From positions 1 to 64,000 of the forward strand of contig JAFGDZ010000068.1 of assembly GCA_016931855.1 (NCBI GenBank): a DNA stretch of 64,000 nt, read 5' to 3'. Positions 1 to 64,000 of this stretch are shown here, one piece after another (the stretch's first letter is position 1; every line of letters starts with the position of its first letter). Both the position numbers and the translations under genes were made by a program. Source of the stretch: Bacteroidales bacterium. GTDB lineage: Bacteria; Bacteroidota; Bacteroidia; Bacteroidales; Tenuifilaceae. Under the pieces are notes generated by a model that was not told where the DNA came from, did no database searches, and saw nothing but the letters and a program-made list of their open reading frames with translations.

Positions 1-241
1 CTGGATAACTCGATTCTATTTAGCGTATTCAGTGGGGTTTCATCTGTTTTTTTCCTTGTTTTCGAAAAGTTTCGGATGCTAGTGGTTTGATTTCTTATAT
101 TCATAAAACCCCATAACACATAAAGTCAAACAAAAAACATCAGTAAAAACTGCATTACTATCCCAAACCTACAAAAAATCCATTACCATTATCCCCTGCC
201 CTACAACTTTATGGAATAAAAAGGAATAGCAATAACTATAC

Positions 242-262
242 CTCCCAACCATGCGTTGGGAG
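242..262 (-). terminator. Hairpin downstream of the radical SAM gene
   Basis: An 8-bp inverted repeat (CTCCCAAC / GTTGGGAG, 5-base loop) lies just past the stop of the minus-strand radical SAM gene. There is no clear T-run after it on the minus strand, so it may be a weak terminator or only a hairpin. The rest of bases 1-291 shows no gene that I can support. Confidence 0.35.
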
Positions 263-291
263 ACGTGCAAAAATAGATGCAAATAACGCCC

Positions 292-1935
292 CTACCCCAC
301 AACCCTAGGAGCCTCAACGCCACTAAACTCAACCACTAGCAGGTCGGGTTGGGGCTCAATGGTGCCGCTGGTGAGTAGGCGCTGCACATTAAAATGCACG
401 TTGTGCATGGCGTAGCGGTACTTGTGGTGGTTTAGGCCAAGGCTGGCAAAGGCCTGTTGGCGCTGTGGGGTTTCAATGTCGGGAAGGAAACGGGTGGCGG
501 GCTTTATTTTGTGCTGTAGGTAGTAATCTAGGGCAATTAGCTCAACCAATATGGCATCGGTGGGGTACTGCTGCGCGGCGTACTGGTAAATAGTGGTGTA
601 CACTCCAATTAGGCCGCTGTTGCGCCGCCCGTTTTGCTGGCTCCAGCAGGCGCCCAGCCCTTTTAGAAAATCGAATATGGAGTGGTTTAGCGCAACGTAC
701 CTAAGAGTGTGCAGCGCGCGCTTCTTGTTCCAGTAAATATCTAGGGCGTGCTCAACGTGCTCAATCTGCTCCAGTTCGTGCGCGCTAAGGTAGCTACTCT
801 CCTGCACCTGATAGGGTGGTCTCTGCTGAAAGCGGTAGCCATGCTGCTGGTAATCGCGGCGAATTGGCGTTCCCTTTAGGAACTTTAGGAATCCTAGCTG
901 TAGCTCGGGCGCAAAGAGCTTAAACACCTCCTGGAAGCTGTACTTAATATCGTCGTAATAATCAAACGGAAGCCCAACAATAAGGTCAAGGTGCACCTCA
1001 ACCCGCTCCGATACCTGCTCCACAAAGGTCTTTATATTCTCAAAGTTCTGGCGGCGCTTCACCTCGCTGTTCGATTTGGCGTTGAGCGTTTGTATGCCAA
1101 TCTCGAATCTAAAAATCCCCTTGGGCACCTGTGTGCGCACAAACTCTATGAGCTCCGCTTGCAGAATATCGGCCTTAATCTCAAACTGAAAAACGTTTCC
1201 CGGCCTGTGGTGCTCCAGTATAAACTGGAATATGGATATGGCAAACGATGGGTTGGCATTAAACGTGCGGTCCAGAAACTTCACAACGCGCCCATGCTCC
1301 ATAAGGTACAAAAGGGAGCTGTGGATGTACTCCATTGGGAGGTATCGCAGGTTATTTTGCAAACCAGCTAGGCAGAAACCGCACCTATTGGGGCATCCGC
1401 GCGAAGCCTCAACGTAGCAAACCTTATTTTGCAGCTCATCGGCGGGGATGCTTAGGTAGGGGTTGATGCCCGTTAGGTTGTTCAAATCAAAAACCGCAGG
1501 GGCGCTGTTGCACACCACCTCACCGTTGTGCTGCCACACCAAGCCCGGAACCTTATCAAGCGCTGGGTAGTGCTCAAGGAACGCGGCAAAGGGCACTTCG
1601 CCCTCATCAACAACAATAAAATCAACCTGAGGAAGGGCAATAACATCGTCCCACTCATACGATACCTCGGGGCCACCCAGCATCACCTTGCACGCGGGGT
1701 TAAGCTGCTTAATTTGCCTAGCCGCCTCAAGGGTTTGCTCAATGTTCCAAATGTAGCAGCTAAAGGCAACCACATCAAAAGCGGCGCAGTGCTGGGCAAT
1801 ATCGACAAGCGGTATCTTAGAGGTAAACTCCATTACACTAAGCCCTGCATAATGTCGGTTTAGCTGGTACAGCAGGCCTATTGCCAAATTTTGGTGTATG
1901 TACTTTGAATTTATGGTTGTGAGTAGAACTTTCAT
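292..1935 (-). CDS. B12-binding domain radical SAM protein (DUF4080-like)
   Basis: About 547 residues. The N-terminal ~130 residues look like a cobalamin-binding Rossmann domain, and a radical SAM core follows with the CxxxCxxC cluster motif (CPNRCGFC, near residue 190) that binds the [4Fe-4S]/SAM centre. The C-terminal part matches the DUF4080 type of extension often found in this class. The reaction is unknown; relatives include methyltransferases and ring-forming enzymes. I chose the ATG at 1935 (MKVLLTT) over an upstream in-frame start because the family begins directly with this beta strand. The gene stands alone, with a weak hairpin after it. Confidence 0.85.
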   Translation of the reverse strand: MKVLLTTINSKYIHQNLAIGLLYQLNRHYAGLSVMEFTSKIPLVDIAQHCAAFDVVAFSCYIWNIEQTLEAARQIKQLNPACKVMLGGPEVSYEWDDVIALPQVDFIVVDEGEVPFAAFLEHYPALDKVPGLVWQHNGEVVCNSAPAVFDLNNLTGINPYLSIPADELQNKVCYVEASRGCPNRCGFCLAGLQNNLRYLPMEYIHSSLLYLMEHGRVVKFLDRTFNANPSFAISIFQFILEHHRPGNVFQFEIKADILQAELIEFVRTQVPKGIFRFEIGIQTLNAKSNSEVKRRQNFENIKTFVEQVSERVEVHLDLIVGLPFDYYDDIKYSFQEVFKLFAPELQLGFLKFLKGTPIRRDYQQHGYRFQQRPPYQVQESSYLSAHELEQIEHVEHALDIYWNKKRALHTLRYVALNHSIFDFLKGLGACWSQQNGRRNSGLIGVYTTIYQYAAQQYPTDAILVELIALDYYLQHKIKPATRFLPDIETPQRQQAFASLGLNHHKYRYAMHNVHFNVQRLLTSGTIEPQPDLLVVEFSGVEAPRVVG

Positions 1936-2231
1936 TGCGTAAATTGAGTATAACAGCAACACAGCGGAGTTGCTTAGGTAAACAAATGGCTACAAAGTAA
2001 CGAAATAAGAATTATTTATTTACGATGATTTTTATAACCGCATACAAGGCTGTAGGTACAAAAAAACGCCTTCATCAAAATACAAACAACCTAACGCACT
2101 GATAACTTGAACTCAAATACCAAACCTAACAAATATCACCTTGTAAAGCAGTGCATTTTTACATAGTTTAGCATGTTATTTGTTTGCAAAAGCAACGGTT
2201 TGCAGCAGTTTCATAATTCCTAAAAACAAAA

Positions 2232-2672
2232 ATGAGAACAATACTTCTACTAATACTATGGCTTACACCCATAACATTTATTTCCCAAATACAAGAGGCC
2301 AAAGCGCAAGCATGTAAAAACACAAATGGAAAAGAGGAGTTGCCCGTTTACCTTTTAGTAGAGGAGATGCCCGTTTTTAGCTACAAGAATGGCTGCTCTA
2401 CCAACTCCAGCTTTATGCTTTACGCCGCCGATAATATAAAGCCACCTAAACTTGAGTGTTTTGGGAGAATATACATTGAGTTTGTGGTTGAGCCCGACAG
2501 CACCATAAGCAGGGTATGCGTAGTTAAAGGGCTTGAGCAGTGCCCCGATTACAAACGCACCATTGAGAAGCGCATAGCATCTATGCCTAAATGGTCGCCA
2601 GGAAAACAGCGCGGGGTAGCCGTTCCTGTTAAAATGATTATGACTATTGATATTGACCCTAACACAAAATAA
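2232..2672 (+). CDS. Secreted protein with a TonB C-terminal-like domain
   Basis: 146 residues with a clear signal peptide (cleavage probably after AKA near residue 26). The C-terminal ~70 residues have the TonB-C pattern of energy-transducer proteins: a strand with FGRIYIEFVV, a V-x-G turn, and MPKWSPGKQRG before the final strand. Unlike a true TonB there is no membrane anchor followed by a Pro-rich linker, so it cannot span the periplasm in the usual way. It has five or more cysteines and may form disulfides. It could be a stand-alone periplasmic TonB-C domain. I see no operon partner; a repeat-rich gap follows. Confidence 0.7.
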   Translation: MRTILLLILWLTPITFISQIQEAKAQACKNTNGKEELPVYLLVEEMPVFSYKNGCSTNSSFMLYAADNIKPPKLECFGRIYIEFVVEPDSTISRVCVVKGLEQCPDYKRTIEKRIASMPKWSPGKQRGVAVPVKMIMTIDIDPNTK

Positions 2673-2748
2673 AACACGGAGGCAAAGAGAAAACAGAGAG
2701 TAGAGGAGAATGGAGTGTAGTGGTTTAGGTTGGTTTATTTTCTTTCTT

Positions 2749-2828
2749 AGCACCAGCGGTGCGGCATCTTTGTAGAAAAGTCTTAAAAAGTTGTTTTAAA
2801 GCGCCGTAGGTGCGACATCTCTGTTTTC
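2749..2828. repeat. Two degenerate copies of a GCGCCGTAGGTGCG-type intergenic word
   Basis: Unit A (2749-2778) and unit B (2800-2828) share the core AGCxCCxxxGGTGCGxCATCTxTGT. They lie in the 437-bp gap between the TonB-C gene and the antiporter gene. The words resemble short non-coding repeats scattered between genes in Bacteroidota; that family statement is from memory. No open frame of note covers them. Confidence 0.5.
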
Positions 2829-2892
2829 AGCACCTTCCCGCCATCTATCTAAAAAGACCATTCATAGCAACGCTGCTTGGTTCTTGTAATTC

Positions 2893-2965
2893 GACCCCAG
2901 CTGGGGTCAAATGTTTATAGAAAAGGGAACTTTTCTATAAATATATGACTCCTCTGGAGTCATAT
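2893..2965. repeat. Three adjacent palindromes in a convergent intergenic gap
   Basis: Three palindromes sit within 73 bases: GACCCCAGCTGGGGTC (2893-2908, perfect, no loop), a TATAGAAAA/TTTTCTATA hairpin (2916-2939), and ATATGACTCC/GGAGTCATAT with a 3-base loop (2943-2965). They lie between two convergent genes and may act as a bidirectional terminator, but no long T-run follows. They look more like a composite REP-type element. Confidence 0.6.
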
Positions 2966-3031
2966 AATATTTCTTGACCAACTTCATTGTGCTTTACTAA
3001 TCACACCTACCAACCCTCTTTATCCTTTAAT

Positions 3032-3107
3032 CTCGCCTAAGGTCAGCTTGCCTTCTCGTCATAGCCGAGACAAGCTGACCTCAAGGCGAGGAGACAAGCC
3101 TTTTCAC
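3032..3107 (+). repeat. Imperfect palindromic intergenic repeat, copy 1
   Basis: The left arm CTCGCCTAAGGTCAGCTTG pairs with CAAGCTGACCTCAAGGCGAG (3071-3090) around a ~20-base centre, followed by GAGACAAGCC. An inverted, closely similar copy lies at 5920-5989 and a more distant one at 5155-5216, so the antiporter and first small-protein region is bracketed by copies. The repeat ends just short of the antiporter stop codon and may be transcribed as its 3' end. Confidence 0.7.
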
Positions 3108-3109
3108 CC

Positions 3110-5056
3110 TTAACCCTTAACTATCTCCGCCTCCTTCCCCACATAACGTATAATAAGCCAAAGAATTGCTAGCGCAACGGGGAAAATAATCCACAACGGC
3201 ACGCCGTACGATAAGGGTATAGTCCCAACAAACAGAGACACCCCAGCAACGGTTAGCGAGTAAGGCATTTGGGTTCTAACGTGCTCAATGTGGTTGCATC
3301 CGCTCGACAGGGAGCTAAGAATGGTTGTATCGGAAATTGGTGAGCAGTGGTCGCCCATAACCGCACCAGCAAGTATGCACGATACCACGTTGTAGAAAAT
3401 GGCTATTGCCTCGGCATGGTCAAAGCCATTGGTTGATGTAAGCGCCCACGATACGGGAAGTATCAGCGGGTAAAGAATAGCCATTGTTCCCCACGATGTG
3501 CCCGTGCTAAAGGCAATAACAGCAGCCAGCACAAAGGTAAAGGCAGGAATTAGTCGTGGCGACACATCGGCCGAGATAAGGATATTAGACACAAAGGTTG
3601 CCGTGTGCAGATGCTGCGTAATTATGGCCAACGCCCAAGCCAGCACAAGGATAAGAATGGCCGGAAGCATCATCTTAAAGCCATTAACAAGGGCATCCAT
3701 TGATTTTTGGATTGATATTAGGCGCTGCCCAACCGTTAGCGCAACTGCCACAATAACACCAAGCACGCTAGACCAGAGTAGCGCCTTAAACGAGTCGGAT
3801 GCGCCAATAGTACTCATCAGCTTTGAGCCAAATGATGCAGCACCATCGCCCCACACATCGGCGCTATAGCCGGTGTAGAACAGGCCTATCATGGTTCCAA
3901 ATATTAGCGTAGCAACTGGAATAACCGCATTGTACCACTTAGGGTCAATTCCTGGAGCCACCTCTAGCTCCTTATCGGTTGCACCTGCTGACGTATCGTT
4001 TGTCTGCGAGCCGCCTTTGACTAGTCGCAACCGCGCCTCCCGCTCCGATTTAAGCATTGGGCCAAAATCACGACGCATCCAAATAACCATTAGCACAAAG
4101 CTAAGCGCCAGTATTGGGTAAAAACGACTCCCCATTGAGCCAATAAATACGCTGTAGGCACTCTCGTTTATCCCAATGGCGTTAATCCCCTCCTGAATGT
4201 AGCTAAGCTCAATGCCAATCCACGTTGTAACCAGCGCCAACGCACCAACAGGGGCGGCAGTGCTATCAACAATAAAGGCAAGCTTTGCACGCGATACGCC
4301 CAGCTTATCGGTTACGGAGCGCATGGTGTTGCCCACAACAAGGGTATTGGCATAATCATCGAAAAAGATGCAGAGGTCAAGGATAAAGGTTATAAACTGC
4401 CCCGACCGCGGACTGGCTGCCCGCTTAGAAAGGGCTTTCACAATGCCCTTCATGCCACCGTTAACCGATATTATGCTTACCATGGCCCCAATCATCATGG
4501 AGAAAACAATAATGGACAAATGGCTTGAGTCGTTAAGTGACTGAATTATGTAGGTATCCATTATGCGGAATACGCCCACAAAAATGGCCGAAAAGAGGTT
4601 ACTTCCCTGATAAAAGGAGATGGTAGCGGTACCAACCAGCAAACCAATAAAAAGTGCGCTGTAAACCTCTTTAAAAATTAGGGCGATTAGAATGGCCAGC
4701 AGCGGGGGTAGAATGCTAAACCACTGCGGTATTGGATTTGCCGATAGGCTATAACCAACATTCTTATAGGATACGTTAATTGCTCCCTTCTCGGTGAAGG
4801 TATAATCAAGAGTCCCCTCGCCATTTACAAAGTTAATTGGGTACGACTGCCCATTAACCATAGCCATATCCATTTGAGAAGCCACGCTTGCCTTTGAGGG
4901 ATCCACAATGGTGATGCTTTGCTTAATCCCTTTCACAACAATTAGTGGAAGCTTCACTTCAACTAGGGTATCCTGCGCGGCTAGGCTACTCGATACTACA
5001 AAAAGGATTGTAACTAGCGATACAATTCGCCAAATGCGTTTGGGGATTTTAATCAT
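3110..5056 (-). CDS. NhaC-family Na+/H+ antiporter
   Basis: About 648 residues. Residues 1-27 form a signal-like segment and the next ~85 residues a predicted extracytoplasmic beta-rich domain. About 11-12 hydrophobic segments with the NhaC signature follow (ILPPLLAILIALIFKEVYSAL; FDDYANTLVVGNTMR; STAAPVGALAL; STGTSWGTM). These proteins exchange external H+ for internal Na+ in the inner membrane; some relatives carry organic acids. ATG 5056 is preferred to an in-frame start six codons upstream because it gives the shorter, positively charged signal start. The N-terminal extra domain is larger than in the classical ~460-residue NhaC. Confidence 0.85.
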   Translation of the reverse strand: MIKIPKRIWRIVSLVTILFVVSSSLAAQDTLVEVKLPLIVVKGIKQSITIVDPSKASVASQMDMAMVNGQSYPINFVNGEGTLDYTFTEKGAINVSYKNVGYSLSANPIPQWFSILPPLLAILIALIFKEVYSALFIGLLVGTATISFYQGSNLFSAIFVGVFRIMDTYIIQSLNDSSHLSIIVFSMMIGAMVSIISVNGGMKGIVKALSKRAASPRSGQFITFILDLCIFFDDYANTLVVGNTMRSVTDKLGVSRAKLAFIVDSTAAPVGALALVTTWIGIELSYIQEGINAIGINESAYSVFIGSMGSRFYPILALSFVLMVIWMRRDFGPMLKSEREARLRLVKGGSQTNDTSAGATDKELEVAPGIDPKWYNAVIPVATLIFGTMIGLFYTGYSADVWGDGAASFGSKLMSTIGASDSFKALLWSSVLGVIVAVALTVGQRLISIQKSMDALVNGFKMMLPAILILVLAWALAIITQHLHTATFVSNILISADVSPRLIPAFTFVLAAVIAFSTGTSWGTMAILYPLILPVSWALTSTNGFDHAEAIAIFYNVVSCILAGAVMGDHCSPISDTTILSSLSSGCNHIEHVRTQMPYSLTVAGVSLFVGTIPLSYGVPLWIIFPVALAILWLIIRYVGKEAEIVKG

Positions 5057-5154
5057 AAGAGGGCTTATTAGCAATAAGTTTGGTTATGGTAAAAAAAGCA
5101 AAAATGATTGGTATAAGCAAGATAGGAAGAGGAAACGTAAAAGGGAAAAGGTTA

Positions 5155-5216
5155 TCGCCTAGCCTAAGGTAAGCATATCTCGACCTCAGGCGAGAAGGCA
5201 GGCTGCCCCTAGGCGA
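5155..5216. repeat. Palindromic intergenic repeat, divergent copy
   Basis: TCGCCTAG at the left edge pairs with CTAGGCGA at the right edge, and the inside carries the same words (CCTAAGGT, TCGACCTCAGGCGAGAAGG) as the copies at 3032 and 5920. It sits between the antiporter start and the promoter of the next gene. Confidence 0.55.
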
Positions 5217-5269
5217 CATGACACGTGGAACGACCATACACTAAACACCAAACACGCTGCTAAAAAACC

Positions 5270-5300
5270 TTTGCGTATAAAGCAGGGTTTAGTACTTTTG
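5270..5300 (+). promoter_or_regulatory. Bacteroidota-type promoter for the small protein at 5321
   Basis: TTTG at 5270-5273, a 19-base spacer, then TACTTTTG at 5293-5300. This is an exact match to the -33 TTTG / -7 TAnnTTTG pattern with the usual spacing. Transcription would start near 5307, giving a leader of about 14 bases. Confidence 0.7.
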
Positions 5301-5320
5301 CTGCACTAAAAAACGTTGAT

Positions 5321-5554
5321 ATGGAAGTACTAAAGCTTATAGGGATTGTTGTGGTTCTACTAGCAATTGGATTTGCGGGGATGGCATTAAGGGTTATGTT
5401 CCATAAAAGCCACAAGTTTCCAGAAACATCGGCCGGCCATAATAAGGATATGCGTAAACTTGGCATAAAGTGCGCAAGACAGGAAGAGATTAAGTGCTGG
5501 GCCAAAAAGGGTCAGTCGGACTGCGGCACCTGCTATGAGCATGCAAGGGACTAA
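5321..5554 (+). CDS. Small single-helix Cys-rich membrane protein
   Basis: 77 residues. An N-terminal transmembrane helix (residues ~5-26) is followed by a soluble tail with four cysteines (C50, C59, C68, C71; the last pair is CxxC). I do not know a family name. The start of the protein resembles the next gene (MEVLKLIGI against MEILLILGI), so the two may be distant paralogues of the NqrM-like class of small helper proteins. A good promoter just upstream supports it as real. Confidence 0.65.
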   Translation: MEVLKLIGIVVVLLAIGFAGMALRVMFHKSHKFPETSAGHNKDMRKLGIKCARQEEIKCWAKKGQSDCGTCYEHARD

Positions 5555-5687
5555 CTGCAAATTAACCTTTGCGCTGTTATAGCTTATTACAACCAGCTTA
5601 CATACGCATCTGTAACTTTTGTAATATTACAATACCATTCCATAAACATTTCCATTATGCGGTTGTTTTACATAAAACACTAAAGCA

Positions 5688-5864
5688 ATGGAAATACTAC
5701 TTATACTAGGAATTAGCATACTTTTTATTGGGCTATTCTTTTTGGGCCTTTCGCTAAAAACCATTTTCGGGAAGAAAAAAACCGATTCAAACTCCTGCGA
5801 TAGCGACCCCGGATTCTCCTGCGGTTGTGGAGGAGCTAAGGGGAGTTGCCATACTGGGTTGTAA
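5688..5864 (+). CDS. NqrM-like 58-residue Cys-rich membrane protein
   Basis: A short reading frame below usual length cut-offs: one N-terminal transmembrane helix (residues 3-23), a basic FGKKK stretch, then a Cys-rich tail SCGCGGAKGSC. This is the layout of NqrM (DUF539), a small membrane protein needed to mature the Cys4-bound iron of the Na+-pumping NADH:quinone oxidoreductase: one helix, basic linker, GSCGG and CxC. The similarity is by pattern only. ApbE, the other Nqr maturation factor, lies 1.3 kb away on the opposite strand. It follows the similar 77-residue gene after 133 bases. Confidence 0.5.
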   Translation: MEILLILGISILFIGLFFLGLSLKTIFGKKKTDSNSCDSDPGFSCGCGGAKGSCHTGL

Positions 5865-5919
5865 AGTTGAAAGTTGAAACAGTTTGTCTCGCCTAGGGGG
5901 CGAGATGAAAGGTTAAAGG

Positions 5920-5989
5920 GCTTGTCTCCTCGCCTTGAGGTCAACTTGTCTCAACTATAATGAAAAGGCAAGCTACCTTTAGGCGAGAT
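5920..5989 (-). repeat. Imperfect palindromic intergenic repeat, inverted copy
   Basis: Read on the minus strand this is the 3032-3107 element again (TCTCGCCTAAAGGTAGCTTG, centre, GACAAGTTGACCTCAAGGCG, GAGACAAGCC), with roughly 85-90% identity by eye. A short extra palindrome, CTCGCCTAGGGGGCGAG, abuts it at 5888-5904. No gene is supported between 5865 and 6242. Confidence 0.7.
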
Positions 5990-6082
5990 TCAAAATTCCA
6001 GATTCAAGGTCAAGCGATTATCACAGCCTCTTATCTCGTGCTCAATAGAAAATCACTAAAAGATTACCAATATACTGCACGT

Positions 6083-6125
6083 ACTCCTGTTATCTCCGGG
6101 TCTCTGTGTTTCCGTTATCGGTTAC
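6083..6125. repeat. Degenerate CTCCGTTATCT/CTCTGTGTTTC repeat, left block
   Basis: CTGTTATCTCCGGG-TCTCTGTGTTTCCGTTATC is built from the same words as the longer block at 7027-7150. The two blocks lie in the same orientation on either side of the DCL-family gene. Confidence 0.5.
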
Positions 6126-6242
6126 AATATGAAACGTTGGGGATTGCGGGCTTCGTCCCTGTCTGCCGACACAAAAGCTGACGCGGGGCAAAACACCTGA
6201 TCCAAACATTTAAACCACAATGTTTTATACATAATATTGTGT

Positions 6243-6986
6243 TTAGTTTTTTATTCTCAAATCCCTTTTTTGTTCTTTTAATCGTCCTTGATATGCTCTG
6301 CTTGAATTGCATTCTTTCCGTACAACTCTTAACACTGCTTTTTCTTTATGATATTTTCTAAAGGTTTCCAATAAGTCATTATCCTTGAAAATGTAGAGAT
6401 TATTAAAATCCGTGACATACTCAATTTCTTCAAGATTGATTTTATTCATTTCAATAAACCTGTCTACAATGATTGAAAAAGTATTTGGCTGCCTATGGTC
6501 AACGACTAAGTCGGACCAATTTGATTGAATTCCAGTCTCTTGACAAGGCACAAATCCTTTTTTAGAAAAATTATCGAAATACTCTTGTTTAACGCTTCTT
6601 AAATCACATTGCACAGCATTTCTAGCGGCAATTCGAAAATCATTAAAATTGTCCTCCTTACGTTTGCTTATTCTCAGTCGATATGAAATAAAGTCAGTCT
6701 CACCGTTGCGATAAACTAATTCAAAGCATTTTGTATTGAATTGAACTTTGCCAATACGAATATTTTCAATTACATAGTCGTCATTGCCTGCCTCTTCTTC
6801 ATTTTCTCTTTCTTCAACCTCTGGATGATTGTCAGAGAATGAGATGTCGTAATTTAATAAGTCAATTATGTCATTATAATGATCGTCTTTCAACATTTCG
6901 CCAAAGTCGTAGGAATTAAGGATTTCCTTATAATAATTGAGAGCGTCCTTCTTGAACTTAAATTCTCTTTCTCCAATTTTTAACAT
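6243..6986 (-). CDS. DCL-family (DUF3223) protein with a C-terminal HNH-like half
   Basis: 247 residues from the ATG at 6986; an upstream TTG is less likely. Residues ~1-110 have the DCL/DUF3223 pattern (IGEREFKFKKDAL, a helical stretch, LLNYDISFSDNHPE, then NTKCFELVYRNGETDFISYR). The C-terminal half has GFVPCQETG...VDHRQPNTFS, a Cys/Asp-His arrangement like a degenerate HNH or zinc site. The function in bacteria is unknown; such genes often occur in mobile or defence-related DNA. The gene is distinctly more AT-rich than its neighbours and is bracketed by degenerate repeats, which suggests acquisition. No transposase is attached. Confidence 0.65.
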   Translation of the reverse strand: MLKIGEREFKFKKDALNYYKEILNSYDFGEMLKDDHYNDIIDLLNYDISFSDNHPEVEERENEEEAGNDDYVIENIRIGKVQFNTKCFELVYRNGETDFISYRLRISKRKEDNFNDFRIAARNAVQCDLRSVKQEYFDNFSKKGFVPCQETGIQSNWSDLVVDHRQPNTFSIIVDRFIEMNKINLEEIEYVTDFNNLYIFKDNDLLETFRKYHKEKAVLRVVRKECNSSRAYQGRLKEQKRDLRIKN

Positions 6987-7026
6987 CTTTCTCAATTTGT
7001 TGCTGCTCTCATAAAATTAAACACAA

Positions 7027-7150
7027 CTCCATTACCTCCGTGCCTCTGTGTTTCTGCTATCTCCGTTATCTCCGTGTTTCTGTGTTTCTGTGTTTCTGCA
7101 ACCTCCGTTATCTCTGTTATCCCTGTTATCTCCGTGCCTCTGTGTTTATG
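7027..7150. repeat. Degenerate tandem CTCCGTTATCT / GTGTTTCTGT repeat, right block
   Basis: About 124 bases of near-repeated words: CTCCGTGCCTCTGTGTTTCTG, CTATCTCCGTTATCTCCGTG, TTTCTGTGTTTCTGTGTTTCTG, then again CTCCGTTATC and CTCCGTGCCTCTGTGTTT. It is strongly strand-asymmetric (pyrimidine/G, almost no A). It separates the DCL gene from the end of apbE. Similar words occur at 6083-6125. Confidence 0.7.
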
Positions 7151-7171
7151 TATTAGCCAAACACCCAAGGG

Positions 7172-8173
7172 CTACTCCTTAATCAGATCCCTAATTCCGG
7201 GGCTCATCCATACTAGGTAGCTGCCATTAGGGCTGCTGTGCACTAGGTATGCCTCAACCTCGGGGGTGCTATGCACAAACTCTACGGCCTTATCAAAGCC
7301 CATTACCATTAGCGCTGTTGCGTATGCATCGGCTTCGGCAGCGGTTTGGGCAATTACTGTAGCACTCAGCAGTGTATGTCTAGCAGGAAAGCCCGTTTTG
7401 GGATTAATGGTATGGCTATACTTTGTTCCGTTCTCCTCATAGAACTTACGGTAGTTACCCGATGTGGCCAACGACTTACCCGAAATGCTAATCTTAACCT
7501 GCAAATCGGCTCCAGGAACGGCATTATCAACAGGCTTATCAATGCCTACCACCCAATCGGTTCCTTTAGCGTTTACGCCAAGGGTTCTAATCTCGCCACC
7601 AACCTCTACTAGGTAGTTAGCAATACCCTTTGACTCAAAATGCTCTGCAATAACATCAACAGTATAGCCCTGAGCAATTGCGTTAAGATCAACTACCACG
7701 TTAGGATCTACCTTAATTACGCTATCGCCCCGCACAACAATCTTATCCATCCCAACAAGCGATAGAAGCTGGTCTATATGAGACGAGTCGGGCTTTTGTC
7801 TTCCCTCGGGGCCAAACCCCCACGCTTTTACTAGTGGTCCAACGGTAATATCAAAAGCACCATTGGTGCTATTGCTAATTACAGCCGACTGCCTAACAAC
7901 TTCCACAAGCATAGGATCGGCGTAGGAACTCTCATTCCTATTAAACCTTGATATAACAGAGTTTGACGCGTAGATAGACATTGAGCTATCTATTGCCGAC
8001 AGTATAGAGTCGATACTCGAAGAGAAGTCGCGCTGTTGAACATCTTCATAGGTAATTGAATAGGTTGTGCCCTGAGCAAACCCCTCAACACGGTAGTAGT
8101 TCTCACTAATGCTGCTGCATCCTGCAATAAAAAGCAGCGCAACAACTGCTAGTGCATAAAATCTGTTTAACAT
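7172..8173 (-). CDS. apbE: FAD:protein FMN transferase (ApbE), lipoprotein
   Basis: 333 residues. The signal peptide ends in a lipobox (LFIAGC, Cys at residue 19), so it is anchored on the periplasmic face. ApbE transfers FMN from FAD to a Ser/Thr of flavoproteins such as NqrB/NqrC or RnfG/RnfD. Family motifs are present: GFAQGTTYSI near residue 33, DLNAIAQGYTVD, VEVGGEIRTLG, GNYRKF with HTINPKTGFPA, and the Mg-binding DAYATALMVMG near the C-terminus. No Nqr or Rnf subunit gene lies in the window. PorP/SprF lies 57 bases upstream on the same strand. Confidence 0.95.
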   Translation of the reverse strand: MLNRFYALAVVALLFIAGCSSISENYYRVEGFAQGTTYSITYEDVQQRDFSSSIDSILSAIDSSMSIYASNSVISRFNRNESSYADPMLVEVVRQSAVISNSTNGAFDITVGPLVKAWGFGPEGRQKPDSSHIDQLLSLVGMDKIVVRGDSVIKVDPNVVVDLNAIAQGYTVDVIAEHFESKGIANYLVEVGGEIRTLGVNAKGTDWVVGIDKPVDNAVPGADLQVKISISGKSLATSGNYRKFYEENGTKYSHTINPKTGFPARHTLLSATVIAQTAAEADAYATALMVMGFDKAVEFVHSTPEVEAYLVHSSPNGSYLVWMSPGIRDLIKE

Positions 8174-8230
8174 GATTTGATGTTATGTTGATAACGAAAT
8201 AGAATATACTCACTTAGCTCCCACTCCCCA

Positions 8231-9208
8231 CTAGAACGTAGGGCAGGGAATTGACTTGTAGCGCTTCCGCACCTTGATATTAAATAGCCACGAGAACGAA
8301 ATCTCGTGCGAGCCACCCGATGCAGGCCCTAGCTTAGACACGGTAAAGTCGTAGCTGTAGGCAATACTGAGGTTCTGATGCCTATACCCCACAAGAAACG
8401 AGAGCGCATCGCTTCCTGGGTACTCCTTTATAAAAGGGATACCACGGTACCAAACGCCAAACATCATTGGCTGCTTGTACCAGTATAGCCCAACATCAAG
8501 CTGAGAGGACAAGTCCTGCTTTTTAAAGTTAAAGGCAACCGTTACGCTCTCCTCTATTTTGCTGATTAAAAACCCACGAGTAATGAAGCGGTATCCGCCA
8601 TACAAGGAGAACTTAAATGGCGTGCGGGTCTCATTATTGTAAAACGACCTATCGGGCTGCAGCATATGATCCCATGTTCCTCCTACCCAAAAATTATCGG
8701 AGAAAACCAGAAGTGACGACGAAACATCAATATCGCCAACGGCAGTATTCCCTGGGGGTTGGATTGATGATGGCGGTCTAGGATCGGAGGTTAGCTGATC
8801 GCCAAACACTAAGCTGGAAAAATCGATGGAAACCTGCGTATAGTAAAAACCCAGCCCTGGGCGAATATGCAAGTTGCTTACTGGCTCAAAATCGTACGCA
8901 TAAAGAATCCCAGCAAGGGTATTACCCAGCTTCCCATCGCCAGCAATATCTCTGTACAGAATTAGCCCCAACCCACTCCTAAAGTTCACAAAGTTATGGT
9001 CGTACGTAAGTCCAAAGGTTTGGAACGTACCCGGAACAAACGACCACTGGTTGCGGTAGTTGCCAATTAACCTATGCCCAGCCACACCGCCGGCATACGA
9101 CGGAGCCATATACAGCGGATTGGAATAGAACTGGGTGAATTGTGGGTCTTGCCCAAATAATTCAATACGCAGTAAAATAAAAACAATTATTATAAAAGAC
9201 CTTTTCAC
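8231..9208 (-). CDS. PorP/SprF family outer membrane protein (T9SS-associated)
   Basis: About 325 residues. Signal peptide, then the signature QDPQFTQFYSNPLYMAPSYAG and a beta-barrel with repeated aromatic strands. In gliding Bacteroidota SprF-type proteins are needed for secretion or surface attachment of the giant adhesin encoded next door; type B C-terminal domains pair with such partners. The gene follows the giant PKD gene directly and should be co-transcribed. The frame has no ATG at the right place: GTG at 9208 gives a compact signal peptide (VKRSFIII), while a TTG at 9256 would lie two bases from the upstream stop. The start is therefore uncertain. Confidence 0.9.
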   Translation of the reverse strand: MKRSFIIIVFILLRIELFGQDPQFTQFYSNPLYMAPSYAGGVAGHRLIGNYRNQWSFVPGTFQTFGLTYDHNFVNFRSGLGLILYRDIAGDGKLGNTLAGILYAYDFEPVSNLHIRPGLGFYYTQVSIDFSSLVFGDQLTSDPRPPSSIQPPGNTAVGDIDVSSSLLVFSDNFWVGGTWDHMLQPDRSFYNNETRTPFKFSLYGGYRFITRGFLISKIEESVTVAFNFKKQDLSSQLDVGLYWYKQPMMFGVWYRGIPFIKEYPGSDALSFLVGYRHQNLSIAYSYDFTVSKLGPASGGSHEISFSWLFNIKVRKRYKSIPCPTF

Positions 9209-9258
9209 CTTAGTTCGTATCAATTTACAACTCAAATATATAAATCTTAACAACAATA

Positions 9259-12200
9259 TTAACGAAGTAGTGTAACGTTTCCACGTACATCAAACAATCT
9301 ACCATTGGTAAACTTACCTACAGCACGCCATACATAAACGCCCTGTTCGCAAATTACACCATTGCGATAGCCATCCCAACCAACTTTAACATCGTTGCTC
9401 TCAAAAATTTGCTCTCCCCAACGGTTAAATACCAGCAGCTTATACTCAATCACCCCATCGTGAACTGGGTGGAACACCTCGTTCTTGTAGTCAACCTCAT
9501 CGTAATGGCCACCACTAGGCCCGTTAAGGCTGGGCACAAACGCATTAGGAAACTCTAGGTATCCAGCACCCTCTATCCAAACAGCGGGGAACTCGGAGTA
9601 AATATCAACGCACCCATTCTCCGACTCGGCAGTAAGGGTAACCCTATACTCGCCAAGCTTTGTGTAGATGTGCATTGGGCTCTCCTCGTAGTTTACGCCA
9701 GTGCCGTCGCCAAAATCCCATGCGTACTTATTACCAAACTCGGTAAGGTTAAAGAAACGCACCTCGGCATTTGGTAACATTGCCCGCTTAGGTGCCACTT
9801 GGAATTTAGCCACAGGGTTACGGTACACCTGTAGCGTTTTGTAGAAGTGGGTTACCCCACCATCGCCCGTAACGGTTAGCTTCACATTGTAGAAGCCTGG
9901 CTCGGTAAACACGTGTACCGGCTCCTCTTCTGTTGATGTGGTTCCATCGCCAAACTCCCAGAAGAAGGTGCTACCATACTGCGATAGGTTGGTAAAGCTG
10001 GCCTCCAGCGGCGAGCAATCGGCCTCGGTATCTACATCAAACGTAGTAATTGGCTCTGCAGGTAGCAGCGTTAGGTTTCGCGATATGGTTCTAGGACAAT
10101 GCGGCGTTGTTACATCCAACTTAATGGTGTACTGGAACTCCTTATCCTTTGGCCCCCACTTGCTATAAGTTTTATCGAACGACAGCGGGCTAAGTGGCCT
10201 ATCCTCAAAGTAACCATCGCCGTAGTTCCAGCTGTAAGTCCACGATGCGTTTGCTGGTTTAGTTTGATTTGTGAGGGTAAACGTAGCGTCAGGATATATT
10301 TTTAGCGGTGGAGCTATAACAAAATCGGGAACTGGCGTTGCGTAAACCGTAATGGTTTGCGTAGTCTCATCGTTACACTCAAACTCGCTCTCGGCATACA
10401 GCCTAATATCGTAGGTTATATCATCGGGAGTAGTATTGGTAAACCTGTGGAACGGATTCTCGTTAACAGAGGTTAGCCCATTATCAAAGTCCCAGTCGTA
10501 GTAAAGCGCATTAGAGGTTTGGTTGGTCATGGTAACCATAAATGGGCTACAATCGGCCAGCTGTGGGTTAATTTGGTACGATGCCGTAACCCTTGGGTAA
10601 ACGTAAACGGTTTGCGAGGTCTCATCATCACAACCAAACTCACTGTTTACGTGCAGGTTAATAACGTAAGGCTCTGTTGTACTATTTGGGTTATCGAACG
10701 GATGAACTACCAATGGGTTTGCGTTAACCTCATCAGCAGTGCCATCGCCAAAGTTGTAGGTATTAACAAGGTTAGTTCCCAATGAGCGGTTACGCACCTC
10801 AACATTAAACGGAGGACAGTCTATAAACTTGCCCACAACATCCATTACCGCCTTGGGGCGGGGATGCACCCTAACCACCTGACGGGTAGAGTCCGTACAA
10901 CCATGCTCCGATATGGCTTTCAACCAAACATCGTAGGTTTTATCCTGCGTTTTAGACTCGTTTACAAACCTGAAATCAGGCGATAACGAGTTTGATGTTA
11001 CGCTATTGCCAAAATCCCAAAGGTAAGTGGTATTGGTGCTAAAGGCATCGGTTTGGTTTTCAAAGCTAACATCGTGCGGATGACAGCCTTCTAAGCCGGC
11101 AGTAAAATCGGGATAAACATGAGGATAAACGGTAAATACCTTTGATGTGGTATCAACACACGCATTATCGCCCACATACCTAGTGGTAAGCTTTAGCCTA
11201 CGGCTCTGAATTTGTGGCGTGTTCTGCGTTGCGTTAACGTACTCAACCAAACCTGCGGTACCAGGATTAGCCTGCGAGGTAGTTGCGCGGCCATCGCCAT
11301 ACTCCCACAAGTAGCTGTAGGCACTTGATGGAGATGTGTTGGTTACATTAACCTGCAATGGCGTACAACCGTTTATTTGCGACACCTGATAGTTTGCCTT
11401 TACCAATGGGTACACGGTAACGGTATCGCGCTTAGCCGACTTACAACCATTTACATTGGTAGAGGTTAGCAGTACTGGGAACTTAACAATATTCTCCCTA
11501 TCCACATGCTTGTACTCCTTACTAATAGTTGTTGCCGATGTACTTGTTTCACCATCGCCCAAATTCCAAACATAGGTACCCAAACCTGTTGACTGGTTTG
11601 TAAACTTAACGGGAAGCGGGTTACACCCCTCGTTATCGTCAATGGCAAACTCGGTTATTAGTCGTGGGTAAACTTGAATTGGGCGGGTGATGGTATCACT
11701 ACACAGCTCGTGCAAGTGCTGATGACTCGCTATCAGTTTAATAGTATATTTCTTTATATCATTAGGCGCCTCGTTATCCATAAGGAAGCGGAAGCTGTTT
11801 GCACTTTTTAGGGTAGATGTATCGCGATGGGTTCCCGCAACAGAATGATCAAAGTCCCAATTGAACTGCTTTCCGTTAAGAGAGCTATTGGTTACTACAA
11901 TATAGTAAGGTGTACAAACCGAGTCGCTAACATAGCCAAACTCCGCCTCCACCTTTGGGTAAACGGTTACCTCGCCCGTAGTGCTCTTTTGGCAGCCATG
12001 CTTATTAGTTGCCGTAAGCCCAATGGTGTAAACGGTGGAATCGGCACTACCTCTATACACAAAGGTTTGCTCTGGCTTAGCTGCAGATCCCACGGTGGTT
12101 GTGCTCTCGGTATTACCAAAATCCCAGTAGTAGCTCATATTTAAACCACCCGTTGAGCCATTGGTAAAGGTGGTAGTATGGTCTGAGCAACCGTAAGCGT

Positions 12201-15200
12201 CGTCAACTGCAAATGCAGGCAGTAGCTCCGGCGAAACGGTTATGGTTTTGGTTACAGGCGAACTTCCGCATACTTTTCCAGATACAGAATGTGTTTGTTG
12301 TGCTAAAAGGCTAATTGTATATACTGCATCATCATTTGGCTGAGCATTGTAAAATGCATAAGAATGTGGAGCGGTAGTAGTACGGTCGTCCTTTTGAAGG
12401 GTACCACCCCATACATACCCATAATCCCACGCATAGGTTGAGGTAACGCCTGTAGCAGCCTTGCTTCCCTTTGTGCTATTGGTAAAATTAACGGTTAAAG
12501 GATAGGCGCAAATGTTAGGTACATCGTAAGTAAAACCCCCAACAACCTGTGGATGAACCCTTACAGGGAAAGTTTTAGTAACAGGGCAACCCGTTGGTAC
12601 ATTTGGTTGGGTTGATGTTACCGTTACAACTGGGGTTAAATCGGCATCGGATGCATTGTTGTAAACGTGCTTAACTGGCTGCCCCCTTAGCGAAGAGGCA
12701 CTTTGCCCATCGCCAAACAACCAAGTATGAGTAACGTTCCCACCAGTTGAATTATCGGTAATAACAAGTTCTTCGCCAGAGCAAAACGCATTATCATTTA
12801 GGTAAAAATCAGAAACAAGTTTTGGAGCAACAGTTACTGTTTCTGCTGGAGCATCAAGGCTACAAACGGGGCCACCAACTGAAGTCCAATCCGATTTTGC
12901 ATTAAACCCAATGGTATATGTAACATCGGCATTAGCACTATTATTAACCAACGAAACATTTGGCTTGTCGGTTGGCGTTGCAATGGTAATGCTCTGCGCA
13001 GCCCCATCGGAACTAGATGGAGTAATTGTCCATGTAAACGAAGTCCCGTTAAGCGACTTATTCTCCAGCTGTCCCTTTAATGGGTTACAATAGTCGGTTA
13101 TTTTAAAGTTAGATATTGGCTCAATCTCGGGGTAAATCCAAACAGGTATAATAGCCGCACCACTAGTAGATGCAGAGCAACCCAAATCGTTTTGAGCCGT
13201 TAGGGTTACATTGCGCTGAATTACAGTAGCAGTTCTGTTTTCAAATTTATGTGTAACAGGACTGGTAGAAGTAGCAAACAGCGTTATTCCATCGCCAAAA
13301 TCCCATGTAAACTTTGTTGCTCCAGTAGAACTATTTGTAAAGGTAAGATCCTCTGGGGCGCAAACCCTAGCACTAGGCGACACAGCTGTTCCAATGGAAG
13401 GAACCACCTGAGGATCTACAGTAAAGGCAAAAGGCGTAGCAACATCTTCGCACCCATACTCGTTACGCACGGTAAGCGTAACATTCTTATTTCCAGGAGC
13501 AGTATAAACAAACACACCACTTCCTGCTGGGGTTTCAACGCCACCGTTATATCCCCATGTATATATAGTGGTAGTTCCCGATTTAGCGCGGGATGTGTTA
13601 GTAAGTTTTAATTTAAGTGGCGTACACCTATCCAAAATTTCAGAGGTAAAGGCCGCCTCCACATTAGGATTAACCGTAACCGATGCTTCATGAGTGCCCA
13701 CGCAACCCTTATCGCTAGTAGCGGTAAGACGTACCTTGTACACCTCTGGTGTCTCAAACGTTGATGTTTCTAACACTGGTGATATTGCGGGTTGGTTTGA
13801 TGAGTGAACTAAAACATTTGCAGGGTTAAACACCTCCCAGTAAGCAGTACTAACGGGAAGTGCTGGCTTATAAAGATTGGATGTATTGGTTAAATTCAAA
13901 GTGCCAGAACTACAAAAAGGCGCCGTACTTCCACTCCACTTTGCCTGTACCTCTGGATACACCTTAACAACCACACTAGACTCACCACCAGCACAACCTA
14001 TACCGCCACCACCAACAGGTGAGGCAACTAGTTTTATTGTATGCGGCACATCGGCACCCGTTTGGTTAGATGTAACTGTAGGGAAGCTATACGAATCGCC
14101 AAAACCTTGAGATATGCCATCCCAAAACCACTCATAGAGAGTGCCTACACTTGGTTTTGCATAAGCCGTAATATCAAGGGGAGCACATCCCTCTTTTTGG
14201 CTAAGGCTTATCTCCGATGATACCCCAGGGTAAACCTTATACGTTTTCTGAGCCTGGGCGTAGCATCCATAGGAGTTACTTGCCTTAAAGGTAACCAAAT
14301 AGTTTACTAGCCCTGAAGAGCCGTTTACCAAATCGAAATTAGCCTCGCTAGTAATAGCAGAACCCATTCCGTTAAAGTCCCATAGAAAATTGGTGGCATT
14401 TTGGGATACCCCAGTAAACTTGGCGGGCACAGGGGAGCAGTAGTTGGTAACCTCATTTAGCGGCTGATTGGTATCGGTACGAATGGCGTTAAAATCGGTA
14501 GTAACCCTAGGGTAAACAATAATATCAACCATATCGCTACTTACGCAACCCTGAACGTTGGAAACCTCAAGTGTAACAGTATAAGTTTTTGGAGTACTAC
14601 TACTTGTATTTGTAAACGTATGAGTAAATGATTTTGGATCGGTTGGATTTATTTGCGTACCGTCAATATACCACTTCATTGTGGCCGTAGTTGGAACAAT
14701 TGAAGCATCTAAAAACTCAACAGTTAGGTCTCCATCAGCATTGGGGCACCCTTCAGAAAAATCAGTTGCCACAATAGCCTGCACATAGGGGTTTACTTTT
14801 ACATTAACAGATTTTGATGTTTCACAGCCAAAGTCGTCATTTACCAACACCAGTTTAACCTCATAATTCTCTGTTGCATCGGTAAAATTAGTAAATAAAT
14901 AGCTAGCCAATTCTAACGTAGTTGTAGTAGGCGTAATTGCACCCCCATCAACAACATATACAGTTCCAGCAGGCAACTTGCGAACTTGCCAGTAATAGAC
15001 TGTTCCATTTTTTAAACCAGTTGCCGTGAATTTAAGATCCAAAGGAGAGCACTTAGCATCAAACCCCGTATTGGGAGTAAAAGCAACAGTTCCAATTACT
15101 GGTGTAGGATATACCTTAATCTCCTTTTTAAGCGTGTCACTACAGCTATTAGCCTCCAAAACCAACTTAATAGTGCGTGTTTCAGCAGCAGAACCTATTC

Positions 15201-17847
15201 CGCTATGCGTAAAGGGATAATTTAGCGTAGAGCTTGTGTTAGTACTAAGAACATCATCTACATACCATTTAAAGGGGATTCCTGCAGGAACCTTACTGTC
15301 GCTAATAGCCTTAAAGAGTCTAGGAGAACAGGACTCTACAGGATTAATAGAAAAACTTGCATCAACCAGCGGCTGAACAGTTACATCAGCATTTAATGTG
15401 TGGCTACACACATTATACTTATCGGTAACGGTTACAGTATTAACAAATGTTTTAGCAGCGGTATGATCGTAGTTATAGAAAGTTTTTACGGGGTTTTGCT
15501 GCGACGAGGTAGAGCCATCGCCAAACTCCCAGCGGTAGTATGCACCTGCGGTGGCACTACCACCTGCGGTAAAAGTAACGGTTAAAGGGGAGCAACCCTT
15601 GCTATTATCCAAACTAATGGTTGGGTTTACATCTACAGCGGGGTAAACCCGTATGGTATTCTCCAATATTTTTTCGCACGACACATTGCTTGCCTCTAAG
15701 CGCACGGTGTAAACCACAGGATCTATACCATTGCCATCATAATTAAAGGTATGCGACAGCGGAACGGGGTTAATATTGGTTAGTTCATTTGTTCCTATAA
15801 GCGTAAATGTTAAATCGCCCTCTTTTTTTACGTACCATCTTAGCTTGGTTATACCGCCAAGGTTATCGGCTGTAAAGGTTACGCTAGCATCACCACAGGT
15901 ATGCACCGCATCCGAGGTTAGTATTGGGTTAACGTGTGGCGAAACATCCACAGTAACCTCTGCGGTACTGGTTAAACTACAAGCCCCACCTACCGTAACC
16001 GTGTACTTTGTGGTAACTGTTGGCATTATTACGTTGGGATCGGCTATGTTGGGGTTATCAAGAAAATCGGTTGGCGACCACTGGTATGTTGTACCGCCCC
16101 TTGCATTAAGCTTAGTGCTAGACCCGTAGCATATTGGCAAAATGGTACTAACGCTATTACCTACCGATGCCTGAGCCACAAACTCATTAAAATCTGAGAA
16201 ATAGCCATAAAAGGCATCTGCATTGGTTGCGCTAACGCCGTTACCAGCACCATTTATTATACCAAGGTGGAACACATTAATGTCGTTTACCAGCGTGTAG
16301 GCCTCATTCTTTAAAATATTATCGGCCTTAATACGGGCAAACCTATAGGTATTAAAGGGAGCAACGCCACCAGGCAATGGTTTAAAGTGGGTTGGTGCGT
16401 TGGCGGCCAGCAGCTCTGGCAGCTCCGCTGCAGTAACATCCACTCCATTTTTTAATAGCCTAAAACCAGTCTCGGCACCATTGTAAACCAGAATATTTAG
16501 GTAGAAGTCAAAGTTACCAGTATATGGACCAGATCCCGAAACAGGACAAGACTGAGAATTATCGGCCATAGTTCGGTTAAATGCCACACTACTAGAGCCG
16601 GTACAAACGCTAATTGTGGGAATTATTGCCCCAGCAAACTGGGTTCCTACACCCGACTGGTGAAATATGGCAACGGGCTTACCATCATCGCTTTTAACCG
16701 TTGCAACCGTTGCAGCAAAAGGGATTGTAACGGACTGTGACTGCCCCTCGTTAAGAGTATAGTTTTGGGGAACACCAACCGTTGTTAGGCCATTGCTAAA
16801 CACCACTTGTACATTTGTTGCAGCAGCGGTACCCACAATGTAAAAGTGCTCATAAGTTGCTGACGTTGAATTATTTTGCGCATACCCTCTTATTACAGCA
16901 TAAGCGGTTCCAAGGTGCGTTACAGGCACCAGTTGATCCGCAACATAGTCAACAGAACCCGGACTAGTAACCATATCCTCCTTGGTAAGCACGGCAACCT
17001 TTTTGGTTGTGCTTGCATCGTTCTGAATTACGGTTACAGTAGAGCCTGCCAGTTTTTTCGAAGTTGATGTTTTATACAACCCAGACTTACCCCCATCGTA
17101 AGGGGCAATAATTGCAGTTTCACCACGATTAAGCCATATATCGTGAGTACCTGCATCCAAAAACAGTTCCCCATCAGCATCGTTAAAAACAAATATCTGC
17201 TGAGGGACTTTTATCCGAACATGCGTATTATCGTGTGTGGCCACAATATCAAAGGAGCCATACGGTCTTAAAGAAAAATTATACCCGTTAGATATTTCGG
17301 CGTCAGTCTGAAACGGCACCACAAAGCGCTCACCCAGCGCATTGCTTCCCTTAAGGGTAAGAAGTTCTTTATTGTTTACAGCACCTATTTCATAATAAAC
17401 GGTAATGTAATTGTCGGACGTTATAAGTAACCCTTTATTGTTTTTATTAACATAGGGGTTGGCAGCCGCTGTGCTAGATGATGTCCACAACAAGCGGTTC
17501 TCCATAGAGGCAGCTGCGGTTACCACCTTATCGCTAATGCGAGAATATAAATCAACAACCTCGGTATGGTTTGCTGGTAAATTCAGCTCCACAGGCACAA
17601 AAACCCCATTGGCAGGCATTGATATGGTAACTTTAGCCGGATCTTTTAACGTGGTAATCCTAAGCCGGGTTGGGGTTCCATCGTTACATGGATTCGCCAC
17701 ATTTCCACTTTGATGGTACCGGTTAAACTCTGGGATAGAGAACCAGAACTCGGTATCGGTTTGCGCAAAGGCATTAGCACTAAAAAATAGCGCAAACAGC
17801 GCAATAAATATTTTGACCAAACAGGGATATTTATTGATAGAATTCAT
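9259..17847 (-). CDS. Giant PKD-repeat surface protein with T9SS type B sorting domain
   Basis: 2,862 residues. Signal peptide (~1-28), then ~360 residues like the IgGFc-binding N-terminal domain (DTEFWFSIPEF; later VVPFQTD and FDIVATHDNT). About 23 PKD-like repeats of 85-110 residues follow, each opening with a Cys-Pro-type motif (GCSPLTVTFT, GCTPLQVNVTN), then WDFGDG, and closing with a VYPxV linker. Residues ~2765-2862 are the type B T9SS C-terminal domain (FPNAFVPS, LLVFNRWGEQIFES, WDGYRNG, GVYVWRA). It is probably a secreted adhesin or gliding-type filament, with the following PorP/SprF as partner. Regular Cys pairs suggest disulfides within repeats. Confidence 0.93.
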   Translation of the reverse strand: MNSINKYPCLVKIFIALFALFFSANAFAQTDTEFWFSIPEFNRYHQSGNVANPCNDGTPTRLRITTLKDPAKVTISMPANGVFVPVELNLPANHTEVVDLYSRISDKVVTAAASMENRLLWTSSSTAAANPYVNKNNKGLLITSDNYITVYYEIGAVNNKELLTLKGSNALGERFVVPFQTDAEISNGYNFSLRPYGSFDIVATHDNTHVRIKVPQQIFVFNDADGELFLDAGTHDIWLNRGETAIIAPYDGGKSGLYKTSTSKKLAGSTVTVIQNDASTTKKVAVLTKEDMVTSPGSVDYVADQLVPVTHLGTAYAVIRGYAQNNSTSATYEHFYIVGTAAATNVQVVFSNGLTTVGVPQNYTLNEGQSQSVTIPFAATVATVKSDDGKPVAIFHQSGVGTQFAGAIIPTISVCTGSSSVAFNRTMADNSQSCPVSGSGPYTGNFDFYLNILVYNGAETGFRLLKNGVDVTAAELPELLAANAPTHFKPLPGGVAPFNTYRFARIKADNILKNEAYTLVNDINVFHLGIINGAGNGVSATNADAFYGYFSDFNEFVAQASVGNSVSTILPICYGSSTKLNARGGTTYQWSPTDFLDNPNIADPNVIMPTVTTKYTVTVGGACSLTSTAEVTVDVSPHVNPILTSDAVHTCGDASVTFTADNLGGITKLRWYVKKEGDLTFTLIGTNELTNINPVPLSHTFNYDGNGIDPVVYTVRLEASNVSCEKILENTIRVYPAVDVNPTISLDNSKGCSPLTVTFTAGGSATAGAYYRWEFGDGSTSSQQNPVKTFYNYDHTAAKTFVNTVTVTDKYNVCSHTLNADVTVQPLVDASFSINPVESCSPRLFKAISDSKVPAGIPFKWYVDDVLSTNTSSTLNYPFTHSGIGSAAETRTIKLVLEANSCSDTLKKEIKVYPTPVIGTVAFTPNTGFDAKCSPLDLKFTATGLKNGTVYYWQVRKLPAGTVYVVDGGAITPTTTTLELASYLFTNFTDATENYEVKLVLVNDDFGCETSKSVNVKVNPYVQAIVATDFSEGCPNADGDLTVEFLDASIVPTTATMKWYIDGTQINPTDPKSFTHTFTNTSSSTPKTYTVTLEVSNVQGCVSSDMVDIIVYPRVTTDFNAIRTDTNQPLNEVTNYCSPVPAKFTGVSQNATNFLWDFNGMGSAITSEANFDLVNGSSGLVNYLVTFKASNSYGCYAQAQKTYKVYPGVSSEISLSQKEGCAPLDITAYAKPSVGTLYEWFWDGISQGFGDSYSFPTVTSNQTGADVPHTIKLVASPVGGGGIGCAGGESSVVVKVYPEVQAKWSGSTAPFCSSGTLNLTNTSNLYKPALPVSTAYWEVFNPANVLVHSSNQPAISPVLETSTFETPEVYKVRLTATSDKGCVGTHEASVTVNPNVEAAFTSEILDRCTPLKLKLTNTSRAKSGTTTIYTWGYNGGVETPAGSGVFVYTAPGNKNVTLTVRNEYGCEDVATPFAFTVDPQVVPSIGTAVSPSARVCAPEDLTFTNSSTGATKFTWDFGDGITLFATSTSPVTHKFENRTATVIQRNVTLTAQNDLGCSASTSGAAIIPVWIYPEIEPISNFKITDYCNPLKGQLENKSLNGTSFTWTITPSSSDGAAQSITIATPTDKPNVSLVNNSANADVTYTIGFNAKSDWTSVGGPVCSLDAPAETVTVAPKLVSDFYLNDNAFCSGEELVITDNSTGGNVTHTWLFGDGQSASSLRGQPVKHVYNNASDADLTPVVTVTSTQPNVPTGCPVTKTFPVRVHPQVVGGFTYDVPNICAYPLTVNFTNSTKGSKAATGVTSTYAWDYGYVWGGTLQKDDRTTTAPHSYAFYNAQPNDDAVYTISLLAQQTHSVSGKVCGSSPVTKTITVSPELLPAFAVDDAYGCSDHTTTFTNGSTGGLNMSYYWDFGNTESTTTVGSAAKPEQTFVYRGSADSTVYTIGLTATNKHGCQKSTTGEVTVYPKVEAEFGYVSDSVCTPYYIVVTNSSLNGKQFNWDFDHSVAGTHRDTSTLKSANSFRFLMDNEAPNDIKKYTIKLIASHQHLHELCSDTITRPIQVYPRLITEFAIDDNEGCNPLPVKFTNQSTGLGTYVWNLGDGETSTSATTISKEYKHVDRENIVKFPVLLTSTNVNGCKSAKRDTVTVYPLVKANYQVSQINGCTPLQVNVTNTSPSSAYSYLWEYGDGRATTSQANPGTAGLVEYVNATQNTPQIQSRRLKLTTRYVGDNACVDTTSKVFTVYPHVYPDFTAGLEGCHPHDVSFENQTDAFSTNTTYLWDFGNSVTSNSLSPDFRFVNESKTQDKTYDVWLKAISEHGCTDSTRQVVRVHPRPKAVMDVVGKFIDCPPFNVEVRNRSLGTNLVNTYNFGDGTADEVNANPLVVHPFDNPNSTTEPYVINLHVNSEFGCDDETSQTVYVYPRVTASYQINPQLADCSPFMVTMTNQTSNALYYDWDFDNGLTSVNENPFHRFTNTTPDDITYDIRLYAESEFECNDETTQTITVYATPVPDFVIAPPLKIYPDATFTLTNQTKPANASWTYSWNYGDGYFEDRPLSPLSFDKTYSKWGPKDKEFQYTIKLDVTTPHCPRTISRNLTLLPAEPITTFDVDTEADCSPLEASFTNLSQYGSTFFWEFGDGTTSTEEEPVHVFTEPGFYNVKLTVTGDGGVTHFYKTLQVYRNPVAKFQVAPKRAMLPNAEVRFFNLTEFGNKYAWDFGDGTGVNYEESPMHIYTKLGEYRVTLTAESENGCVDIYSEFPAVWIEGAGYLEFPNAFVPSLNGPSGGHYDEVDYKNEVFHPVHDGVIEYKLLVFNRWGEQIFESNDVKVGWDGYRNGVICEQGVYVWRAVGKFTNGRLFDVRGNVTLLR

Positions 17848-17890
17848 GGCTACTTACATTAAAATACAGTTATCTTAATCAAATAATACG

Positions 17891-17898
17891 CAAAAATA
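17891..17898 (-). promoter_or_regulatory. -7 box for the giant PKD gene
   Basis: TATTTTTG on the minus strand matches TAnnTTTG and lies ~44 bases upstream of the ATG at 17847. No clear -33 element is seen. Confidence 0.4.
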
Positions 17899-17989
17899 AA
17901 AACAATGTTTCCATATGCACAGTATAAAAGAAAATAATGACGAATGGAGACTCATTTTCCTTATACTAGTTTAAACGGGAGCTTTTTTC

Positions 17990-17997
17990 TAACTTTG
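17990..17997 (+). promoter_or_regulatory. -7 box for the type A giant gene
   Basis: TAACTTTG matches TAnnTTTG and lies ~60 bases upstream of the ATG at 18057. The -33 region is weak (TTTAAAC near 17970). With the opposing -7 box at 17891 this makes a divergent promoter region of 209 bases. Confidence 0.45.
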
Positions 17998-18056
17998 AAT
18001 TTAGTTTTCTACAAGGAACACACTACAAAAAAAGGCATTTATTTTTCAGAAAGAAT

Positions 18057-21000
18057 ATGAATATGAGAAAGTACGCTATCCTAATTGCCCTTATTGCGGC
18101 ACACACCAGCCTTATACTGGCACAAACCCCTACAGTTGATGAGGACAACTACACCGTAGCATGGTACCAAGGCTTTGAAACCGCCAGTAGGCCTACAGGC
18201 TGGACAGAGACCATACTAAAAAAGACATCGGGAAACAACGATGTTTTTTGGGGTTACGCAAACGGTGGAGGGTATATTAATTCTCCCGACAACAGAACCC
18301 CCAAAACGGCCAAGGATGGCGGCTACAACGCGCTCTTTTATGTAAACGACCTACAGGCATCAACCCGGCTAGAGAGCCCATGGTGGAGCCTAACTTCACC
18401 CATTAATGTAGAAAAACCTGCCCTAACCTTTTGGCTGGCACAACCCAGCAGACAAGGGGTAGATAAGCTTACAGTAGTATATAGAATAGATCCAAACTCA
18501 TCGGTATGGATACCACTAGAAACATTCACAACCTCTATAGAGGAGTGGACAAAAAAGATTATTATACTTCCAGAGGAGGTAAAGGGAAAAAGCATTCAAA
18601 TAGGCTTTGAGGCAACAGCCAACCTAGGCTTAGGCGTAAGCATTGATAGAATAATGATAATAGATGTAAAATCAACCCCACGTAAAATACGATCGTTATC
18701 GTTAATTCACAACAACACTGCCGTAGCAACCGGAACAACGGTTAACCCGGCAGCCATGATTGAAACAACAGTAGAGGGCGCAACAAACACGCTAACGCTT
18801 AGCAACCTAACGCTTAGCTACACGGGGACATCGGCAGCCAATCTAAACAATATTAAGCTATTCCTAACCAAAACAAACACCTTTACTACAGAAACGCCCC
18901 TGAATGATTACACTTACAGCACATCGGGCAACACTATAACGTTAACATCAAATAGCATTAGCACTGCAGGAATTCTTAACACAGGACTTAACTACATATG
19001 GCTATGTGCCGATATAGCAAGCACAGCCAACCACGGCAACCTTATCTCCTTCGAAATTCCCGCCAACGGATTAACAACAAAACTAGTTGATAAAACAGGA
19101 ACCGTAGTTGAGACGGAGCAACACCCAGCAGAGATACAATCGCCTCCAGGCGGATCAACAATAGAAGAATCTCTGTTTATAGACGATTTTGAAACTGGTA
19201 CAGCAAAATGGACTCTTGGTACAGGCATGCAAATAGGTTCCCCAACTGGCTTAGGCGATGGTGACCCAACTACAGCCTACGCGGGTGCAGGTGTTCTGGC
19301 ATCTAACCTATCGGGCAACTACCCAGCAAGCATTACCGAGGGCTCAAACTACTTTGTTACATCACAAACAATAAATGCTAAATTCTACAAGAACCTATCA
19401 ATTAAGTATAGACGTTGGCTAAACCTTGAAACTGCCGATAAGGCTAACATCCTAATCTCCACCGACGGAGGGGCAACATGGACTAAGCTTTACGAAAACA
19501 TTGCGGGTATGTACGACACCTACTGGATAAACCAGAGTCTTGACATATCTAACCAAGCCACAAGAAAAGCCCAAGTAAGCATCAAAATTGGCTTAGGCTA
19601 TACCGATGGAACAGGGGAAAGAGGAGGATGGAACATTGACAACTTTGCGGTAACAGGAGACTTTATTGCCCAAGACATTGGCATTGAGTCGTACAATGGC
19701 CCCCAATCGGGATGCGGAATGAGCGCCACCACTCAGTTTAGCCTAACGCTTAGAAACTACGGCGGAGAACCAATTACTGGCCCTGTTGATATTGGCTATA
19801 CGCTTGATGGCACAAACTGGATTTACGACACCTTTACTGGAACCATTCCTGTTGATGGTAGCGTTCCTTTCACGTTTACAACCACAGCCGATTTATCGCA
19901 GCCCGGACTAAAGAGTATCAACTTTAAAACAGCACTGGCAACAGACGAGGATCTATCTAACAATCAACTATCTGTAGCAATATACTCTTACCCAAACCTT
20001 AGCGCACCACTTAACGAGTCGTTCGAAACGCTTATAAACCACTGGTACCCCTACGGAACAAACAGCAGCTGGCAATGGGGAACCCCAGCCAGCAGCAACA
20101 TTAACGGTGCAAGCAACGGCATATCTACCTGGATGACTGGCACTAGCACCAACTACAAGTCCAATGAGCAATCGTACCTAGAGAGCCCTTGCGTAGCCCT
20201 AAACGGCGGCGAAACCAACTGGGTACTATCATTCCTATACAAATCCATTGTTCAAGAAGGGATTGACGGCTTTAACCTAGAGTACTCCATAGATGGAGGC
20301 ATAACATGGCAGCTGCTACCTGCACACGCACTGTATGCCACCAACTGGCTACCAACAGCAACCGTTGAGGCATTAGCGGAAGCTGGATGGAGCCACAACA
20401 CCCCTAACTATACCATCGCAAAAACCCTAATCCCAGCTGACGCTGTTGCCGCAGGAGCCATAAAGCTTAGATTTGCGTTCAAGTCTAACCAGGACACCAA
20501 CGCAGAAGGCGTGGCCATTGATTTGGTGAGAATATACCCACTAACGCACGATATTGGCATATCGGAGTTACAATCACCAAACACCTCATGCGAAATAGGC
20601 ATGTCTCCACTAACCTTTAAGCTAAAGAACTACAGCAAAATAAAGACCTATCCTGCCGGCGATATCACAATTAGCTTCGCCGTAAATAGCGAGCAGCCTA
20701 AAACGGAGACGTTTACACTAGACGCCCCCCTCGCGCCAGAACAGGATAAAGTTCTCACAACTGTTTCTAGCATAGACTTTAACAAGGAAACACTTTATGA
20801 CATTGGCATCAACACACTACTTACGGGCGACGACAATACGGCTAACGACACATTAAATAGCAGCATAACCATTCTTGGTATGCCAAACTACCAAGTTGTT
20901 GACGCAGATCTTAACACAATAGGGATAGAAACACTCAACCCCACTACACCATACACTTTAGATGCAGGCTCTGGCTTTGAATCCTATACTTGGAAAAGAG

Positions 21001-24000
21001 ACAATTTAGGTTCATGGGAAACAATTGCAGCAACCCAAACAACAAGCATAATAGAGTATGGTTACTACCAAATAACTGTAACCAACAGCAACGGCTGTAC
21101 AAAAATGGTTGACGTTAACGTTATTCCTTCAACCCTTGATGTTAGCGTTGAAAGCGTAAGCGGATTAGCCGATGCATGCGTTCAACCAAGCCCAATTTCG
21201 CCATCTATAGTACTAAGTAACTTAGGACGCGACCTAGCCGAAGGGGAAAGCATACCGGTTGCAATACGCGCAAATGGCTACACTGTATTAACCGAAAACA
21301 TTACTGTACCAGCAGGCGGAATAGCAACTAGCACAACATACCCCTACACCTTTACTTCGGGTATCGATCTTTCCAAGAAAGGAGCATATACCATTGCAAT
21401 TGGAACAAGGTATCCTAGTGACACAGATTACAGTAACGACTTTGCTCCAGAACAAGAGGTTAACACATGGGGTGCCCCCGAAGCAGATGTTATGGTACTC
21501 AATAAGGTTGGAGCAAACCCCAAAGAACTACCTTTAAACAGAATTATTAAGAGCTTGCAACCAGACACCCTATCCTTTGATGCAGGTACTGGATACGCCA
21601 CCTATAAATGGGAGCGCAAGCTACTTGGAACCGCCAGTTGGGTTGACATATCAAGTAGTGCCATTAACGGAGGAGAAAGGCTACCCATTACCGTTAACAA
21701 TAGCGCCGACTACAGGTTAACCGTTAGCACACTACATGGCTGCGGCGAAGCCGTAACTGAATTTACCATAAACGCAAAAGACCTTGGTATATTCTCTATT
21801 GAAGGGCTAGAAGCAGACTATTGTCAAACTGAAGAGGGAATAACATTTAATGTGGTTATTCAGAACTACGGACTTGACACGTATCCCGTGGGCACAATTC
21901 TTGACCTTATTTTCAACACCCCTGTAGGCGACCAAACACTTAACATTGAAATTACAGAGCCACTATCGTCCGGACAAACCCAAACCGTAGCTTTGCCCAG
22001 CCCAATTAAACTAGCGCTTGGAATGAACGCAGTAAGGGTTGCAACCAACATGGAAGACGATTGCGATCCTACTAACGACTCGCGCGATGTGAATATCATG
22101 GTAAAAAGATCTCCAACAGTTACCATTTCGCCAGATGTAATAAAATCAGTATTTACAAGTAGTTCGGAGTTAACTATATCACCAACTTACTCGGAGGATT
22201 GTTCTATTTTTAACTGGAACACTGGCGCCACAACCCGTAACCTTATAGTTTATGGCATACCCGACGATTTATATACCGTTACTGCATCTAACCAAGAGGG
22301 ATGCTCTGCATCAGCATCGGTAAGCATTATTACTACCGACCTAAAAGTTGTAGGTATAATCGACCCTGTTTCAAAATGCTCACTAGACGACAACCTCCCC
22401 GAGGTAACCGTTGCTATTGCCAATAGCGGTTCCAAGCCATTCCCCGCAGGAACAGTTATTGACTTTAAACTTTACCTAGATGGAACGCTAGTTCTTAATG
22501 GAGAGGAAAGCTTTACGCTAACAAACCCATTAGACATAAATAGCACAACAACATTTACGTTTACAAACGTTAATGCACAAACACTGCTTAACGGATTAAA
22601 CACTGCGTCTATCAAAGCAGAGGCAATGCTAAACGGCATTGAAGATATAAACCTAAGCAACAACGCATTAACCACAACAATTATATCTACAGGATACCCT
22701 GTATTTACCATTGGCTCCGACCACGATGTACACGCATGGATCGAGGAGCTAAGTGCAACTCCAGATCCTGGCTACATCTCGTACCTATGGGAGTACTCAA
22801 CATCGGTAAGCGGAACCTACGAAACCGTTGGAACAAGCGCAACCTACATTGCATCGCAACAAACCGAGGGGAAAGGCGATGGCTTTTACAGGCTAACCGT
22901 TACTGACCCTTACGGCTGTAGCGGATCGGCATCGGTCAAACTATCATTCTTTATTGATGATATGGAAGCAACCGATATTACCAGCCCCGTTTCGGGATGC
23001 AGTAAAACAGATGCAGAGGTCATTACCGTTACGGCAAAAAACAACAGTTCGTGGATTTTACCTGCAGGTACCAGCTACCAAATTGGTGTTACCATTGGCA
23101 GTAACCCCGAAGTAATTGAAGACCATACTCTTGCCTCGCAATTAATTCCCGAAGGAACACTAACTCAAACGTTAAACACAGTTGCTAACATAGTATCGGA
23201 TAGCCACTCGTTAAAATCAACTGACATTGCCGTTAGGGTTATTCTTCCCAACGACATGAATGAGGCTAACAACTCTTACACAGAAACAGTTGAATCATAC
23301 CCAAATGTAGGCTTCGAACTAATGGGAGGTATTGGCGACCAAAACTACACAACGCCAACTTTTGAACTAGATGCTTCTGGTTTCGACGGCGGGGTTGAAT
23401 GGACGCTAAATGGTTCACTAGCGTATGCTACAGGCGACAAGAATACTCCTATCATTGAAGTTTCTGGTAGCGGCACTGCCTGTGCTAGAGTTTACAACAT
23501 TCATGGCTGTTATGCCGACGATTGCATTACCCTAACCTACGACAACCAAGACATTGCCATTTCGGAGATAACAGGACCAACGAATTCATGTGGACTAGGA
23601 ACTCAGGAAAACTTTAGCGTGAAATTTAACAACCAGGGCAATAATCCAATCCTATCTGGCACATACATACAGTTATCGGCAAAGCAAACAAAACCAAACA
23701 ATGAGATTGTTGATATAGACCTAGGGTTTATTCTTGCTACAGACATAGAGAAGCAAGGGGAGTACACTCACACTTTCCTAAAGGCTCTTGATTTATCGGC
23801 ACCAGGAACTCATAACATTGAGATTACCACAACCTTCGACGAGAATGTGACTAACAACACACTTGCTACACAAATAAGCAGCTTCGCTAGCATAAATGTG
23901 AGCTTACCCAACAGCACCAACCTTTGCCAAGGCAGCACCACCACTCTCGATGCACAAGTTCCAGATGCGCAATCGTACGTATGGTCTAAGGATGGGGAGA

Positions 24001-25475
24001 CACTAAGCGAAACACAACAGCAACTTGAGGTTAACCAAGGCGGTGTTTACGATGTTGTTGTTACATCAACCGATGGATGTACTGCTACTGGTAGCGCAAC
24101 CATAACATCAATACCTCTTCCTGTTGTAAACCTAGGCGCCGATGCGGCATACTGCACAGGACAAACGGTTACTCTCAATGCCGAAAACAGTGGCTCAACC
24201 TATGTTTGGTCTAAGGATGGGGAGACACTAAGCGAAACACAACAGCAACTTGAGGTTAACCAAGCAGGAAAATACGCTGTTATAGTTACAACTATTGATG
24301 GTTGCGTTGGTTCAGATAACGTAATTGTTACGTTTGAGGATATTATTAGCATAAACATCCAAGGAAATACAACTCTTTGCACCAACGACAATCCAATTAC
24401 CCTTGATGCAGGCAGCTACGGCACAATATACTCGTGGACAAAAGATGGTGAAACATTAACCGAAACTACTCCAACTATTACCGTTAGCACCTCGGGCACA
24501 TACGCTGTTAGCACTACAAACAACGATGGCTGTATAGCCGAAGGGTCTATCACAGTAACAACAGTAGAAGCTCCCACCGTTAACCTAGGCGACGACCGCT
24601 CCATTTGCCAAGGGCAAACCGTTACCCTTAACCCGGGCGTAGATAACGCCACCTACCTATGGAGCACTGGCGCCATTACCCAAACCATTGGGGTGAGCGC
24701 TGCTGGCGACTACAGCGTTACGGTAACCGATGCCAACGGATGTACTGGCGCCGATGAGGTAAACGTTATTGTTAAGCCTCGCCCAACCATTGCCCTTGGC
24801 GACGACATTGAAACATGCCAAGGCGAGGAGATTACCCTAACGGCTCCCGATGTTGAGAATGTGGTGCAGTACAGATGGAACGACGGAACAACTGGAAAAA
24901 TCCTTACCGTTAACCAAACGGGTACATACACAATCACAATTACCCACGAGAACGGATGTACTGGCAACGATGGTGTACTGGTTACCTTTAACCCGCTACC
25001 AGAGTTTGACCTAGGCGCAGAAAGCCTTAGGGTTAAATTCCCTTACACCCTTACGGCCAACATCGAAAACGTGGAGTACTTGTGGAACACAGAGGAAACC
25101 ACCCAGTCTATCTCCGCTCAAGGCCCCGATAAGTACTGGATAACCGTTACCGACAGCAAAGGCTGCGAATTCTCCGATACCATTACGCTTGAACTTGCCG
25201 ATAATATTGGATACATAAACGGCATTGGCGCAACGGTTAGCATCTTCCCAAATCCTGTTAGCAATGAGCTGCACTACACCATTAGCAGCGAAACGCCTGC
25301 CATTTTTAGCGTGGAGCTATTCAATGTTACAGGTCAGCAAGTTTGGAAAGAGCAAACGGCACAACAAGCTGAGGTGTCGGGAAGAATAAACGTATCTACC
25401 CTAAAGAGCGGACTTTACCTACTCAAGGTATCTACTGCAAAAAAATCGGTTGCACTACGTGTAATTGTCCAGTAG
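18057..25475 (+). CDS. Giant multidomain cargo protein with T9SS type A sorting domain
   Basis: 2,472 residues. Signal peptide (1-23, ...SLILAQ). The N-terminal third has three jelly-roll/choice-of-anchor-like segments that begin with FETxxxxxGW, DDFETGTAKW or ESFETLINHW. The middle has about eight CARDB-like units, each starting DIGI/DVSV...C and containing L.LKNYG-type strands. The C-terminal part has at least five Ig-like units ending YxVTVTxxxGC. Residues ~2395-2472 are the type A T9SS C-terminal domain (SIFPNPVSNELHY, FNVTGQQVW, LKSGLYLLKV). It is probably exported and anchored to the surface. No enzyme domain is recognised. Two Ig-like units share an exact 58-base DNA repeat. Confidence 0.9.
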   Translation: MNMRKYAILIALIAAHTSLILAQTPTVDEDNYTVAWYQGFETASRPTGWTETILKKTSGNNDVFWGYANGGGYINSPDNRTPKTAKDGGYNALFYVNDLQASTRLESPWWSLTSPINVEKPALTFWLAQPSRQGVDKLTVVYRIDPNSSVWIPLETFTTSIEEWTKKIIILPEEVKGKSIQIGFEATANLGLGVSIDRIMIIDVKSTPRKIRSLSLIHNNTAVATGTTVNPAAMIETTVEGATNTLTLSNLTLSYTGTSAANLNNIKLFLTKTNTFTTETPLNDYTYSTSGNTITLTSNSISTAGILNTGLNYIWLCADIASTANHGNLISFEIPANGLTTKLVDKTGTVVETEQHPAEIQSPPGGSTIEESLFIDDFETGTAKWTLGTGMQIGSPTGLGDGDPTTAYAGAGVLASNLSGNYPASITEGSNYFVTSQTINAKFYKNLSIKYRRWLNLETADKANILISTDGGATWTKLYENIAGMYDTYWINQSLDISNQATRKAQVSIKIGLGYTDGTGERGGWNIDNFAVTGDFIAQDIGIESYNGPQSGCGMSATTQFSLTLRNYGGEPITGPVDIGYTLDGTNWIYDTFTGTIPVDGSVPFTFTTTADLSQPGLKSINFKTALATDEDLSNNQLSVAIYSYPNLSAPLNESFETLINHWYPYGTNSSWQWGTPASSNINGASNGISTWMTGTSTNYKSNEQSYLESPCVALNGGETNWVLSFLYKSIVQEGIDGFNLEYSIDGGITWQLLPAHALYATNWLPTATVEALAEAGWSHNTPNYTIAKTLIPADAVAAGAIKLRFAFKSNQDTNAEGVAIDLVRIYPLTHDIGISELQSPNTSCEIGMSPLTFKLKNYSKIKTYPAGDITISFAVNSEQPKTETFTLDAPLAPEQDKVLTTVSSIDFNKETLYDIGINTLLTGDDNTANDTLNSSITILGMPNYQVVDADLNTIGIETLNPTTPYTLDAGSGFESYTWKRDNLGSWETIAATQTTSIIEYGYYQITVTNSNGCTKMVDVNVIPSTLDVSVESVSGLADACVQPSPISPSIVLSNLGRDLAEGESIPVAIRANGYTVLTENITVPAGGIATSTTYPYTFTSGIDLSKKGAYTIAIGTRYPSDTDYSNDFAPEQEVNTWGAPEADVMVLNKVGANPKELPLNRIIKSLQPDTLSFDAGTGYATYKWERKLLGTASWVDISSSAINGGERLPITVNNSADYRLTVSTLHGCGEAVTEFTINAKDLGIFSIEGLEADYCQTEEGITFNVVIQNYGLDTYPVGTILDLIFNTPVGDQTLNIEITEPLSSGQTQTVALPSPIKLALGMNAVRVATNMEDDCDPTNDSRDVNIMVKRSPTVTISPDVIKSVFTSSSELTISPTYSEDCSIFNWNTGATTRNLIVYGIPDDLYTVTASNQEGCSASASVSIITTDLKVVGIIDPVSKCSLDDNLPEVTVAIANSGSKPFPAGTVIDFKLYLDGTLVLNGEESFTLTNPLDINSTTTFTFTNVNAQTLLNGLNTASIKAEAMLNGIEDINLSNNALTTTIISTGYPVFTIGSDHDVHAWIEELSATPDPGYISYLWEYSTSVSGTYETVGTSATYIASQQTEGKGDGFYRLTVTDPYGCSGSASVKLSFFIDDMEATDITSPVSGCSKTDAEVITVTAKNNSSWILPAGTSYQIGVTIGSNPEVIEDHTLASQLIPEGTLTQTLNTVANIVSDSHSLKSTDIAVRVILPNDMNEANNSYTETVESYPNVGFELMGGIGDQNYTTPTFELDASGFDGGVEWTLNGSLAYATGDKNTPIIEVSGSGTACARVYNIHGCYADDCITLTYDNQDIAISEITGPTNSCGLGTQENFSVKFNNQGNNPILSGTYIQLSAKQTKPNNEIVDIDLGFILATDIEKQGEYTHTFLKALDLSAPGTHNIEITTTFDENVTNNTLATQISSFASINVSLPNSTNLCQGSTTTLDAQVPDAQSYVWSKDGETLSETQQQLEVNQGGVYDVVVTSTDGCTATGSATITSIPLPVVNLGADAAYCTGQTVTLNAENSGSTYVWSKDGETLSETQQQLEVNQAGKYAVIVTTIDGCVGSDNVIVTFEDIISINIQGNTTLCTNDNPITLDAGSYGTIYSWTKDGETLTETTPTITVSTSGTYAVSTTNNDGCIAEGSITVTTVEAPTVNLGDDRSICQGQTVTLNPGVDNATYLWSTGAITQTIGVSAAGDYSVTVTDANGCTGADEVNVIVKPRPTIALGDDIETCQGEEITLTAPDVENVVQYRWNDGTTGKILTVNQTGTYTITITHENGCTGNDGVLVTFNPLPEFDLGAESLRVKFPYTLTANIENVEYLWNTEETTQSISAQGPDKYWITVTDSKGCEFSDTITLELADNIGYINGIGATVSIFPNPVSNELHYTISSETPAIFSVELFNVTGQQVWKEQTAQQAEVSGRINVSTLKSGLYLLKVSTAKKSVALRVIVQ
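23982..24039 (+). repeat. Exact 58-base direct repeat, copy 1
   Basis: Identical to 24207-24264 by base-by-base reading. It encodes WSKDGETLSETQQQLEVNQ in one Ig-like unit. The copy-to-copy offset is 225 bases, exactly 75 codons, so the frame is kept. Confidence 0.9.
24207..24264 (+). repeat. Exact 58-base direct repeat, copy 2
   Basis: Second copy of the 23982-24039 sequence, in the next Ig-like unit. Flanking bases differ, so identity stops sharply at both ends, as expected from a recent partial duplication or gene conversion. Confidence 0.9.
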
Positions 25476-25498
25476 GCACCGCGCTTACTCACAATCCT

Positions 25499-25533
25499 AA
25501 AAAAGGGGCCACGGCATGTGGCTCCTTTTTTAT
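25499..25533 (+). terminator. Rho-independent terminator after the type A giant gene
   Basis: GGGGCCAC / GTGGCTCC stem (one G-T pair) with a 5-base loop, preceded by a run of A and followed by TTTTTTATTT, 24 bases after the stop codon. Confidence 0.85.
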
Positions 25534-25718
25534 TTGAAATAGCGTGCAAGCAAAGGAATAAACGAAACACGCTACAACGCCCCAACATTCTTTAGCAAGC
25601 ACAAATAGCTAAGAGCCAAACACCAAACCCTGACAAACATCATTAAATTAGCAGAAGTGAATAACTACTTTAAGCCCTTGAAATAAAACCCAAAAACCCA
25701 AAACTTAATTATAGTCAT

Positions 25719-28700
25719 ATGCACAAAATTGAGACCCACCCAATTCTCGAAGTGCCCAAAAGGGAGACAGTAACCTTCCAGTTCCAAGGGAAGACTGTTG
25801 TTGGCGAGAAAGGGTTTACCATTGCAGCTGCTCTCCACCAAGCAGGCTTCCCCGTACACAGTCACAGCATTGAGAACCGCGAGCGCAGCCTTGAGTGCGG
25901 CATAGGCAAGTGCGGTGCTTGCGAAATGCTTGTTGATGGGCAAATTAAGCGCATCTGCATTACCACTGTTGATAACGTTAGTGAGGTTCGCGAAATCCCC
26001 CACGAGTACACACCTAGCGTTAAGGTTTCAAGCAACGAGCACTCTACCAAAATCTACAAAACCACAGTTGCCATTGTTGGAGCAGGGCCTGCAGGACTTG
26101 CTGCTCGCGAAGCGCTTCTTCAGCACAACGTAGAGAACATTGTTATTGATAATAACTCTACCATTGGTGGGCAATTCAACATGCAAACCCACCAGTTCTT
26201 TTTCTTTGAGAAGGAGAAGAAATTTGGAGGCATGCGTGGATTTGATATCGCCAAAACCCTTGCGGGCGATAGCCACGAAGGTATTTTCCTTGACAGCACC
26301 GTTTGGGATATCCTAGAAGGAAAGCGCATTGCCATTAAAAACGTAAAAACCGAAGAGATTTACTACGTTGAGGCCGATTACCTTGTAGTTGCCTCTGGAG
26401 CGGTGCCTTTTATGCCAACCTTTGAGAACGATGACCTTCCAGGCGTTTACACCGCAGCCGTGGTTCAAAAAATGATGAACCAAGAGTTCACCCTGCTTGG
26501 CAAAAACGTACTTACCGTTGGAGCAGGAAACATTGGTTACCTTACCAGCTACCAGCTAATGCAGGCTGGAGCCAACGTAAAAGCTATTATAGAGGCAATG
26601 CCTCGCGAAGGGGGGTTCCCCGTTCAGGCAAACCGTGTTCGCCGCTTGGGAATACCCGTTATGCTAAACAAGATTCTTATTAAGGCTATCCCCAACGAGA
26701 ATCGCGATGGCATTAAGGGCGCCATTATTGCCGACTGCGAGAACTTTAAGGCAATCCCCGGCACCGAGCAGCTTGTTGAGGGGATTGACGCTATTAATAT
26801 CTGCACAGGGCTTGTTCCCGACGACCAGCTGCTAATTAAGGGCAACGAGATTTTTGGCCGCCACTGCTACGGAGCTGGCGACGCCATTCGCATTGGCGAA
26901 GGCACAAGCGCGGTTCTACGAGGAAAACAGGCAGCATACGATATTATTCAGGAAATGGGCGTGCGTTGCAACTACGACAGCTACCTAGCCATAAGCAAGG
27001 AGTATATAGACAGCCAGCAGCACCCATTCAGAGTAAGGGAGGAGCCATACCACCCAACCGCAGAGCGTATGGCAAAAAAGCCATTCGTAAAAATTGACTG
27101 CCTTTACGGCTTTGCTTGTAACCCATGCGAATTTGCCTGTCCACACGGCGCCATAACCAAAACCAGCACCAGCACCGTTCCTCATATCGATTTTGATAAG
27201 TGCATTGGCTGTATGGATTGCGTGTACCAATGTCCCGGACTTGCAATTTTTGGCTATCACCTAGCAAAGGATTGGCTATTCCTACCCATTGAGTATGAGA
27301 TTAAAGAGGGTGCCGAGGTTTTTCTTGTTGATAACAACGGCAATAAGCTTGGCGAGGGCGTAGTAGAGAAAATCCTTCGCAAACCAAACAAAACCAACAT
27401 AGCCCGCGTTAAGAGCAACACCCTTCATGGCGAGGAGCTAACCAATGTGCGCGGCTTTATTGTTAAGGAGAACTTCCCCTCCCCCATTCAGATTAGCAAA
27501 ACATCGTACAAACAAGAGGAGAAAACCTACGTTTGCCACTGCGACGATGTTAGCATGGACGAGATACTTGAAACCATTGGCGACCGCAAGTTTATATCGG
27601 CCGACGAGATTAAACATACCACCCGCCTAGGAATGGGTGCTTGTAGAGGCAAGCGCTGTATAAAGCGTTTAAAAACTGCACTTATTCCTAAGGGAATACA
27701 AATTGTTGGCGACGCCACTCCGCGCGGCCCACTGAGCAATCAGGTAAGCATGGGCGAGCTATTCCCTAAAACTACAAACCCAACGTACGTTACAGGCATC
27801 AATGGTAAAAGGGCAACCATAGTTAAGGTTAAAAGCCTTATTGCTGGTGGTGGTATTGCTGGTAGCGCGCTATTTCGCTACATGGCCGAGGCTGGAATGC
27901 AACCCGTACTGCTTAACTTTGGACGTGGAGCATCGTGGCGTAACATTGCCGGTGGTAGAACCGCATTCTCCCTTCCCGAAATTGCCGACATAGCATCAAA
28001 GAGCCACGATATATTCAAGGAGCTTAACACGCTAAGCAACATAGATTACCGCCCAATAAACTACGTTAACTTTGCCCACGACGAGGCCACTTATAAAGCA
28101 CTTGAGGCTTCTAGGGCGTGGAGCAACGCCTACATGGTTGAACCTAAGGATTTCCAAAAGGAGATATCGCCGTTCTTTAACAAAAGCCTTAGCACCTATC
28201 AGGCAGCTCTTATCACTAAGGATTGCTGGCAGGCAACACCTGGTAAGACCGTAGATTTACTCCGCAAAATAGGATTAGCAAAGGGCGGAACCGTTAAGGA
28301 GGATTGCGAGCTAATTAGCGTACACAAGGAGGGTAACAAGTACGTTGCATTGGTTCGCGACCACGATAAAACCTACATTGAGTACCACGCCGATGAGTTT
28401 GTAAATGCACTTGGCCCAACTGGCGAAAAGTATGCACGCATGCTTGGACACGAACTTGGCATATACCCTGTAAAGCACCAGGCATTCATCACCCGCCGCC
28501 TACCCTGGATGGGCGTTAATGGCGATCCTCTGGGCATGCTTATAGACCGCAGAAAGTACAAGGGATTTGTTGCTGTTTACGGCCAGCAGCTAGCAGAAAC
28601 AGGCCAAATTATTGGCTGCGCATCGCCCGCAACCGACCCACAAGAGGCCGAAAAAAATCTTAAAATCAACTCCCAAGAGTTCATTGAGATTGCCTCCGAA

Positions 28701-28952
28701 GTATTTGCTGGCTGGATACCAGAGCTTAGCTCCGTTGGGTTCCAAGCGGTTTGGGCTGGCTACTACGTAGAGCCTCGCATGTTTGTTGACCCTGCACATG
28801 GCCTTTTCCTTGGCCTCCGCGGTCAGGGCTTTATGCTTGGCATGCAGCTAGCCAAAATGTATGTTGATACCCTTACGGGCAAACCAGTTCCCGAGTACTT
28901 TAAGCGCCTAGCGCTTGAAGGCGATGGGCTACCAGAAAAAGCCTTTAAGTAA
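25719..28952 (+). CDS. Fused HcnABC/opine-oxidase-like FAD, Fe-S amine dehydrogenase
   Basis: 1,077 residues in one chain. (1) ~15-95: [2Fe-2S] domain of HcnA/SoxA type (ECGIGKCGAC, distal RIC). (2) ~110-450: HcnB-like disulfide-oxidoreductase fold with two Rossmann motifs (VGAGPAGLAA; VGAGNIGYL). (3) ~460-510: two ferredoxin-type clusters (CNPCEFACP; CIGCMDCVYQCP). (4) ~604-655: BFD-like [2Fe-2S] domain (CHCDD...GACRGKRC). (5) ~700-1077: HcnC/DAO-type FAD domain (AGGGIAGSA). Separate subunits of this type oxidise glycine, proline/hydroxyproline, opines or sarcosine and pass electrons to the membrane. The substrate cannot be read from the sequence. No signal peptide, so cytoplasmic. Single-gene transcript with its own terminator. 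Confidence 0.85.
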   Translation: MHKIETHPILEVPKRETVTFQFQGKTVVGEKGFTIAAALHQAGFPVHSHSIENRERSLECGIGKCGACEMLVDGQIKRICITTVDNVSEVREIPHEYTPSVKVSSNEHSTKIYKTTVAIVGAGPAGLAAREALLQHNVENIVIDNNSTIGGQFNMQTHQFFFFEKEKKFGGMRGFDIAKTLAGDSHEGIFLDSTVWDILEGKRIAIKNVKTEEIYYVEADYLVVASGAVPFMPTFENDDLPGVYTAAVVQKMMNQEFTLLGKNVLTVGAGNIGYLTSYQLMQAGANVKAIIEAMPREGGFPVQANRVRRLGIPVMLNKILIKAIPNENRDGIKGAIIADCENFKAIPGTEQLVEGIDAINICTGLVPDDQLLIKGNEIFGRHCYGAGDAIRIGEGTSAVLRGKQAAYDIIQEMGVRCNYDSYLAISKEYIDSQQHPFRVREEPYHPTAERMAKKPFVKIDCLYGFACNPCEFACPHGAITKTSTSTVPHIDFDKCIGCMDCVYQCPGLAIFGYHLAKDWLFLPIEYEIKEGAEVFLVDNNGNKLGEGVVEKILRKPNKTNIARVKSNTLHGEELTNVRGFIVKENFPSPIQISKTSYKQEEKTYVCHCDDVSMDEILETIGDRKFISADEIKHTTRLGMGACRGKRCIKRLKTALIPKGIQIVGDATPRGPLSNQVSMGELFPKTTNPTYVTGINGKRATIVKVKSLIAGGGIAGSALFRYMAEAGMQPVLLNFGRGASWRNIAGGRTAFSLPEIADIASKSHDIFKELNTLSNIDYRPINYVNFAHDEATYKALEASRAWSNAYMVEPKDFQKEISPFFNKSLSTYQAALITKDCWQATPGKTVDLLRKIGLAKGGTVKEDCELISVHKEGNKYVALVRDHDKTYIEYHADEFVNALGPTGEKYARMLGHELGIYPVKHQAFITRRLPWMGVNGDPLGMLIDRRKYKGFVAVYGQQLAETGQIIGCASPATDPQEAEKNLKINSQEFIEIASEVFAGWIPELSSVGFQAVWAGYYVEPRMFVDPAHGLFLGLRGQGFMLGMQLAKMYVDTLTGKPVPEYFKRLALEGDGLPEKAFK

Positions 28953-28967
28953 CAAATACCATTTAAC

Positions 28968-29003
28968 CCAAAATCCCCCAACAGCCCTGTTGGGGGATTT
29001 TTT
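28968..29003 (+). terminator. Rho-independent terminator after the fused dehydrogenase
   Basis: A 14-bp perfect stem, AAATCCCCCAACAG / CTGTTGGGGGATTT, around CC, followed by a T-run; it begins about 15 bases after the stop codon. Confidence 0.92.
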
Positions 29004-29085
29004 ATTACAAGCACCAGCATAGCAACGCTACACTAACTTTATAATAACATCACATCCACTTAACAATCAGCTCATACACATCCAA

Positions 29086-29093
29086 TACATTTG
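29086..29093 (+). promoter_or_regulatory. -7 box for the small gene at 29122
   Basis: TACATTTG is an exact TAnnTTTG match 28 bases upstream of the ATG. No TTTG is seen at -33. Confidence 0.4.
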
Positions 29094-29121
29094 TATCTAT
29101 AAACTATAAAACAATTTTCGT

Positions 29122-29364
29122 ATGAGATTCTTATTTTTCAACGAGGATTCCCTTAGCCGCCTACTGTTCGACGCCAAGTTTAATCTTGAGGTTTCCGATG
29201 GTCAAAAAACGTATCAAATTCCGATCAAATCCTTTGCGCCCAAATCAACAAAGCATTTCGTAGCAAAGACAGGAGAGCGAGGTAACGCAGTAGTGCTTAA
29301 GTACAACGCCATTAAAAGCATTAAGGTTGATAATAAGCAAATCGATTGTGTCTCGTACGCTTAG
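29122..29364 (+). CDS. Hypothetical 80-residue protein
   Basis: No recognised family. No signal peptide or membrane helix; predicted mainly beta strand, basic (rich in Lys), with a single Cys near the end. It sits alone between two strong signals, the terminator at 28968 and its own -7 box at 29086. The codon choice resembles the neighbours, which supports a real gene. Confidence 0.55.
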   Translation: MRFLFFNEDSLSRLLFDAKFNLEVSDGQKTYQIPIKSFAPKSTKHFVAKTGERGNAVVLKYNAIKSIKVDNKQIDCVSYA

Positions 29365-29812
29365 AACCTATTCGCACAAAGTATTTAAAAAGGAAATGTT
29401 AGTGCTAGTAAATTCCAAGAAAAAGGGTTACAACAAACGCGCCCTTTAAGGTTTAGGTTATTAACAGGTGTAGTGCAGACAGGCAGTTTCTCGCCTTCCT
29501 CTTAACCAATCTGTTAGTATTAGGTGGAGAATGGCAGACCGATGCGATATTGGGCTGCCATTCTTATTTTATGTTTTGTTTTTTGCGTTTAATGGGTATC
29601 CCTTTATCCTTTTACCTTGCTCACCTTGCTCTGGGTCAGCTCACAAACTATTGAGTCCTAAATTTTAAATCTTGAACTTTGAATCGTAAGCTTTATCCTT
29701 TATCCTTACTTCATCCTCCTCCCTCCTTTTTCCTATTTTTGCAATCCTAAAAAAAACTAGCGAAGTTTAGTATAAAACATTAACTTGTTACTACGCATTT
29801 AAAACATTACCC
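29365..29812. other. Gene-poor gap with one hairpin and AT-rich intergenic words
   Basis: No gene supported. A 10-bp stem AGAATGGCAG / CTGCCATTCT (29528-29564) may be a terminator, although the T-run after it is poor. Bases ~29650-29730 have AAATTTTAAATCTTGAACTTTGAATC and TTTATCCTTTATCCTT words that recur in other gaps here (near 5990 and 60380). TATTTTTG at 29734-29741 is a good -7 box for the next gene. Confidence 0.5.
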
Positions 29813-30382
29813 ATGAACCATAGCACCCTTGAGAGCAACACAATAAAGCTTAGAGCTCCAGAACCATCAGATTTGGAGCTACTTTACAACTGGGAAAACA
29901 ACATGGAGATATGGAAGGTTAGCAACACGTTAACCCCATTCTCCCGATTTGTACTAAAACGTTACATCGAAACATCGCACATTGATATTTGGGAGAGCAA
30001 GCAGCTTAGACTAGTAATTGAAGCAAAAAACCAGAACGCATTAATGACCGTTCCTGTGGGTATTGTTGACTTGTATGACTTTGACCCCTTTCACCTTCGC
30101 GCAGGGGTTGGAATACTTATTGCCAACAACGAGTTTAGACAAAAAGGCTATGCAACAGAAGCGCTAAGCGTTCTTATTAAGTACTCATTCGAAACGCTGC
30201 AGCTACATCAGCTGTACTGCAATATCTCAAGCGAGAATACCGTAAGTTTACAGCTATTCAAAAATCATAACTTTCAGGTAGTTGGCACAAAAAAGCAGTG
30301 GTTAAAAACCAACAACGGATGGCTCGATGAAATTATGCTCCAGCTAATAAACCCATTTAGCGGAAGCACAAAAAGGAACTAG
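29813..30382 (+). CDS. GNAT family N-acetyltransferase (RimJ/RimL-like)
   Basis: 189 residues. A single GNAT fold: N-terminal LRAPEPSDLELLYNWENN as in ribosomal-protein or polyamine acetyltransferases, the acetyl-CoA loop RQKGYATEAL near residue 114, and the NTVSLQLFKNHNFQ motif near the C-terminus. It transfers an acetyl group to an amine; the substrate is not known. The next gene converges and ends five bases away, so the two 3' ends nearly touch. Confidence 0.85.
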   Translation: MNHSTLESNTIKLRAPEPSDLELLYNWENNMEIWKVSNTLTPFSRFVLKRYIETSHIDIWESKQLRLVIEAKNQNALMTVPVGIVDLYDFDPFHLRAGVGILIANNEFRQKGYATEALSVLIKYSFETLQLHQLYCNISSENTVSLQLFKNHNFQVVGTKKQWLKTNNGWLDEIMLQLINPFSGSTKRN

Positions 30383-30387
30383 AAAAG

Positions 30388-30855
30388 TTATTGCGCCAGC
30401 AAAATCATCTCAGCATAATTGGGTAAGGCACTAAGCTGCTCCGAGCGCTTCTGAATCAAATCAACCTTTGCAAAAAAATGCTTCCCCCCGTTAGATATGG
30501 CAAGTAACGGAGCCTTTAGGTAAAAGTTATATCGAGCCGCTTGCACAAAGGTTTCCTGCGACAGTTCTACTGTAGGAGCCTTGCACTCAACTACAAGCAG
30601 CGGTTTCCCCTGACGCGAAAAAACAACAATATCGGCTCTGTAGCTCATCCCATTCCACTCAATGGGATGCTCTACAGCCATAACCCCTTTGGGTACATCT
30701 AAACATGTAAGCAAGTAGTTTAAAAAGTGCTGCCTAACCCACTCTTCGGGAGTTAACGCCACGTACTTACCTCGGCATATATCAAATACTTGAACATTTC
30801 CCGCAGTAACCCTTGTTTTAATATCAAACGCTGGAAGATTCAGCACTGGAAGCAT
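30388..30855 (-). CDS. HsdR N-terminal-like PD-(D/E)xK protein
   Basis: 155 residues matching only the small N-terminal nuclease-like domain of type I restriction HsdR subunits. The core is RADIVVF followed by PLLVVECKAP, giving the Asp and Glu-x-Lys of a PD-(D/E)xK site, with a Gln in the following helix (ETFVQAARYNFYL). No HsdM/HsdS or helicase is nearby, so it is a stand-alone gene, as is common in Bacteroidota. It may be a nuclease of unknown role or an inactive relative. Confidence 0.8.
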   Translation of the reverse strand: MLPVLNLPAFDIKTRVTAGNVQVFDICRGKYVALTPEEWVRQHFLNYLLTCLDVPKGVMAVEHPIEWNGMSYRADIVVFSRQGKPLLVVECKAPTVELSQETFVQAARYNFYLKAPLLAISNGGKHFFAKVDLIQKRSEQLSALPNYAEMILLAQ

Positions 30856-31547
30856 AATCTATTTTTCGGAAAAGTAGTAAAAAAAGGGTTCTACCACAAT
30901 TTCAATGGGCAAAGGTGATTCGTTATACGCTTATTTTAGATCCGGCTAGGGGCAATCTATTGGTAGATTAAAGCGCTCAATAGCATGTTTTTAGTTCCGC
31001 AAGGGGCGTTCGAATCAAAGAGGCCAACGGCTCATCCCTACGGGATGTAGCTCCTATTCGGGTTGTGCTTCCTACCTATGCTACGTGCCACGACACCAAG
31101 AGCACAGACGTGAAAGAGGGTATAAACGATATGAAAACGTTAGAAGTGCAATCCTGTTTTTTCCTGTGGTTTACAACTCTACCCATTAAAGTAACAGTGG
31201 AACAAAAAAGAAACTGTACAAAACAAGAAAACAAGGGAAGCAATTGAAAGCCAGCCTTAAACAGACCAAAATCTGTAATGCACATACTTACAAAGCACAC
31301 AACATTAGTTCAGATTGTGTTCCCACACGCATATATACGTATTTATGATCCCATCCCGCAAACTGTATCTTGTTACCAATAGTCTCACCTGCCAGCAACC
31401 ACCCCCCAAATTTTCACCAAAGCAGCCCAGAAACAGCACTGTAGGCATAACCAATAAAACTAAAGTAGGAATGATTTACTTATCACTTATTCCCTAACCC
31501 CTACTACTTCAGAAAAAAAAACTATTTTTGCCCAAAGTATGATAGAT
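30856..31547. other. 692-bp gap with short palindromic words, no gene supported
   Basis: Bases ~30945-31095 contain several short repeat-like words (CCGGCTAGGGGC, TTCCGCAAGGGGCG and the palindrome CATCCC-TAC-GGGATG at 31033-31047), like decayed REP-type elements. The rest is AT-rich with only short frames on both strands. TATTTTTG at 31523-31530 fits a -7 box for the AMP nucleosidase gene. Confidence 0.5.
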
Positions 31548-32318
31548 ATGAAAACAAAACATGAAATTGTTTCTAACTGGCTACCACGCTACACAGGCCT
31601 TTCTTTAGACAAATTTGGCACTCACATTCTACTTACAAACTTTAGAGGTTATTTAGATTTTTTTGCCAAACACAACAACGTTGAGATTCACGATCCTCAT
31701 GCAAACATGCCTGCAGCAACAGCTAACGGCATTACCATGATTGATTTTGGCATGGGTAGCCCCAATGCGGCAACCATAATGGACTTGCTAGGGGCAATTA
31801 ATCCCGAAGCAGTACTTTTCCTTGGGAAGTGCGGCGGATTAAAGCGTAAAAATGAGCTTGGCGACCTAATACTTCCCATTGCCGCCATTAGGCACGAGGG
31901 AACCTCTAACGACTACTTTCCGCCAGAGGTTCCTGCGTTACCCGCCTTCAACCTTCAACGTGCGGTATCAACCACAATTAGGAATCACAACCGCGACTAT
32001 TGGACAGGAACAGTTCTTACAACCAACCGCAGGGTGTGGGAGTACGACGAGGACTTTAAGGAGTACCTTCGCCTTACCCGTGCCATGGCTATTGACATGG
32101 AAACGGCTACCATTTTTACGGTAGGCTTTGCCAATGAGATCCCTGCCGGAGCGCTACTGCTGGTTTCCGATCAACCAATGATATCTACCGGGGTAAAAAC
32201 TTCTAACAGCGATAAGGTTGTTACCAACCTCTTTGTTGAAGATCACATTAAAATTGGCATTGAGTCGCTTCAGGAGCTACGCAACGATGGACGTTCGGTT
32301 AAACACCTAAGATTCTAA
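31548..32318 (+). CDS. amn: AMP nucleosidase
   Basis: 256 residues, the short form. It hydrolyses AMP to adenine and ribose 5-phosphate. The PNP/UDP-type fold is visible: MIDFGMGSPNAATIMDL, FLGKCGGL, and the catalytic region AMAIDMETATIFTVGF with the family Glu, then LLLVSDQP. I chose the ATG at 31548 (MKTKHEIV) over the one at 31539 because the -7 box at 31523-31530 puts the transcription start near 31537. The gene is four bases upstream of holA, so the two are probably one operon. Confidence 0.92.
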   Translation: MKTKHEIVSNWLPRYTGLSLDKFGTHILLTNFRGYLDFFAKHNNVEIHDPHANMPAATANGITMIDFGMGSPNAATIMDLLGAINPEAVLFLGKCGGLKRKNELGDLILPIAAIRHEGTSNDYFPPEVPALPAFNLQRAVSTTIRNHNRDYWTGTVLTTNRRVWEYDEDFKEYLRLTRAMAIDMETATIFTVGFANEIPAGALLLVSDQPMISTGVKTSNSDKVVTNLFVEDHIKIGIESLQELRNDGRSVKHLRF

Positions 32319-32322
32319 CGAT

Positions 32323-33372
32323 ATGGCAAAGAAGAGATCGAGCGAAGAGGATTGCAATGAGATTTTAGCCAATCTTAAACGGAAAATTTACAAGCCCGTT
32401 TATTTTCTGGTTGGCGACGAGTCGTACTTTATCGACAAGATTTCTGACTACATATCCGACAATTTACTAAGCGAATCGGAAAAGGACTTTAACCAAGTAG
32501 TTCTTTACGGAAAGGACTCCGAAGTTGGCAATATTATAGATGCAGCTCGCCGATTCCCCATGATGGCCAACCACCAAGTGGTTATTGTTAAGGAGGCGCA
32601 GCACTTAAAAAAAATAGAGGACTTAGAGCACTACCTAAAAGCCCCACAGCAAACCACTATTCTGGTGGTTTGCTACAAGGGGAAACCAGGCGAAAAAATG
32701 GGCAAACCCACAAAGGGGTTAAAATCCCTTTTCTCCCTTGCCGGTAAGGTGGGCGTTTTTTTTGAGTCTAACTCTTTTTATGAGAATCAGGTTCCCGAGT
32801 GGATTGTACGCTACCTTGCAGTAAAAGAGATTTCCATTGCCATAAAACCGGCAACGCTGCTCACCGATTTTTTGGGAACCGACCTCAGTAAAATCGTTAA
32901 CGAGCTAGAAAAGCTCATTATTACACTCCCCCCAAACACCAAAACCGTAACCGCCGACCACATAGAGAAAAACATTGGGCTTAGCAAAGACTTTAACCGC
33001 TTTGAGCTTACCAAAGCGCTTGGCGAGAGGGATGCGGCAAAGGCATTTCTCATTGTTGATCACTTCGCCAAAAATCCTTCTAACAATCCCTTTGTGGTAA
33101 CCATTTCGGCCGTATTCCAGTACTACATAAAGCTCTTTAAGCTGCATATTTTAAAGAGCCTTTCCGAGGCAGAACTTGCCAAGGAGCTTGGCGTACACCC
33201 CTTCTTCTTAAAGGAGTACCGCAAAGCCGCACAGTTTTACACCACAACAAAGTGCTTCCAAATAATTAGCCTACTGCGCGAGTACGACCTAAGAGCAAAA
33301 GGCGTGAATAACGACTCAACCGACCAAGGCGAATTACTAAGGGAACTCGTTTTTAAAATACTATACTCCTAA
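32323..33372 (+). CDS. holA: DNA polymerase III subunit delta
   Basis: 349 residues. Delta opens the sliding clamp within the clamp-loader complex. The N-terminal KPVYFLVGDESYFID pattern (degenerate P-loop region), the QVVIVKEAQHL segment, and a C-terminal helical collar domain (residues ~230-349) fit HolA. The length is normal for the family. It follows the AMP nucleosidase gene by four bases, a pairing that looks like simple co-transcription rather than a shared pathway. Confidence 0.92.
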   Translation: MAKKRSSEEDCNEILANLKRKIYKPVYFLVGDESYFIDKISDYISDNLLSESEKDFNQVVLYGKDSEVGNIIDAARRFPMMANHQVVIVKEAQHLKKIEDLEHYLKAPQQTTILVVCYKGKPGEKMGKPTKGLKSLFSLAGKVGVFFESNSFYENQVPEWIVRYLAVKEISIAIKPATLLTDFLGTDLSKIVNELEKLIITLPPNTKTVTADHIEKNIGLSKDFNRFELTKALGERDAAKAFLIVDHFAKNPSNNPFVVTISAVFQYYIKLFKLHILKSLSEAELAKELGVHPFFLKEYRKAAQFYTTTKCFQIISLLREYDLRAKGVNNDSTDQGELLRELVFKILYS

Positions 33373-33464
33373 TAGTATCGTTACATTTGTGGCGGGAAGC
33401 ACAACTACATACTCTGTGCACAAAACATAATAGTATCTTCGTTGTTACGTATTAAAACCCATTT

Positions 33465-34091
33465 ATGATAAGCATAACAATTATAATAATTGCAATAACT
33501 GCAATAGTTTCTGTAATAGCGTTTAGCAACAGAGCTATAATGGACAAGCTACTACTTAGCCCGTACCAAATTATTCACAACAAGGAGTTCTTTAGAATTA
33601 TAACCCACGCGCTTGTTCATGCCGACTACATTCACCTTGCGGTTAACATGATTGTGCTCCTCTCGTTCGGCATTGCAGTAGAGAATACATTTAAGGAGCT
33701 TATGCATGCTGGCATAGTAACTAATGTAACCTTTCATTTTCTGGTACTATACATAGGAGGAGCAGTAATCAGCACGCTATCAACAATAAAAAAGCACAAA
33801 AACGATTACTACTACCAAGGGGTTGGTGCCTCGGGAGCTGTTTCGGCAATAGTTTTTGCATCGATATTTTTCCAACCGCTTAGTAAGCTGCTAATTATGG
33901 GTATCATCCCCATTCCCGCCATCCTTTTTGGGGTGGTTTACTTGGCGTACTCTCACTACATGAGCAAAAAGGGTAACGACAACATAAACCACGATGCGCA
34001 CTTTGTTGGCGCTGTATTTGGATTTATTTACCCTATTCTGGTACAGCCCAGCCTTATAAAGGTATTCTTGCATCAACTAGGATTACTATAG
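33465..34091 (+). CDS. Rhomboid family intramembrane serine protease
   Basis: 208 residues with about six transmembrane helices. The catalytic Ser is in GASGAVSA (residue ~125) and the His in DAHFVGAVFG (residue ~178); the HxxxN-type motif HLAVN in the second helix also fits. These enzymes cut single-pass membrane proteins within the bilayer. It is a compact rhomboid without extra soluble domains. The downstream Nudix gene starts 10 bases after the stop, suggesting one transcript. Confidence 0.92.
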   Translation: MISITIIIIAITAIVSVIAFSNRAIMDKLLLSPYQIIHNKEFFRIITHALVHADYIHLAVNMIVLLSFGIAVENTFKELMHAGIVTNVTFHFLVLYIGGAVISTLSTIKKHKNDYYYQGVGASGAVSAIVFASIFFQPLSKLLIMGIIPIPAILFGVVYLAYSHYMSKKGNDNINHDAHFVGAVFGFIYPILVQPSLIKVFLHQLGLL

Positions 34092-34101
34092 CCACACCCC
34101 T

Positions 34102-34542
34102 ATGCAGCAACCCCTAATAAGCTACTATCCCATTAGCCACAAAGAACTTGGCTACAACTACGTGGTAATTGCAGCCAAGCACCAAAACAGGTGGTTGTGG
34201 GTTAGGCATAGAGATAGGGATACATGGGAGATGCCCGGAGGACATGTGGAACCCAACGAAACCGTTAACAATGCCGCAAGCAGGGAGCTTTTTGAGGAGA
34301 CAGGAGCCATTGCCTACACCCTTGCCCCCATTGCCGACTTTGCAGTTGAGTTTAAAGGAAAGCTAAGCTGGAATAGGCTATTCCTAGCCCACATAGAAAC
34401 ACTAGGGCCACTACCCGAAAGCGAGATAAAAGAAGTAAAGCTATTTGATCATTTACCCAGCACACTAACCTATTCCCTCATTCAACCCCAACTACTTAGC
34501 TACATAAAAGAGCAAACACCAAGCAACAACCAAACATTGTGA
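34102..34542 (+). CDS. Nudix hydrolase
   Basis: 146 residues. The full Nudix box is present (G-x5-E-x7-REL-xEE-x-G: GHVEPNETVNNAASRELFEETGA begins near residue 49), with Mg-binding Glu residues intact. It would hydrolyse a nucleoside diphosphate-X compound; the substrate is not predictable. The stop overlaps the GTG start of the next gene in a GTGA, so translation is probably coupled. Confidence 0.9.
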   Translation: MQQPLISYYPISHKELGYNYVVIAAKHQNRWLWVRHRDRDTWEMPGGHVEPNETVNNAASRELFEETGAIAYTLAPIADFAVEFKGKLSWNRLFLAHIETLGPLPESEIKEVKLFDHLPSTLTYSLIQPQLLSYIKEQTPSNNQTL

Positions 34543-35420
34543 TAGGAAAAAGCTACATATGGTTTGATGGCGATATGCTTGATGCAGCAAAACCTGCACT
34601 AAGCATAGGCAATAGGGCGTTTGCCTATGGCGATGGACTTTTTGAAACCATTCACGCCTTTGGCACTACAGCCCGTCATGTAGATCTTCACATTCAACGG
34701 CTAACCTACGGAATGTCGCTACTGCACATGGATATCCCCTCGTTCCTTACCGTAGAGAATATTTCGAATGAGATTACTCGCCTGCTCAACAAAAACAGGC
34801 TCTTTGGAAGCACCAGAATACGGCTTACGGTTTTTAGAAGAGAAGGAGGGCTTTACACCCCTACCAATAACGCCGTTCACATTGTAATTGAGAGCAAACC
34901 CCTTAGCCACAAAATGTTTGATATTAACACAAAGGGCATCACCATTGATATTTACCCAGAGATGCAGAAGCCCCTTAACGCCCTATCATCAATAAAAAGT
35001 TGCAATGCCCTGTTCTACGTAATGGCAGGGATATACAAGGAGCAAAACGAACTGGACGACTGCATTCTGCTGAACGACCAAGGACGAATATCCGAGGGAA
35101 CCTCATCAAATATATTCATCCTCCGCGGGAAAGAGCTATTCACGCCATCGCTTGCAGAGGGTTGCGTGGCAGGCATTACCCGTAAACTGGTTATTGATAT
35201 TGCAAACACACTGGGCTTACAAGTTCGAAGTCAGGTTGCCATACACCCCGAATTGCTGCTAGAAGCTGATGAAGTGTTCTTTACCAACGCCATTAGCGGC
35301 ATACGCTGGGCTGTGGGGTACCAACAGCGCCGCTACTTTAGTAAAGTAAGCCGGCTAATTTGCGACAAGCTTAATAGGGTTACATTCCCCGATCAGTTTA
35401 ACGATGGATTCTCGGGATAG
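34539..35420 (+). CDS. Class IV aminotransferase / aminodeoxychorismate lyase-like enzyme
   Basis: 293 residues, PLP enzyme of fold type IV. The PLP Lys is in LSSIKSCN (near residue 152), and ISEGTSSNIF and EGCVAGITR are the usual phosphate- and substrate-binding loops. It could be PabC (4-amino-4-deoxychorismate lyase, folate synthesis) or a branched-chain/D-amino-acid aminotransferase; the sequence does not settle which. It starts at a GTG overlapping the Nudix stop by four bases. Its 3' end overlaps the convergent YqgE gene by 28 bases. Confidence 0.85.
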   Translation: MIGKSYIWFDGDMLDAAKPALSIGNRAFAYGDGLFETIHAFGTTARHVDLHIQRLTYGMSLLHMDIPSFLTVENISNEITRLLNKNRLFGSTRIRLTVFRREGGLYTPTNNAVHIVIESKPLSHKMFDINTKGITIDIYPEMQKPLNALSSIKSCNALFYVMAGIYKEQNELDDCILLNDQGRISEGTSSNIFILRGKELFTPSLAEGCVAGITRKLVIDIANTLGLQVRSQVAIHPELLLEADEVFFTNAISGIRWAVGYQQRRYFSKVSRLICDKLNRVTFPDQFNDGFSG

Positions 35421-35986
35421 AGCATCCATGGCTTATACCTATTACCCAGCTGCTCAACGGTTCGCTTCCAAAGATCCTCATTGCCACCCATTACTTGTAC
35501 CGTATCTAACTCGGTAACCAACCACGACTCCTCCTCTATCTCCTTTGCCAGCTGATTCTCGCTCCACCCAGCATAGCCAACAAAAAAGCGAATCTGATTC
35601 TTGGTAATCCCCTTTGTGGCAACCAGATCCTTAAGCACATCAAAATCGCCGCCCCAATACAAGCCCTCACCTACACGGGTAGTGTCAGGAATTAGCGTTC
35701 CAACGGTATGTATAAAATGGATGGTATTGGGAGCAACAGGCCCTCCAATGGATATTTTTGCATCAAAAGCGGGGAAATCGGGCATCAGTTCTGTTATACT
35801 AAACTCAAGCATCTTATTTAGCACAAAGCCAACCGTGTTTTTATCATCGTGCTCAACAAGCAGAACAACCGAACGCTTAAAATACTCGTCAACAAGAGAT
35901 GGTTCAGCCAAAAGAACTCGCCCTTTTTGGGGTAAAATCTGTTCGTGCTTAACCCTAAAGTAATCCATGTTAAGTTCGCTTGGCAT
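35393..35986 (-). CDS. YqgE/AlgH family protein
   Basis: About 197 residues. Diagnostic segments are KGRVLLAEPSLVDEYFKRSVVLLVEH, GFVLNK, ISIGGPV and FVGYAGWSENQLAKEI. The biochemical role of the family is not settled. Starts are ambiguous: TTG at 36007, ATG at 35986 or ATG at 35968 (MDYFRVK). I chose 35986 as the first ATG. It converges on, and overlaps, the aminotransferase gene by 28 bases. Confidence 0.88.
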   Translation of the reverse strand: MPSELNMDYFRVKHEQILPQKGRVLLAEPSLVDEYFKRSVVLLVEHDDKNTVGFVLNKMLEFSITELMPDFPAFDAKISIGGPVAPNTIHFIHTVGTLIPDTTRVGEGLYWGGDFDVLKDLVATKGITKNQIRFFVGYAGWSENQLAKEIEEESWLVTELDTVQVMGGNEDLWKRTVEQLGNRYKPWMLYPENPSLN

Positions 35987-36007
35987 ATTGAATCGTTTAT
36001 CTGGCAA

Positions 36008-36344
36008 AATAGCAAATTTCTGCGAAACGAAGTAAAAATAGTCAACAGATATGACTAATTAAACAGCAATTGCTTCCTTAAGCAACCCGCGCACAACAAG
36101 GCTTACCTCCCCATCTTGCACACATACAAGTAAAAAGAAGGGGATTGGTAATAGGCTCTTTGCATGTATAAGCATAGATTAAAGCATCGCAAGTTGATAT
36201 TTTCAAACCTTTTCCTTAAACGGTTGTTATTCCATGTAAACAACTGAATGCAACCAAAAATCGCTATTAGCTAAACGGTTACATCACAGTAATTGATTAG
36301 CCCACAATTCTTTTGTAAATTTGAGAATACACAACCATACCACT
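36008..36344. other. Intergenic gap holding the fused E1 promoter
   Basis: AT-rich, with no gene supported on either strand. The only clear signal is the promoter at 36293-36323. Confidence 0.5.
36293..36323 (+). promoter_or_regulatory. Promoter of the fused E1 dehydrogenase
   Basis: TTG at 36293-36295 (ATTGATT), a 20-base spacer, then TAAATTTG at 36316-36323. It overlaps the in-frame TTG at 36321, so that codon cannot be the translation start; ATG 36345 gives a leader of about 15 bases. Confidence 0.65.
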
Positions 36345-38777
36345 ATGTCAGCAAAAAATAGCTTAAAAACCAGCTCACAGGGAAACATATCAAAAGAGGA
36401 AATTCTTTCCGACTATAAACTTGCCGTTCTAAGCCGCGAAACAAGCCTATTGGGACGCAAAGAGGTACTAACGGGGAAAGCCAAGTTTGGAATTTTTGGC
36501 GACGGCAAAGAGGTTGCGCAAATAGCCCTAGCCAAAACCTTTAACAAGGGCGACTGGCGCTCTGGATACTACCGCGACCAAACCTTTATGATGGCTACAG
36601 GGATGTACTCCGTTGAGGATTTTTTTGCGCAACTTTACGGACAAACCAAAGTTGAGCTTAACCCTGGTAACGTCGGCCGATCCTTTAATAACCACTTTGC
36701 CACACGCAGCCTTAATCCCGATGGAACATGGAAGGATTTAACAATGATGAAGAACACCTCATCAGACATATCGCCTACCGCTGGACAAATGCCCCGCTTG
36801 CTGGGTCTGGCCTACGCATCAAAACTTTTTAGGAATGTAGATGAGCTAAAGCAGCTCAAAACCTTTAGCCATAACGGTAACGAGGTTGCCTTTGGAACCA
36901 TTGGCGACGCCAGCACCTCCGAGGGACATTTCTGGGAAACAATTAACGCAGCAGGCGTGCTTCAGGTTCCTATGGCTATGACCGTTTGGGACGATGGTTA
37001 CGGGATTTCCGTATCTAAGGACTACCAAACCACCCACGCCGATATTAGCCGGGTACTGGACGGGTTCAAGAAACAGGAGGGTGATAAAACGGGCTACCAT
37101 ATATTTAAAGCCCGCGGATGGAACTACCTGGAGCTAGTTGAAACCTTTGCCAAAGGGGTAGAACTTTGCCGCACCCAGCACACGCCGGTTCTGTTCCACA
37201 TTACGGAGCTAACGCAGCCTCAGGGGCACTCTACATCGGGCTCGCATGAGCGATACAAATCGGCCGAGCGGCTCGAATGGGAAACAGAATACGATGCAAA
37301 CAACCAGCTGCGCAAGTGGATTATTGAACAAGGATTTGCCACTAACGAGGAGCTAGTAGAGCTAGAAAAACAAGCAGCAGCCGAAGCCAAAGCAGCTAAA
37401 GACGCCGCATGGAAAAAGTACCAAGAGCCCATTAAGCTTGAGCGCGAAGCACTTATCAAGATCATAGACAATCGCTCTTGCATTTGCAAACGCGAACATG
37501 TTGATAAGGTAGGACTTATAAGCAACGAGCTGCGTAAAATTGCCAATCCTATTCGTAAGGATAACATGAGCGCGGCAAAAAGAATACTTAGGCATGTTTG
37601 CACCGATTGCTCAATGCGCGAGAAGCTACAGGCTGACCTATCGGCATGGCTTAAAAACAACTACGAAAAGGCTAACGATTTGTATAGCACCCACCTATAC
37701 TGCGAGACAGAAAAAGCTGCAGTAAAGGTAAAAGCTGCTGACCCAATATTCACCGATAGCTCACCAATGGTTAATGGTCGCGAAATTCTGCGCGACAACT
37801 GGGATACTCAGCTTGCCAAAAATCCTAAACTAGTTGTTTTTGGCGAGGATGTGGGCAAAATTGGCGGAGTAAACCAAACCTACGAAGGTTTGCAAGCCAA
37901 GTACGGTGAGCTAAGAATAACCGACACGGGTATTCGCGAAACAACCATTATGGGGCAAGGGCTTGGCATGGCACTACGCGGGTTACGTCCCGTTGCCGAG
38001 ATACAGTACTTCGACTACCTCCTATACGCGCTGCAAACCATGAGCGACGACCTGGCCACCACACGCTGGAGAACCAAAAGCGGGCAAATGGCACCTGTTA
38101 TTGTTAGTACCCGTGGACATAGGCTGGAAGGGGTTTGGCACTCAGGCTCACCGCTAAGCATGGTTATCAACTCTATTAGGGGCATCTACGTGTGCGTTCC
38201 GCGCAACATGACCCAAGCCGCAGGCTTCTACAACACGCTACTTGAGGGCGAAGACCCTGCTCTGGTTATTGAACCGCTAAACGGCTACCGCTTAAAGGAG
38301 AAACGCCCCGAAAACATTGGCGAATTCAGAGTTCCCTTGGGTGTTCCAGAGATCCTACACCAAGGCACCGATGTTACCCTGGTAACCTACGGGAGCTGCG
38401 TTAGGATTGCACAGGAGGCCGTTGAGCAGCTAGCAGAGTTTGGCATTTCGGTGGAGCTAATTGATGTTCAAACCCTACTCCCATTCGACCTGCCCAACAC
38501 CATACTGGAATCGGTTAAAAAAACCAACCGCGTAGTGTTCTTTGACGAGGATGTTCCCGGTGGTGCCACTGCATTTATGATGCAGAAAGTGGTTGAGGAG
38601 CGTGGTGCATTTCACTATCTGGACTCACAACCCCGCACCATAACGGCACAGGAGCACCGCCCAGCGTACACCACCGATGGCGACTACTTCTCAAACCCAA
38701 ATGCCGAGAACGTATTTGAAACTATATACGATATGATGCACGAGGCTAAACCAAAGCGCTACCCTAAACTTTACTAG
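36345..38777 (+). CDS. Fused E1 alpha-beta 2-oxoacid (branched-chain type) dehydrogenase
   Basis: 810 residues. The alpha half (~1-370) has the ThDP-binding motif GDASTSEGHFWETINAAG and VWDDGYGIS. The beta half (~475-810) has VFGEDVGKIGGV, IRETTIMGQGLGMALRGLRPVAEIQ, YGSCVRIAQEA and EDVPGGATAFM. It is the decarboxylating E1 of a 2-oxoisovalerate or related dehydrogenase complex; E2 and E3 are not in the window. Between the halves lies a ~100-residue helical linker with Cys pairs (SCIC and CTDC). Fused E1 proteins known to me from Bacteroidota are about 680 residues, so this linker is unusual. Confidence 0.88.
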   Translation: MSAKNSLKTSSQGNISKEEILSDYKLAVLSRETSLLGRKEVLTGKAKFGIFGDGKEVAQIALAKTFNKGDWRSGYYRDQTFMMATGMYSVEDFFAQLYGQTKVELNPGNVGRSFNNHFATRSLNPDGTWKDLTMMKNTSSDISPTAGQMPRLLGLAYASKLFRNVDELKQLKTFSHNGNEVAFGTIGDASTSEGHFWETINAAGVLQVPMAMTVWDDGYGISVSKDYQTTHADISRVLDGFKKQEGDKTGYHIFKARGWNYLELVETFAKGVELCRTQHTPVLFHITELTQPQGHSTSGSHERYKSAERLEWETEYDANNQLRKWIIEQGFATNEELVELEKQAAAEAKAAKDAAWKKYQEPIKLEREALIKIIDNRSCICKREHVDKVGLISNELRKIANPIRKDNMSAAKRILRHVCTDCSMREKLQADLSAWLKNNYEKANDLYSTHLYCETEKAAVKVKAADPIFTDSSPMVNGREILRDNWDTQLAKNPKLVVFGEDVGKIGGVNQTYEGLQAKYGELRITDTGIRETTIMGQGLGMALRGLRPVAEIQYFDYLLYALQTMSDDLATTRWRTKSGQMAPVIVSTRGHRLEGVWHSGSPLSMVINSIRGIYVCVPRNMTQAAGFYNTLLEGEDPALVIEPLNGYRLKEKRPENIGEFRVPLGVPEILHQGTDVTLVTYGSCVRIAQEAVEQLAEFGISVELIDVQTLLPFDLPNTILESVKKTNRVVFFDEDVPGGATAFMMQKVVEERGAFHYLDSQPRTITAQEHRPAYTTDGDYFSNPNAENVFETIYDMMHEAKPKRYPKLY

Positions 38778-38860
38778 AAACAACATACGGAAGGTGTAGC
38801 GCTAAGAAGTTGTATCAGTCATCACCCCCTTAGTGCAAAACAAAAAGCAATAACTCAGCT

Positions 38861-39061
38861 ATGATTACAAAGGACATAACCATAGAGGAACTAGTAGATA
38901 AGATCCCCCAATCGGTTCACCTACTTAGTAAACGTGGAATAATATGCATTTTATGCGGCGAACCTGTTTGGGGAACACTAGACGAACTAGCCAAAAGCAA
39001 ACAGCTTACCAATGAACAGATTAACGAAATCGTATTGGAACTAAACAAGTTAGCTAAATAG
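38861..39061 (+). CDS. DUF1858 domain protein
   Basis: 66 residues, the whole protein being one DUF1858-like helical domain (ITIEELVDKIPQSVHLLSKRGI, then CILCGEPVWGTLDELAKSK). The CxxC could bind metal or be redox-active. Related domains occur alone or attached to hybrid-cluster and metabolic proteins; no function is established. It lies 83 bases after the fused E1 gene and may share its transcript. A perfect 32-base palindrome follows. Confidence 0.8.
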   Translation: MITKDITIEELVDKIPQSVHLLSKRGIICILCGEPVWGTLDELAKSKQLTNEQINEIVLELNKLAK

Positions 39062-39076
39062 AACTGTACCAGAATA

Positions 39077-39108
39077 CGAAAGAGAGCGGCAGCTGCCGCT
39101 CTCTTTCG
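39077..39108 (+). terminator. Perfect 32-base palindrome, likely terminator
   Basis: The two 16-base arms CGAAAGAGAGCGGCAG / CTGCCGCTCTCTTTCG meet with no spacer. It lies 15 bases after the DUF1858 stop. There is no T-run after it (TGCTTTATATC), so it may be an RNA-stabilising end or a protein-binding site as well. Confidence 0.7.
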
Positions 39109-39242
39109 TGCTTTATATCAAATACACCAAACCTAGTTTCATCACACATAACACAGGATAACACACGTTAACATTTAATTTACACTCCCCTCCCGCTCAT
39201 TCCAACAATAAAAAAATGCTCAGAAGTGAGAGCTAACTTGAA

Positions 39243-40112
39243 TTACAACCCACCTATTTCTTCCTCTGTAAGTCCAGTTATTTCAATTATTATTTTTACA
39301 TCAATATTTTTCTGTTTCATCCCTTTGGCTATTTGCTTTTTTTCATTTTTTCGTTCCTCCTTTCTAATCCTATCCTCCTCGTCAACCTTAAGAGTCCAAG
39401 CCATACTCGCACTATACCTTAAATCCTCTTGGTACTTTTTATAGCTTGCTAAATCCTCTTCCGATAGGTTATCTACTCGCAGTAATTCTTTTACTTTATC
39501 AATACCTTTCGCCGTAAATTCGTCCCGAACCTCATTGTTCTTCAAATAGTAAATCCATTCATCAAGCGTCGAGATTGCATTGTCATTAAATTGGTTAACT
39601 TTAATTACATAGTACTCTGGAAAAATCTCAAACGGCTCACTTTTTCCAAGAATCTCTACTTGTTTATCGGATAGTCTTAATTTATCCTTCTTGTGAATAC
39701 CAACAAAATCAGTTTTTCCATAATAAATATAGTCATCACCTTGCCCTAAATCAAAGTACACGATATTAACTGAATATACTTTCTTTACATTCTTATAAGG
39801 CTCTCCAACCGAAATGTATTCTGTAATAACTTTTGATGTACCATATGCCATCCTATGGAAATAGTCATATTCATTCTGATTTTGAACCTCAACTATTACC
39901 AATTCATCCTTTGAGTTTTTAACAAGAATATCAACACGATTGTATTTATCGTTTTCAAATTTCTGATTACCCTCACTCTCAAGAATAGTTACTATGCTAA
40001 CCATTTCCCTTAACAACTCACTAAGAAAGCCCTCAAGAATTGTGAAGTTGGCTTTATTTCGTAGCAATCGCTTAATTGCCCAATCAAAACGTATTAAACT
40101 CCTGCTATTCAT
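39243..40112 (-). CDS. Rpn/PD-(D/E)XK transposase-like nuclease
   Basis: 289 residues. The N-terminus RSLIRFDWAIKRLLRNKANF and the core RVDILVKN...ELVIVEVQNQNEYDYFHRMAYG give the Asp, Glu-x-Gln and downstream residues of the Rpn (recombination-promoting nuclease) family. The C-terminal ~60 residues are charged helix (RKEERKNEKKQ) ending in a short motif, as often seen in this group. ATG 40112 is preferred over a start six codons upstream. It is AT-richer than its neighbours, which suggests recent arrival. No terminal repeats or second mobile gene are seen. Confidence 0.88.
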   Translation of the reverse strand: MNSRSLIRFDWAIKRLLRNKANFTILEGFLSELLREMVSIVTILESEGNQKFENDKYNRVDILVKNSKDELVIVEVQNQNEYDYFHRMAYGTSKVITEYISVGEPYKNVKKVYSVNIVYFDLGQGDDYIYYGKTDFVGIHKKDKLRLSDKQVEILGKSEPFEIFPEYYVIKVNQFNDNAISTLDEWIYYLKNNEVRDEFTAKGIDKVKELLRVDNLSEEDLASYKKYQEDLRYSASMAWTLKVDEEDRIRKEERKNEKKQIAKGMKQKNIDVKIIIEITGLTEEEIGGL

Positions 40113-40196
40113 ACAAATAGTTTTAGCCAAAGTTAATTAATTTCAGGTATAAGCTTAGCGTCGCAAAACAATTTCAGCGTCACACCTTATCTACAC

Positions 40197-40862
40197 TTAC
40201 CCATTACGTGCTATAACCTGAAGTTTGCCTGCATCGAGGAGCTCCACATTTTTCCCATCAATATCAATAAGCGAATCGCGCTTAAATAGCGATAGGGAGT
40301 TAGTAACGCTCTCCTTTGAGCATCCAATAACCTCAGCAATTTCTATGCGCGACAGGGGTAGTTCAAACCTATTGCTTCCAAAAATTCTGGCTAGTTCCAG
40401 CAGAAATAGCGCAATTGCCCCATCCACATTTTTTCGGGACAAGCGGGTTAGGTCATGCACCATATCGTTAGTCATAAGGCTCATTAGCTTAATAAGCAGC
40501 AAGGAGAACTGGCTGTTAGACTGAATTGCCTCTTCAAAACGGGATTTATCAAACTGCCTAACGGTAGAATCGACTAGGGCCACTGCCGAAAAATCCACCG
40601 TTTTATTGGCAAAGGCGCACATTATTCCTATAAACGTATTTGATGTAACAAGTTTGATTGTACTTGTTTGCCCATCGGAATCTACGTTTAGCTTAACCAA
40701 ACCCTTTTCAAGAAACAGCACATTAGAGGCAAGCATGCCCTGCTTAATTATTGTTTCGCCCTTCTTGTAAACAAGTACGGTGGAGCTGTTCACAAGCAAA
40801 TCGGCCTGTTCCCTCGACAGCGCCTTAAAGCACTGCTCTACGGTTACATCATCGCCTACCAT
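40197..40862 (-). CDS. Crp/Fnr family transcriptional regulator
   Basis: About 221 residues. Cyclic-nucleotide-binding-like beta-barrel domain (LLVNSSTVLVYKKGETIIKQGMLASNVLFLEKG begins near residue 22), a long dimerisation helix, and a C-terminal winged helix with SRIEIAEVIGCSKESVTNSLSLFKRDSLI. No N-terminal Cys cluster of true FNR type, so the effector is unknown. The start is ATG 40862; an upstream GTG is also in frame. It is divergent from the OsmC gene (169 bases between starts), its likely target. A -7 box TAATTTTG lies at 40909-40916 on the minus strand. Confidence 0.9.
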   Translation of the reverse strand: MVGDDVTVEQCFKALSREQADLLVNSSTVLVYKKGETIIKQGMLASNVLFLEKGLVKLNVDSDGQTSTIKLVTSNTFIGIMCAFANKTVDFSAVALVDSTVRQFDKSRFEEAIQSNSQFSLLLIKLMSLMTNDMVHDLTRLSRKNVDGAIALFLLELARIFGSNRFELPLSRIEIAEVIGCSKESVTNSLSLFKRDSLIDIDGKNVELLDAGKLQVIARNG

Positions 40863-40996
40863 CGCATTCACTTTTAAATCAATATGTTTTTAAACACTCT
40901 ATTACATGCAAAATTAATCTTATACACCATAAAAACTACTGGTAAAACAACGCAAAGCTCCATTTGTTATTTAAGCAAACACACCTTTATTACCAC

Positions 40997-41004
40997 TATG
41001 TTTG
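40997..41004 (+). promoter_or_regulatory. -7 box for the OsmC gene
   Basis: TATGTTTG matches TAnnTTTG 28 bases upstream of the ATG. The -33 element is not clear, which would fit activation by a regulator such as the divergent Crp/Fnr protein. TGTTAACA, a perfect 8-base palindrome, lies at 41009-41016. Confidence 0.45.
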
Positions 41005-41031
41005 TAGTGTTAACAAAAAAACACTATAACC

Positions 41032-41472
41032 ATGGCAGATTTAAAGTTTAGAGTAAAAGCACATAGCGAAAACGCCACTAAAACAGTGGTAAAAGCACGC
41101 CAATTCGAGATTATTATTGATGAACCAGCCGATCTTGGCGGAGCCGATGCTGGGCCAAACCCAGTAGAATACGTACTAGCCGCATTTGCGGGCTGCTTAA
41201 ACGTAATGAGCCACTTAGTTGCTACCGAAATGGGCTTTAAGCTAAACGGGGTAACCATTGACCTTGCTGGAACACTAAACCCTGCAAAGCTATTCGGACA
41301 AAGCGATGCGGACAGAGCAGGCTACAAGGAGATAACCGTAAAGATTACTCCCGATACCGATGCCGATGCTGAAACTCTTAAGAAATGGCTTGAGGCGGTA
41401 ACCGCACGCTGCCCTGTTAGCGATAACCTAAAAAATATCACTCCTGTAAAGGTTGAATTGGGCAAATGCTAG
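41032..41472 (+). CDS. OsmC family peroxiredoxin-like protein (first copy)
   Basis: 146 residues. The two catalytic Cys are visible: one in AFAGCLNVM and one in ARCPVSDNL near the C-terminus. OsmC/Ohr proteins reduce organic hydroperoxides in the cytoplasm. This is closer to the general OsmC/YhfA type than to classical Ohr. It lies opposite the Crp/Fnr gene and has its own terminator. A second OsmC is at 55312. Confidence 0.9.
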   Translation: MADLKFRVKAHSENATKTVVKARQFEIIIDEPADLGGADAGPNPVEYVLAAFAGCLNVMSHLVATEMGFKLNGVTIDLAGTLNPAKLFGQSDADRAGYKEITVKITPDTDADAETLKKWLEAVTARCPVSDNLKNITPVKVELGKC

Positions 41473-41491
41473 CCATTTACACAAGCAAGAT

Positions 41492-41526
41492 TGCAGAGGT
41501 TTATAATTTACCTCTGCATTTTTTTG
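41492..41526 (+). terminator. Terminator after the first OsmC gene
   Basis: TGCAGAGGT / ACCTCTGCA stem followed by TTTTTTTT. It lies directly beside the convergent nitroreductase stop codon. Confidence 0.88.
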
Positions 41527-42096
41527 TTAGCCAACTACAATCTCTTTTAAGCTACGCTTTGGCAAATGGTGCACTTGGCTATCGTCCCGCCAGTACTTAA
41601 TATCGCCATCGGGACCAATTGGGTCAACCACCACCTCCTCTAGCGGCTCACCCAAGGCTATAACCAGTGCAACCTTTAGGTGATTGGGTAATCCAAGTAC
41701 TTTTGATAGCGCCTCCTTCTTTACCGATGCAATAATGCAGCCACCCAAACCTTTTTCTACAGCACCCAGAAGAATGCTCTGCGCTGCAATGCCTTGATCA
41801 TGAACCATTCCTTGGGCTACCAATGTATCTTCAAGCATAACAATATATGCCGATGGGCGCTCGCCCTCTACTGGGCCATCCCAATCCTTTAGGTAACCCG
41901 CCCAAGCCAAGAGTGGATACACTCGCTCATTTAGAGCAACATCAGCAGAAAGATAGTACTTAAGCGACTGAATATTACGACCCGATGGCGACATCCGTGC
42001 CAAATCAACAAGCTCTAGCAATAGCTCTCGGCTCACGCGCTTTGCCTCGCGGAAACGCCTGTAGCTCCTATTACGGTAAACAAGTTCCTTAATCAT
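41527..42096 (-). CDS. Nitroreductase family protein
   Basis: 189 residues, FMN-dependent nitroreductase fold. The N-terminus YRNRSYRRFREAKRVSRELLLELVDLARMSPSGRNIQ is the FMN-binding start of the family, followed by DQGIAAQSILLGAVEKGLGGCI. It reduces quinones, nitro compounds or flavins with NAD(P)H; the real substrate is unknown. ATG 42096 (MIKELV) was chosen over an upstream in-frame start that would add a hydrophobic tail atypical for this cytosolic enzyme. Confidence 0.9.
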   Translation of the reverse strand: MIKELVYRNRSYRRFREAKRVSRELLLELVDLARMSPSGRNIQSLKYYLSADVALNERVYPLLAWAGYLKDWDGPVEGERPSAYIVMLEDTLVAQGMVHDQGIAAQSILLGAVEKGLGGCIIASVKKEALSKVLGLPNHLKVALVIALGEPLEEVVVDPIGPDGDIKYWRDDSQVHHLPKRSLKEIVVG

Positions 42097-42166
42097 AAAG
42101 CGGTATGTATTAAATATTAAAAAGTTACACCCTATATACAGCAATAAAGCGGGAACAACCCGAATT

Positions 42167-42219
42167 TAAAAAGCAGGTGAACACGATGAAGTAACCTCCA
42201 CCTAGTGTCCACCTGCTTT
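42167..42219 (-). terminator. Terminator after the Fe-type superoxide dismutase gene
   Basis: 15-base arms AAAGCAGGTGAACAC / GTGTCCACCTGCTTT (one mismatch) around a 20-base loop, with a T-run after the stem on the minus strand. Confidence 0.8.
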
Positions 42220-42241
42220 GACAGTAACTTACGTAAAAAGT

Positions 42242-42823
42242 TTACTTCCCAAATCGATACTCAACAACGCTCCAGTCAACAATGCTCCAGAACTCCTGAA
42301 TGTAATCGGGACGCTTATTCTGATAGTCAAGATAGTACGCATGCTCCCATACATCGCAGGTTAAAAGCGGAGTAAGCCCCGTACGAAGCGGATTCCCTGC
42401 GTTTGATTCCTGAACAATTTCCAGATGGCCATAGGCATCCTTAACCAGCCAAGCCCAGCCAGAACCAAAAAGGGTTGCTGCGGCTTTGGCAAAAGCCTCT
42501 TTAAACTGCTCAAAGGAGCCAAAATCTGCAATAATAGCCTCTGCAAGCTTTCCTGCTGGCGCAGCCTTTGGCTTAGGAGAGAAAGCCGAGAAATAAAATG
42601 TGTGATTCCACACCTGCGCACCATTGTTAAAAATACCACCATCGGCCTCGCGTACAATGGTCTCCAAATCGGCATTCTCAAACTTGGTTCCTACAATAAG
42701 GTTATTCAAGTTATTTACATAAGCCTGATGGTGTTTCCCGTAGTGAAACTCCAATGTTTGTGAAGATATTACAGGCGCCAAATCCTCTAGTGCATAGGGT
42801 AATTTTGGAAGTTCGTGCTTCAT
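42242..42823 (-). CDS. sodB: Superoxide dismutase, Fe type
   Basis: 193 residues. Converts superoxide to O2 and H2O2. Metal ligands are in [10 protein letters not shown] (His), QVWNHTFYF (His) and [10 protein letters not shown] (Asp, His). The second-sphere Gln is in NNGAQVWNH and the later loop reads SNAGNPL, the pattern of iron-specific enzymes. No signal peptide, so cytoplasmic. A -7 box TACCTTTG lies at 42862-42869. A second, Mn-type enzyme is 2.7 kb upstream on the same strand. Confidence 0.95.
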
Positions 42824-42861
42824 AACCTTGTATGTTTAGTTTATTATCGGTTGTAACTAAA

Positions 42862-42869
42862 CAAAGGTA
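42862..42869 (-). promoter_or_regulatory. -7 box for sodB
   Basis: TACCTTTG on the minus strand, 39 bases upstream of the sodB ATG, matches TAnnTTTG. No clear -33 TTTG. Confidence 0.45.
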
Positions 42870-42926
42870 CAATGTTTCTCCAGTAAAACCAGCTGTAGTT
42901 TAGCTAAAAAAGGGTCAGGCGCTGAA

Positions 42927-45338
42927 CTACACCTTTATTCCCACAACAAACACATCATCGGTTTGAGGATAATCTCTTTTATGCCTATCAAAGGCAGCAA
43001 ACAGCAAGCGCTGCTGATCATCAACAGGAAGATCAACCGTTGATGAGAGCAATTCGCGGAAAGCCACATGCCCAAACTTCTTGTTCAACGCCCCACCAAA
43101 CTGATCGGGGAATCCATCGCTAAACAGGTATAGCATATCACCTGGCAAAAGGGTTATGGCAACCTCGGTAAAGGGGTTTAGCACAGGGTAATACCCAACA
43201 GGCATTCTGTCTGGCTTAAGTTCAGTAATTACACCGTGGCGCAGCACCTTAGCTGATGCTACAGGTGTGCGCTTACAGGCAACATATAAGGGGGAATTTG
43301 CGCCAGCAAAGGTTAGCTGGTAGGTTTTAGGGTCGAACACACACAAGGCCATATCCATACCATCGTAGCTATCGTCATCTTTCCCTGTTTGGTTTAGAGC
43401 CTTTATTATAATTGAACGCAGTTCGCCAAGCATTTGCGATGGGCTACCGCACTTTTCCTGCGCCACAATTTGATTAAGGTAGGCTAGTCCCAGCATGCTC
43501 ATAAAGCCACCCGGAATACCATGTCCAGTACAGTCGGCCACTGCAAAGTAGAGCTTTGAGTCAACATATGTTGCCCAAAAAAAGTCACCTCCAACCGATT
43601 CCCTAGGAAGGGACAGAATAAAAGACTCGCTAAAATGCTCCTCAATAAACTTATGGGTAGGCATTATAGCCTGCTGTATTCGCTTAGCATAATCAATAGA
43701 TTCCCCAAGTTCAGTTAACAGGTTAATAATCCTATCCCGCTGCTGCACAACCAGGTTACGATGGCTCTCGATATCGTTACGCTGCTCAATTATTTCCCTA
43801 TTTTGCTGCTCAATAGCCAGCTTTTGCCGCTCTAAGTCATCGTTATGCTTACGTTTCTGGAGTAGATTAAGGTACGTTAGTACCGATACCACTATCATGG
43901 ATAAAAAGGCAAACATAAAAAAGTTGGCTATGTACCGTTGCCTTTTCGACTCCAGCTCAGCGGTTTTTGTTTTTGCCTGCTGTTCAAGCCTTTGGCGCTG
44001 CAACTCCTTCTCTAGGTTAACCTGCACCAGCTGTAACGGAAGCTGCCGCGCACCTAGGCTATCCTTAAAGGCAACGTGCCTTTTGTAATGGTAGTAGGAT
44101 TTAGTACAGTCGCCCTCCCTGCTAAATATCTCGGACAGCAGCTCATGAGCATCGCGCTGCAAGCTCGTTGCCCGTATGGACTGAGCCTTAGCTAAGGCAT
44201 CTAACGAAAGGCGTTTAGCCGCACCATAATCGCCAAGAGCCATATACGTAGAGCTCATTTCAATTAGCGTCCAGGCAGTACCCCTAGGTTCGCCCATTTT
44301 TCCGTAACCAAGTTGCGCCTGCTTAAGGAGCTGTAGCGACTCATCAAACCGGCCCTTGATTCTAAGTACAATGCCCTTTAAAGCAGTAGCTTCAGCCTGT
44401 CCCGAAGGCTCATCAACCTGCTGATAGAGTAAAATAGCCTCATCGTAACAAATAAGGGCACTATCGTACCTTGCCTGCGCCTGATATGCAGGCCCCATGT
44501 ATGTGAGAGTTAGCGCAATACCCCTATCATCGTCGAGGTTACGAAGAATAGAAAGAGCATGATTCAGATATGATAACGCCAAGTTATAATCGCCACTTGC
44601 GGTAATTACCTTGCCAATATTTCTATTCAGGTAGGCCATCCCAACGGGATCAGAAAACTTCTCTCTAATGGCAAGAGCCTCCATAAAGAAGCTGAGAGAC
44701 TTGGGGTAATCTCCCTGGTTAAGGTAAACGCTGCCAATATTGCCCAGCGAACGAGAATAGGACAAAGAGTCGCCCAACCGCTTCTTTATTTCCAACGACC
44801 GGTAGAAGTACGATAGCGCGCTAGCATAATCGCCACGCGCATCGTATATCATCCCAATATTATTAAGTGAATGCGATATCCCAAGGGAGTCGTCAATGGT
44901 TGCACGTGCACCCAAGGATCGATTGTAAAATATTATTGCGCTATCATAGTCGCCAGCCCGGTAGTGAAGCGTTCCCAGCTGATTATAGGCATCGGCAATC
45001 CCCTTGTAATTGGACAGCTGATTATAAAGCCGGAATGACTCATGCAGATAAAACGACGAGCTATCGGTATTCCCTAAAGCAAGAAAAATTTGGCCAAGCA
45101 TATAGCGGGAGTCCGCCTCGCCCAATACGTTTTTAGCATCAACAGAAAGGATTAATGCCTTCTTGGCATACCACATGGACTCCTCAAACTTCCCAAGGGA
45201 GCTAGAACTTCTGGCCTTAACCAGCAATAAACCAACGTCGTTGGGCTCCACAGCAAAAAGTCCAGACGCCGATGGCGCAATTAGGTAAGCGAAAAGCAAT
45301 AGTAAAATACGCCTCCGTATATTTTTTAGCATTAGCAT
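42927..45338 (-). CDS. TPR-repeat membrane protein with SpoIIE/PP2C phosphatase domain
   Basis: About 803 residues. Signal peptide, then ~10 tetratricopeptide repeats in the periplasm (repeated GDYxxALxYxxxALxI), one transmembrane helix (~residues 455-475), a coiled coil rich in Glu/Gln, and a C-terminal SpoIIE-type serine phosphatase (GGDFFWATYV, FAVADCTGHGIPGGFMSM, YLFSDGFPDQFGG, TDDVFVVGIKV). The metal-binding Asp residues of the PP2C fold are present. Such proteins relay a periplasmic signal to an anti-sigma antagonist or similar; no partner is seen nearby. Start chosen at MLMLKN (45338). Confidence 0.88.
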   Translation of the reverse strand: MLMLKNIRRRILLLLFAYLIAPSASGLFAVEPNDVGLLLVKARSSSSLGKFEESMWYAKKALILSVDAKNVLGEADSRYMLGQIFLALGNTDSSSFYLHESFRLYNQLSNYKGIADAYNQLGTLHYRAGDYDSAIIFYNRSLGARATIDDSLGISHSLNNIGMIYDARGDYASALSYFYRSLEIKKRLGDSLSYSRSLGNIGSVYLNQGDYPKSLSFFMEALAIREKFSDPVGMAYLNRNIGKVITASGDYNLALSYLNHALSILRNLDDDRGIALTLTYMGPAYQAQARYDSALICYDEAILLYQQVDEPSGQAEATALKGIVLRIKGRFDESLQLLKQAQLGYGKMGEPRGTAWTLIEMSSTYMALGDYGAAKRLSLDALAKAQSIRATSLQRDAHELLSEIFSREGDCTKSYYHYKRHVAFKDSLGARQLPLQLVQVNLEKELQRQRLEQQAKTKTAELESKRQRYIANFFMFAFLSMIVVSVLTYLNLLQKRKHNDDLERQKLAIEQQNREIIEQRNDIESHRNLVVQQRDRIINLLTELGESIDYAKRIQQAIMPTHKFIEEHFSESFILSLPRESVGGDFFWATYVDSKLYFAVADCTGHGIPGGFMSMLGLAYLNQIVAQEKCGSPSQMLGELRSIIIKALNQTGKDDDSYDGMDMALCVFDPKTYQLTFAGANSPLYVACKRTPVASAKVLRHGVITELKPDRMPVGYYPVLNPFTEVAITLLPGDMLYLFSDGFPDQFGGALNKKFGHVAFRELLSSTVDLPVDDQQRLLFAAFDRHKRDYPQTDDVFVVGIKV

Positions 45339-45392
45339 CAAATTGATTCTTGTAATTTTACGAAAAACAAACAAGAATCAGAAGCTGCAATT

Positions 45393-45427
45393 AAAAAAAG
45401 TGGCAGGAAACCCCTTCCCTGCCACTA
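45393..45427 (-). terminator. Terminator after the Mn-type superoxide dismutase gene
   Basis: GTGGCAGG / CCTGCCAC stem with a 10-base loop and a run of seven T on the minus strand, 58 bases after the stop codon. Confidence 0.85.
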
Positions 45428-45484
45428 AAAGTAAACCCCAAAACTTAAACCAAACTTAAACCAAACCGAGCATTAGGAAATTGG

Positions 45485-46093
45485 TTATCCCAATGCACTA
45501 TTTAGATTTTTCTCAACCTGAGCCCAGTTAATAACGTTAAAAAAGTTACCAATGTACTCTGGTCGTCTATTCTGATACTTTAGGTAGTATGCGTGCTCCC
45601 ATACATCAAGTGCAAGTATTGGAGAGCCTTTTAGCTCCGATATGTCCATTAACGGGTTATCCTGATTTGGCGTTGAGCCAACAACCAACTTCCCATCGTT
45701 TACCACTAGCCACGCCCAACCCGAACCAAACCGGGATGCCGCAGCGGTAGAGAACTTCTCTTTGAATTCGGAAAAAGAGCCAAAGGATTTATTAATAAGT
45801 TTACCAACCTCACCTTGAGGTTCGCCCCCTGCATTTGGGGCCATTACGGTCCAAAACAGGTTGTGGTTATAAAATCCGCCACCATTATTCCTTACTGCAG
45901 GCGATAGTTTTGACACATCCTTTAGTATTGCCTCTATGGGCATTGCCTCTAGCGACGAGCCTTGAATTGCTCCATTTAAGTTATTTGTATAACCCGCATG
46001 ATGCTTTCCATGGTGTACTTCCATTGTACCTGCATCTATATAAGGCTCTAAAGCATTAAACGCGTAGGGTAATTTAGGTAATTCGAATGCCAT
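45485..46093 (-). CDS. sodA: Superoxide dismutase, Mn (or cambialistic) type
   Basis: 202 residues. Metal ligands are in [21 protein letters not shown] and [10 protein letters not shown]. The GGGxxNH signature and the Gln in [11 protein letters not shown] mark it as Mn-type, in contrast to the Fe-type enzyme at 42242. No signal peptide. It is transcribed alone, between the hairpin at 46142 and its own terminator. Metal specificity is inferred from these residues only. Confidence 0.92.
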
Positions 46094-46141
46094 ATCTTTA
46101 TTGTTTTTATTTAGACTTATTATACTCTATAAACATATCAC

Positions 46142-46178
46142 AAAAAAAAAGGTTCACTGAGTTGACCTTTTTTTTTTA
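46142..46178 (-). terminator. A/T-flanked hairpin between the 78-residue gene and the Mn-type SOD
   Basis: A run of nine A, an imperfect GGTTCA / TTGACC stem and a run of ten T make a bidirectional terminator shape. It probably ends the minus-strand gene at 46287, just ahead of the SOD promoter. Confidence 0.55.
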
Positions 46179-46286
46179 CAATCTCGATATAACTGTATAG
46201 AATACGTTGTAGAGTAATCACTATTGCCTATTGCAGCCCTTTCGCAAACACGTTCCTCATAGAGTAATGCACCTTTGCGCTAAATG

Positions 46287-46523
46287 CTACACCATTTTTC
46301 GGGAGCGACGATCATCACCTGAACTCGACTTTTTAGATACCTGAAAAACCTTTTCTTTACGAGCCGAATAAACCTCTATTCCCAAAAAGAAGAATTTAAC
46401 CTCAAAAAACTCCACATACCATTTGCCGTCGAGAGAATCAATTCGTTCTAAGAATCGATTAGTCTTTCCAAATAAAGGGGCTTTGTCCTGTTCAATATTG
46501 TGCGTCAAAATCTCTGCTTTCAT
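46287..46523 (-). CDS. Hypothetical 78-residue protein
   Basis: No family recognised. Predicted as a single beta-strand domain in the middle (GKWYVEFFEVKFFFLGIEVYSARKEKVFQV) with a basic Ser/Lys/Arg-rich tail (KKSSSGDDRRSRK). No signal peptide. A bidirectional hairpin follows it. It may encode a small regulatory protein, but that is a guess. Confidence 0.5.
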   Translation of the reverse strand: MKAEILTHNIEQDKAPLFGKTNRFLERIDSLDGKWYVEFFEVKFFFLGIEVYSARKEKVFQVSKKSSSGDDRRSRKMV

Positions 46524-46704
46524 GGTTATGCATTACTAATGTAACAATAAAAAATATCCCAAAGGCACATTTTTAGCACTATTTGAGTAATTATTAAACA
46601 ACAAATTAGGGAAAGGGTTCACCATTCTACCTTAACTCAAAAAATGTAACAACCAGTTTAAAAGGGGCTTACTACTAATATACATAGTACAATAGCAGTA
46701 TAAT

Positions 46705-47532
46705 CTAAACGAAAACGGGTGTGACTAGCTCATTAAAAAAATTGAGGAACCGCCCCTTTTCTAGGATAAAATTAATGGCCGAACGCCCAGAATCGCCCAA
46801 ATCAACCGAGTAGCGATTAACATACAGCTGTATATGCTTACGCATAACGTCCATATCCATTTCCTGCGCGTAGGAGCGCACATAAGCTGCTGAGGCTTCA
46901 GGATTTGCAAAGGCAAATGTAACGCTTTGAGCAACCAATGATTGAACCGCCAGCTTAACGCTACTGGGCAAATCCCTGCGAATTGCTATCCCTCCCAATG
47001 GAATTGGCAACGATGTTTCCCGTTCCCAAAAATCGCCAAGGTCATTCAGCTTTACCAAGCCTCGTTTATGGTACGTAAACCTACTCTCGTGGATAACCAC
47101 ACCAATATCGGCCTCGTTAGAGAGAACTACATCCTCAATATCAGAAAAAAGGTACACTTTTTTACTCTGCGCATCGGGATAGGCCAATGAAAACAGCAAA
47201 TTCGCCGTTGTTTGCAAACCGGGAATAGCAACCTTGGCATACTTTACCTCATCGGGATAAATTTTTCGTTTGCTAATAACTAAAGGGCCAACACCGCTAC
47301 CTAGCGCACTTCCCGACGAGAGCAGCTGGTAGCTACCAGATACAGCACCAAACGCATTTATACTAATCTTGGTGATATCGGGAAGCGCCTTTTGCGCCTG
47401 TGTGTTAAGCTCCTCTATATCGGCAAGGGCAACATCAAACTCAAAACCACGTAAATCGATACGCTTGTTAACCAATGCATCAAACATAAACGTGTCGTTA
47501 GGACAGGTAGAAAAGCTTAGCGTAAGTTTCAT
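46705..47532 (-). CDS. mqnD: 1,4-dihydroxy-6-naphthoate synthase
   Basis: 275 residues. Catalyses the step from cyclic dehypoxanthinylfutalosine to 1,4-dihydroxy-6-naphthoate in the futalosine pathway to menaquinone. Family marks: LSFSTCPNDTFMFDALVN at the start, DIEELN, SSGSALGSGVGPLVI, and ADIGVVIHESRFTY with the catalytic His. The fold is a periplasmic-binding-protein-like pair of lobes, here cytoplasmic. It starts four bases after the futalosine hydrolase stop, so the two form an operon. Confidence 0.94.
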   Translation of the reverse strand: MKLTLSFSTCPNDTFMFDALVNKRIDLRGFEFDVALADIEELNTQAQKALPDITKISINAFGAVSGSYQLLSSGSALGSGVGPLVISKRKIYPDEVKYAKVAIPGLQTTANLLFSLAYPDAQSKKVYLFSDIEDVVLSNEADIGVVIHESRFTYHKRGLVKLNDLGDFWERETSLPIPLGGIAIRRDLPSSVKLAVQSLVAQSVTFAFANPEASAAYVRSYAQEMDMDVMRKHIQLYVNRYSVDLGDSGRSAINFILEKGRFLNFFNELVTPVFV

Positions 47533-47536
47533 TCCG

Positions 47537-48244
47537 TTATTTTCCTAGTGAATTACCAACAACATAATCAACAATACGTAACACCTCAACACAAAGATTA
47601 TTTACAGCAAGGGGTATATCCCATCGGTTCCTATCCCGCGGCTCAACCCTATTTGACACTGAGCGAACAGATAAAAAGGGAACGCCCTCCATTAAGCAGC
47701 AGTAGAACAACGATGCCCCCTCCATTGTTTCAGTATCAGCAGAGTAGAGCTCACTTAGCAACCCAATCCGCTCATGCGAACCCGTTGCCGAGGCTACCGT
47801 TATGCCCGAAACTACAGGTAGCCCTATGGCCGATGAAACACACAGCGGCGAAGAACAAACCAAAACGCCATTTGTGTATGGCTTAAAATCAGCATCAAGT
47901 AACCCAATTTGAAAAAGAGAACGAAACCTGCCCTTATCATCAACGCCATAATCGGCAAAAGTATCGGAGCCAACAGCAACCACGCTTCCTAACCGCAGGT
48001 GTGGATTATAGCTCCCAGCGATACCCACTCCAATTACCAATTCAAAGCTTTTGCCAGCAAGCGTTCGCCCCAAATTATATGCGTAGGGTGCAGCGCCAAC
48101 TCCAGCAACTAGATACCATATTGCCACACCGCCACGCTCACTCAAGAGGACACAGCGCCCTTCCAACACATTAGATGAAAGGCCTACTAACGGAGCAATC
48201 TCACTTGCCGTTGCCGATACTATTAAAATACTTTGCACAGTCAC
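47537..48244 (-). CDS. mqnB: Futalosine hydrolase
   Basis: 235 residues. Splits futalosine into hypoxanthine and dehypoxanthinylfutalosine for menaquinone synthesis. It is a PNP-type fold: VAGVGAAPYAYNLGRTL, VIGVGIAGSYNPHLRLGSVV and DTETMEGASLFYCCL with the catalytic Glu/Asp. No ATG is available; it starts at GTG (48244), with a second GTG two codons on. First gene of a two-gene operon with mqnD. Confidence 0.92.
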   Translation of the reverse strand: MTVQSILIVSATASEIAPLVGLSSNVLEGRCVLLSERGGVAIWYLVAGVGAAPYAYNLGRTLAGKSFELVIGVGIAGSYNPHLRLGSVVAVGSDTFADYGVDDKGRFRSLFQIGLLDADFKPYTNGVLVCSSPLCVSSAIGLPVVSGITVASATGSHERIGLLSELYSADTETMEGASLFYCCLMEGVPFLSVRSVSNRVEPRDRNRWDIPLAVNNLCVEVLRIVDYVVGNSLGK

Positions 48245-48570
48245 TTCTGTTGATATTTACGGTGCAATTTGCAAAAAAGAGCGCAAAGGAGAAAGGCTGA
48301 ACTACAGTAACTACAGAAAAGCAGTATCGAACTAGTGAAAGGGGAGTCGCAAACCAATACTATTTTACCCGCAATCCCCTCAAACATGGCTTACAACCCC
48401 ACATAATGAGCCAAAGTTGGATTTAGCCTTAGCTAAACAATAGTGAATTCCAACTAAGAACCGACAAAGTGCACCCGCCCACCAATTGCAAATTGGAGCA
48501 ACAATATACCGCTTACTTTTGTTAACCAAAAGAACTATATTTGGGTAAAACCCATTTAATACAGCACACT
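48245..48570. other. Divergent gap between mqnB and the PTPS gene
   Basis: No gene supported. It contains the promoter at 48493-48521 for the plus-strand pair and, presumably, an unrecognised minus-strand promoter for mqnB. CCAATTGCAAATTGG near 48480 is almost palindromic. Confidence 0.5.
48493..48521 (+). promoter_or_regulatory. Promoter of the PTPS-folE pair
   Basis: TTG (48493-48495), an 18-base spacer and TACTTTTG (48514-48521) match the Bacteroidota pattern. Transcription would start near 48528, 43 bases before the ATG. Confidence 0.6.
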
Positions 48571-48993
48571 ATGCCAAAAACCTATTTAACCAGAAGGGAG
48601 AGGTTCTCGTCGGCGCACAGACTTTTCCAGCAAGAGCTAAGCGATACAGAGAACGCTCAGATATACGGACAATGCTCTCATCCCAACTGGCATGGACATA
48701 ACTATGAGCTGTTTGTTACGGTTAAGGGCGATGTTAATCCCGAAATTGGGTTTACGCTTAACCTAAAAACCCTTAGTAATATTATAAAGACATATATTAT
48801 AGATAAGGTTGACCACAAAAACCTAAACCTAGACGTGCCCTTTTTAAAGGGGAAAATACCCACTACCGAGAACTTGTCCATTGCAATATGGGACGAACTT
48901 GCTCCACACATCAAAGAACTAGGAGCCGAGCTCTATAAAATTAAAGTTCAGGAAACAGAGAACAATTTTATTGAGTATTTTGGCGAACTTTAA
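48571..48993 (+). CDS. 6-pyruvoyl-tetrahydropterin synthase-like protein (eukaryote-type motif)
   Basis: 140 residues. The zinc ligands and catalytic Cys are in [11 protein letters not shown]: the spacing is C-x5-HGH, the pattern of the mammalian biopterin enzyme (PTPS), while bacterial QueD usually has C-x3-[28 protein letters not shown] and the final KVQETENN also agree with the mammalian type. It acts on dihydroneopterin triphosphate, the product of the next gene. Start MPKTYL; an in-frame upstream start at 48541 is disfavoured. It precedes folE by 34 bases. Confidence 0.85.
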
Positions 48994-49027
48994 TTTAGCT
49001 AATCGCTTTTGCGAAAAAACAATAGAA

Positions 49028-49666
49028 ATGGAAGTAATAAACGGAGGCGGAGCCATTAACGAATTCGATGGTTACGCAAAGATTGAGAGATGGAACCCCG
49101 AAACAACGGAAAAATTGGCGGTTCACTACAAAGCTATTCTTGAGCTAATTGGCGAAGATGTTAACAGAGAGGGATTAGAGAAAACGCCCCTTAGAGTTGC
49201 TAAAGCCATACAATTCCTTACTCAAGGCTACAACACTGACCCTAAAGCAATATTAGGTGCAGCCACGTTTAACGAAGATTACAGGCAAATGGTAATTGTT
49301 AAGGACATTGAACTTTACTCCATGTGCGAGCACCATATGATTCCGTTCTACGGCAAAGCCCACGTTGCCTATATTCCCAATGGGAAAATTACAGGGCTAA
49401 GCAAAATTGCCAGAGTGGTTGAAGCTTTTGCACGGAGATTACAGGTACAGGAACGCCTAACCATGCAAATACGCGACTGCATACAGGAAACTCTAAATCC
49501 CCTTGGTGTTGCTGTTGTTATTGAGGCTGCACACATGTGCATGCAGATGCGGGGCGTACAAAAGCAAAATTCCGTTACCACAACATCGGCGTTTACGGGC
49601 GCTTTTTTGAGCCAGAACAAAACAAGAGAAGAGTTTATACACCTTATAAGCAACAAGTTACACTAA
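49028..49666 (+). CDS. folE: GTP cyclohydrolase I
   Basis: 212 residues. Converts GTP to dihydroneopterin triphosphate for folate, queuosine or biopterin. Zinc and catalytic motifs are intact: [49 protein letters not shown] and [13 protein letters not shown]. Start chosen at ATG 49028 (MEVINGGG); an upstream in-frame start would overlap the PTPS gene by 23 bases and adds nothing that is conserved. It ends at a strong terminator. Confidence 0.95.
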
Positions 49667-49682
49667 TTTCAAACACCTCATT

Positions 49683-49722
49683 AAAACAACAGCCGGGCAG
49701 AATCTACCCGGCTGTTGTTTTA
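49683..49722 (+). terminator. Terminator after folE
   Basis: AAAACAACAGCCGGG / CCCGGCTGTTGTTTT stem (15 bp) around a 9-base loop. The T-run is inside the stem. Confidence 0.88.
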
Positions 49723-49734
49723 GGATACAGCCAC

Positions 49735-49776
49735 AAAAAAGGAGCGGACTAATCAGCAATCCGATTACTCCGCTCC
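49735..49776 (-). terminator. Minus-strand terminator after the outer membrane protein gene
   Basis: GGAGCGGA / TCCGCTCC stem with a 20-base loop and TTTTTT after it on the minus strand. It sits 13 bases from the folE terminator, so the convergent genes end back to back. Confidence 0.8.
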
Positions 49777-49808
49777 TTCCTAAGCATCCCCCAATTGAAA
49801 CCCTAAAA

Positions 49809-50501
49809 CTACTCACTTGGAGCCTCTTCGTTCCTCTTGTTCTTCATGCGGAAGAAGAGATCTACAAGGTCATATTTAAAAGTTAGCGAAAACCCAAAGT
49901 TGCTACTACGGGTATTATCATAAACATTATTCATTTTAGAAACGCCTTGCTCATACCTTAATCCCAGGCCTAGTTTGCCGTACTTTATGTCGTACTCAGC
50001 ACCGGCACCAAGAACAAGCCCCCATTCGGTGCGCTTCCATTCATCTGAGGTTAACGGAAGAGGATCCTCAGTAAAAGTATCCGACTCAAAAGCAATAGAA
50101 CCACCAGTTCTAACATTAGCGTATGCTCCACCTAAAGCGTAAACCTTTGATAATCCAACAAAATCAAAAGAAAGCTTGGCTAATAAAGGAATACCTAGGT
50201 AGTTTACCTTTATTTTCTCTTTTGTACCGAACCCTAAATCATTTACAACCCCTTTGCTATTGTAAAGGAGTTCTCCCTCAAGAGAGAGCATTGAGGTAAG
50301 CCCAATCTCCCCCACAACACCAAGATGATAGCCTACTTTTCTTTCGGGGCTTGTACCATAATTCGATATACTAGCAAAATTCATCCCAGCCTTTGGGCCA
50401 ACATAAACAAAGCCCACTTCGTGACCAGCAATTTTAAAAAGTTGAGCAGAAACAGGGCTTAGTATAAGCACCAAAAGAGAGACAAGCAAGATTTTTTTCA
50501 T
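49809..50501 (-). CDS. Outer membrane beta-barrel (PorT/OmpW-type) protein
   Basis: About 230 residues. Signal peptide (MKKILLVSLLVLILSPVSAQ), then alternating strands with the PorT/opacity-like barrel pattern (VGPKAGMNFASI, YHLGVVGEIGL, MLSLEGELLYNSKGV, LGIPLLAKLSF, GLVLGAGAEYDI, LGLGLRYEQGV). The role is structural or unknown; no partner gene is seen. ATG 50501 is preferred to an upstream start that would precede the signal peptide with 23 extra residues. A short charged tail (MKNKRNEEAPSE) follows the barrel. Confidence 0.85.
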   Translation of the reverse strand: MKKILLVSLLVLILSPVSAQLFKIAGHEVGFVYVGPKAGMNFASISNYGTSPERKVGYHLGVVGEIGLTSMLSLEGELLYNSKGVVNDLGFGTKEKIKVNYLGIPLLAKLSFDFVGLSKVYALGGAYANVRTGGSIAFESDTFTEDPLPLTSDEWKRTEWGLVLGAGAEYDIKYGKLGLGLRYEQGVSKMNNVYDNTRSSNFGFSLTFKYDLVDLFFRMKNKRNEEAPSE

Positions 50502-50656
50502 GATAATGCGAGTTATTATTTGCGATCTTTTATCAAAGTTACGGCAAAGAACCAACTCAATGCAACTCATTAATCTACCTTTTAATCTACTTAATCAAAA
50601 TAAGATTATCATTCGCACGGAACGGCTAATTTTACGCGCAACCAAATAACCCAAAC

Positions 50657-51583
50657 ATGGATACCATTAACGCATTACTTAACTTTTTAAAGCTAGCTAT
50701 TGTAACTACAGCCAGCCAGCTTACGTGGCTACTGGGGCTACTATTCATTTTTGGGCTTTTACTGTATGTGCTTGCGCGTTTTACACGGGCAACCTTTGCC
50801 CAATATATTGGGCCAAGATTCAACATCTTTTTTACAGGATGGATTGGCACACCAGTTCATGAACTGGGGCATGCACTTTTTTGCATCATCTTCCGTCACA
50901 AGATTATAGACATAAAGTTGTACAATCCAAACGCCAACAACGGAACCCTTGGCTATGTAAACCATGCATACAACCCCAATAGCACCTACCAAAAAATTGG
51001 TAACTTTTTTATTGGGGTTGGGCCAATAATTTTTGGAGCGTTTGTTCTGTACACTGCATTCTACTACCTAGTACCCAATGTAAATGATGTATTTGCCAAT
51101 ATCGAGATACAAATCAAATGGTTAACAAAAGGGGTGAAGGGTGACTTTAGCGGCATACTTGGCTCATTATGGGGAACAACCCTTCTTACTCTTAAATCGC
51201 TATTTAGACCAGAGAATTTTAGCGATTTTAAGTTCTACATTTTCCTATACCTATCGCTATGTATAGCATCGCACATGGAGCTAAGCCCTCCCGATATAAG
51301 CGGAGCATGGAGAGGACTACTCTCTCTAATTATATTCTTTTTGGTGCTAAACCTTTTTATTCTGGGACTTGAGGCGCTAGGCTTAAACAGCCATTTTGGC
51401 AAGTGGTGGAGCTATGTAAAAATAGAAAGCTATGCTACTGGCATAAACAAGTGGGTAGGCTTATTTGGAGCGCTGCTTGTTTTTGCATCAATAGTTTCTG
51501 GAATAAACTTCGCAGTATCGTACTTAGCACTAAGTATATACAACATAATACGGGGCAAGAAGCCTATTAACCCAGCATGGTAG
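50657..51583 (+). CDS. Membrane protein with an HExxH motif (M50-like)
   Basis: 308 residues with about seven transmembrane helices. GTPVHELGHALFCII at residue ~70 is an HExxH in a helix, as in site-2-type (M50) metalloproteases; no second Asp-containing motif (such as NxxPxxxLDG) is clear. It may be a zinc protease or an inactive relative. Its 3' end overlaps the next gene by seven bases (ATGGTAG), so the two are probably translated together. A close family is not recognised. Confidence 0.65.
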   Translation: MDTINALLNFLKLAIVTTASQLTWLLGLLFIFGLLLYVLARFTRATFAQYIGPRFNIFFTGWIGTPVHELGHALFCIIFRHKIIDIKLYNPNANNGTLGYVNHAYNPNSTYQKIGNFFIGVGPIIFGAFVLYTAFYYLVPNVNDVFANIEIQIKWLTKGVKGDFSGILGSLWGTTLLTLKSLFRPENFSDFKFYIFLYLSLCIASHMELSPPDISGAWRGLLSLIIFFLVLNLFILGLEALGLNSHFGKWWSYVKIESYATGINKWVGLFGALLVFASIVSGINFAVSYLALSIYNIIRGKKPINPAW

Positions 51584-52014
51584 CATTTCACGAAATAGAA
51601 CAACGGCTAAGGGTGCTAAAAGGCTCACTTATTGCTAATCCAGCCAGCAAGGGTGACCTAACAATAGTAAAAGAAGCACTAGTAGAGCTTGGCATTAGAA
51701 CAATTCCTGATGAGCTTATAGGCTTTCACTACGTTATGGATGGCTTTGTTTGGAATGGCATAGAGATATACCCTTTTAACTCTGGCAACTTTACCCATGA
51801 GTATTCTCCCAAAGAATTTGTGAAAGCCGCAAGAAATGTTGTGGAACAAAAAAATCCTAAGTGGGTTTGCTTTGGTGCCTGGGACGAGGAGTACTTTGCA
51901 TACAGGGTTGAAACAAATGAGTACGTTATTGCAGACCGAATAGACTTTATGGTTTTTGATACTTTCTCGAGCCTTGCTCAATTGCTGCAATACGTTATTG
52001 CTGTTAGATCATAA
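51577..52014 (+). CDS. SMI1/KNR4 (YrhA-like) family protein
   Basis: 145 residues. The pattern IPDELIGFHYVMDGFVWNGIEIYPF, then VCFGAWDEEYFAYRVETNEYVIADRI and a terminal DTFSSLAQLLQYV, follows the YrhA branch of the SUKH superfamily. Members bind proteins, and many are immunity proteins against toxin nucleases; none is shown to act here. It overlaps the membrane HExxH gene by seven bases. No toxin gene is seen next to it. Confidence 0.6.
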   Translation: MVAFHEIEQRLRVLKGSLIANPASKGDLTIVKEALVELGIRTIPDELIGFHYVMDGFVWNGIEIYPFNSGNFTHEYSPKEFVKAARNVVEQKNPKWVCFGAWDEEYFAYRVETNEYVIADRIDFMVFDTFSSLAQLLQYVIAVRS

Positions 52015-52353
52015 AAAGAGCAGCCTGTCCCATTGCTTCACTAACCAACCAACCTATTAACCCGCAAACCAAAAGCAAATGGAACAGACCGCTCAATATC
52101 CCCCAATTAAACCTAACTAAAAAAACCTAATGCGTTAAAAAAAACCCTAAAAACTGAAATAACCTTGCAGTTGTTACTTACAAAGTTAAACGCATATTAC
52201 ACTGATTTGTTTACACTTACCCATGATACGCATCACCTTTTTGAATAAGTTGCATCAGCTAGCCGCTCTAATGGTTGCTACATAAGCCACTCCGATGTGC
52301 ATGGGTAAATAAAAAAACGTAATTTTACCACCCGAAAACCAATTAGCTTATTT
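52015..52353. other. Gap upstream of fabD
   Basis: No gene supported. AT-rich with runs of A. TAATTTTA near 52320, 30-odd bases before fabD, is a near match to a -7 box. No repeats seen. Confidence 0.4.
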
Positions 52354-53241
52354 ATGAAAGCATACGTTTTTCCGGGTCAAGGTGCCCAATTTGTTGGAAT
52401 GGGAAAAGATTTGTACGACAAATCGCCCATAGCCAAAGAACTATTTGAAAAGGCAAACGATATTCTGGGTTTTAGAATCACAGACTTAATGTTCTCTGGA
52501 ACCGACGAGGATCTTAAGCAAACAAAGGTTACCCAACCTGCCATATTCCTTCACTCCGTAATTCTAGCCAAGGTACTTGGCAACGATTTTAAACCAGAAA
52601 TGGTTGCTGGGCACTCCCTTGGAGAGTTCTCTGCCCTTGTTGCAAACGGAGCCCTTTCCTTTGAAGATGGCTTAGTGCTTGTATCGAAACGAGCCATGGC
52701 AATGCAAAAAGCTTGCGAGGTTGAGCCATCAACCATGGCTGCTGTGCTTGGACTAGACGATGAGAAGGTTGAGGAAATTTGCGCCTCTATTGACGAGGTA
52801 GTGGTTGCTGCAAACTACAACTGCCCAGGCCAACTTGTTATTTCTGGATCTATTAAAGGTATTGAAACCGCTTGTCAAAAGCTAACCGAGGCTGGGGCAA
52901 AACGTGCACTTAAGCTAGCCGTTGGTGGTGCATTCCACTCTCCGCTTATGGAGCCAGCACGCCAAGAACTTGAAGCAGCAATTGCTGCAACAAAGTTCAG
53001 CACCCCAATTTGTCCCGTTTACCAAAATGTAAACGCCATGCCTACTAGCAATCCTGAGGAGATTAAGAAAAACCTTATATCTCAGCTTACAGCTCCAGTA
53101 CGCTGGACACAAACCGTAAAGAACATGATTGAAGGTGGCGCAACCAACTTTACCGAACTAGGCCCAGGCAACGTACTTCAGGGCCTAATTAAAAAGGTTG
53201 ATAGAGCAATGGAAGCAAAATCGATGCAAACCATTGAGTAA
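52354..53241 (+). CDS. fabD: Malonyl-CoA:ACP transacylase
   Basis: 295 residues. Moves the malonyl group from CoA to acyl carrier protein for fatty acid synthesis. The N-terminal VFPGQGAQFVGMG, the nucleophile Ser in GHSLGEFSAL (residue ~90), the Arg in SKRAMAMQKAC, and the His in GGAFHSPLM are the catalytic set. The length is normal. It stands alone and ends in a clear terminator; no other fab gene is nearby. Confidence 0.95.
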   Translation: MKAYVFPGQGAQFVGMGKDLYDKSPIAKELFEKANDILGFRITDLMFSGTDEDLKQTKVTQPAIFLHSVILAKVLGNDFKPEMVAGHSLGEFSALVANGALSFEDGLVLVSKRAMAMQKACEVEPSTMAAVLGLDDEKVEEICASIDEVVVAANYNCPGQLVISGSIKGIETACQKLTEAGAKRALKLAVGGAFHSPLMEPARQELEAAIAATKFSTPICPVYQNVNAMPTSNPEEIKKNLISQLTAPVRWTQTVKNMIEGGATNFTELGPGNVLQGLIKKVDRAMEAKSMQTIE

Positions 53242-53268
53242 TTTAAGCAGAAATAAGAATTAGATAGC

Positions 53269-53302
53269 AAAGGGCTGTATCCAGTTGGAACAGCCCTTTT
53301 TG
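53269..53302 (+). terminator. Terminator after fabD
   Basis: AAAGGGCTGT / ACAGCCCTTT stem with an 11-base loop, then a T-run. It may also serve the convergent chemoreceptor gene, which stops 11 bases away. Confidence 0.85.
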
Positions 53303-53312
53303 TATTGCTTCC

Positions 53313-55100
53313 TTACTTAGTTTTAAAGAATAGCATAAGCTCCTTTAGCTGCTCGGCCATTGCCGAGAGCTGCTGAGAACTTGAGGCCAGTTCCTCCGAT
53401 GCCGAGGCGTTTTCCTGAACTATTTGGCTTAGCTGCTGTGTGGCATTATTAATTTGCTCAACACCATTTGTTTGCTCTATACTCGATGCGGCTATCTCCT
53501 CAATTAGGTTTGATGTTTTCTCAATTACAGGAACTAATCCCGATAGCAAGGCTCCAGCATCTTCGGACAGAAGAACGCCCTTACTTGTAACTGCCACAAT
53601 TTGTTCGGCAGCCTTACTGCTGCGTTCCGCCAATTGCCTAACCTCGCCTGCCACAACGGCAAAACCCTTACCCTGCTCACCGGCACGGGCAGCCTCAACC
53701 GCGGCATTAAGCGCAAGAATATTTGTTTGAAAAGCAATTTCGGTAATGATAGAAATCTTATCGGATATCTCGCGCATATAGGTTGCCGCCTGATTTGTTG
53801 CGTTGCTCCCCTTAAGAACCCCATCGGCAGCCGATTGCGCTAGCTTCTTAGTTTCCTGCGCATGGTCGGAGTTGGACTCAATCATAGACGACATCTCCTC
53901 CATTGATGAGGATATCTCCTCTGTTGATGACGCCTGCTGATTTGCACCATCGGATAGGGATTGTGCACTCTTATCTACCTGATGGCTTGCAGCAGCAATG
54001 CTTGCAGTAATCGCAGTTATGTTACCCACAATATCGCGAAGCGAATTGGCCATATTACCAATGGCCATAGATAGCTGCCCCACCTCATCGTTGGACTTAA
54101 CATCAACAGTAACATTTAGGTTCCCCTTTGCAAACTCATTGGCAACGGCAACAAGCCCATTTATTGGCTTTATAACCGTTCTGCTTATTACCATTACCAG
54201 AACAAATAGCGCCACAGCACCAAGCACAACCATTACCCCTAGCAACAGCCAGCTTATGCTACGCACAACATCCTGGATAATTGAAACCTTCTCTCCACAA
54301 AAAAGCATTCCCGTAATGCTACCGTTAGCCCCTACTATTGGGATGTACGACGCGATGTATGGCTCTCCCTGAATTTGGGATTGGCCAAAGTACACCTGCC
54401 CTTTAGATAGCACGTGCTGCTCAATTGCGGGAATACCCAGCTTTGTTCCCAAAATTCGTTCGCCCTTCTCGTCCTTAATTGTGGTTTGGTACCGAGTATC
54501 GCCATAAAACAGGGTTATATCAACCCCTTGCATATCCTTTAGCTCATCAACAAAACGCTCATTCCCCAGCACAAAGCCAAGGGATATTGCGCCAACCACC
54601 TCACCTTTGGCGTTACGGAGGGGCGTTCCTGCGCGTATAGAGAACTTAACCACAGCGCCATCCTCAAAGCCAACGGACTTTTCTCCGGCCAACGCTTTTT
54701 GTATATTTATTTGGTTCCCAATGTTATCGCCATACTGAGCCTCGGCATGAGCCCTAATAAAAACATTTGCATCCTTATCTGTAACAACCAAATAGTCTAA
54801 CCCCAGCGCTTCCATAAAGGTTCGCCCCCGCTCAATAGCCATTGCCCTGTTGCCCGACTCTAACGATTGTAGAAAGATTGGGGATGCCGCAACCAAATCT
54901 GTAATATTAAGAGCAAGCTTTTGTTTTTGCTCAATATCGCTTTGCAGGTAACGCGTTTTGGTCTCAATTGAGGAGGTAAAGTAACGTGTAAAGCCACGCT
55001 CTACACCAATGTAAACCTGCAACAGAATTAGCGCAAGCATGGCTACAATAACCAGAACAAGCGGCAAGTACACTTTAAACTGTATTCCTTTACTTTTCAT
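53313..55100 (-). CDS. Methyl-accepting chemotaxis protein with periplasmic Cache-type sensor
   Basis: 595 residues. Transmembrane helix 1 at ~11-30, a periplasmic Cache-type domain (~35-280; LDYLVVTDKDANVFIRAH, GAVVKFSIRAGTPLRNAKGEVVGAISLGF), helix 2 at ~283-308, HAMP (~310-365), and a signalling hairpin whose tip reads ITEIAFQTNILALNAAVEAARAGEQGKGFAVVAGEVRQLAERS. This receptor would control a CheA kinase. Chemotaxis systems are uncommon in Bacteroidota, and no che genes lie in the window. The ligand is not predictable. It is monocistronic. Confidence 0.92.
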   Translation of the reverse strand: MKSKGIQFKVYLPLVLVIVAMLALILLQVYIGVERGFTRYFTSSIETKTRYLQSDIEQKQKLALNITDLVAASPIFLQSLESGNRAMAIERGRTFMEALGLDYLVVTDKDANVFIRAHAEAQYGDNIGNQINIQKALAGEKSVGFEDGAVVKFSIRAGTPLRNAKGEVVGAISLGFVLGNERFVDELKDMQGVDITLFYGDTRYQTTIKDEKGERILGTKLGIPAIEQHVLSKGQVYFGQSQIQGEPYIASYIPIVGANGSITGMLFCGEKVSIIQDVVRSISWLLLGVMVVLGAVALFVLVMVISRTVIKPINGLVAVANEFAKGNLNVTVDVKSNDEVGQLSMAIGNMANSLRDIVGNITAITASIAAASHQVDKSAQSLSDGANQQASSTEEISSSMEEMSSMIESNSDHAQETKKLAQSAADGVLKGSNATNQAATYMREISDKISIITEIAFQTNILALNAAVEAARAGEQGKGFAVVAGEVRQLAERSSKAAEQIVAVTSKGVLLSEDAGALLSGLVPVIEKTSNLIEEIAASSIEQTNGVEQINNATQQLSQIVQENASASEELASSSQQLSAMAEQLKELMLFFKTK

Positions 55101-55251
55101 AGCGCAAATATTTTATTTTCTGAGAATTCGATTTATAAGATACAAATAAATATTTCTGAGATTTAACAGGGGCTAAACATTTTATCAAAATATTAGCCAC
55201 AACAATTGCGCTTACCCCTAGGCTAGTAAGTAACAAGCCGGCTTTTCCTCT

Positions 55252-55286
55252 AAAAAAATACCCCAGAACAACAATGCACTGGGGTA
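55252..55286 (-). terminator. Terminator after the second OsmC gene
   Basis: TACCCCAG / CTGGGGTA stem with a 12-base loop, followed by TTTTTTT on the minus strand. Confidence 0.8.
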
Positions 55287-55311
55287 ATGGGGCAGGTAAA
55301 ACTAGCTTTTG

Positions 55312-55722
55312 CTACTCTGCAAACTTAAACACAATGGTTTGCTTTAAATCGGGATGCAAGCTATTGGCTACAGGGCATTCCTTTGCGGCAAGTTCTAAAA
55401 GCCTACGTTCCTTTGCAGAGTAGTTGTTGTGGGGGAAGGTTAGCTCTACAACAATCTCCACCACGCGGCGCGGATTTGTACCCATTACCTTGGTAACGCT
55501 TATTTTGGTTCCATCAATATCAAACTTATGAGCCTTTGCCGACATGCCCATAATTGTAACCATGCAGGCACCAAGCGAAGTGGCCAGCAAATCGGTTGGA
55601 GAGAAAAACTCTCCTTTGCCCTGATTATCGATTGGGGCATCGGTTGTAAACCTATTTCCAGAGCGAACATGCTCTGCTTCTGTTCTTAGCTCTCCTAAGT
55701 AAACTATTCGTGATGTTTCCAT
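55312..55722 (-). CDS. OsmC family protein (second copy)
   Basis: 136 residues. It begins METSRIVYLGELRTEAEHVRSGN, then SLGACMVTIMG and AKECPVANSLHP, which carry the two catalytic Cys. It is of the classic OsmC/YhfA type with DAPIDNQGKGEFFSPTDLLA near the centre. ATG 55722 was chosen; an upstream in-frame start adds a hydrophobic stretch not found in the family. It differs clearly from the OsmC at 41032, so this is not a recent duplication. Confidence 0.88.
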   Translation of the reverse strand: METSRIVYLGELRTEAEHVRSGNRFTTDAPIDNQGKGEFFSPTDLLATSLGACMVTIMGMSAKAHKFDIDGTKISVTKVMGTNPRRVVEIVVELTFPHNNYSAKERRLLELAAKECPVANSLHPDLKQTIVFKFAE

Positions 55723-55817
55723 TATCGTATTTATTTTAATTATCAGTAAAGATAACAAAAGGGAAAGGGATATGTTTCCGCAAGCATAAACAAAGGGCAA
55801 GGTCAAGTGCCTATAAA

Positions 55818-55847
55818 GAAGAAAAGGGGACTGTAAGCCCCCTCTTC
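55818..55847 (-). terminator. Probable terminator after gdhA
   Basis: GAAGAGGGGG / CCCCTTTTCTTC-type stem on the minus strand, 23 bases after the stop codon. The T-run merges with the 3' arm. Confidence 0.5.
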
Positions 55848-55869
55848 ATAATCTAAAACCAAAAACGTA

Positions 55870-57207
55870 CTATAAAATACCAAGGTCAACCATTGCGTTG
55901 GCAACTTTCATAAAACCTGCAATGTTAGCACCATTTACGTAGTTGATATAACCATCTTTTTGGGTTCCGTGCTCAACGCAAGCATGGTGAATGTTCTCCA
56001 TGATTTGCTTTAAGCGCATGTCAACCTCTTCGCGTGTCCAGTTCATCTTAAGGCTATTCTGGCTCATTTCAAGACCTGAAGTAGCAACCCCACCAGCGTT
56101 AACCGCTTTACCAGGAGCAAAAAGAATTTTAGCTTTAACGAAAGCCTCAATCGCTTCTGGAGTACAACCCATGTTAGATATCTCACCAACACAGATTACA
56201 CCGTTCTTAATAAGCAGGGCAGCATCGTCGCCATTAAGCTCATTTTGGATAGCGCAAGGAAGAGCGATATCAACCTTAACTTCCCAAGGCTTCTTACCAG
56301 CAACAAACTTAGAACCAGAGAACTTTTGTGCGTAAGGAGCAACGATATCTTGGTTAGAGTTACGAAGCTCTAACATGTAATCGATTTTATCACCGCTAAT
56401 ACCAGCCTCGTCATAGATATAACCATCAGGACCAGAAATAGCAACAACCTTAGCACCTAGCTCAGTTGCCTTAAGGGCAGCGCCCCAAGCAACGTTACCG
56501 AAACCAGATACAGAAACGGTTTTACCTTTAATGTCGATACCACGAGTTTTAAGCATGTGGTCAACAAAGTAAATACCACCAAAACCAGTAGCCTCAGGAC
56601 GGATTAGAGATCCACCCCAGTTCATACCCTTACCAGTAAGAACACCAGTGTGCTCGCTAGCAAGTTTCTTGTACATACCATATAGGAATCCGATCTCACG
56701 ACCACCAACACCTATATCACCTGCAGGAACATCGGTTTCTGGGCCGATGTGCTTCCATAACTCAAGCATGAATGCTTGGCAGAAACGCATAATTTCAGCG
56801 TCGCTACGACCTTTTGGGTTGAAGTCGCTACCACCTTTACCACCACCCATAGGAAGGGTAGTAAGAGCGTTCTTAAAGGTTTGCTCAAAACCTAAGAACT
56901 TAAGGGTAGAAAGAGTTACGCTTGGGTGGAAACGAAGACCGCCTTTGTAAGGGCCAATTGCGCCGTTAAACTGTACGCGGTAACCTAGGTTAACGTGTAC
57001 ATTTCCTTCGTCGTCAGTCCAAGTAATCCTAAAAGTAAAGATACGATCTGGCTCAACAATGCGCTCAATAATCTTGTTTGCTTCAAACTTGGGATTACGA
57101 TCGTAAATTTCTTTAACTGATTCTAGAACTTCGTGTACGGCCTGAAGATACTCCAACTCACCTGGGTGCTTCTTCTCAAGGTCGGCCATAATTTTTTTAA
57201 CATCCAT
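55870..57207 (-). CDS. gdhA: NADP-specific glutamate dehydrogenase
   Basis: 445 residues, the hexameric GDH50 type. It interconverts 2-oxoglutarate plus ammonia and glutamate. Key parts: the substrate region YKGGLRFHPSVTLSTLKFLGFEQTFKNAL, the catalytic Lys in PMGGGKGGSDF, the coenzyme loop VSGFGNVAWGAA, and the end GANIAGFMKVANAMVDLGIL. Length and start match the family well. Monocistronic, with a hairpin after the stop. Codon use is regular and strong, fitting a highly expressed gene. Confidence 0.95.
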   Translation of the reverse strand: MDVKKIMADLEKKHPGELEYLQAVHEVLESVKEIYDRNPKFEANKIIERIVEPDRIFTFRITWTDDEGNVHVNLGYRVQFNGAIGPYKGGLRFHPSVTLSTLKFLGFEQTFKNALTTLPMGGGKGGSDFNPKGRSDAEIMRFCQAFMLELWKHIGPETDVPAGDIGVGGREIGFLYGMYKKLASEHTGVLTGKGMNWGGSLIRPEATGFGGIYFVDHMLKTRGIDIKGKTVSVSGFGNVAWGAALKATELGAKVVAISGPDGYIYDEAGISGDKIDYMLELRNSNQDIVAPYAQKFSGSKFVAGKKPWEVKVDIALPCAIQNELNGDDAALLIKNGVICVGEISNMGCTPEAIEAFVKAKILFAPGKAVNAGGVATSGLEMSQNSLKMNWTREEVDMRLKQIMENIHHACVEHGTQKDGYINYVNGANIAGFMKVANAMVDLGIL

Positions 57208-57355
57208 CGCTTAAGATTTTAGTAGTGAAAACAAGGAAAAACAGTTTAACACATTATGGGGTTCCCCCCTTTAAAATTGAAGGCTAATTTCTCGTTTTAA
57301 AACGAATTTTCAAAGAAAATTCCCCTTTTCAAAACATATTATTCAGCAGGTATGC

Positions 57356-60300
57356 CTAACTATCGGAACACCCCTGATCACCAACACCTTCACCTGGTTT
57401 AAATATCACACCCCTATTGCTTTTCCCGTCAATTTGCACAACTAGCTGCTCTGGGAACCTTACGCAACGTATATGTTTCGTCTCCTTCCATGCTGGAATC
57501 GCATTTAAAAACTCCACATCAAACGTTCCATCGTTCATAAAAGGGTTAATGGTAAGGTACCCCACCCTGAACGAAGTTAGGTTTTGGAAGAAGTGTGTTC
57601 CTTGGCTAGGATCGACCCTAAAGTTCTCAAGTCCCGATTCAATAATTACGCGAGCATGGGAAATTTGCGACCATTTAATGGGTATGCCTAACCACGGATC
57701 GCTACTCCCCCATCGGCCAGGGCCAACAAGCACATAGTTTGTATCATCCTGTACAAAGATGGTATTTATCTCATCAACCTCTTGGGCAATCTCCTTTGTT
57801 TCGGCGGGAGTAAACGATTCGGGCTTTACGTAAACAAAATCGCGAATACCGCATATCCGTCCATGCCCTAGAGCAGAATGGGAGTAAATAAGCGCCTTCT
57901 CGCAGTCAACCTCGCTCCATGGGAAATCGCTTGTTTGCTCGTTCTCTACAATGGGGCGAATCTGCAAGAAGTTGAAAATCTTGGGCCATCCTTCTGGTGT
58001 ATCAAGGTTAACAGCAAACTCTATTTCAATGGGGTTATTCATCTCCTTTTGTCCAACCTCAAGCAAATCGCGTAAAATATCGGCCAGGGGGAACGTTCTA
58101 TACTTAAGGATATTGGCAAAGCTAACCACTTTTAGCCCCTGCTCCATGTACCCATCTACAAGGGTTTGGTTTGCATGGTCGTATGTAGATGCAACGTGCC
58201 TAAAACTATCGTAGGGAAAGGCCTCAGAGAGATCCTTTTTAAGAAGGTTCACCCCGTCGTCAACCGATTGCACAAAGGTTTCGGGGTGCATATCAAGCGC
58301 ATAAAACACCTTTTGGGTTTGCTTTAGCGCCATATCGGGATTTGACAGCTGCAGCACTTTTTTGGGGTACTTTGGGGTGAAGTGCAACGATGCACCTCCT
58401 TCAACAATGAGCTTACCCAACCCGTAACCAATGGAGGCCATTCCATCCTCAGCCTTTTCTGCTCCAATGGGGTAAAAGTTGATTGAGCGCGCAACACCAG
58501 AGAATGTGGGGAAGAATAAATCGCCATGCTGGCTTCCACAAATCTCCTGAATAATAATTCCCATCTTCTCCTCGTCAATAACGCTTGATGTTGCTGCCAT
58601 ATAAGCCTTACTTGCCTTGTAGTAAACCGATGCGTACACGCTTTTTATTGCCTGCGAAACCATGTTTAGCATTTGCTTGCTATCGTCAACAACGGGGAGC
58701 ATATAGGTTGAATATATACCAGCAAAGGGCTGATAGTGTGAATCCTCCAGTTTACTTGAGGAGCGAATAGCCAATGGGTACTTCATTACCTTTAGCATTG
58801 CGGCCAAATCAATAAGCAACCTATTGGGCAGCTTGGACTCTAGGAAACGGGAAAGAATCTCATCGTCAAGGATATCGGAGAGGGCAATATCGTAAAGTCC
58901 GTTAATCTCCATAAACTCATCAAAGAACTCGGTGCTAATTACAACCGTACGAGGAATGGTTATAATTACATTGGGGTACCTCCCAAAAAGCCTATTATTC
59001 TTAATAACGGAGTTTATAAAGGCTAAGCCGCGGGCTTTCCCTCCAATTGAATCGTCGCCAATACGGGAAAAGAACGAGTACTCGTCAAAGCTATGCCTAT
59101 CGAACTTGGCTATAATACCCCGCCCCTTACTTAAACGGTACGACGATATGGCCTGATATATAAAGTTTCGGGCATCGGAAAGGCTTGAGAAATCCTTTAG
59201 CGAGATGGGCTTAAACAGCTGCGCAATAGAGAATAGCGCTCTAGCATTAAGCCACTTTGAGAGGTGATTCCGACTAGTATGATATCCTAGCGAGGCATCG
59301 GGCACCGTAAGAATTGCTTGCTGCAGAGCCTGTAAATCGGCTGCCCTGCTAATTTCGACCATCGTTTCGGGATCGCGAAATATAAAATCGCCAAAGCCAA
59401 ATTGGCTAACAATGTAATCGCGAAGCTCTATATTTAGGGTTTTTGAATACTTGTGAATAAACCCAACGCCAAGCTCCTTGGCAAACAGCTCATTGCTAAG
59501 ATCCGATGACTGCAGTAGAAACGGCATATTGGGATCTTCGTCCTTTACGTGCTTACAAAGCAGAAAGCCCGCCTTAGTCTTTTGATCGCGCTTATTATCT
59601 ACCTTATAGCTAATATCCGATATAATACCAAGCACACCAGACTTGTAGCGCTCATAAAGAGCTATGGCCTCGTTATAGTTTGTAGCCATAAGGATTTTGG
59701 GCCTGCCACGCATGCGCAGCATCCGCTGATGCTCATTCAGAGCCTCCTTCATGAAGCTGCGGGCTTGCCGTAGCACAATTTTATACATGTTTGGGAGAAA
59801 GGTTGAGTAGTACCTAACCGAGTCCTCAACCAGAATTAGCGCCTGCACGCCCACCTCAAGAATATCATGGTCGGCGTTCATTCTATCCTCTATAAGCTTG
59901 ATAATGGCCAGGAGCAAATCGGCGTTACCCAACCAGCAAAAAACGTAATCTATCGCACTTAAATCCTCCTTCTCCAACCGCAACGACACCTCGCGCGAGA
60001 AGTGCGTAAGCACAACCAATGGAATTCTGGGATACTTCTCCTTGAGCAGCTTGGCCAAATCAAAAGTATCCATATCGCCCACGTTAAGCATGGAGATAAT
60101 TAGATCGATATTCTCCTCCTGTAGCACCTCTAATGCCTCCTTGGCCGTGTGCACCTGAACAAAGCTGGGCGGGTACCTAAGGTTCAACGATACGTACTCA
60201 TTAAATATCTGCTCATCAATACGCCCATCCTCTTCTAGCATAAAGGCATCGTAGCTGCTGCAAATTAGCAGCACGCGATGAATACGCTTCTGCATTAGCT

Positions 60301-60364
60301 TATCAAAAGAGGTGTCGTTAAAATCGAGCCTCACAGCATCGAGGTAGTTCTGTAAGTCTGACAT
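57356..60364 (-). CDS. PEP/pyruvate-binding (PpsA ATP-grasp-like) protein with receiver-like N-terminus
   Basis: 1,002 residues. Residues ~25-160 and ~165-330 each look like a receiver domain; the first has LIISMLNVGDMDTFDL in place of the phospho-Asp region. From ~430 it has the N-terminal ATP-binding region of PEP synthase (IGDDSIGGKARGLAFINSVI, YPLAIRSSSKLEDSHYQPFAGIYSTY, IIQEICGSQHGDLFFPTFSGVARSINFY). No phospho-His or PEP-binding catalytic domain follows, so it is unlikely to make PEP. The C-terminus (~900-1002) is unrecognised. It could be a regulator or a phosphotransferase of unknown target. Confidence 0.8.
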   Translation of the reverse strand: MSDLQNYLDAVRLDFNDTSFDKLMQKRIHRVLLICSSYDAFMLEEDGRIDEQIFNEYVSLNLRYPPSFVQVHTAKEALEVLQEENIDLIISMLNVGDMDTFDLAKLLKEKYPRIPLVVLTHFSREVSLRLEKEDLSAIDYVFCWLGNADLLLAIIKLIEDRMNADHDILEVGVQALILVEDSVRYYSTFLPNMYKIVLRQARSFMKEALNEHQRMLRMRGRPKILMATNYNEAIALYERYKSGVLGIISDISYKVDNKRDQKTKAGFLLCKHVKDEDPNMPFLLQSSDLSNELFAKELGVGFIHKYSKTLNIELRDYIVSQFGFGDFIFRDPETMVEISRAADLQALQQAILTVPDASLGYHTSRNHLSKWLNARALFSIAQLFKPISLKDFSSLSDARNFIYQAISSYRLSKGRGIIAKFDRHSFDEYSFFSRIGDDSIGGKARGLAFINSVIKNNRLFGRYPNVIITIPRTVVISTEFFDEFMEINGLYDIALSDILDDEILSRFLESKLPNRLLIDLAAMLKVMKYPLAIRSSSKLEDSHYQPFAGIYSTYMLPVVDDSKQMLNMVSQAIKSVYASVYYKASKAYMAATSSVIDEEKMGIIIQEICGSQHGDLFFPTFSGVARSINFYPIGAEKAEDGMASIGYGLGKLIVEGGASLHFTPKYPKKVLQLSNPDMALKQTQKVFYALDMHPETFVQSVDDGVNLLKKDLSEAFPYDSFRHVASTYDHANQTLVDGYMEQGLKVVSFANILKYRTFPLADILRDLLEVGQKEMNNPIEIEFAVNLDTPEGWPKIFNFLQIRPIVENEQTSDFPWSEVDCEKALIYSHSALGHGRICGIRDFVYVKPESFTPAETKEIAQEVDEINTIFVQDDTNYVLVGPGRWGSSDPWLGIPIKWSQISHARVIIESGLENFRVDPSQGTHFFQNLTSFRVGYLTINPFMNDGTFDVEFLNAIPAWKETKHIRCVRFPEQLVVQIDGKSNRGVIFKPGEGVGDQGCSDS

Positions 60365-60549
60365 ATATGTGGTAGAAGGTTAAAGGTTTGAGATTCAACA
60401 TTCGGGGCTCAAGAGCTTGCAAACGGCGTTGCGGCGAGATTAAGAGCAGCTCCAGCGCTTATCAATCCTGCCGCTCCCTGTAGCCGTTGCTAAAAGTAGG
60501 CAAATTATACCAATACGTTAAAAAAGAAAAGCATTGAGAATAATTTGTA

Positions 60550-60570
60550 TATATTTGCAACGTTGTTGCA
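60550..60570 (+). promoter_or_regulatory. -7 box overlapping a TGCAAC-N3-GTTGCA operator
   Basis: TATATTTG (60550-60557, TAnnTTTG) shares two bases with a perfect inverted repeat TGCAAC-GTT-GTTGCA (60556-60570). An extra half-site GTTGCA is at 60582-60587. The repeat sits over the transcription start region of the Fur-family gene, the position for an autorepressor. Which metal it answers to is not shown by the sequence. Confidence 0.65.
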
Positions 60571-60601
60571 TTTGTGTTACTGTTGCATAAAATACCAAAA
60601 T

Positions 60602-61006
60602 ATGGAAACATCAAATATACTGGAGACGCATAACCTAAGCAAAACTCCTTGCAGGGTAGATATAATTGATACCCTTTTAGCAACAGAGGTTGCGCTAACG
60701 GAACAGCAACTTAAGGAGAACTTAAAGTTTGATTACGACCGAGCCACCATTTTTAGAACCCTTAAAACCTTTAGCGAAAAGGGAATAATACACTGTGTAC
60801 CCGTTGAAGGGAACGAAGTTTACTACGCCATATCAAAGCCTAACTACAAGCAAACGCTGTCGCATGCGCACTTCCATTGCTCTACTTGCGGAGGCGTTTA
60901 CTGCCTTAACTCCATAAGCATAGCAGAACCCCAACTACCCGATGGTTTTGCTGCACAGGGATACGAGCTTACCATTAACGGCTGCTGTAGAAAATGCAAA
61001 GAGTAA
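60602..61006 (+). CDS. Fur family metalloregulator
   Basis: 134 residues. Winged-helix N-terminus (TPCRVDIIDTLLATEVALTEQQLKENLKFDYDRATIFRTLKTFSEKGIIH) and a C-terminal metal domain with HAHFHCSTCGGVYCLN and the final CCRKCKE: two CxxC pairs that bind structural zinc, plus a His cluster. It could be Fur, Zur or PerR; I lean to Zur because of the operon. ATG 60602 is preferred; a frame opening at 60545 lies inside the promoter region. Its 3' end overlaps the receptor gene by 13 bases. Confidence 0.9.
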   Translation: METSNILETHNLSKTPCRVDIIDTLLATEVALTEQQLKENLKFDYDRATIFRTLKTFSEKGIIHCVPVEGNEVYYAISKPNYKQTLSHAHFHCSTCGGVYCLNSISIAEPQLPDGFAAQGYELTINGCCRKCKE

Positions 61007-63384
61007 TAATTGGCATGTTAATGCTAGCTGCATTGGCAGCTAACTCAATGAGCTTAGCCCAGAGTAGCATACAGCTAAATGGTGTGGTTACCAATTCTAA
61101 TGGCAAACCAATTGGTGGCGCACACATATTCCTGCTAGAAACAAAGCAAAGGGCCATAACCAATAGTAAAGGAATATTCTCTATTGACATTAAGCAAAAG
61201 GGCACGTACCAGGTAAACATTAGCTATGTAGGTTACAAATGCATACATGGATGCGCTGTTACCGCCAGTAGCACAAGCCAAACCCATAGCTTTGTAATGG
61301 AGCCCGAGAGCTACGACTTATCGGAAGTAACGGTTGTTGGGCATCGGGCTGGAGAAAGAAGAAAGGAGGTCTCGGCCCCTGTTGAGTACGCAGACAGAGC
61401 CCTAATTAGCAAAAACCTGGGTAGCAGCTTAATGAAAAGTCTGGAAACGCTTCCCGGAATTTCGTCAATGGAAATTGGGCAAGGATTCTCTAAACCTGTA
61501 ATAAGAGGCTTAGGGTTTAATCGGGTTGCGGTGTCGGAGAACGGAGTAAAGATGGAGGGACAACAATGGGGTGCCGACCACGGGCTGGAGATTGATCAGC
61601 TTGGAGTGGAAAACGTTGAGGTGATAAAAGGCCCCGCATCGTTAGAGCATGGCTCCGATGCGGTAAGTGGCGCAATCATTGTAAAACCCATAGCCATTGC
61701 CCCTACAAACACGGTAGAAACATCGGTAACGGCAATAGCCAAATCAGCCAATGAGCTCTTTGGCCTATCGGCAATGGCAAAGGCGCGTACAACAAGCCTG
61801 TTTGCCTACACACGGTTTACCCAAACGCAATTTGGCGATTATAGGGTTCCTGCGGATAGCTTCTTTTTTAACCGCTACAGACTACCTATATATAATGGTA
61901 GATTAAAGAACACTGCTGGAACCGAGAAGAACTTTTACCTAACCACCGGCATAATAAAGGAGTGGGGAAAGATATCAGTATCGGCAAGCAGCGTTAGCTC
62001 TAAAGTTGGCTTTTTTGCCGGTTCTCACGGAATCCCATCGGCAAACAAGCTACTCCCCGATGGCAACACCAGAAATATTGGGCTACCGTACCAAGAGGTA
62101 AACCACTTAAAGCTATCGGTTAACGGTAACTTTTTTAGCCAAATAGGGAAAGTTGCTGTTGATATTGGTTACCAAAACAACCATCGCCAGGAGCACTCGC
62201 TGTTTCACACTCATTACCCAACCCAAGAGCCTCCCAAAACAAGCCCAAACCTAGAGCTACTCTTCAGGCTGCAAACCCTATCGGCTAACATTGCTGTAAC
62301 CCGTAAAATTAGTAGCGCAAGGGTAAGCTATGGGCTAAGCGGGTTATCGCAAACAAATGGCATAGGAGGCTACACGTTTTTGCTCCCCAAGTACGAAAAA
62401 ACAGGACTAGGCGCTTTTGCTGTAGCCACAAAAAGCATCAACAGTAAGGTTAGCCTAAACGCAGGAATTAGGTACGATATTGGCTCAATATCAATAAAAG
62501 AGTACGTATCGCCATACAATGGAACCACACGCGCCCCCAAGTTTACGGGCATGTACCACGACATAAGTTGGGGTGCTGGAATAACCTATGCTCCCACATC
62601 AACTTTTAGCCTAAAAGGGAATATCGGGAAAAGTTTCAGAATGCCTAGTGCCAATGAGCTTAGCGCAAACGGCATTCACCACGGCTCATTTAGGTTCGAG
62701 GTTGGAAGCACAAGCATTACCTCGGAGTATGCTTACCAGGCCGATATTGGGATACAATTCACATCAACCCTATTTGAAATTGGAGCTAGCCCATTTGTAA
62801 GCTACTTCCCCAACTTCATATTCCTAAACCCAACGGGAGGCTACACCCATCCGGATGGATCTGAAATTACCGAGGCCGATGCAGGACAGGTTTACCAATA
62901 CACACAAAGTAAAGCGCTAAGGTACGGCGGAGAGGTAACCGCCAAAGTACAGATGGGCAAGAACCTACACCTGAAAGCAAACGGGGAGATGGTTTTTGCT
63001 ACCGATTTTACCTATCCCCTACCCTTTACACCACCAATCCAATCGCATGTTGAGCTGGAATTCTCAATACCCTACTACTGGAAAAAGCTGCATAGAATTA
63101 CAGTAAGCATTCAGAGCGATATTGTGGCACCACAAAACCGCAATAGCAGAAATGAGCTGGGTACATCGGGCTACGCTTTACTAGATATCCACACAAGCAC
63201 TATCATTATAACAAGACTTGCCCCCATTAGCGTATCCCTACAGATCCAGAACCTGCTAAACAAAAAGTACTGGAACCACATGAATTTTTATCGTAGCATT
63301 GAAATCCCCGAAGTTGGACGAAACATAGTTGTATCGGCATCGATACCCATCTCTAAAAAGTTTGAAAATGAAGCTAAGGAGTAG
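60994..63384 (+). CDS. TonB-dependent outer membrane receptor (ZnuD-like, probably metal uptake)
   Basis: 796 residues. Signal peptide (~1-23), a carboxypeptidase-regulatory-like domain (~28-110, IQLNGVVTNSNGKPIGGAHI), the plug (~125-235, PVIRGLGFNRVAVSENG, DQLGVENVEVIKGPASLEHGSDAVSGAI), then a ~22-strand barrel ending in a short strand. HHGSFRFEVG, FHTHY and HGIPS are His-containing loops. The plug resembles the ZnuD group of zinc receptors. It is in an operon with a Fur regulator (overlap 13 bases) and a His/Cys-rich mini-protein (overlap 17 bases). Confidence 0.9.
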   Translation: MQRVIIGMLMLAALAANSMSLAQSSIQLNGVVTNSNGKPIGGAHIFLLETKQRAITNSKGIFSIDIKQKGTYQVNISYVGYKCIHGCAVTASSTSQTHSFVMEPESYDLSEVTVVGHRAGERRKEVSAPVEYADRALISKNLGSSLMKSLETLPGISSMEIGQGFSKPVIRGLGFNRVAVSENGVKMEGQQWGADHGLEIDQLGVENVEVIKGPASLEHGSDAVSGAIIVKPIAIAPTNTVETSVTAIAKSANELFGLSAMAKARTTSLFAYTRFTQTQFGDYRVPADSFFFNRYRLPIYNGRLKNTAGTEKNFYLTTGIIKEWGKISVSASSVSSKVGFFAGSHGIPSANKLLPDGNTRNIGLPYQEVNHLKLSVNGNFFSQIGKVAVDIGYQNNHRQEHSLFHTHYPTQEPPKTSPNLELLFRLQTLSANIAVTRKISSARVSYGLSGLSQTNGIGGYTFLLPKYEKTGLGAFAVATKSINSKVSLNAGIRYDIGSISIKEYVSPYNGTTRAPKFTGMYHDISWGAGITYAPTSTFSLKGNIGKSFRMPSANELSANGIHHGSFRFEVGSTSITSEYAYQADIGIQFTSTLFEIGASPFVSYFPNFIFLNPTGGYTHPDGSEITEADAGQVYQYTQSKALRYGGEVTAKVQMGKNLHLKANGEMVFATDFTYPLPFTPPIQSHVELEFSIPYYWKKLHRITVSIQSDIVAPQNRNSRNELGTSGYALLDIHTSTIIITRLAPISVSLQIQNLLNKKYWNHMNFYRSIEIPEVGRNIVVSASIPISKKFENEAKE

Positions 63385-63703
63385 AATAAGCACAACCCTA
63401 CAAACGCTTAGCTTTATAGCACTTTTTAGTATGCCTAACATATACACGGGCATACATAAGCTAACGGCACACCATGAGCATTTCCACTGCAACGCAAGAA
63501 ACGAGAAGCATATCCACAAAGAGCATAAGGACTGCCCTATTTGCTCCTACTCGGTTCCTGCAATTGAAGCAACTGTCAACCCGGAAACCATAGCAGCAGC
63601 ACAACCAAAACCTACCATAAACGAGTCTCCCAAAAGTTCTTTTTATAATCGATTCAACTTTCAAAACATCCAGTTAAGAGCCCCACCAACGCGCACATCA
63701 TAA
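63368..63703 (+). CDS. Exported His/Cys-rich mini-protein (DUF2946-like layout)
   Basis: 111 residues. A signal-like N-terminal hydrophobic segment (residues ~10-25), then HKLTAHHEHFHC, EKHIHKEHKDCPIC (seven His and three Cys within ~30 residues) and a disordered tail ending RAPPTRTS. This layout, a His/Cys metal-binding block with a C-terminal R-x-PP, recalls DUF2946 proteins found near metal receptors; that is by pattern only. The start is ATG 63368, since an earlier frame start at 63329 lies inside the receptor gene. It overlaps the receptor by 17 bases and is followed by a lipoprotein gene after 46 bases. Confidence 0.75.
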   Translation: MKLRSRISTTLQTLSFIALFSMPNIYTGIHKLTAHHEHFHCNARNEKHIHKEHKDCPICSYSVPAIEATVNPETIAAAQPKPTINESPKSSFYNRFNFQNIQLRAPPTRTS

Positions 63704-63749
63704 CACAACATTAAACAGAACAAAAAAACTTAGACAAAATACATTTACA

Positions 63750-64000
63750 ATGATAAAGAGATTTGCAATACTAACAGTGGCGCTATTTGCCACAGCCCTA
63801 TTCTCTGCCTGCGAAAAGGATGGAGACACACAAAAGCCAACAATTACCATAATTGAACCAACCAGCGGAACTGCGCTTATTGCTGGAGACGAGATCCATT
63901 TTGAGGCGGATTTTAGCGACAATCAAGAACTAAAATCCTACAAAATAGATATTCATAGCGCAGAAGACGGACACACGCATACAAAGTCTATAGCAGCAGA
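63750..64000 (+). CDS. DUF4625-like lipoprotein (start only, cut by window edge)
   Basis: The first 83 residues are present. Signal peptide with a lipobox ending FSAC (Cys at residue 21), then QKPTITIIEPTSGTALIAGDEIHFEADFSD, a beta-rich Ig-like start as in DUF4625 proteins of Bacteroidota, and an H-x-H element (DGHTHTKS) that could bind metal. It is the fourth gene of the metal operon. The C-terminus is outside the window. Confidence 0.7.
   Translation, partial: MIKRFAILTVALFATALFSACEKDGDTQKPTITIIEPTSGTALIAGDEIHFEADFSDNQELKSYKIDIHSAEDGHTHTKSIAA

Follow-up and report, generated by a model that had tools for sequence, protein, structure and literature searches.

A four-gene operon with a receptor and a lipoprotein

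The window analysed here, 64,000 nucleotides of a Bacteroidales bacterium contig, ends in four open reading frames on the + strand, all four of which could be confirmed. In order, they encode a Fur-family regulator (60602-61006, 134 aa), a ZnuD-like TonB receptor (60994-63384, 796 aa), a mini-protein (63368-63703, 111 aa) and a DUF4625 lipoprotein (63750-64211, 153 aa). The lipoprotein gene ends beyond the window edge (its in-window part is 63750-64000) and was completed from the genome contig. The regulator and receptor genes overlap by 13 nt, the receptor and mini-protein genes overlap by 17 nt, and a gap of 46 nt separates the mini-protein gene from the lipoprotein gene, so that the genes lie just as a first-pass annotation had placed them, overlapping or nearly touching. 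Because the gene upstream is divergent and the next gene downstream is convergent, the operon stands alone. The idea, already put forward in that annotation, of a compact, self-regulated operon for metal acquisition is supported, and we regard it as an uptake system, probably for zinc.

In the case of the receptor, Pfam identified Plug and TonB barrel domains together with an N-terminal CarbopepD_reg_2 domain. Its only PDB sequence match at E<=1e-10 was ZnuD (4rdr, 2.8e-14), and the earlier description of the protein as ZnuD-like was therefore correct. As it scored 97 bits against the NCBIfam ZnuD model, far under the cut-off of 950, we retain "ZnuD-like" and do not treat it as an established ZnuD.

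The lipoprotein matched DUF4625 (Pfam PF15418; cut-off 27 bits) with 61 bits for the in-window part and 115 bits for the whole protein. C21 of the lipobox and four histidines (H69, H75, H77 and H128) were invariant in 15 homologues, placing the HxH element picked out in the first pass within a wider invariant set. In a second set of 26 homologues, the three histidines of the IHxxxxxHxH stretch were again invariant and the fourth was nearly so. We reasonably infer from these conserved histidines that the lipoprotein may bind metal. A Bacteroides DUF4625 homologue modelled with AlphaFold2 gave a beta-sandwich (mean pLDDT 85.6). Comparison with solved structures, by sequence and by fold, returned only weak, generic Ig-like PDB matches, so that the structure provides no evidence for a metal site. 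At many loci, a second, longer DUF4625-like lipoprotein (~270 aa) was encoded between the receptor and the short lipoprotein (L050:4068-4880, L049:9956-10768).

Regulator, operator and the case for zinc

The regulator matched Pfam FUR (36.2 bits, cut-off 23.1). It scored 22.7 bits against the NCBIfam Zur equivalog PRK11639, for which the cut-off is 167, and it reached no Fur-family equivalog model. The genome contains three Fur-family genes, the window gene being the third. Judged from sequence, the other two are a Fur-like gene next to purA and a PerR-like gene next to ferritin-like and peroxiredoxin-like genes. Since these two already look like Fur and PerR, the window regulator is probably Zur.

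The regulator promoter carries the sole exact copy in the genome of TGCAACnnnGTTGCA; the operator palindrome TGCAACgttGTTGCA (60556-60570), a probable Zur box, has its one exact occurrence in the 4.08-Mb genome here. A further half-site, GTTGCA, lies 3' of the operator (60582-60587). Bacteroidota promoters have a -7 consensus, TAnnTTTG, and an element of this type (60550-60557) overlaps the operator.

We used 110 receptor loci, comprising the window, 29 loci from the window's order and 80 in named genomes across Bacteroidota, which were gathered by receptor similarity alone, blind to the small protein. Homologous receptor loci are present in Bacteroides cellulosilyticus and Parabacteroides goldsteinii. 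At <=1 mismatch, the operator lay upstream at 21 of the 24 loci that contain a Fur gene and at 15 of the 81 others, where shuffles expect 0 and 0.1, and its distance to the fur start was mostly constant across loci. The same operator lies 5' of related fur genes that adjoin COG0523 GTPases (L044, L048) or ZnuA-type genes (L051, L219), while genome G051 has exact sites both at fur-znuABC and at its peptide-receptor operon. In 12 genomes, reversed versions of the pattern, used as controls, matched nowhere. A subset of COG0523 has been tied to zinc homeostasis (PMC2770081). The association of the operator with zinc genes comes from the loci of relatives, the exact site in the window's own genome lying only at this operon. 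Candidate further targets in that genome were set aside, as one-mismatch sites fell mostly inside genes. One such site lies in a gap (L209:1501-1515; G000:C78:58704-58718), ~230 nt upstream of another gene, for a large outer-membrane-type protein, and may be a second target or chance.

With Fur and PerR accounted for, the operator present at zinc genes, both sites in G051 and ZnuD as the receptor's PDB match, zinc is well supported by context, although the peptide's own ligand could still be another metal. Zinc had been proposed as the metal in the first pass, and through the Fur-family count and the operator context it is now the best-supported candidate.

A small protein with a cysteine motif and a C-terminal RAPP

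The mini-protein combines a hydrophobic, signal-like N-terminus with a His cluster, a CPIC sequence (63533-63544, + strand, residues 56-59), which is a putative nascent-chain metal site, and a RAPP sequence (63677-63688, + strand, residues 104-107), a predicted arrest motif that ends four residues before the end of the protein (C-terminus QLRAPPTRTS). Previously described as dense in His and Cys, the protein does have these residues clustered, though their number, 8 His and 3 Cys among 111 residues, is not extreme. Only F20, P23, H35, C56, I58, R104, P106 and P107 are conserved when nine homologues are aligned.

Proteins of this kind are already known. In Bordetella, an upstream ORF encodes CruR, whose nascent chain senses copper via CXXC, stalls at RAPP and controls the TonB receptor gene behind it (PMC9426467), and in Rhodobacter the exported copper sensor CutF acts in cis on the next gene (PMC9973294). 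Arrest at RAPP and RGPP is robust and EF-P-resistant in several contexts; proteomes strongly avoid both motifs, which are concentrated close to the C-terminal ends of small exported proteins, some of them encoded upstream of TonB-receptor or other metal genes (PMC12992588). Structures reveal that RAP in the P-site blocks bonding with the incoming Pro-tRNA (PMC10951233). Bacteroidota members have already been counted: 40% of CutF-like proteins (19% before normalisation) come from this phylum, and TonB-type genes are common neighbours (PMC9973294). The earlier statement that the small parts of the operon have no settled function therefore went too far for the mini-protein, since a function has been published for its relatives; it fits DUF4625, on which no papers were found in the literature searched. 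The CruR arrangement, CXXC and a C-terminal RAPP ~45 residues apart, is present in the mini-protein, with 44 residues between CPIC and the arginine. Because it scored 16.6 bits against DUF2946 (Pfam PF11162; gathering score 23.7), we call it CruR-like and no formal DUF2946 member, a shortfall that also counts against the arrest-peptide reading we prefer.

The pattern extends across the 110 loci. On the receptor strand there were 70 small ORFs with R[AG]PP close to their end, against 1 antisense; permuted-motif controls found 0-1, at most 2, on the receptor strand and 0-2 antisense. A K[AG]PP control found 9 on the receptor strand, five of which were the KGPP peptides of Pedobacter-type loci. 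At these loci (L129, L147, L154, L182, L191) a similar small protein encoded 5' of the receptor ends in NKGPP, with Lys replacing Arg. The distance from C..[CH] to the arginine was 43-46 residues in 56 of the 59 ORFs in which it could be measured, and exactly 44 in 33. When sequences were anchored on the arginine, Cys peaked at -48 and -45 and was near-absent between -43 and -30; few other positions showed conservation. The second Cys of the motif is replaced by His or lost in many members. As the length is fixed without conserved sequence, a chain measured against the ribosome tunnel and the membrane would fit better than a folded carrier.

This bears directly on the role proposed for the mini-protein in the first pass, that of a periplasmic carrier or holder of metal. 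A working metal-binding protein that handed metal on to, or took it from, the receptor and the lipoprotein, its RAPP being an incidental or structural tail, would suit the signal-like N-terminus, the His cluster, CPIC and the adjoining uptake genes. Against it, the Cys-to-Arg length is fixed although the intervening sequence is not conserved, and the best-studied relatives act only in cis, with no stable protein seen. Moreover, R[AG]PP recurs at these C-termini yet is rare: the long proteins encoded at the loci, 213,911 residues in all, contain it once. As permuted motifs gave 0-3, this figure is not clearly under the controls and the counts are too few to establish depletion, an argument that rests instead on the published proteome survey (PMC12992588). 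We consider the carrier role improbable. What is conserved is a Cys motif set at a constant distance from a C-terminal RAPP, with little in between, and the gene lies just 5' of a transport gene; we therefore prefer a cis-acting arrest peptide of the CruR/CutF type. Judged from its sequence, the likeliest role of the mini-protein is not to carry metal but to halt its own ribosome, and in this way to sense metal on behalf of the following gene.

Two other kinds of arrest peptide have to be weighed. The ligand could be copper or another metal, as for CruR and CutF, with the Fur-family protein setting a zinc response and the peptide guarding against a second metal. All tested metal-sensing relatives respond to copper, which also counts against our preferred zinc reading, and CXXC is a classic copper motif. 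However, every other part of the operon points to zinc, the second Cys is His or missing in the many members noted above, and CutF-like proteins that have different ligands, or neighbours unrelated to copper, have already been noted (PMC9973294). We therefore think copper, or another metal than zinc, unlikely as the ligand. Alternatively, the peptide might monitor Sec export, like SecM, ApdA and ApdP, which share the design of a signal-like N-terminus and a C-terminal RAPP. Given that the peptide keeps a Cys at a constant distance and has a His cluster, and that metal genes rather than sec or yidC follow it, this appears very improbable.

Removal of near-duplicates left 90 loci with both flanks. 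Among these, DUF4625 was encoded downstream of the receptor in 86, an R[AG]PP small ORF was present in 49 and an adjacent Fur gene in 23. The co-occurrence is thus not a matter of chance, and the lipoprotein and the peptide are conserved beside the receptor elsewhere in Bacteroidota, whereas the first-pass annotation had named a lack of such conservation as grounds for refutation. The peptide gene lay before the receptor only at 35 loci, between receptor and DUF4625 only at 6, in both places at 8 and in neither at 41; these 41 weigh against the arrest-peptide reading to the extent that the peptide is not essential to the system. All four members of the window's receptor clade (support 100) have the internal position only, as does a fifth close relative (L092), and this position is kept over 42-49% receptor identity. 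The full order of Fur, receptor, peptide and DUF4625 was found in the window only, among the 110 loci.

At L103, L128, L138, L142, L165, L173, L178 and L192, the operon has one R[AG]PP peptide ahead of the receptor and another ahead of DUF4625, the latter often retaining a single Cys. Elsewhere (L229:1050-1448, L217:1569-1964), a different His-rich small protein, with LRAPPAIA or NRGPPALV as its C-terminus, is encoded behind another Fur-family gene. A YHS-like small protein and an efflux-type gene come next (an RND-like start at L217, a His-rich protein at L229), so arrest-type leaders may serve metal efflux operons too. At three further loci (L056:16820-17125, L057:9702-10007, L058:7148-7585), Fur genes precede a Cys-rich small exported protein ending in IWQPPKI. 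The next gene encodes a ~1446-aa product, the size of an RND efflux pump, and WQPPKI could be a further arrest motif.

A model with two controls and its relation to known systems

We then considered how a stalled ribosome might act on the lipoprotein gene. From the last part of the small gene through the gap behind it (63599-63748, + strand), the mRNA is C-rich and G-poor, with a GC skew of -0.55, the operon's lowest, and no fold beyond that of shuffles, as expected for a Rho-type switch. While the C>G bias is strong in the window, receptor 3' ends used as a control are also partly C-rich (0.117 vs 0.200), so that the signal for a possible Rho site is weak. A hairpin of the CutF type over the lipoprotein start was rejected, no structure being found there in the window (z 0.74). 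With a stalled ribosome modelled in place, the next start codon became slightly more accessible in the window (gain 0.105, equalled by 3% of shuffles), and in the same model 25% of 44 loci reached p<=0.1, which is suggestive only. Some other loci have folded gaps, so the downstream step may vary between loci.

Taken together, these data lead us to propose, with a probability of roughly two in three, a zinc-uptake operon under Zur repression, with a metal-sensing arrest peptide as a second control on the lipoprotein gene. Zinc-loaded Zur would sit on the operator over its own promoter and keep the operon off, and zinc shortage would release it to allow transcription. The receptor would then import zinc through the outer membrane, and the DUF4625 lipoprotein would bind metal at the membrane by its conserved histidines. 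During synthesis and export, the RAPP end of the mini-protein would stall the ribosome unless metal occupied the nascent CPIC/His region. By analogy with CruR, when metal is scarce the stalled ribosome would shield the mRNA from termination and leave the lipoprotein gene on, while bound metal would free the ribosome and turn that gene down. Because the peptide gene lies 3' of the receptor gene, the peptide would act on the lipoprotein only. More tentatively, at somewhat less than even odds, a zinc-sensing arrest peptide placed between genes may serve to uncouple the lipoprotein from the receptor within a Zur-controlled operon, with Bacteroidota putting such a peptide before each controlled gene, sometimes two per operon.

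Against the proposed operon stand the four nearest relatives, which lack an adjacent Fur gene and have no close operator match in the upstream stretch examined, as well as the window gap, with its missing hairpin and weak Rho-site signal. If the proposal holds, two controls would be stacked on one nutrient. Copper is the metal to which the proven metal-sensing arrest peptides respond; with candidates linked to a Zur-type operator, sensing by nascent chains would come to include zinc, in a phylum that has gut bacteria among its members. The operon also points to a metal-binding role for DUF4625 lipoproteins, and it cautions that small His/Cys-rich "metal carriers" of operons may be regulators active only during their own synthesis.

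The closest known system is CruR-BfrG-Bp2921 of Bordetella pertussis (PMC9426467), which shares a small exported protein with CXXC and a C-terminal RAPP (45 residues apart in CruR, 44 in the window) and an adjacent TonB receptor gene. The window differs in its zinc context, Fur-family partner gene, His cluster and DUF2946 score below the cut-off. In addition, cruR is first in its operon, whereas the window gene is third of four and precedes DUF4625, not the receptor, a difference that speaks against our reading even though many homologues do precede the receptor. In the open-access journal articles consulted, we found no zinc-linked case, no in-operon Fur-family partner and no internal position. 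CutF of Rhodobacter capsulatus and CutF-like proteins (PMC9973294) are alike in being exported sensors acting in cis on the next gene, with Bacteroidota members and TonB-type neighbours; CutF, however, promotes a multicopper oxidase via an mRNA hairpin that the window lacks. ApdA, ApdP and S. lividans proteins (PMC10951233, PMC12992588) are likewise small and exported and have RAPP close to their C-terminus. ApdA and ApdP, however, belong to Sec-related genes, and arrest is proven in these systems, whereas in the window arrest is predicted from sequence. Finally, Zur-type control of a TonB-dependent zinc receptor, predicted for the window, is shared with ZnuD and with the Caulobacter TonB receptors that Zur regulates (PMC4176598). 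The window's operator is unlike the Caulobacter boxes listed there, and its receptor system differs in having a CarbopepD_reg_2 domain, a DUF4625 partner and a predicted arrest peptide.
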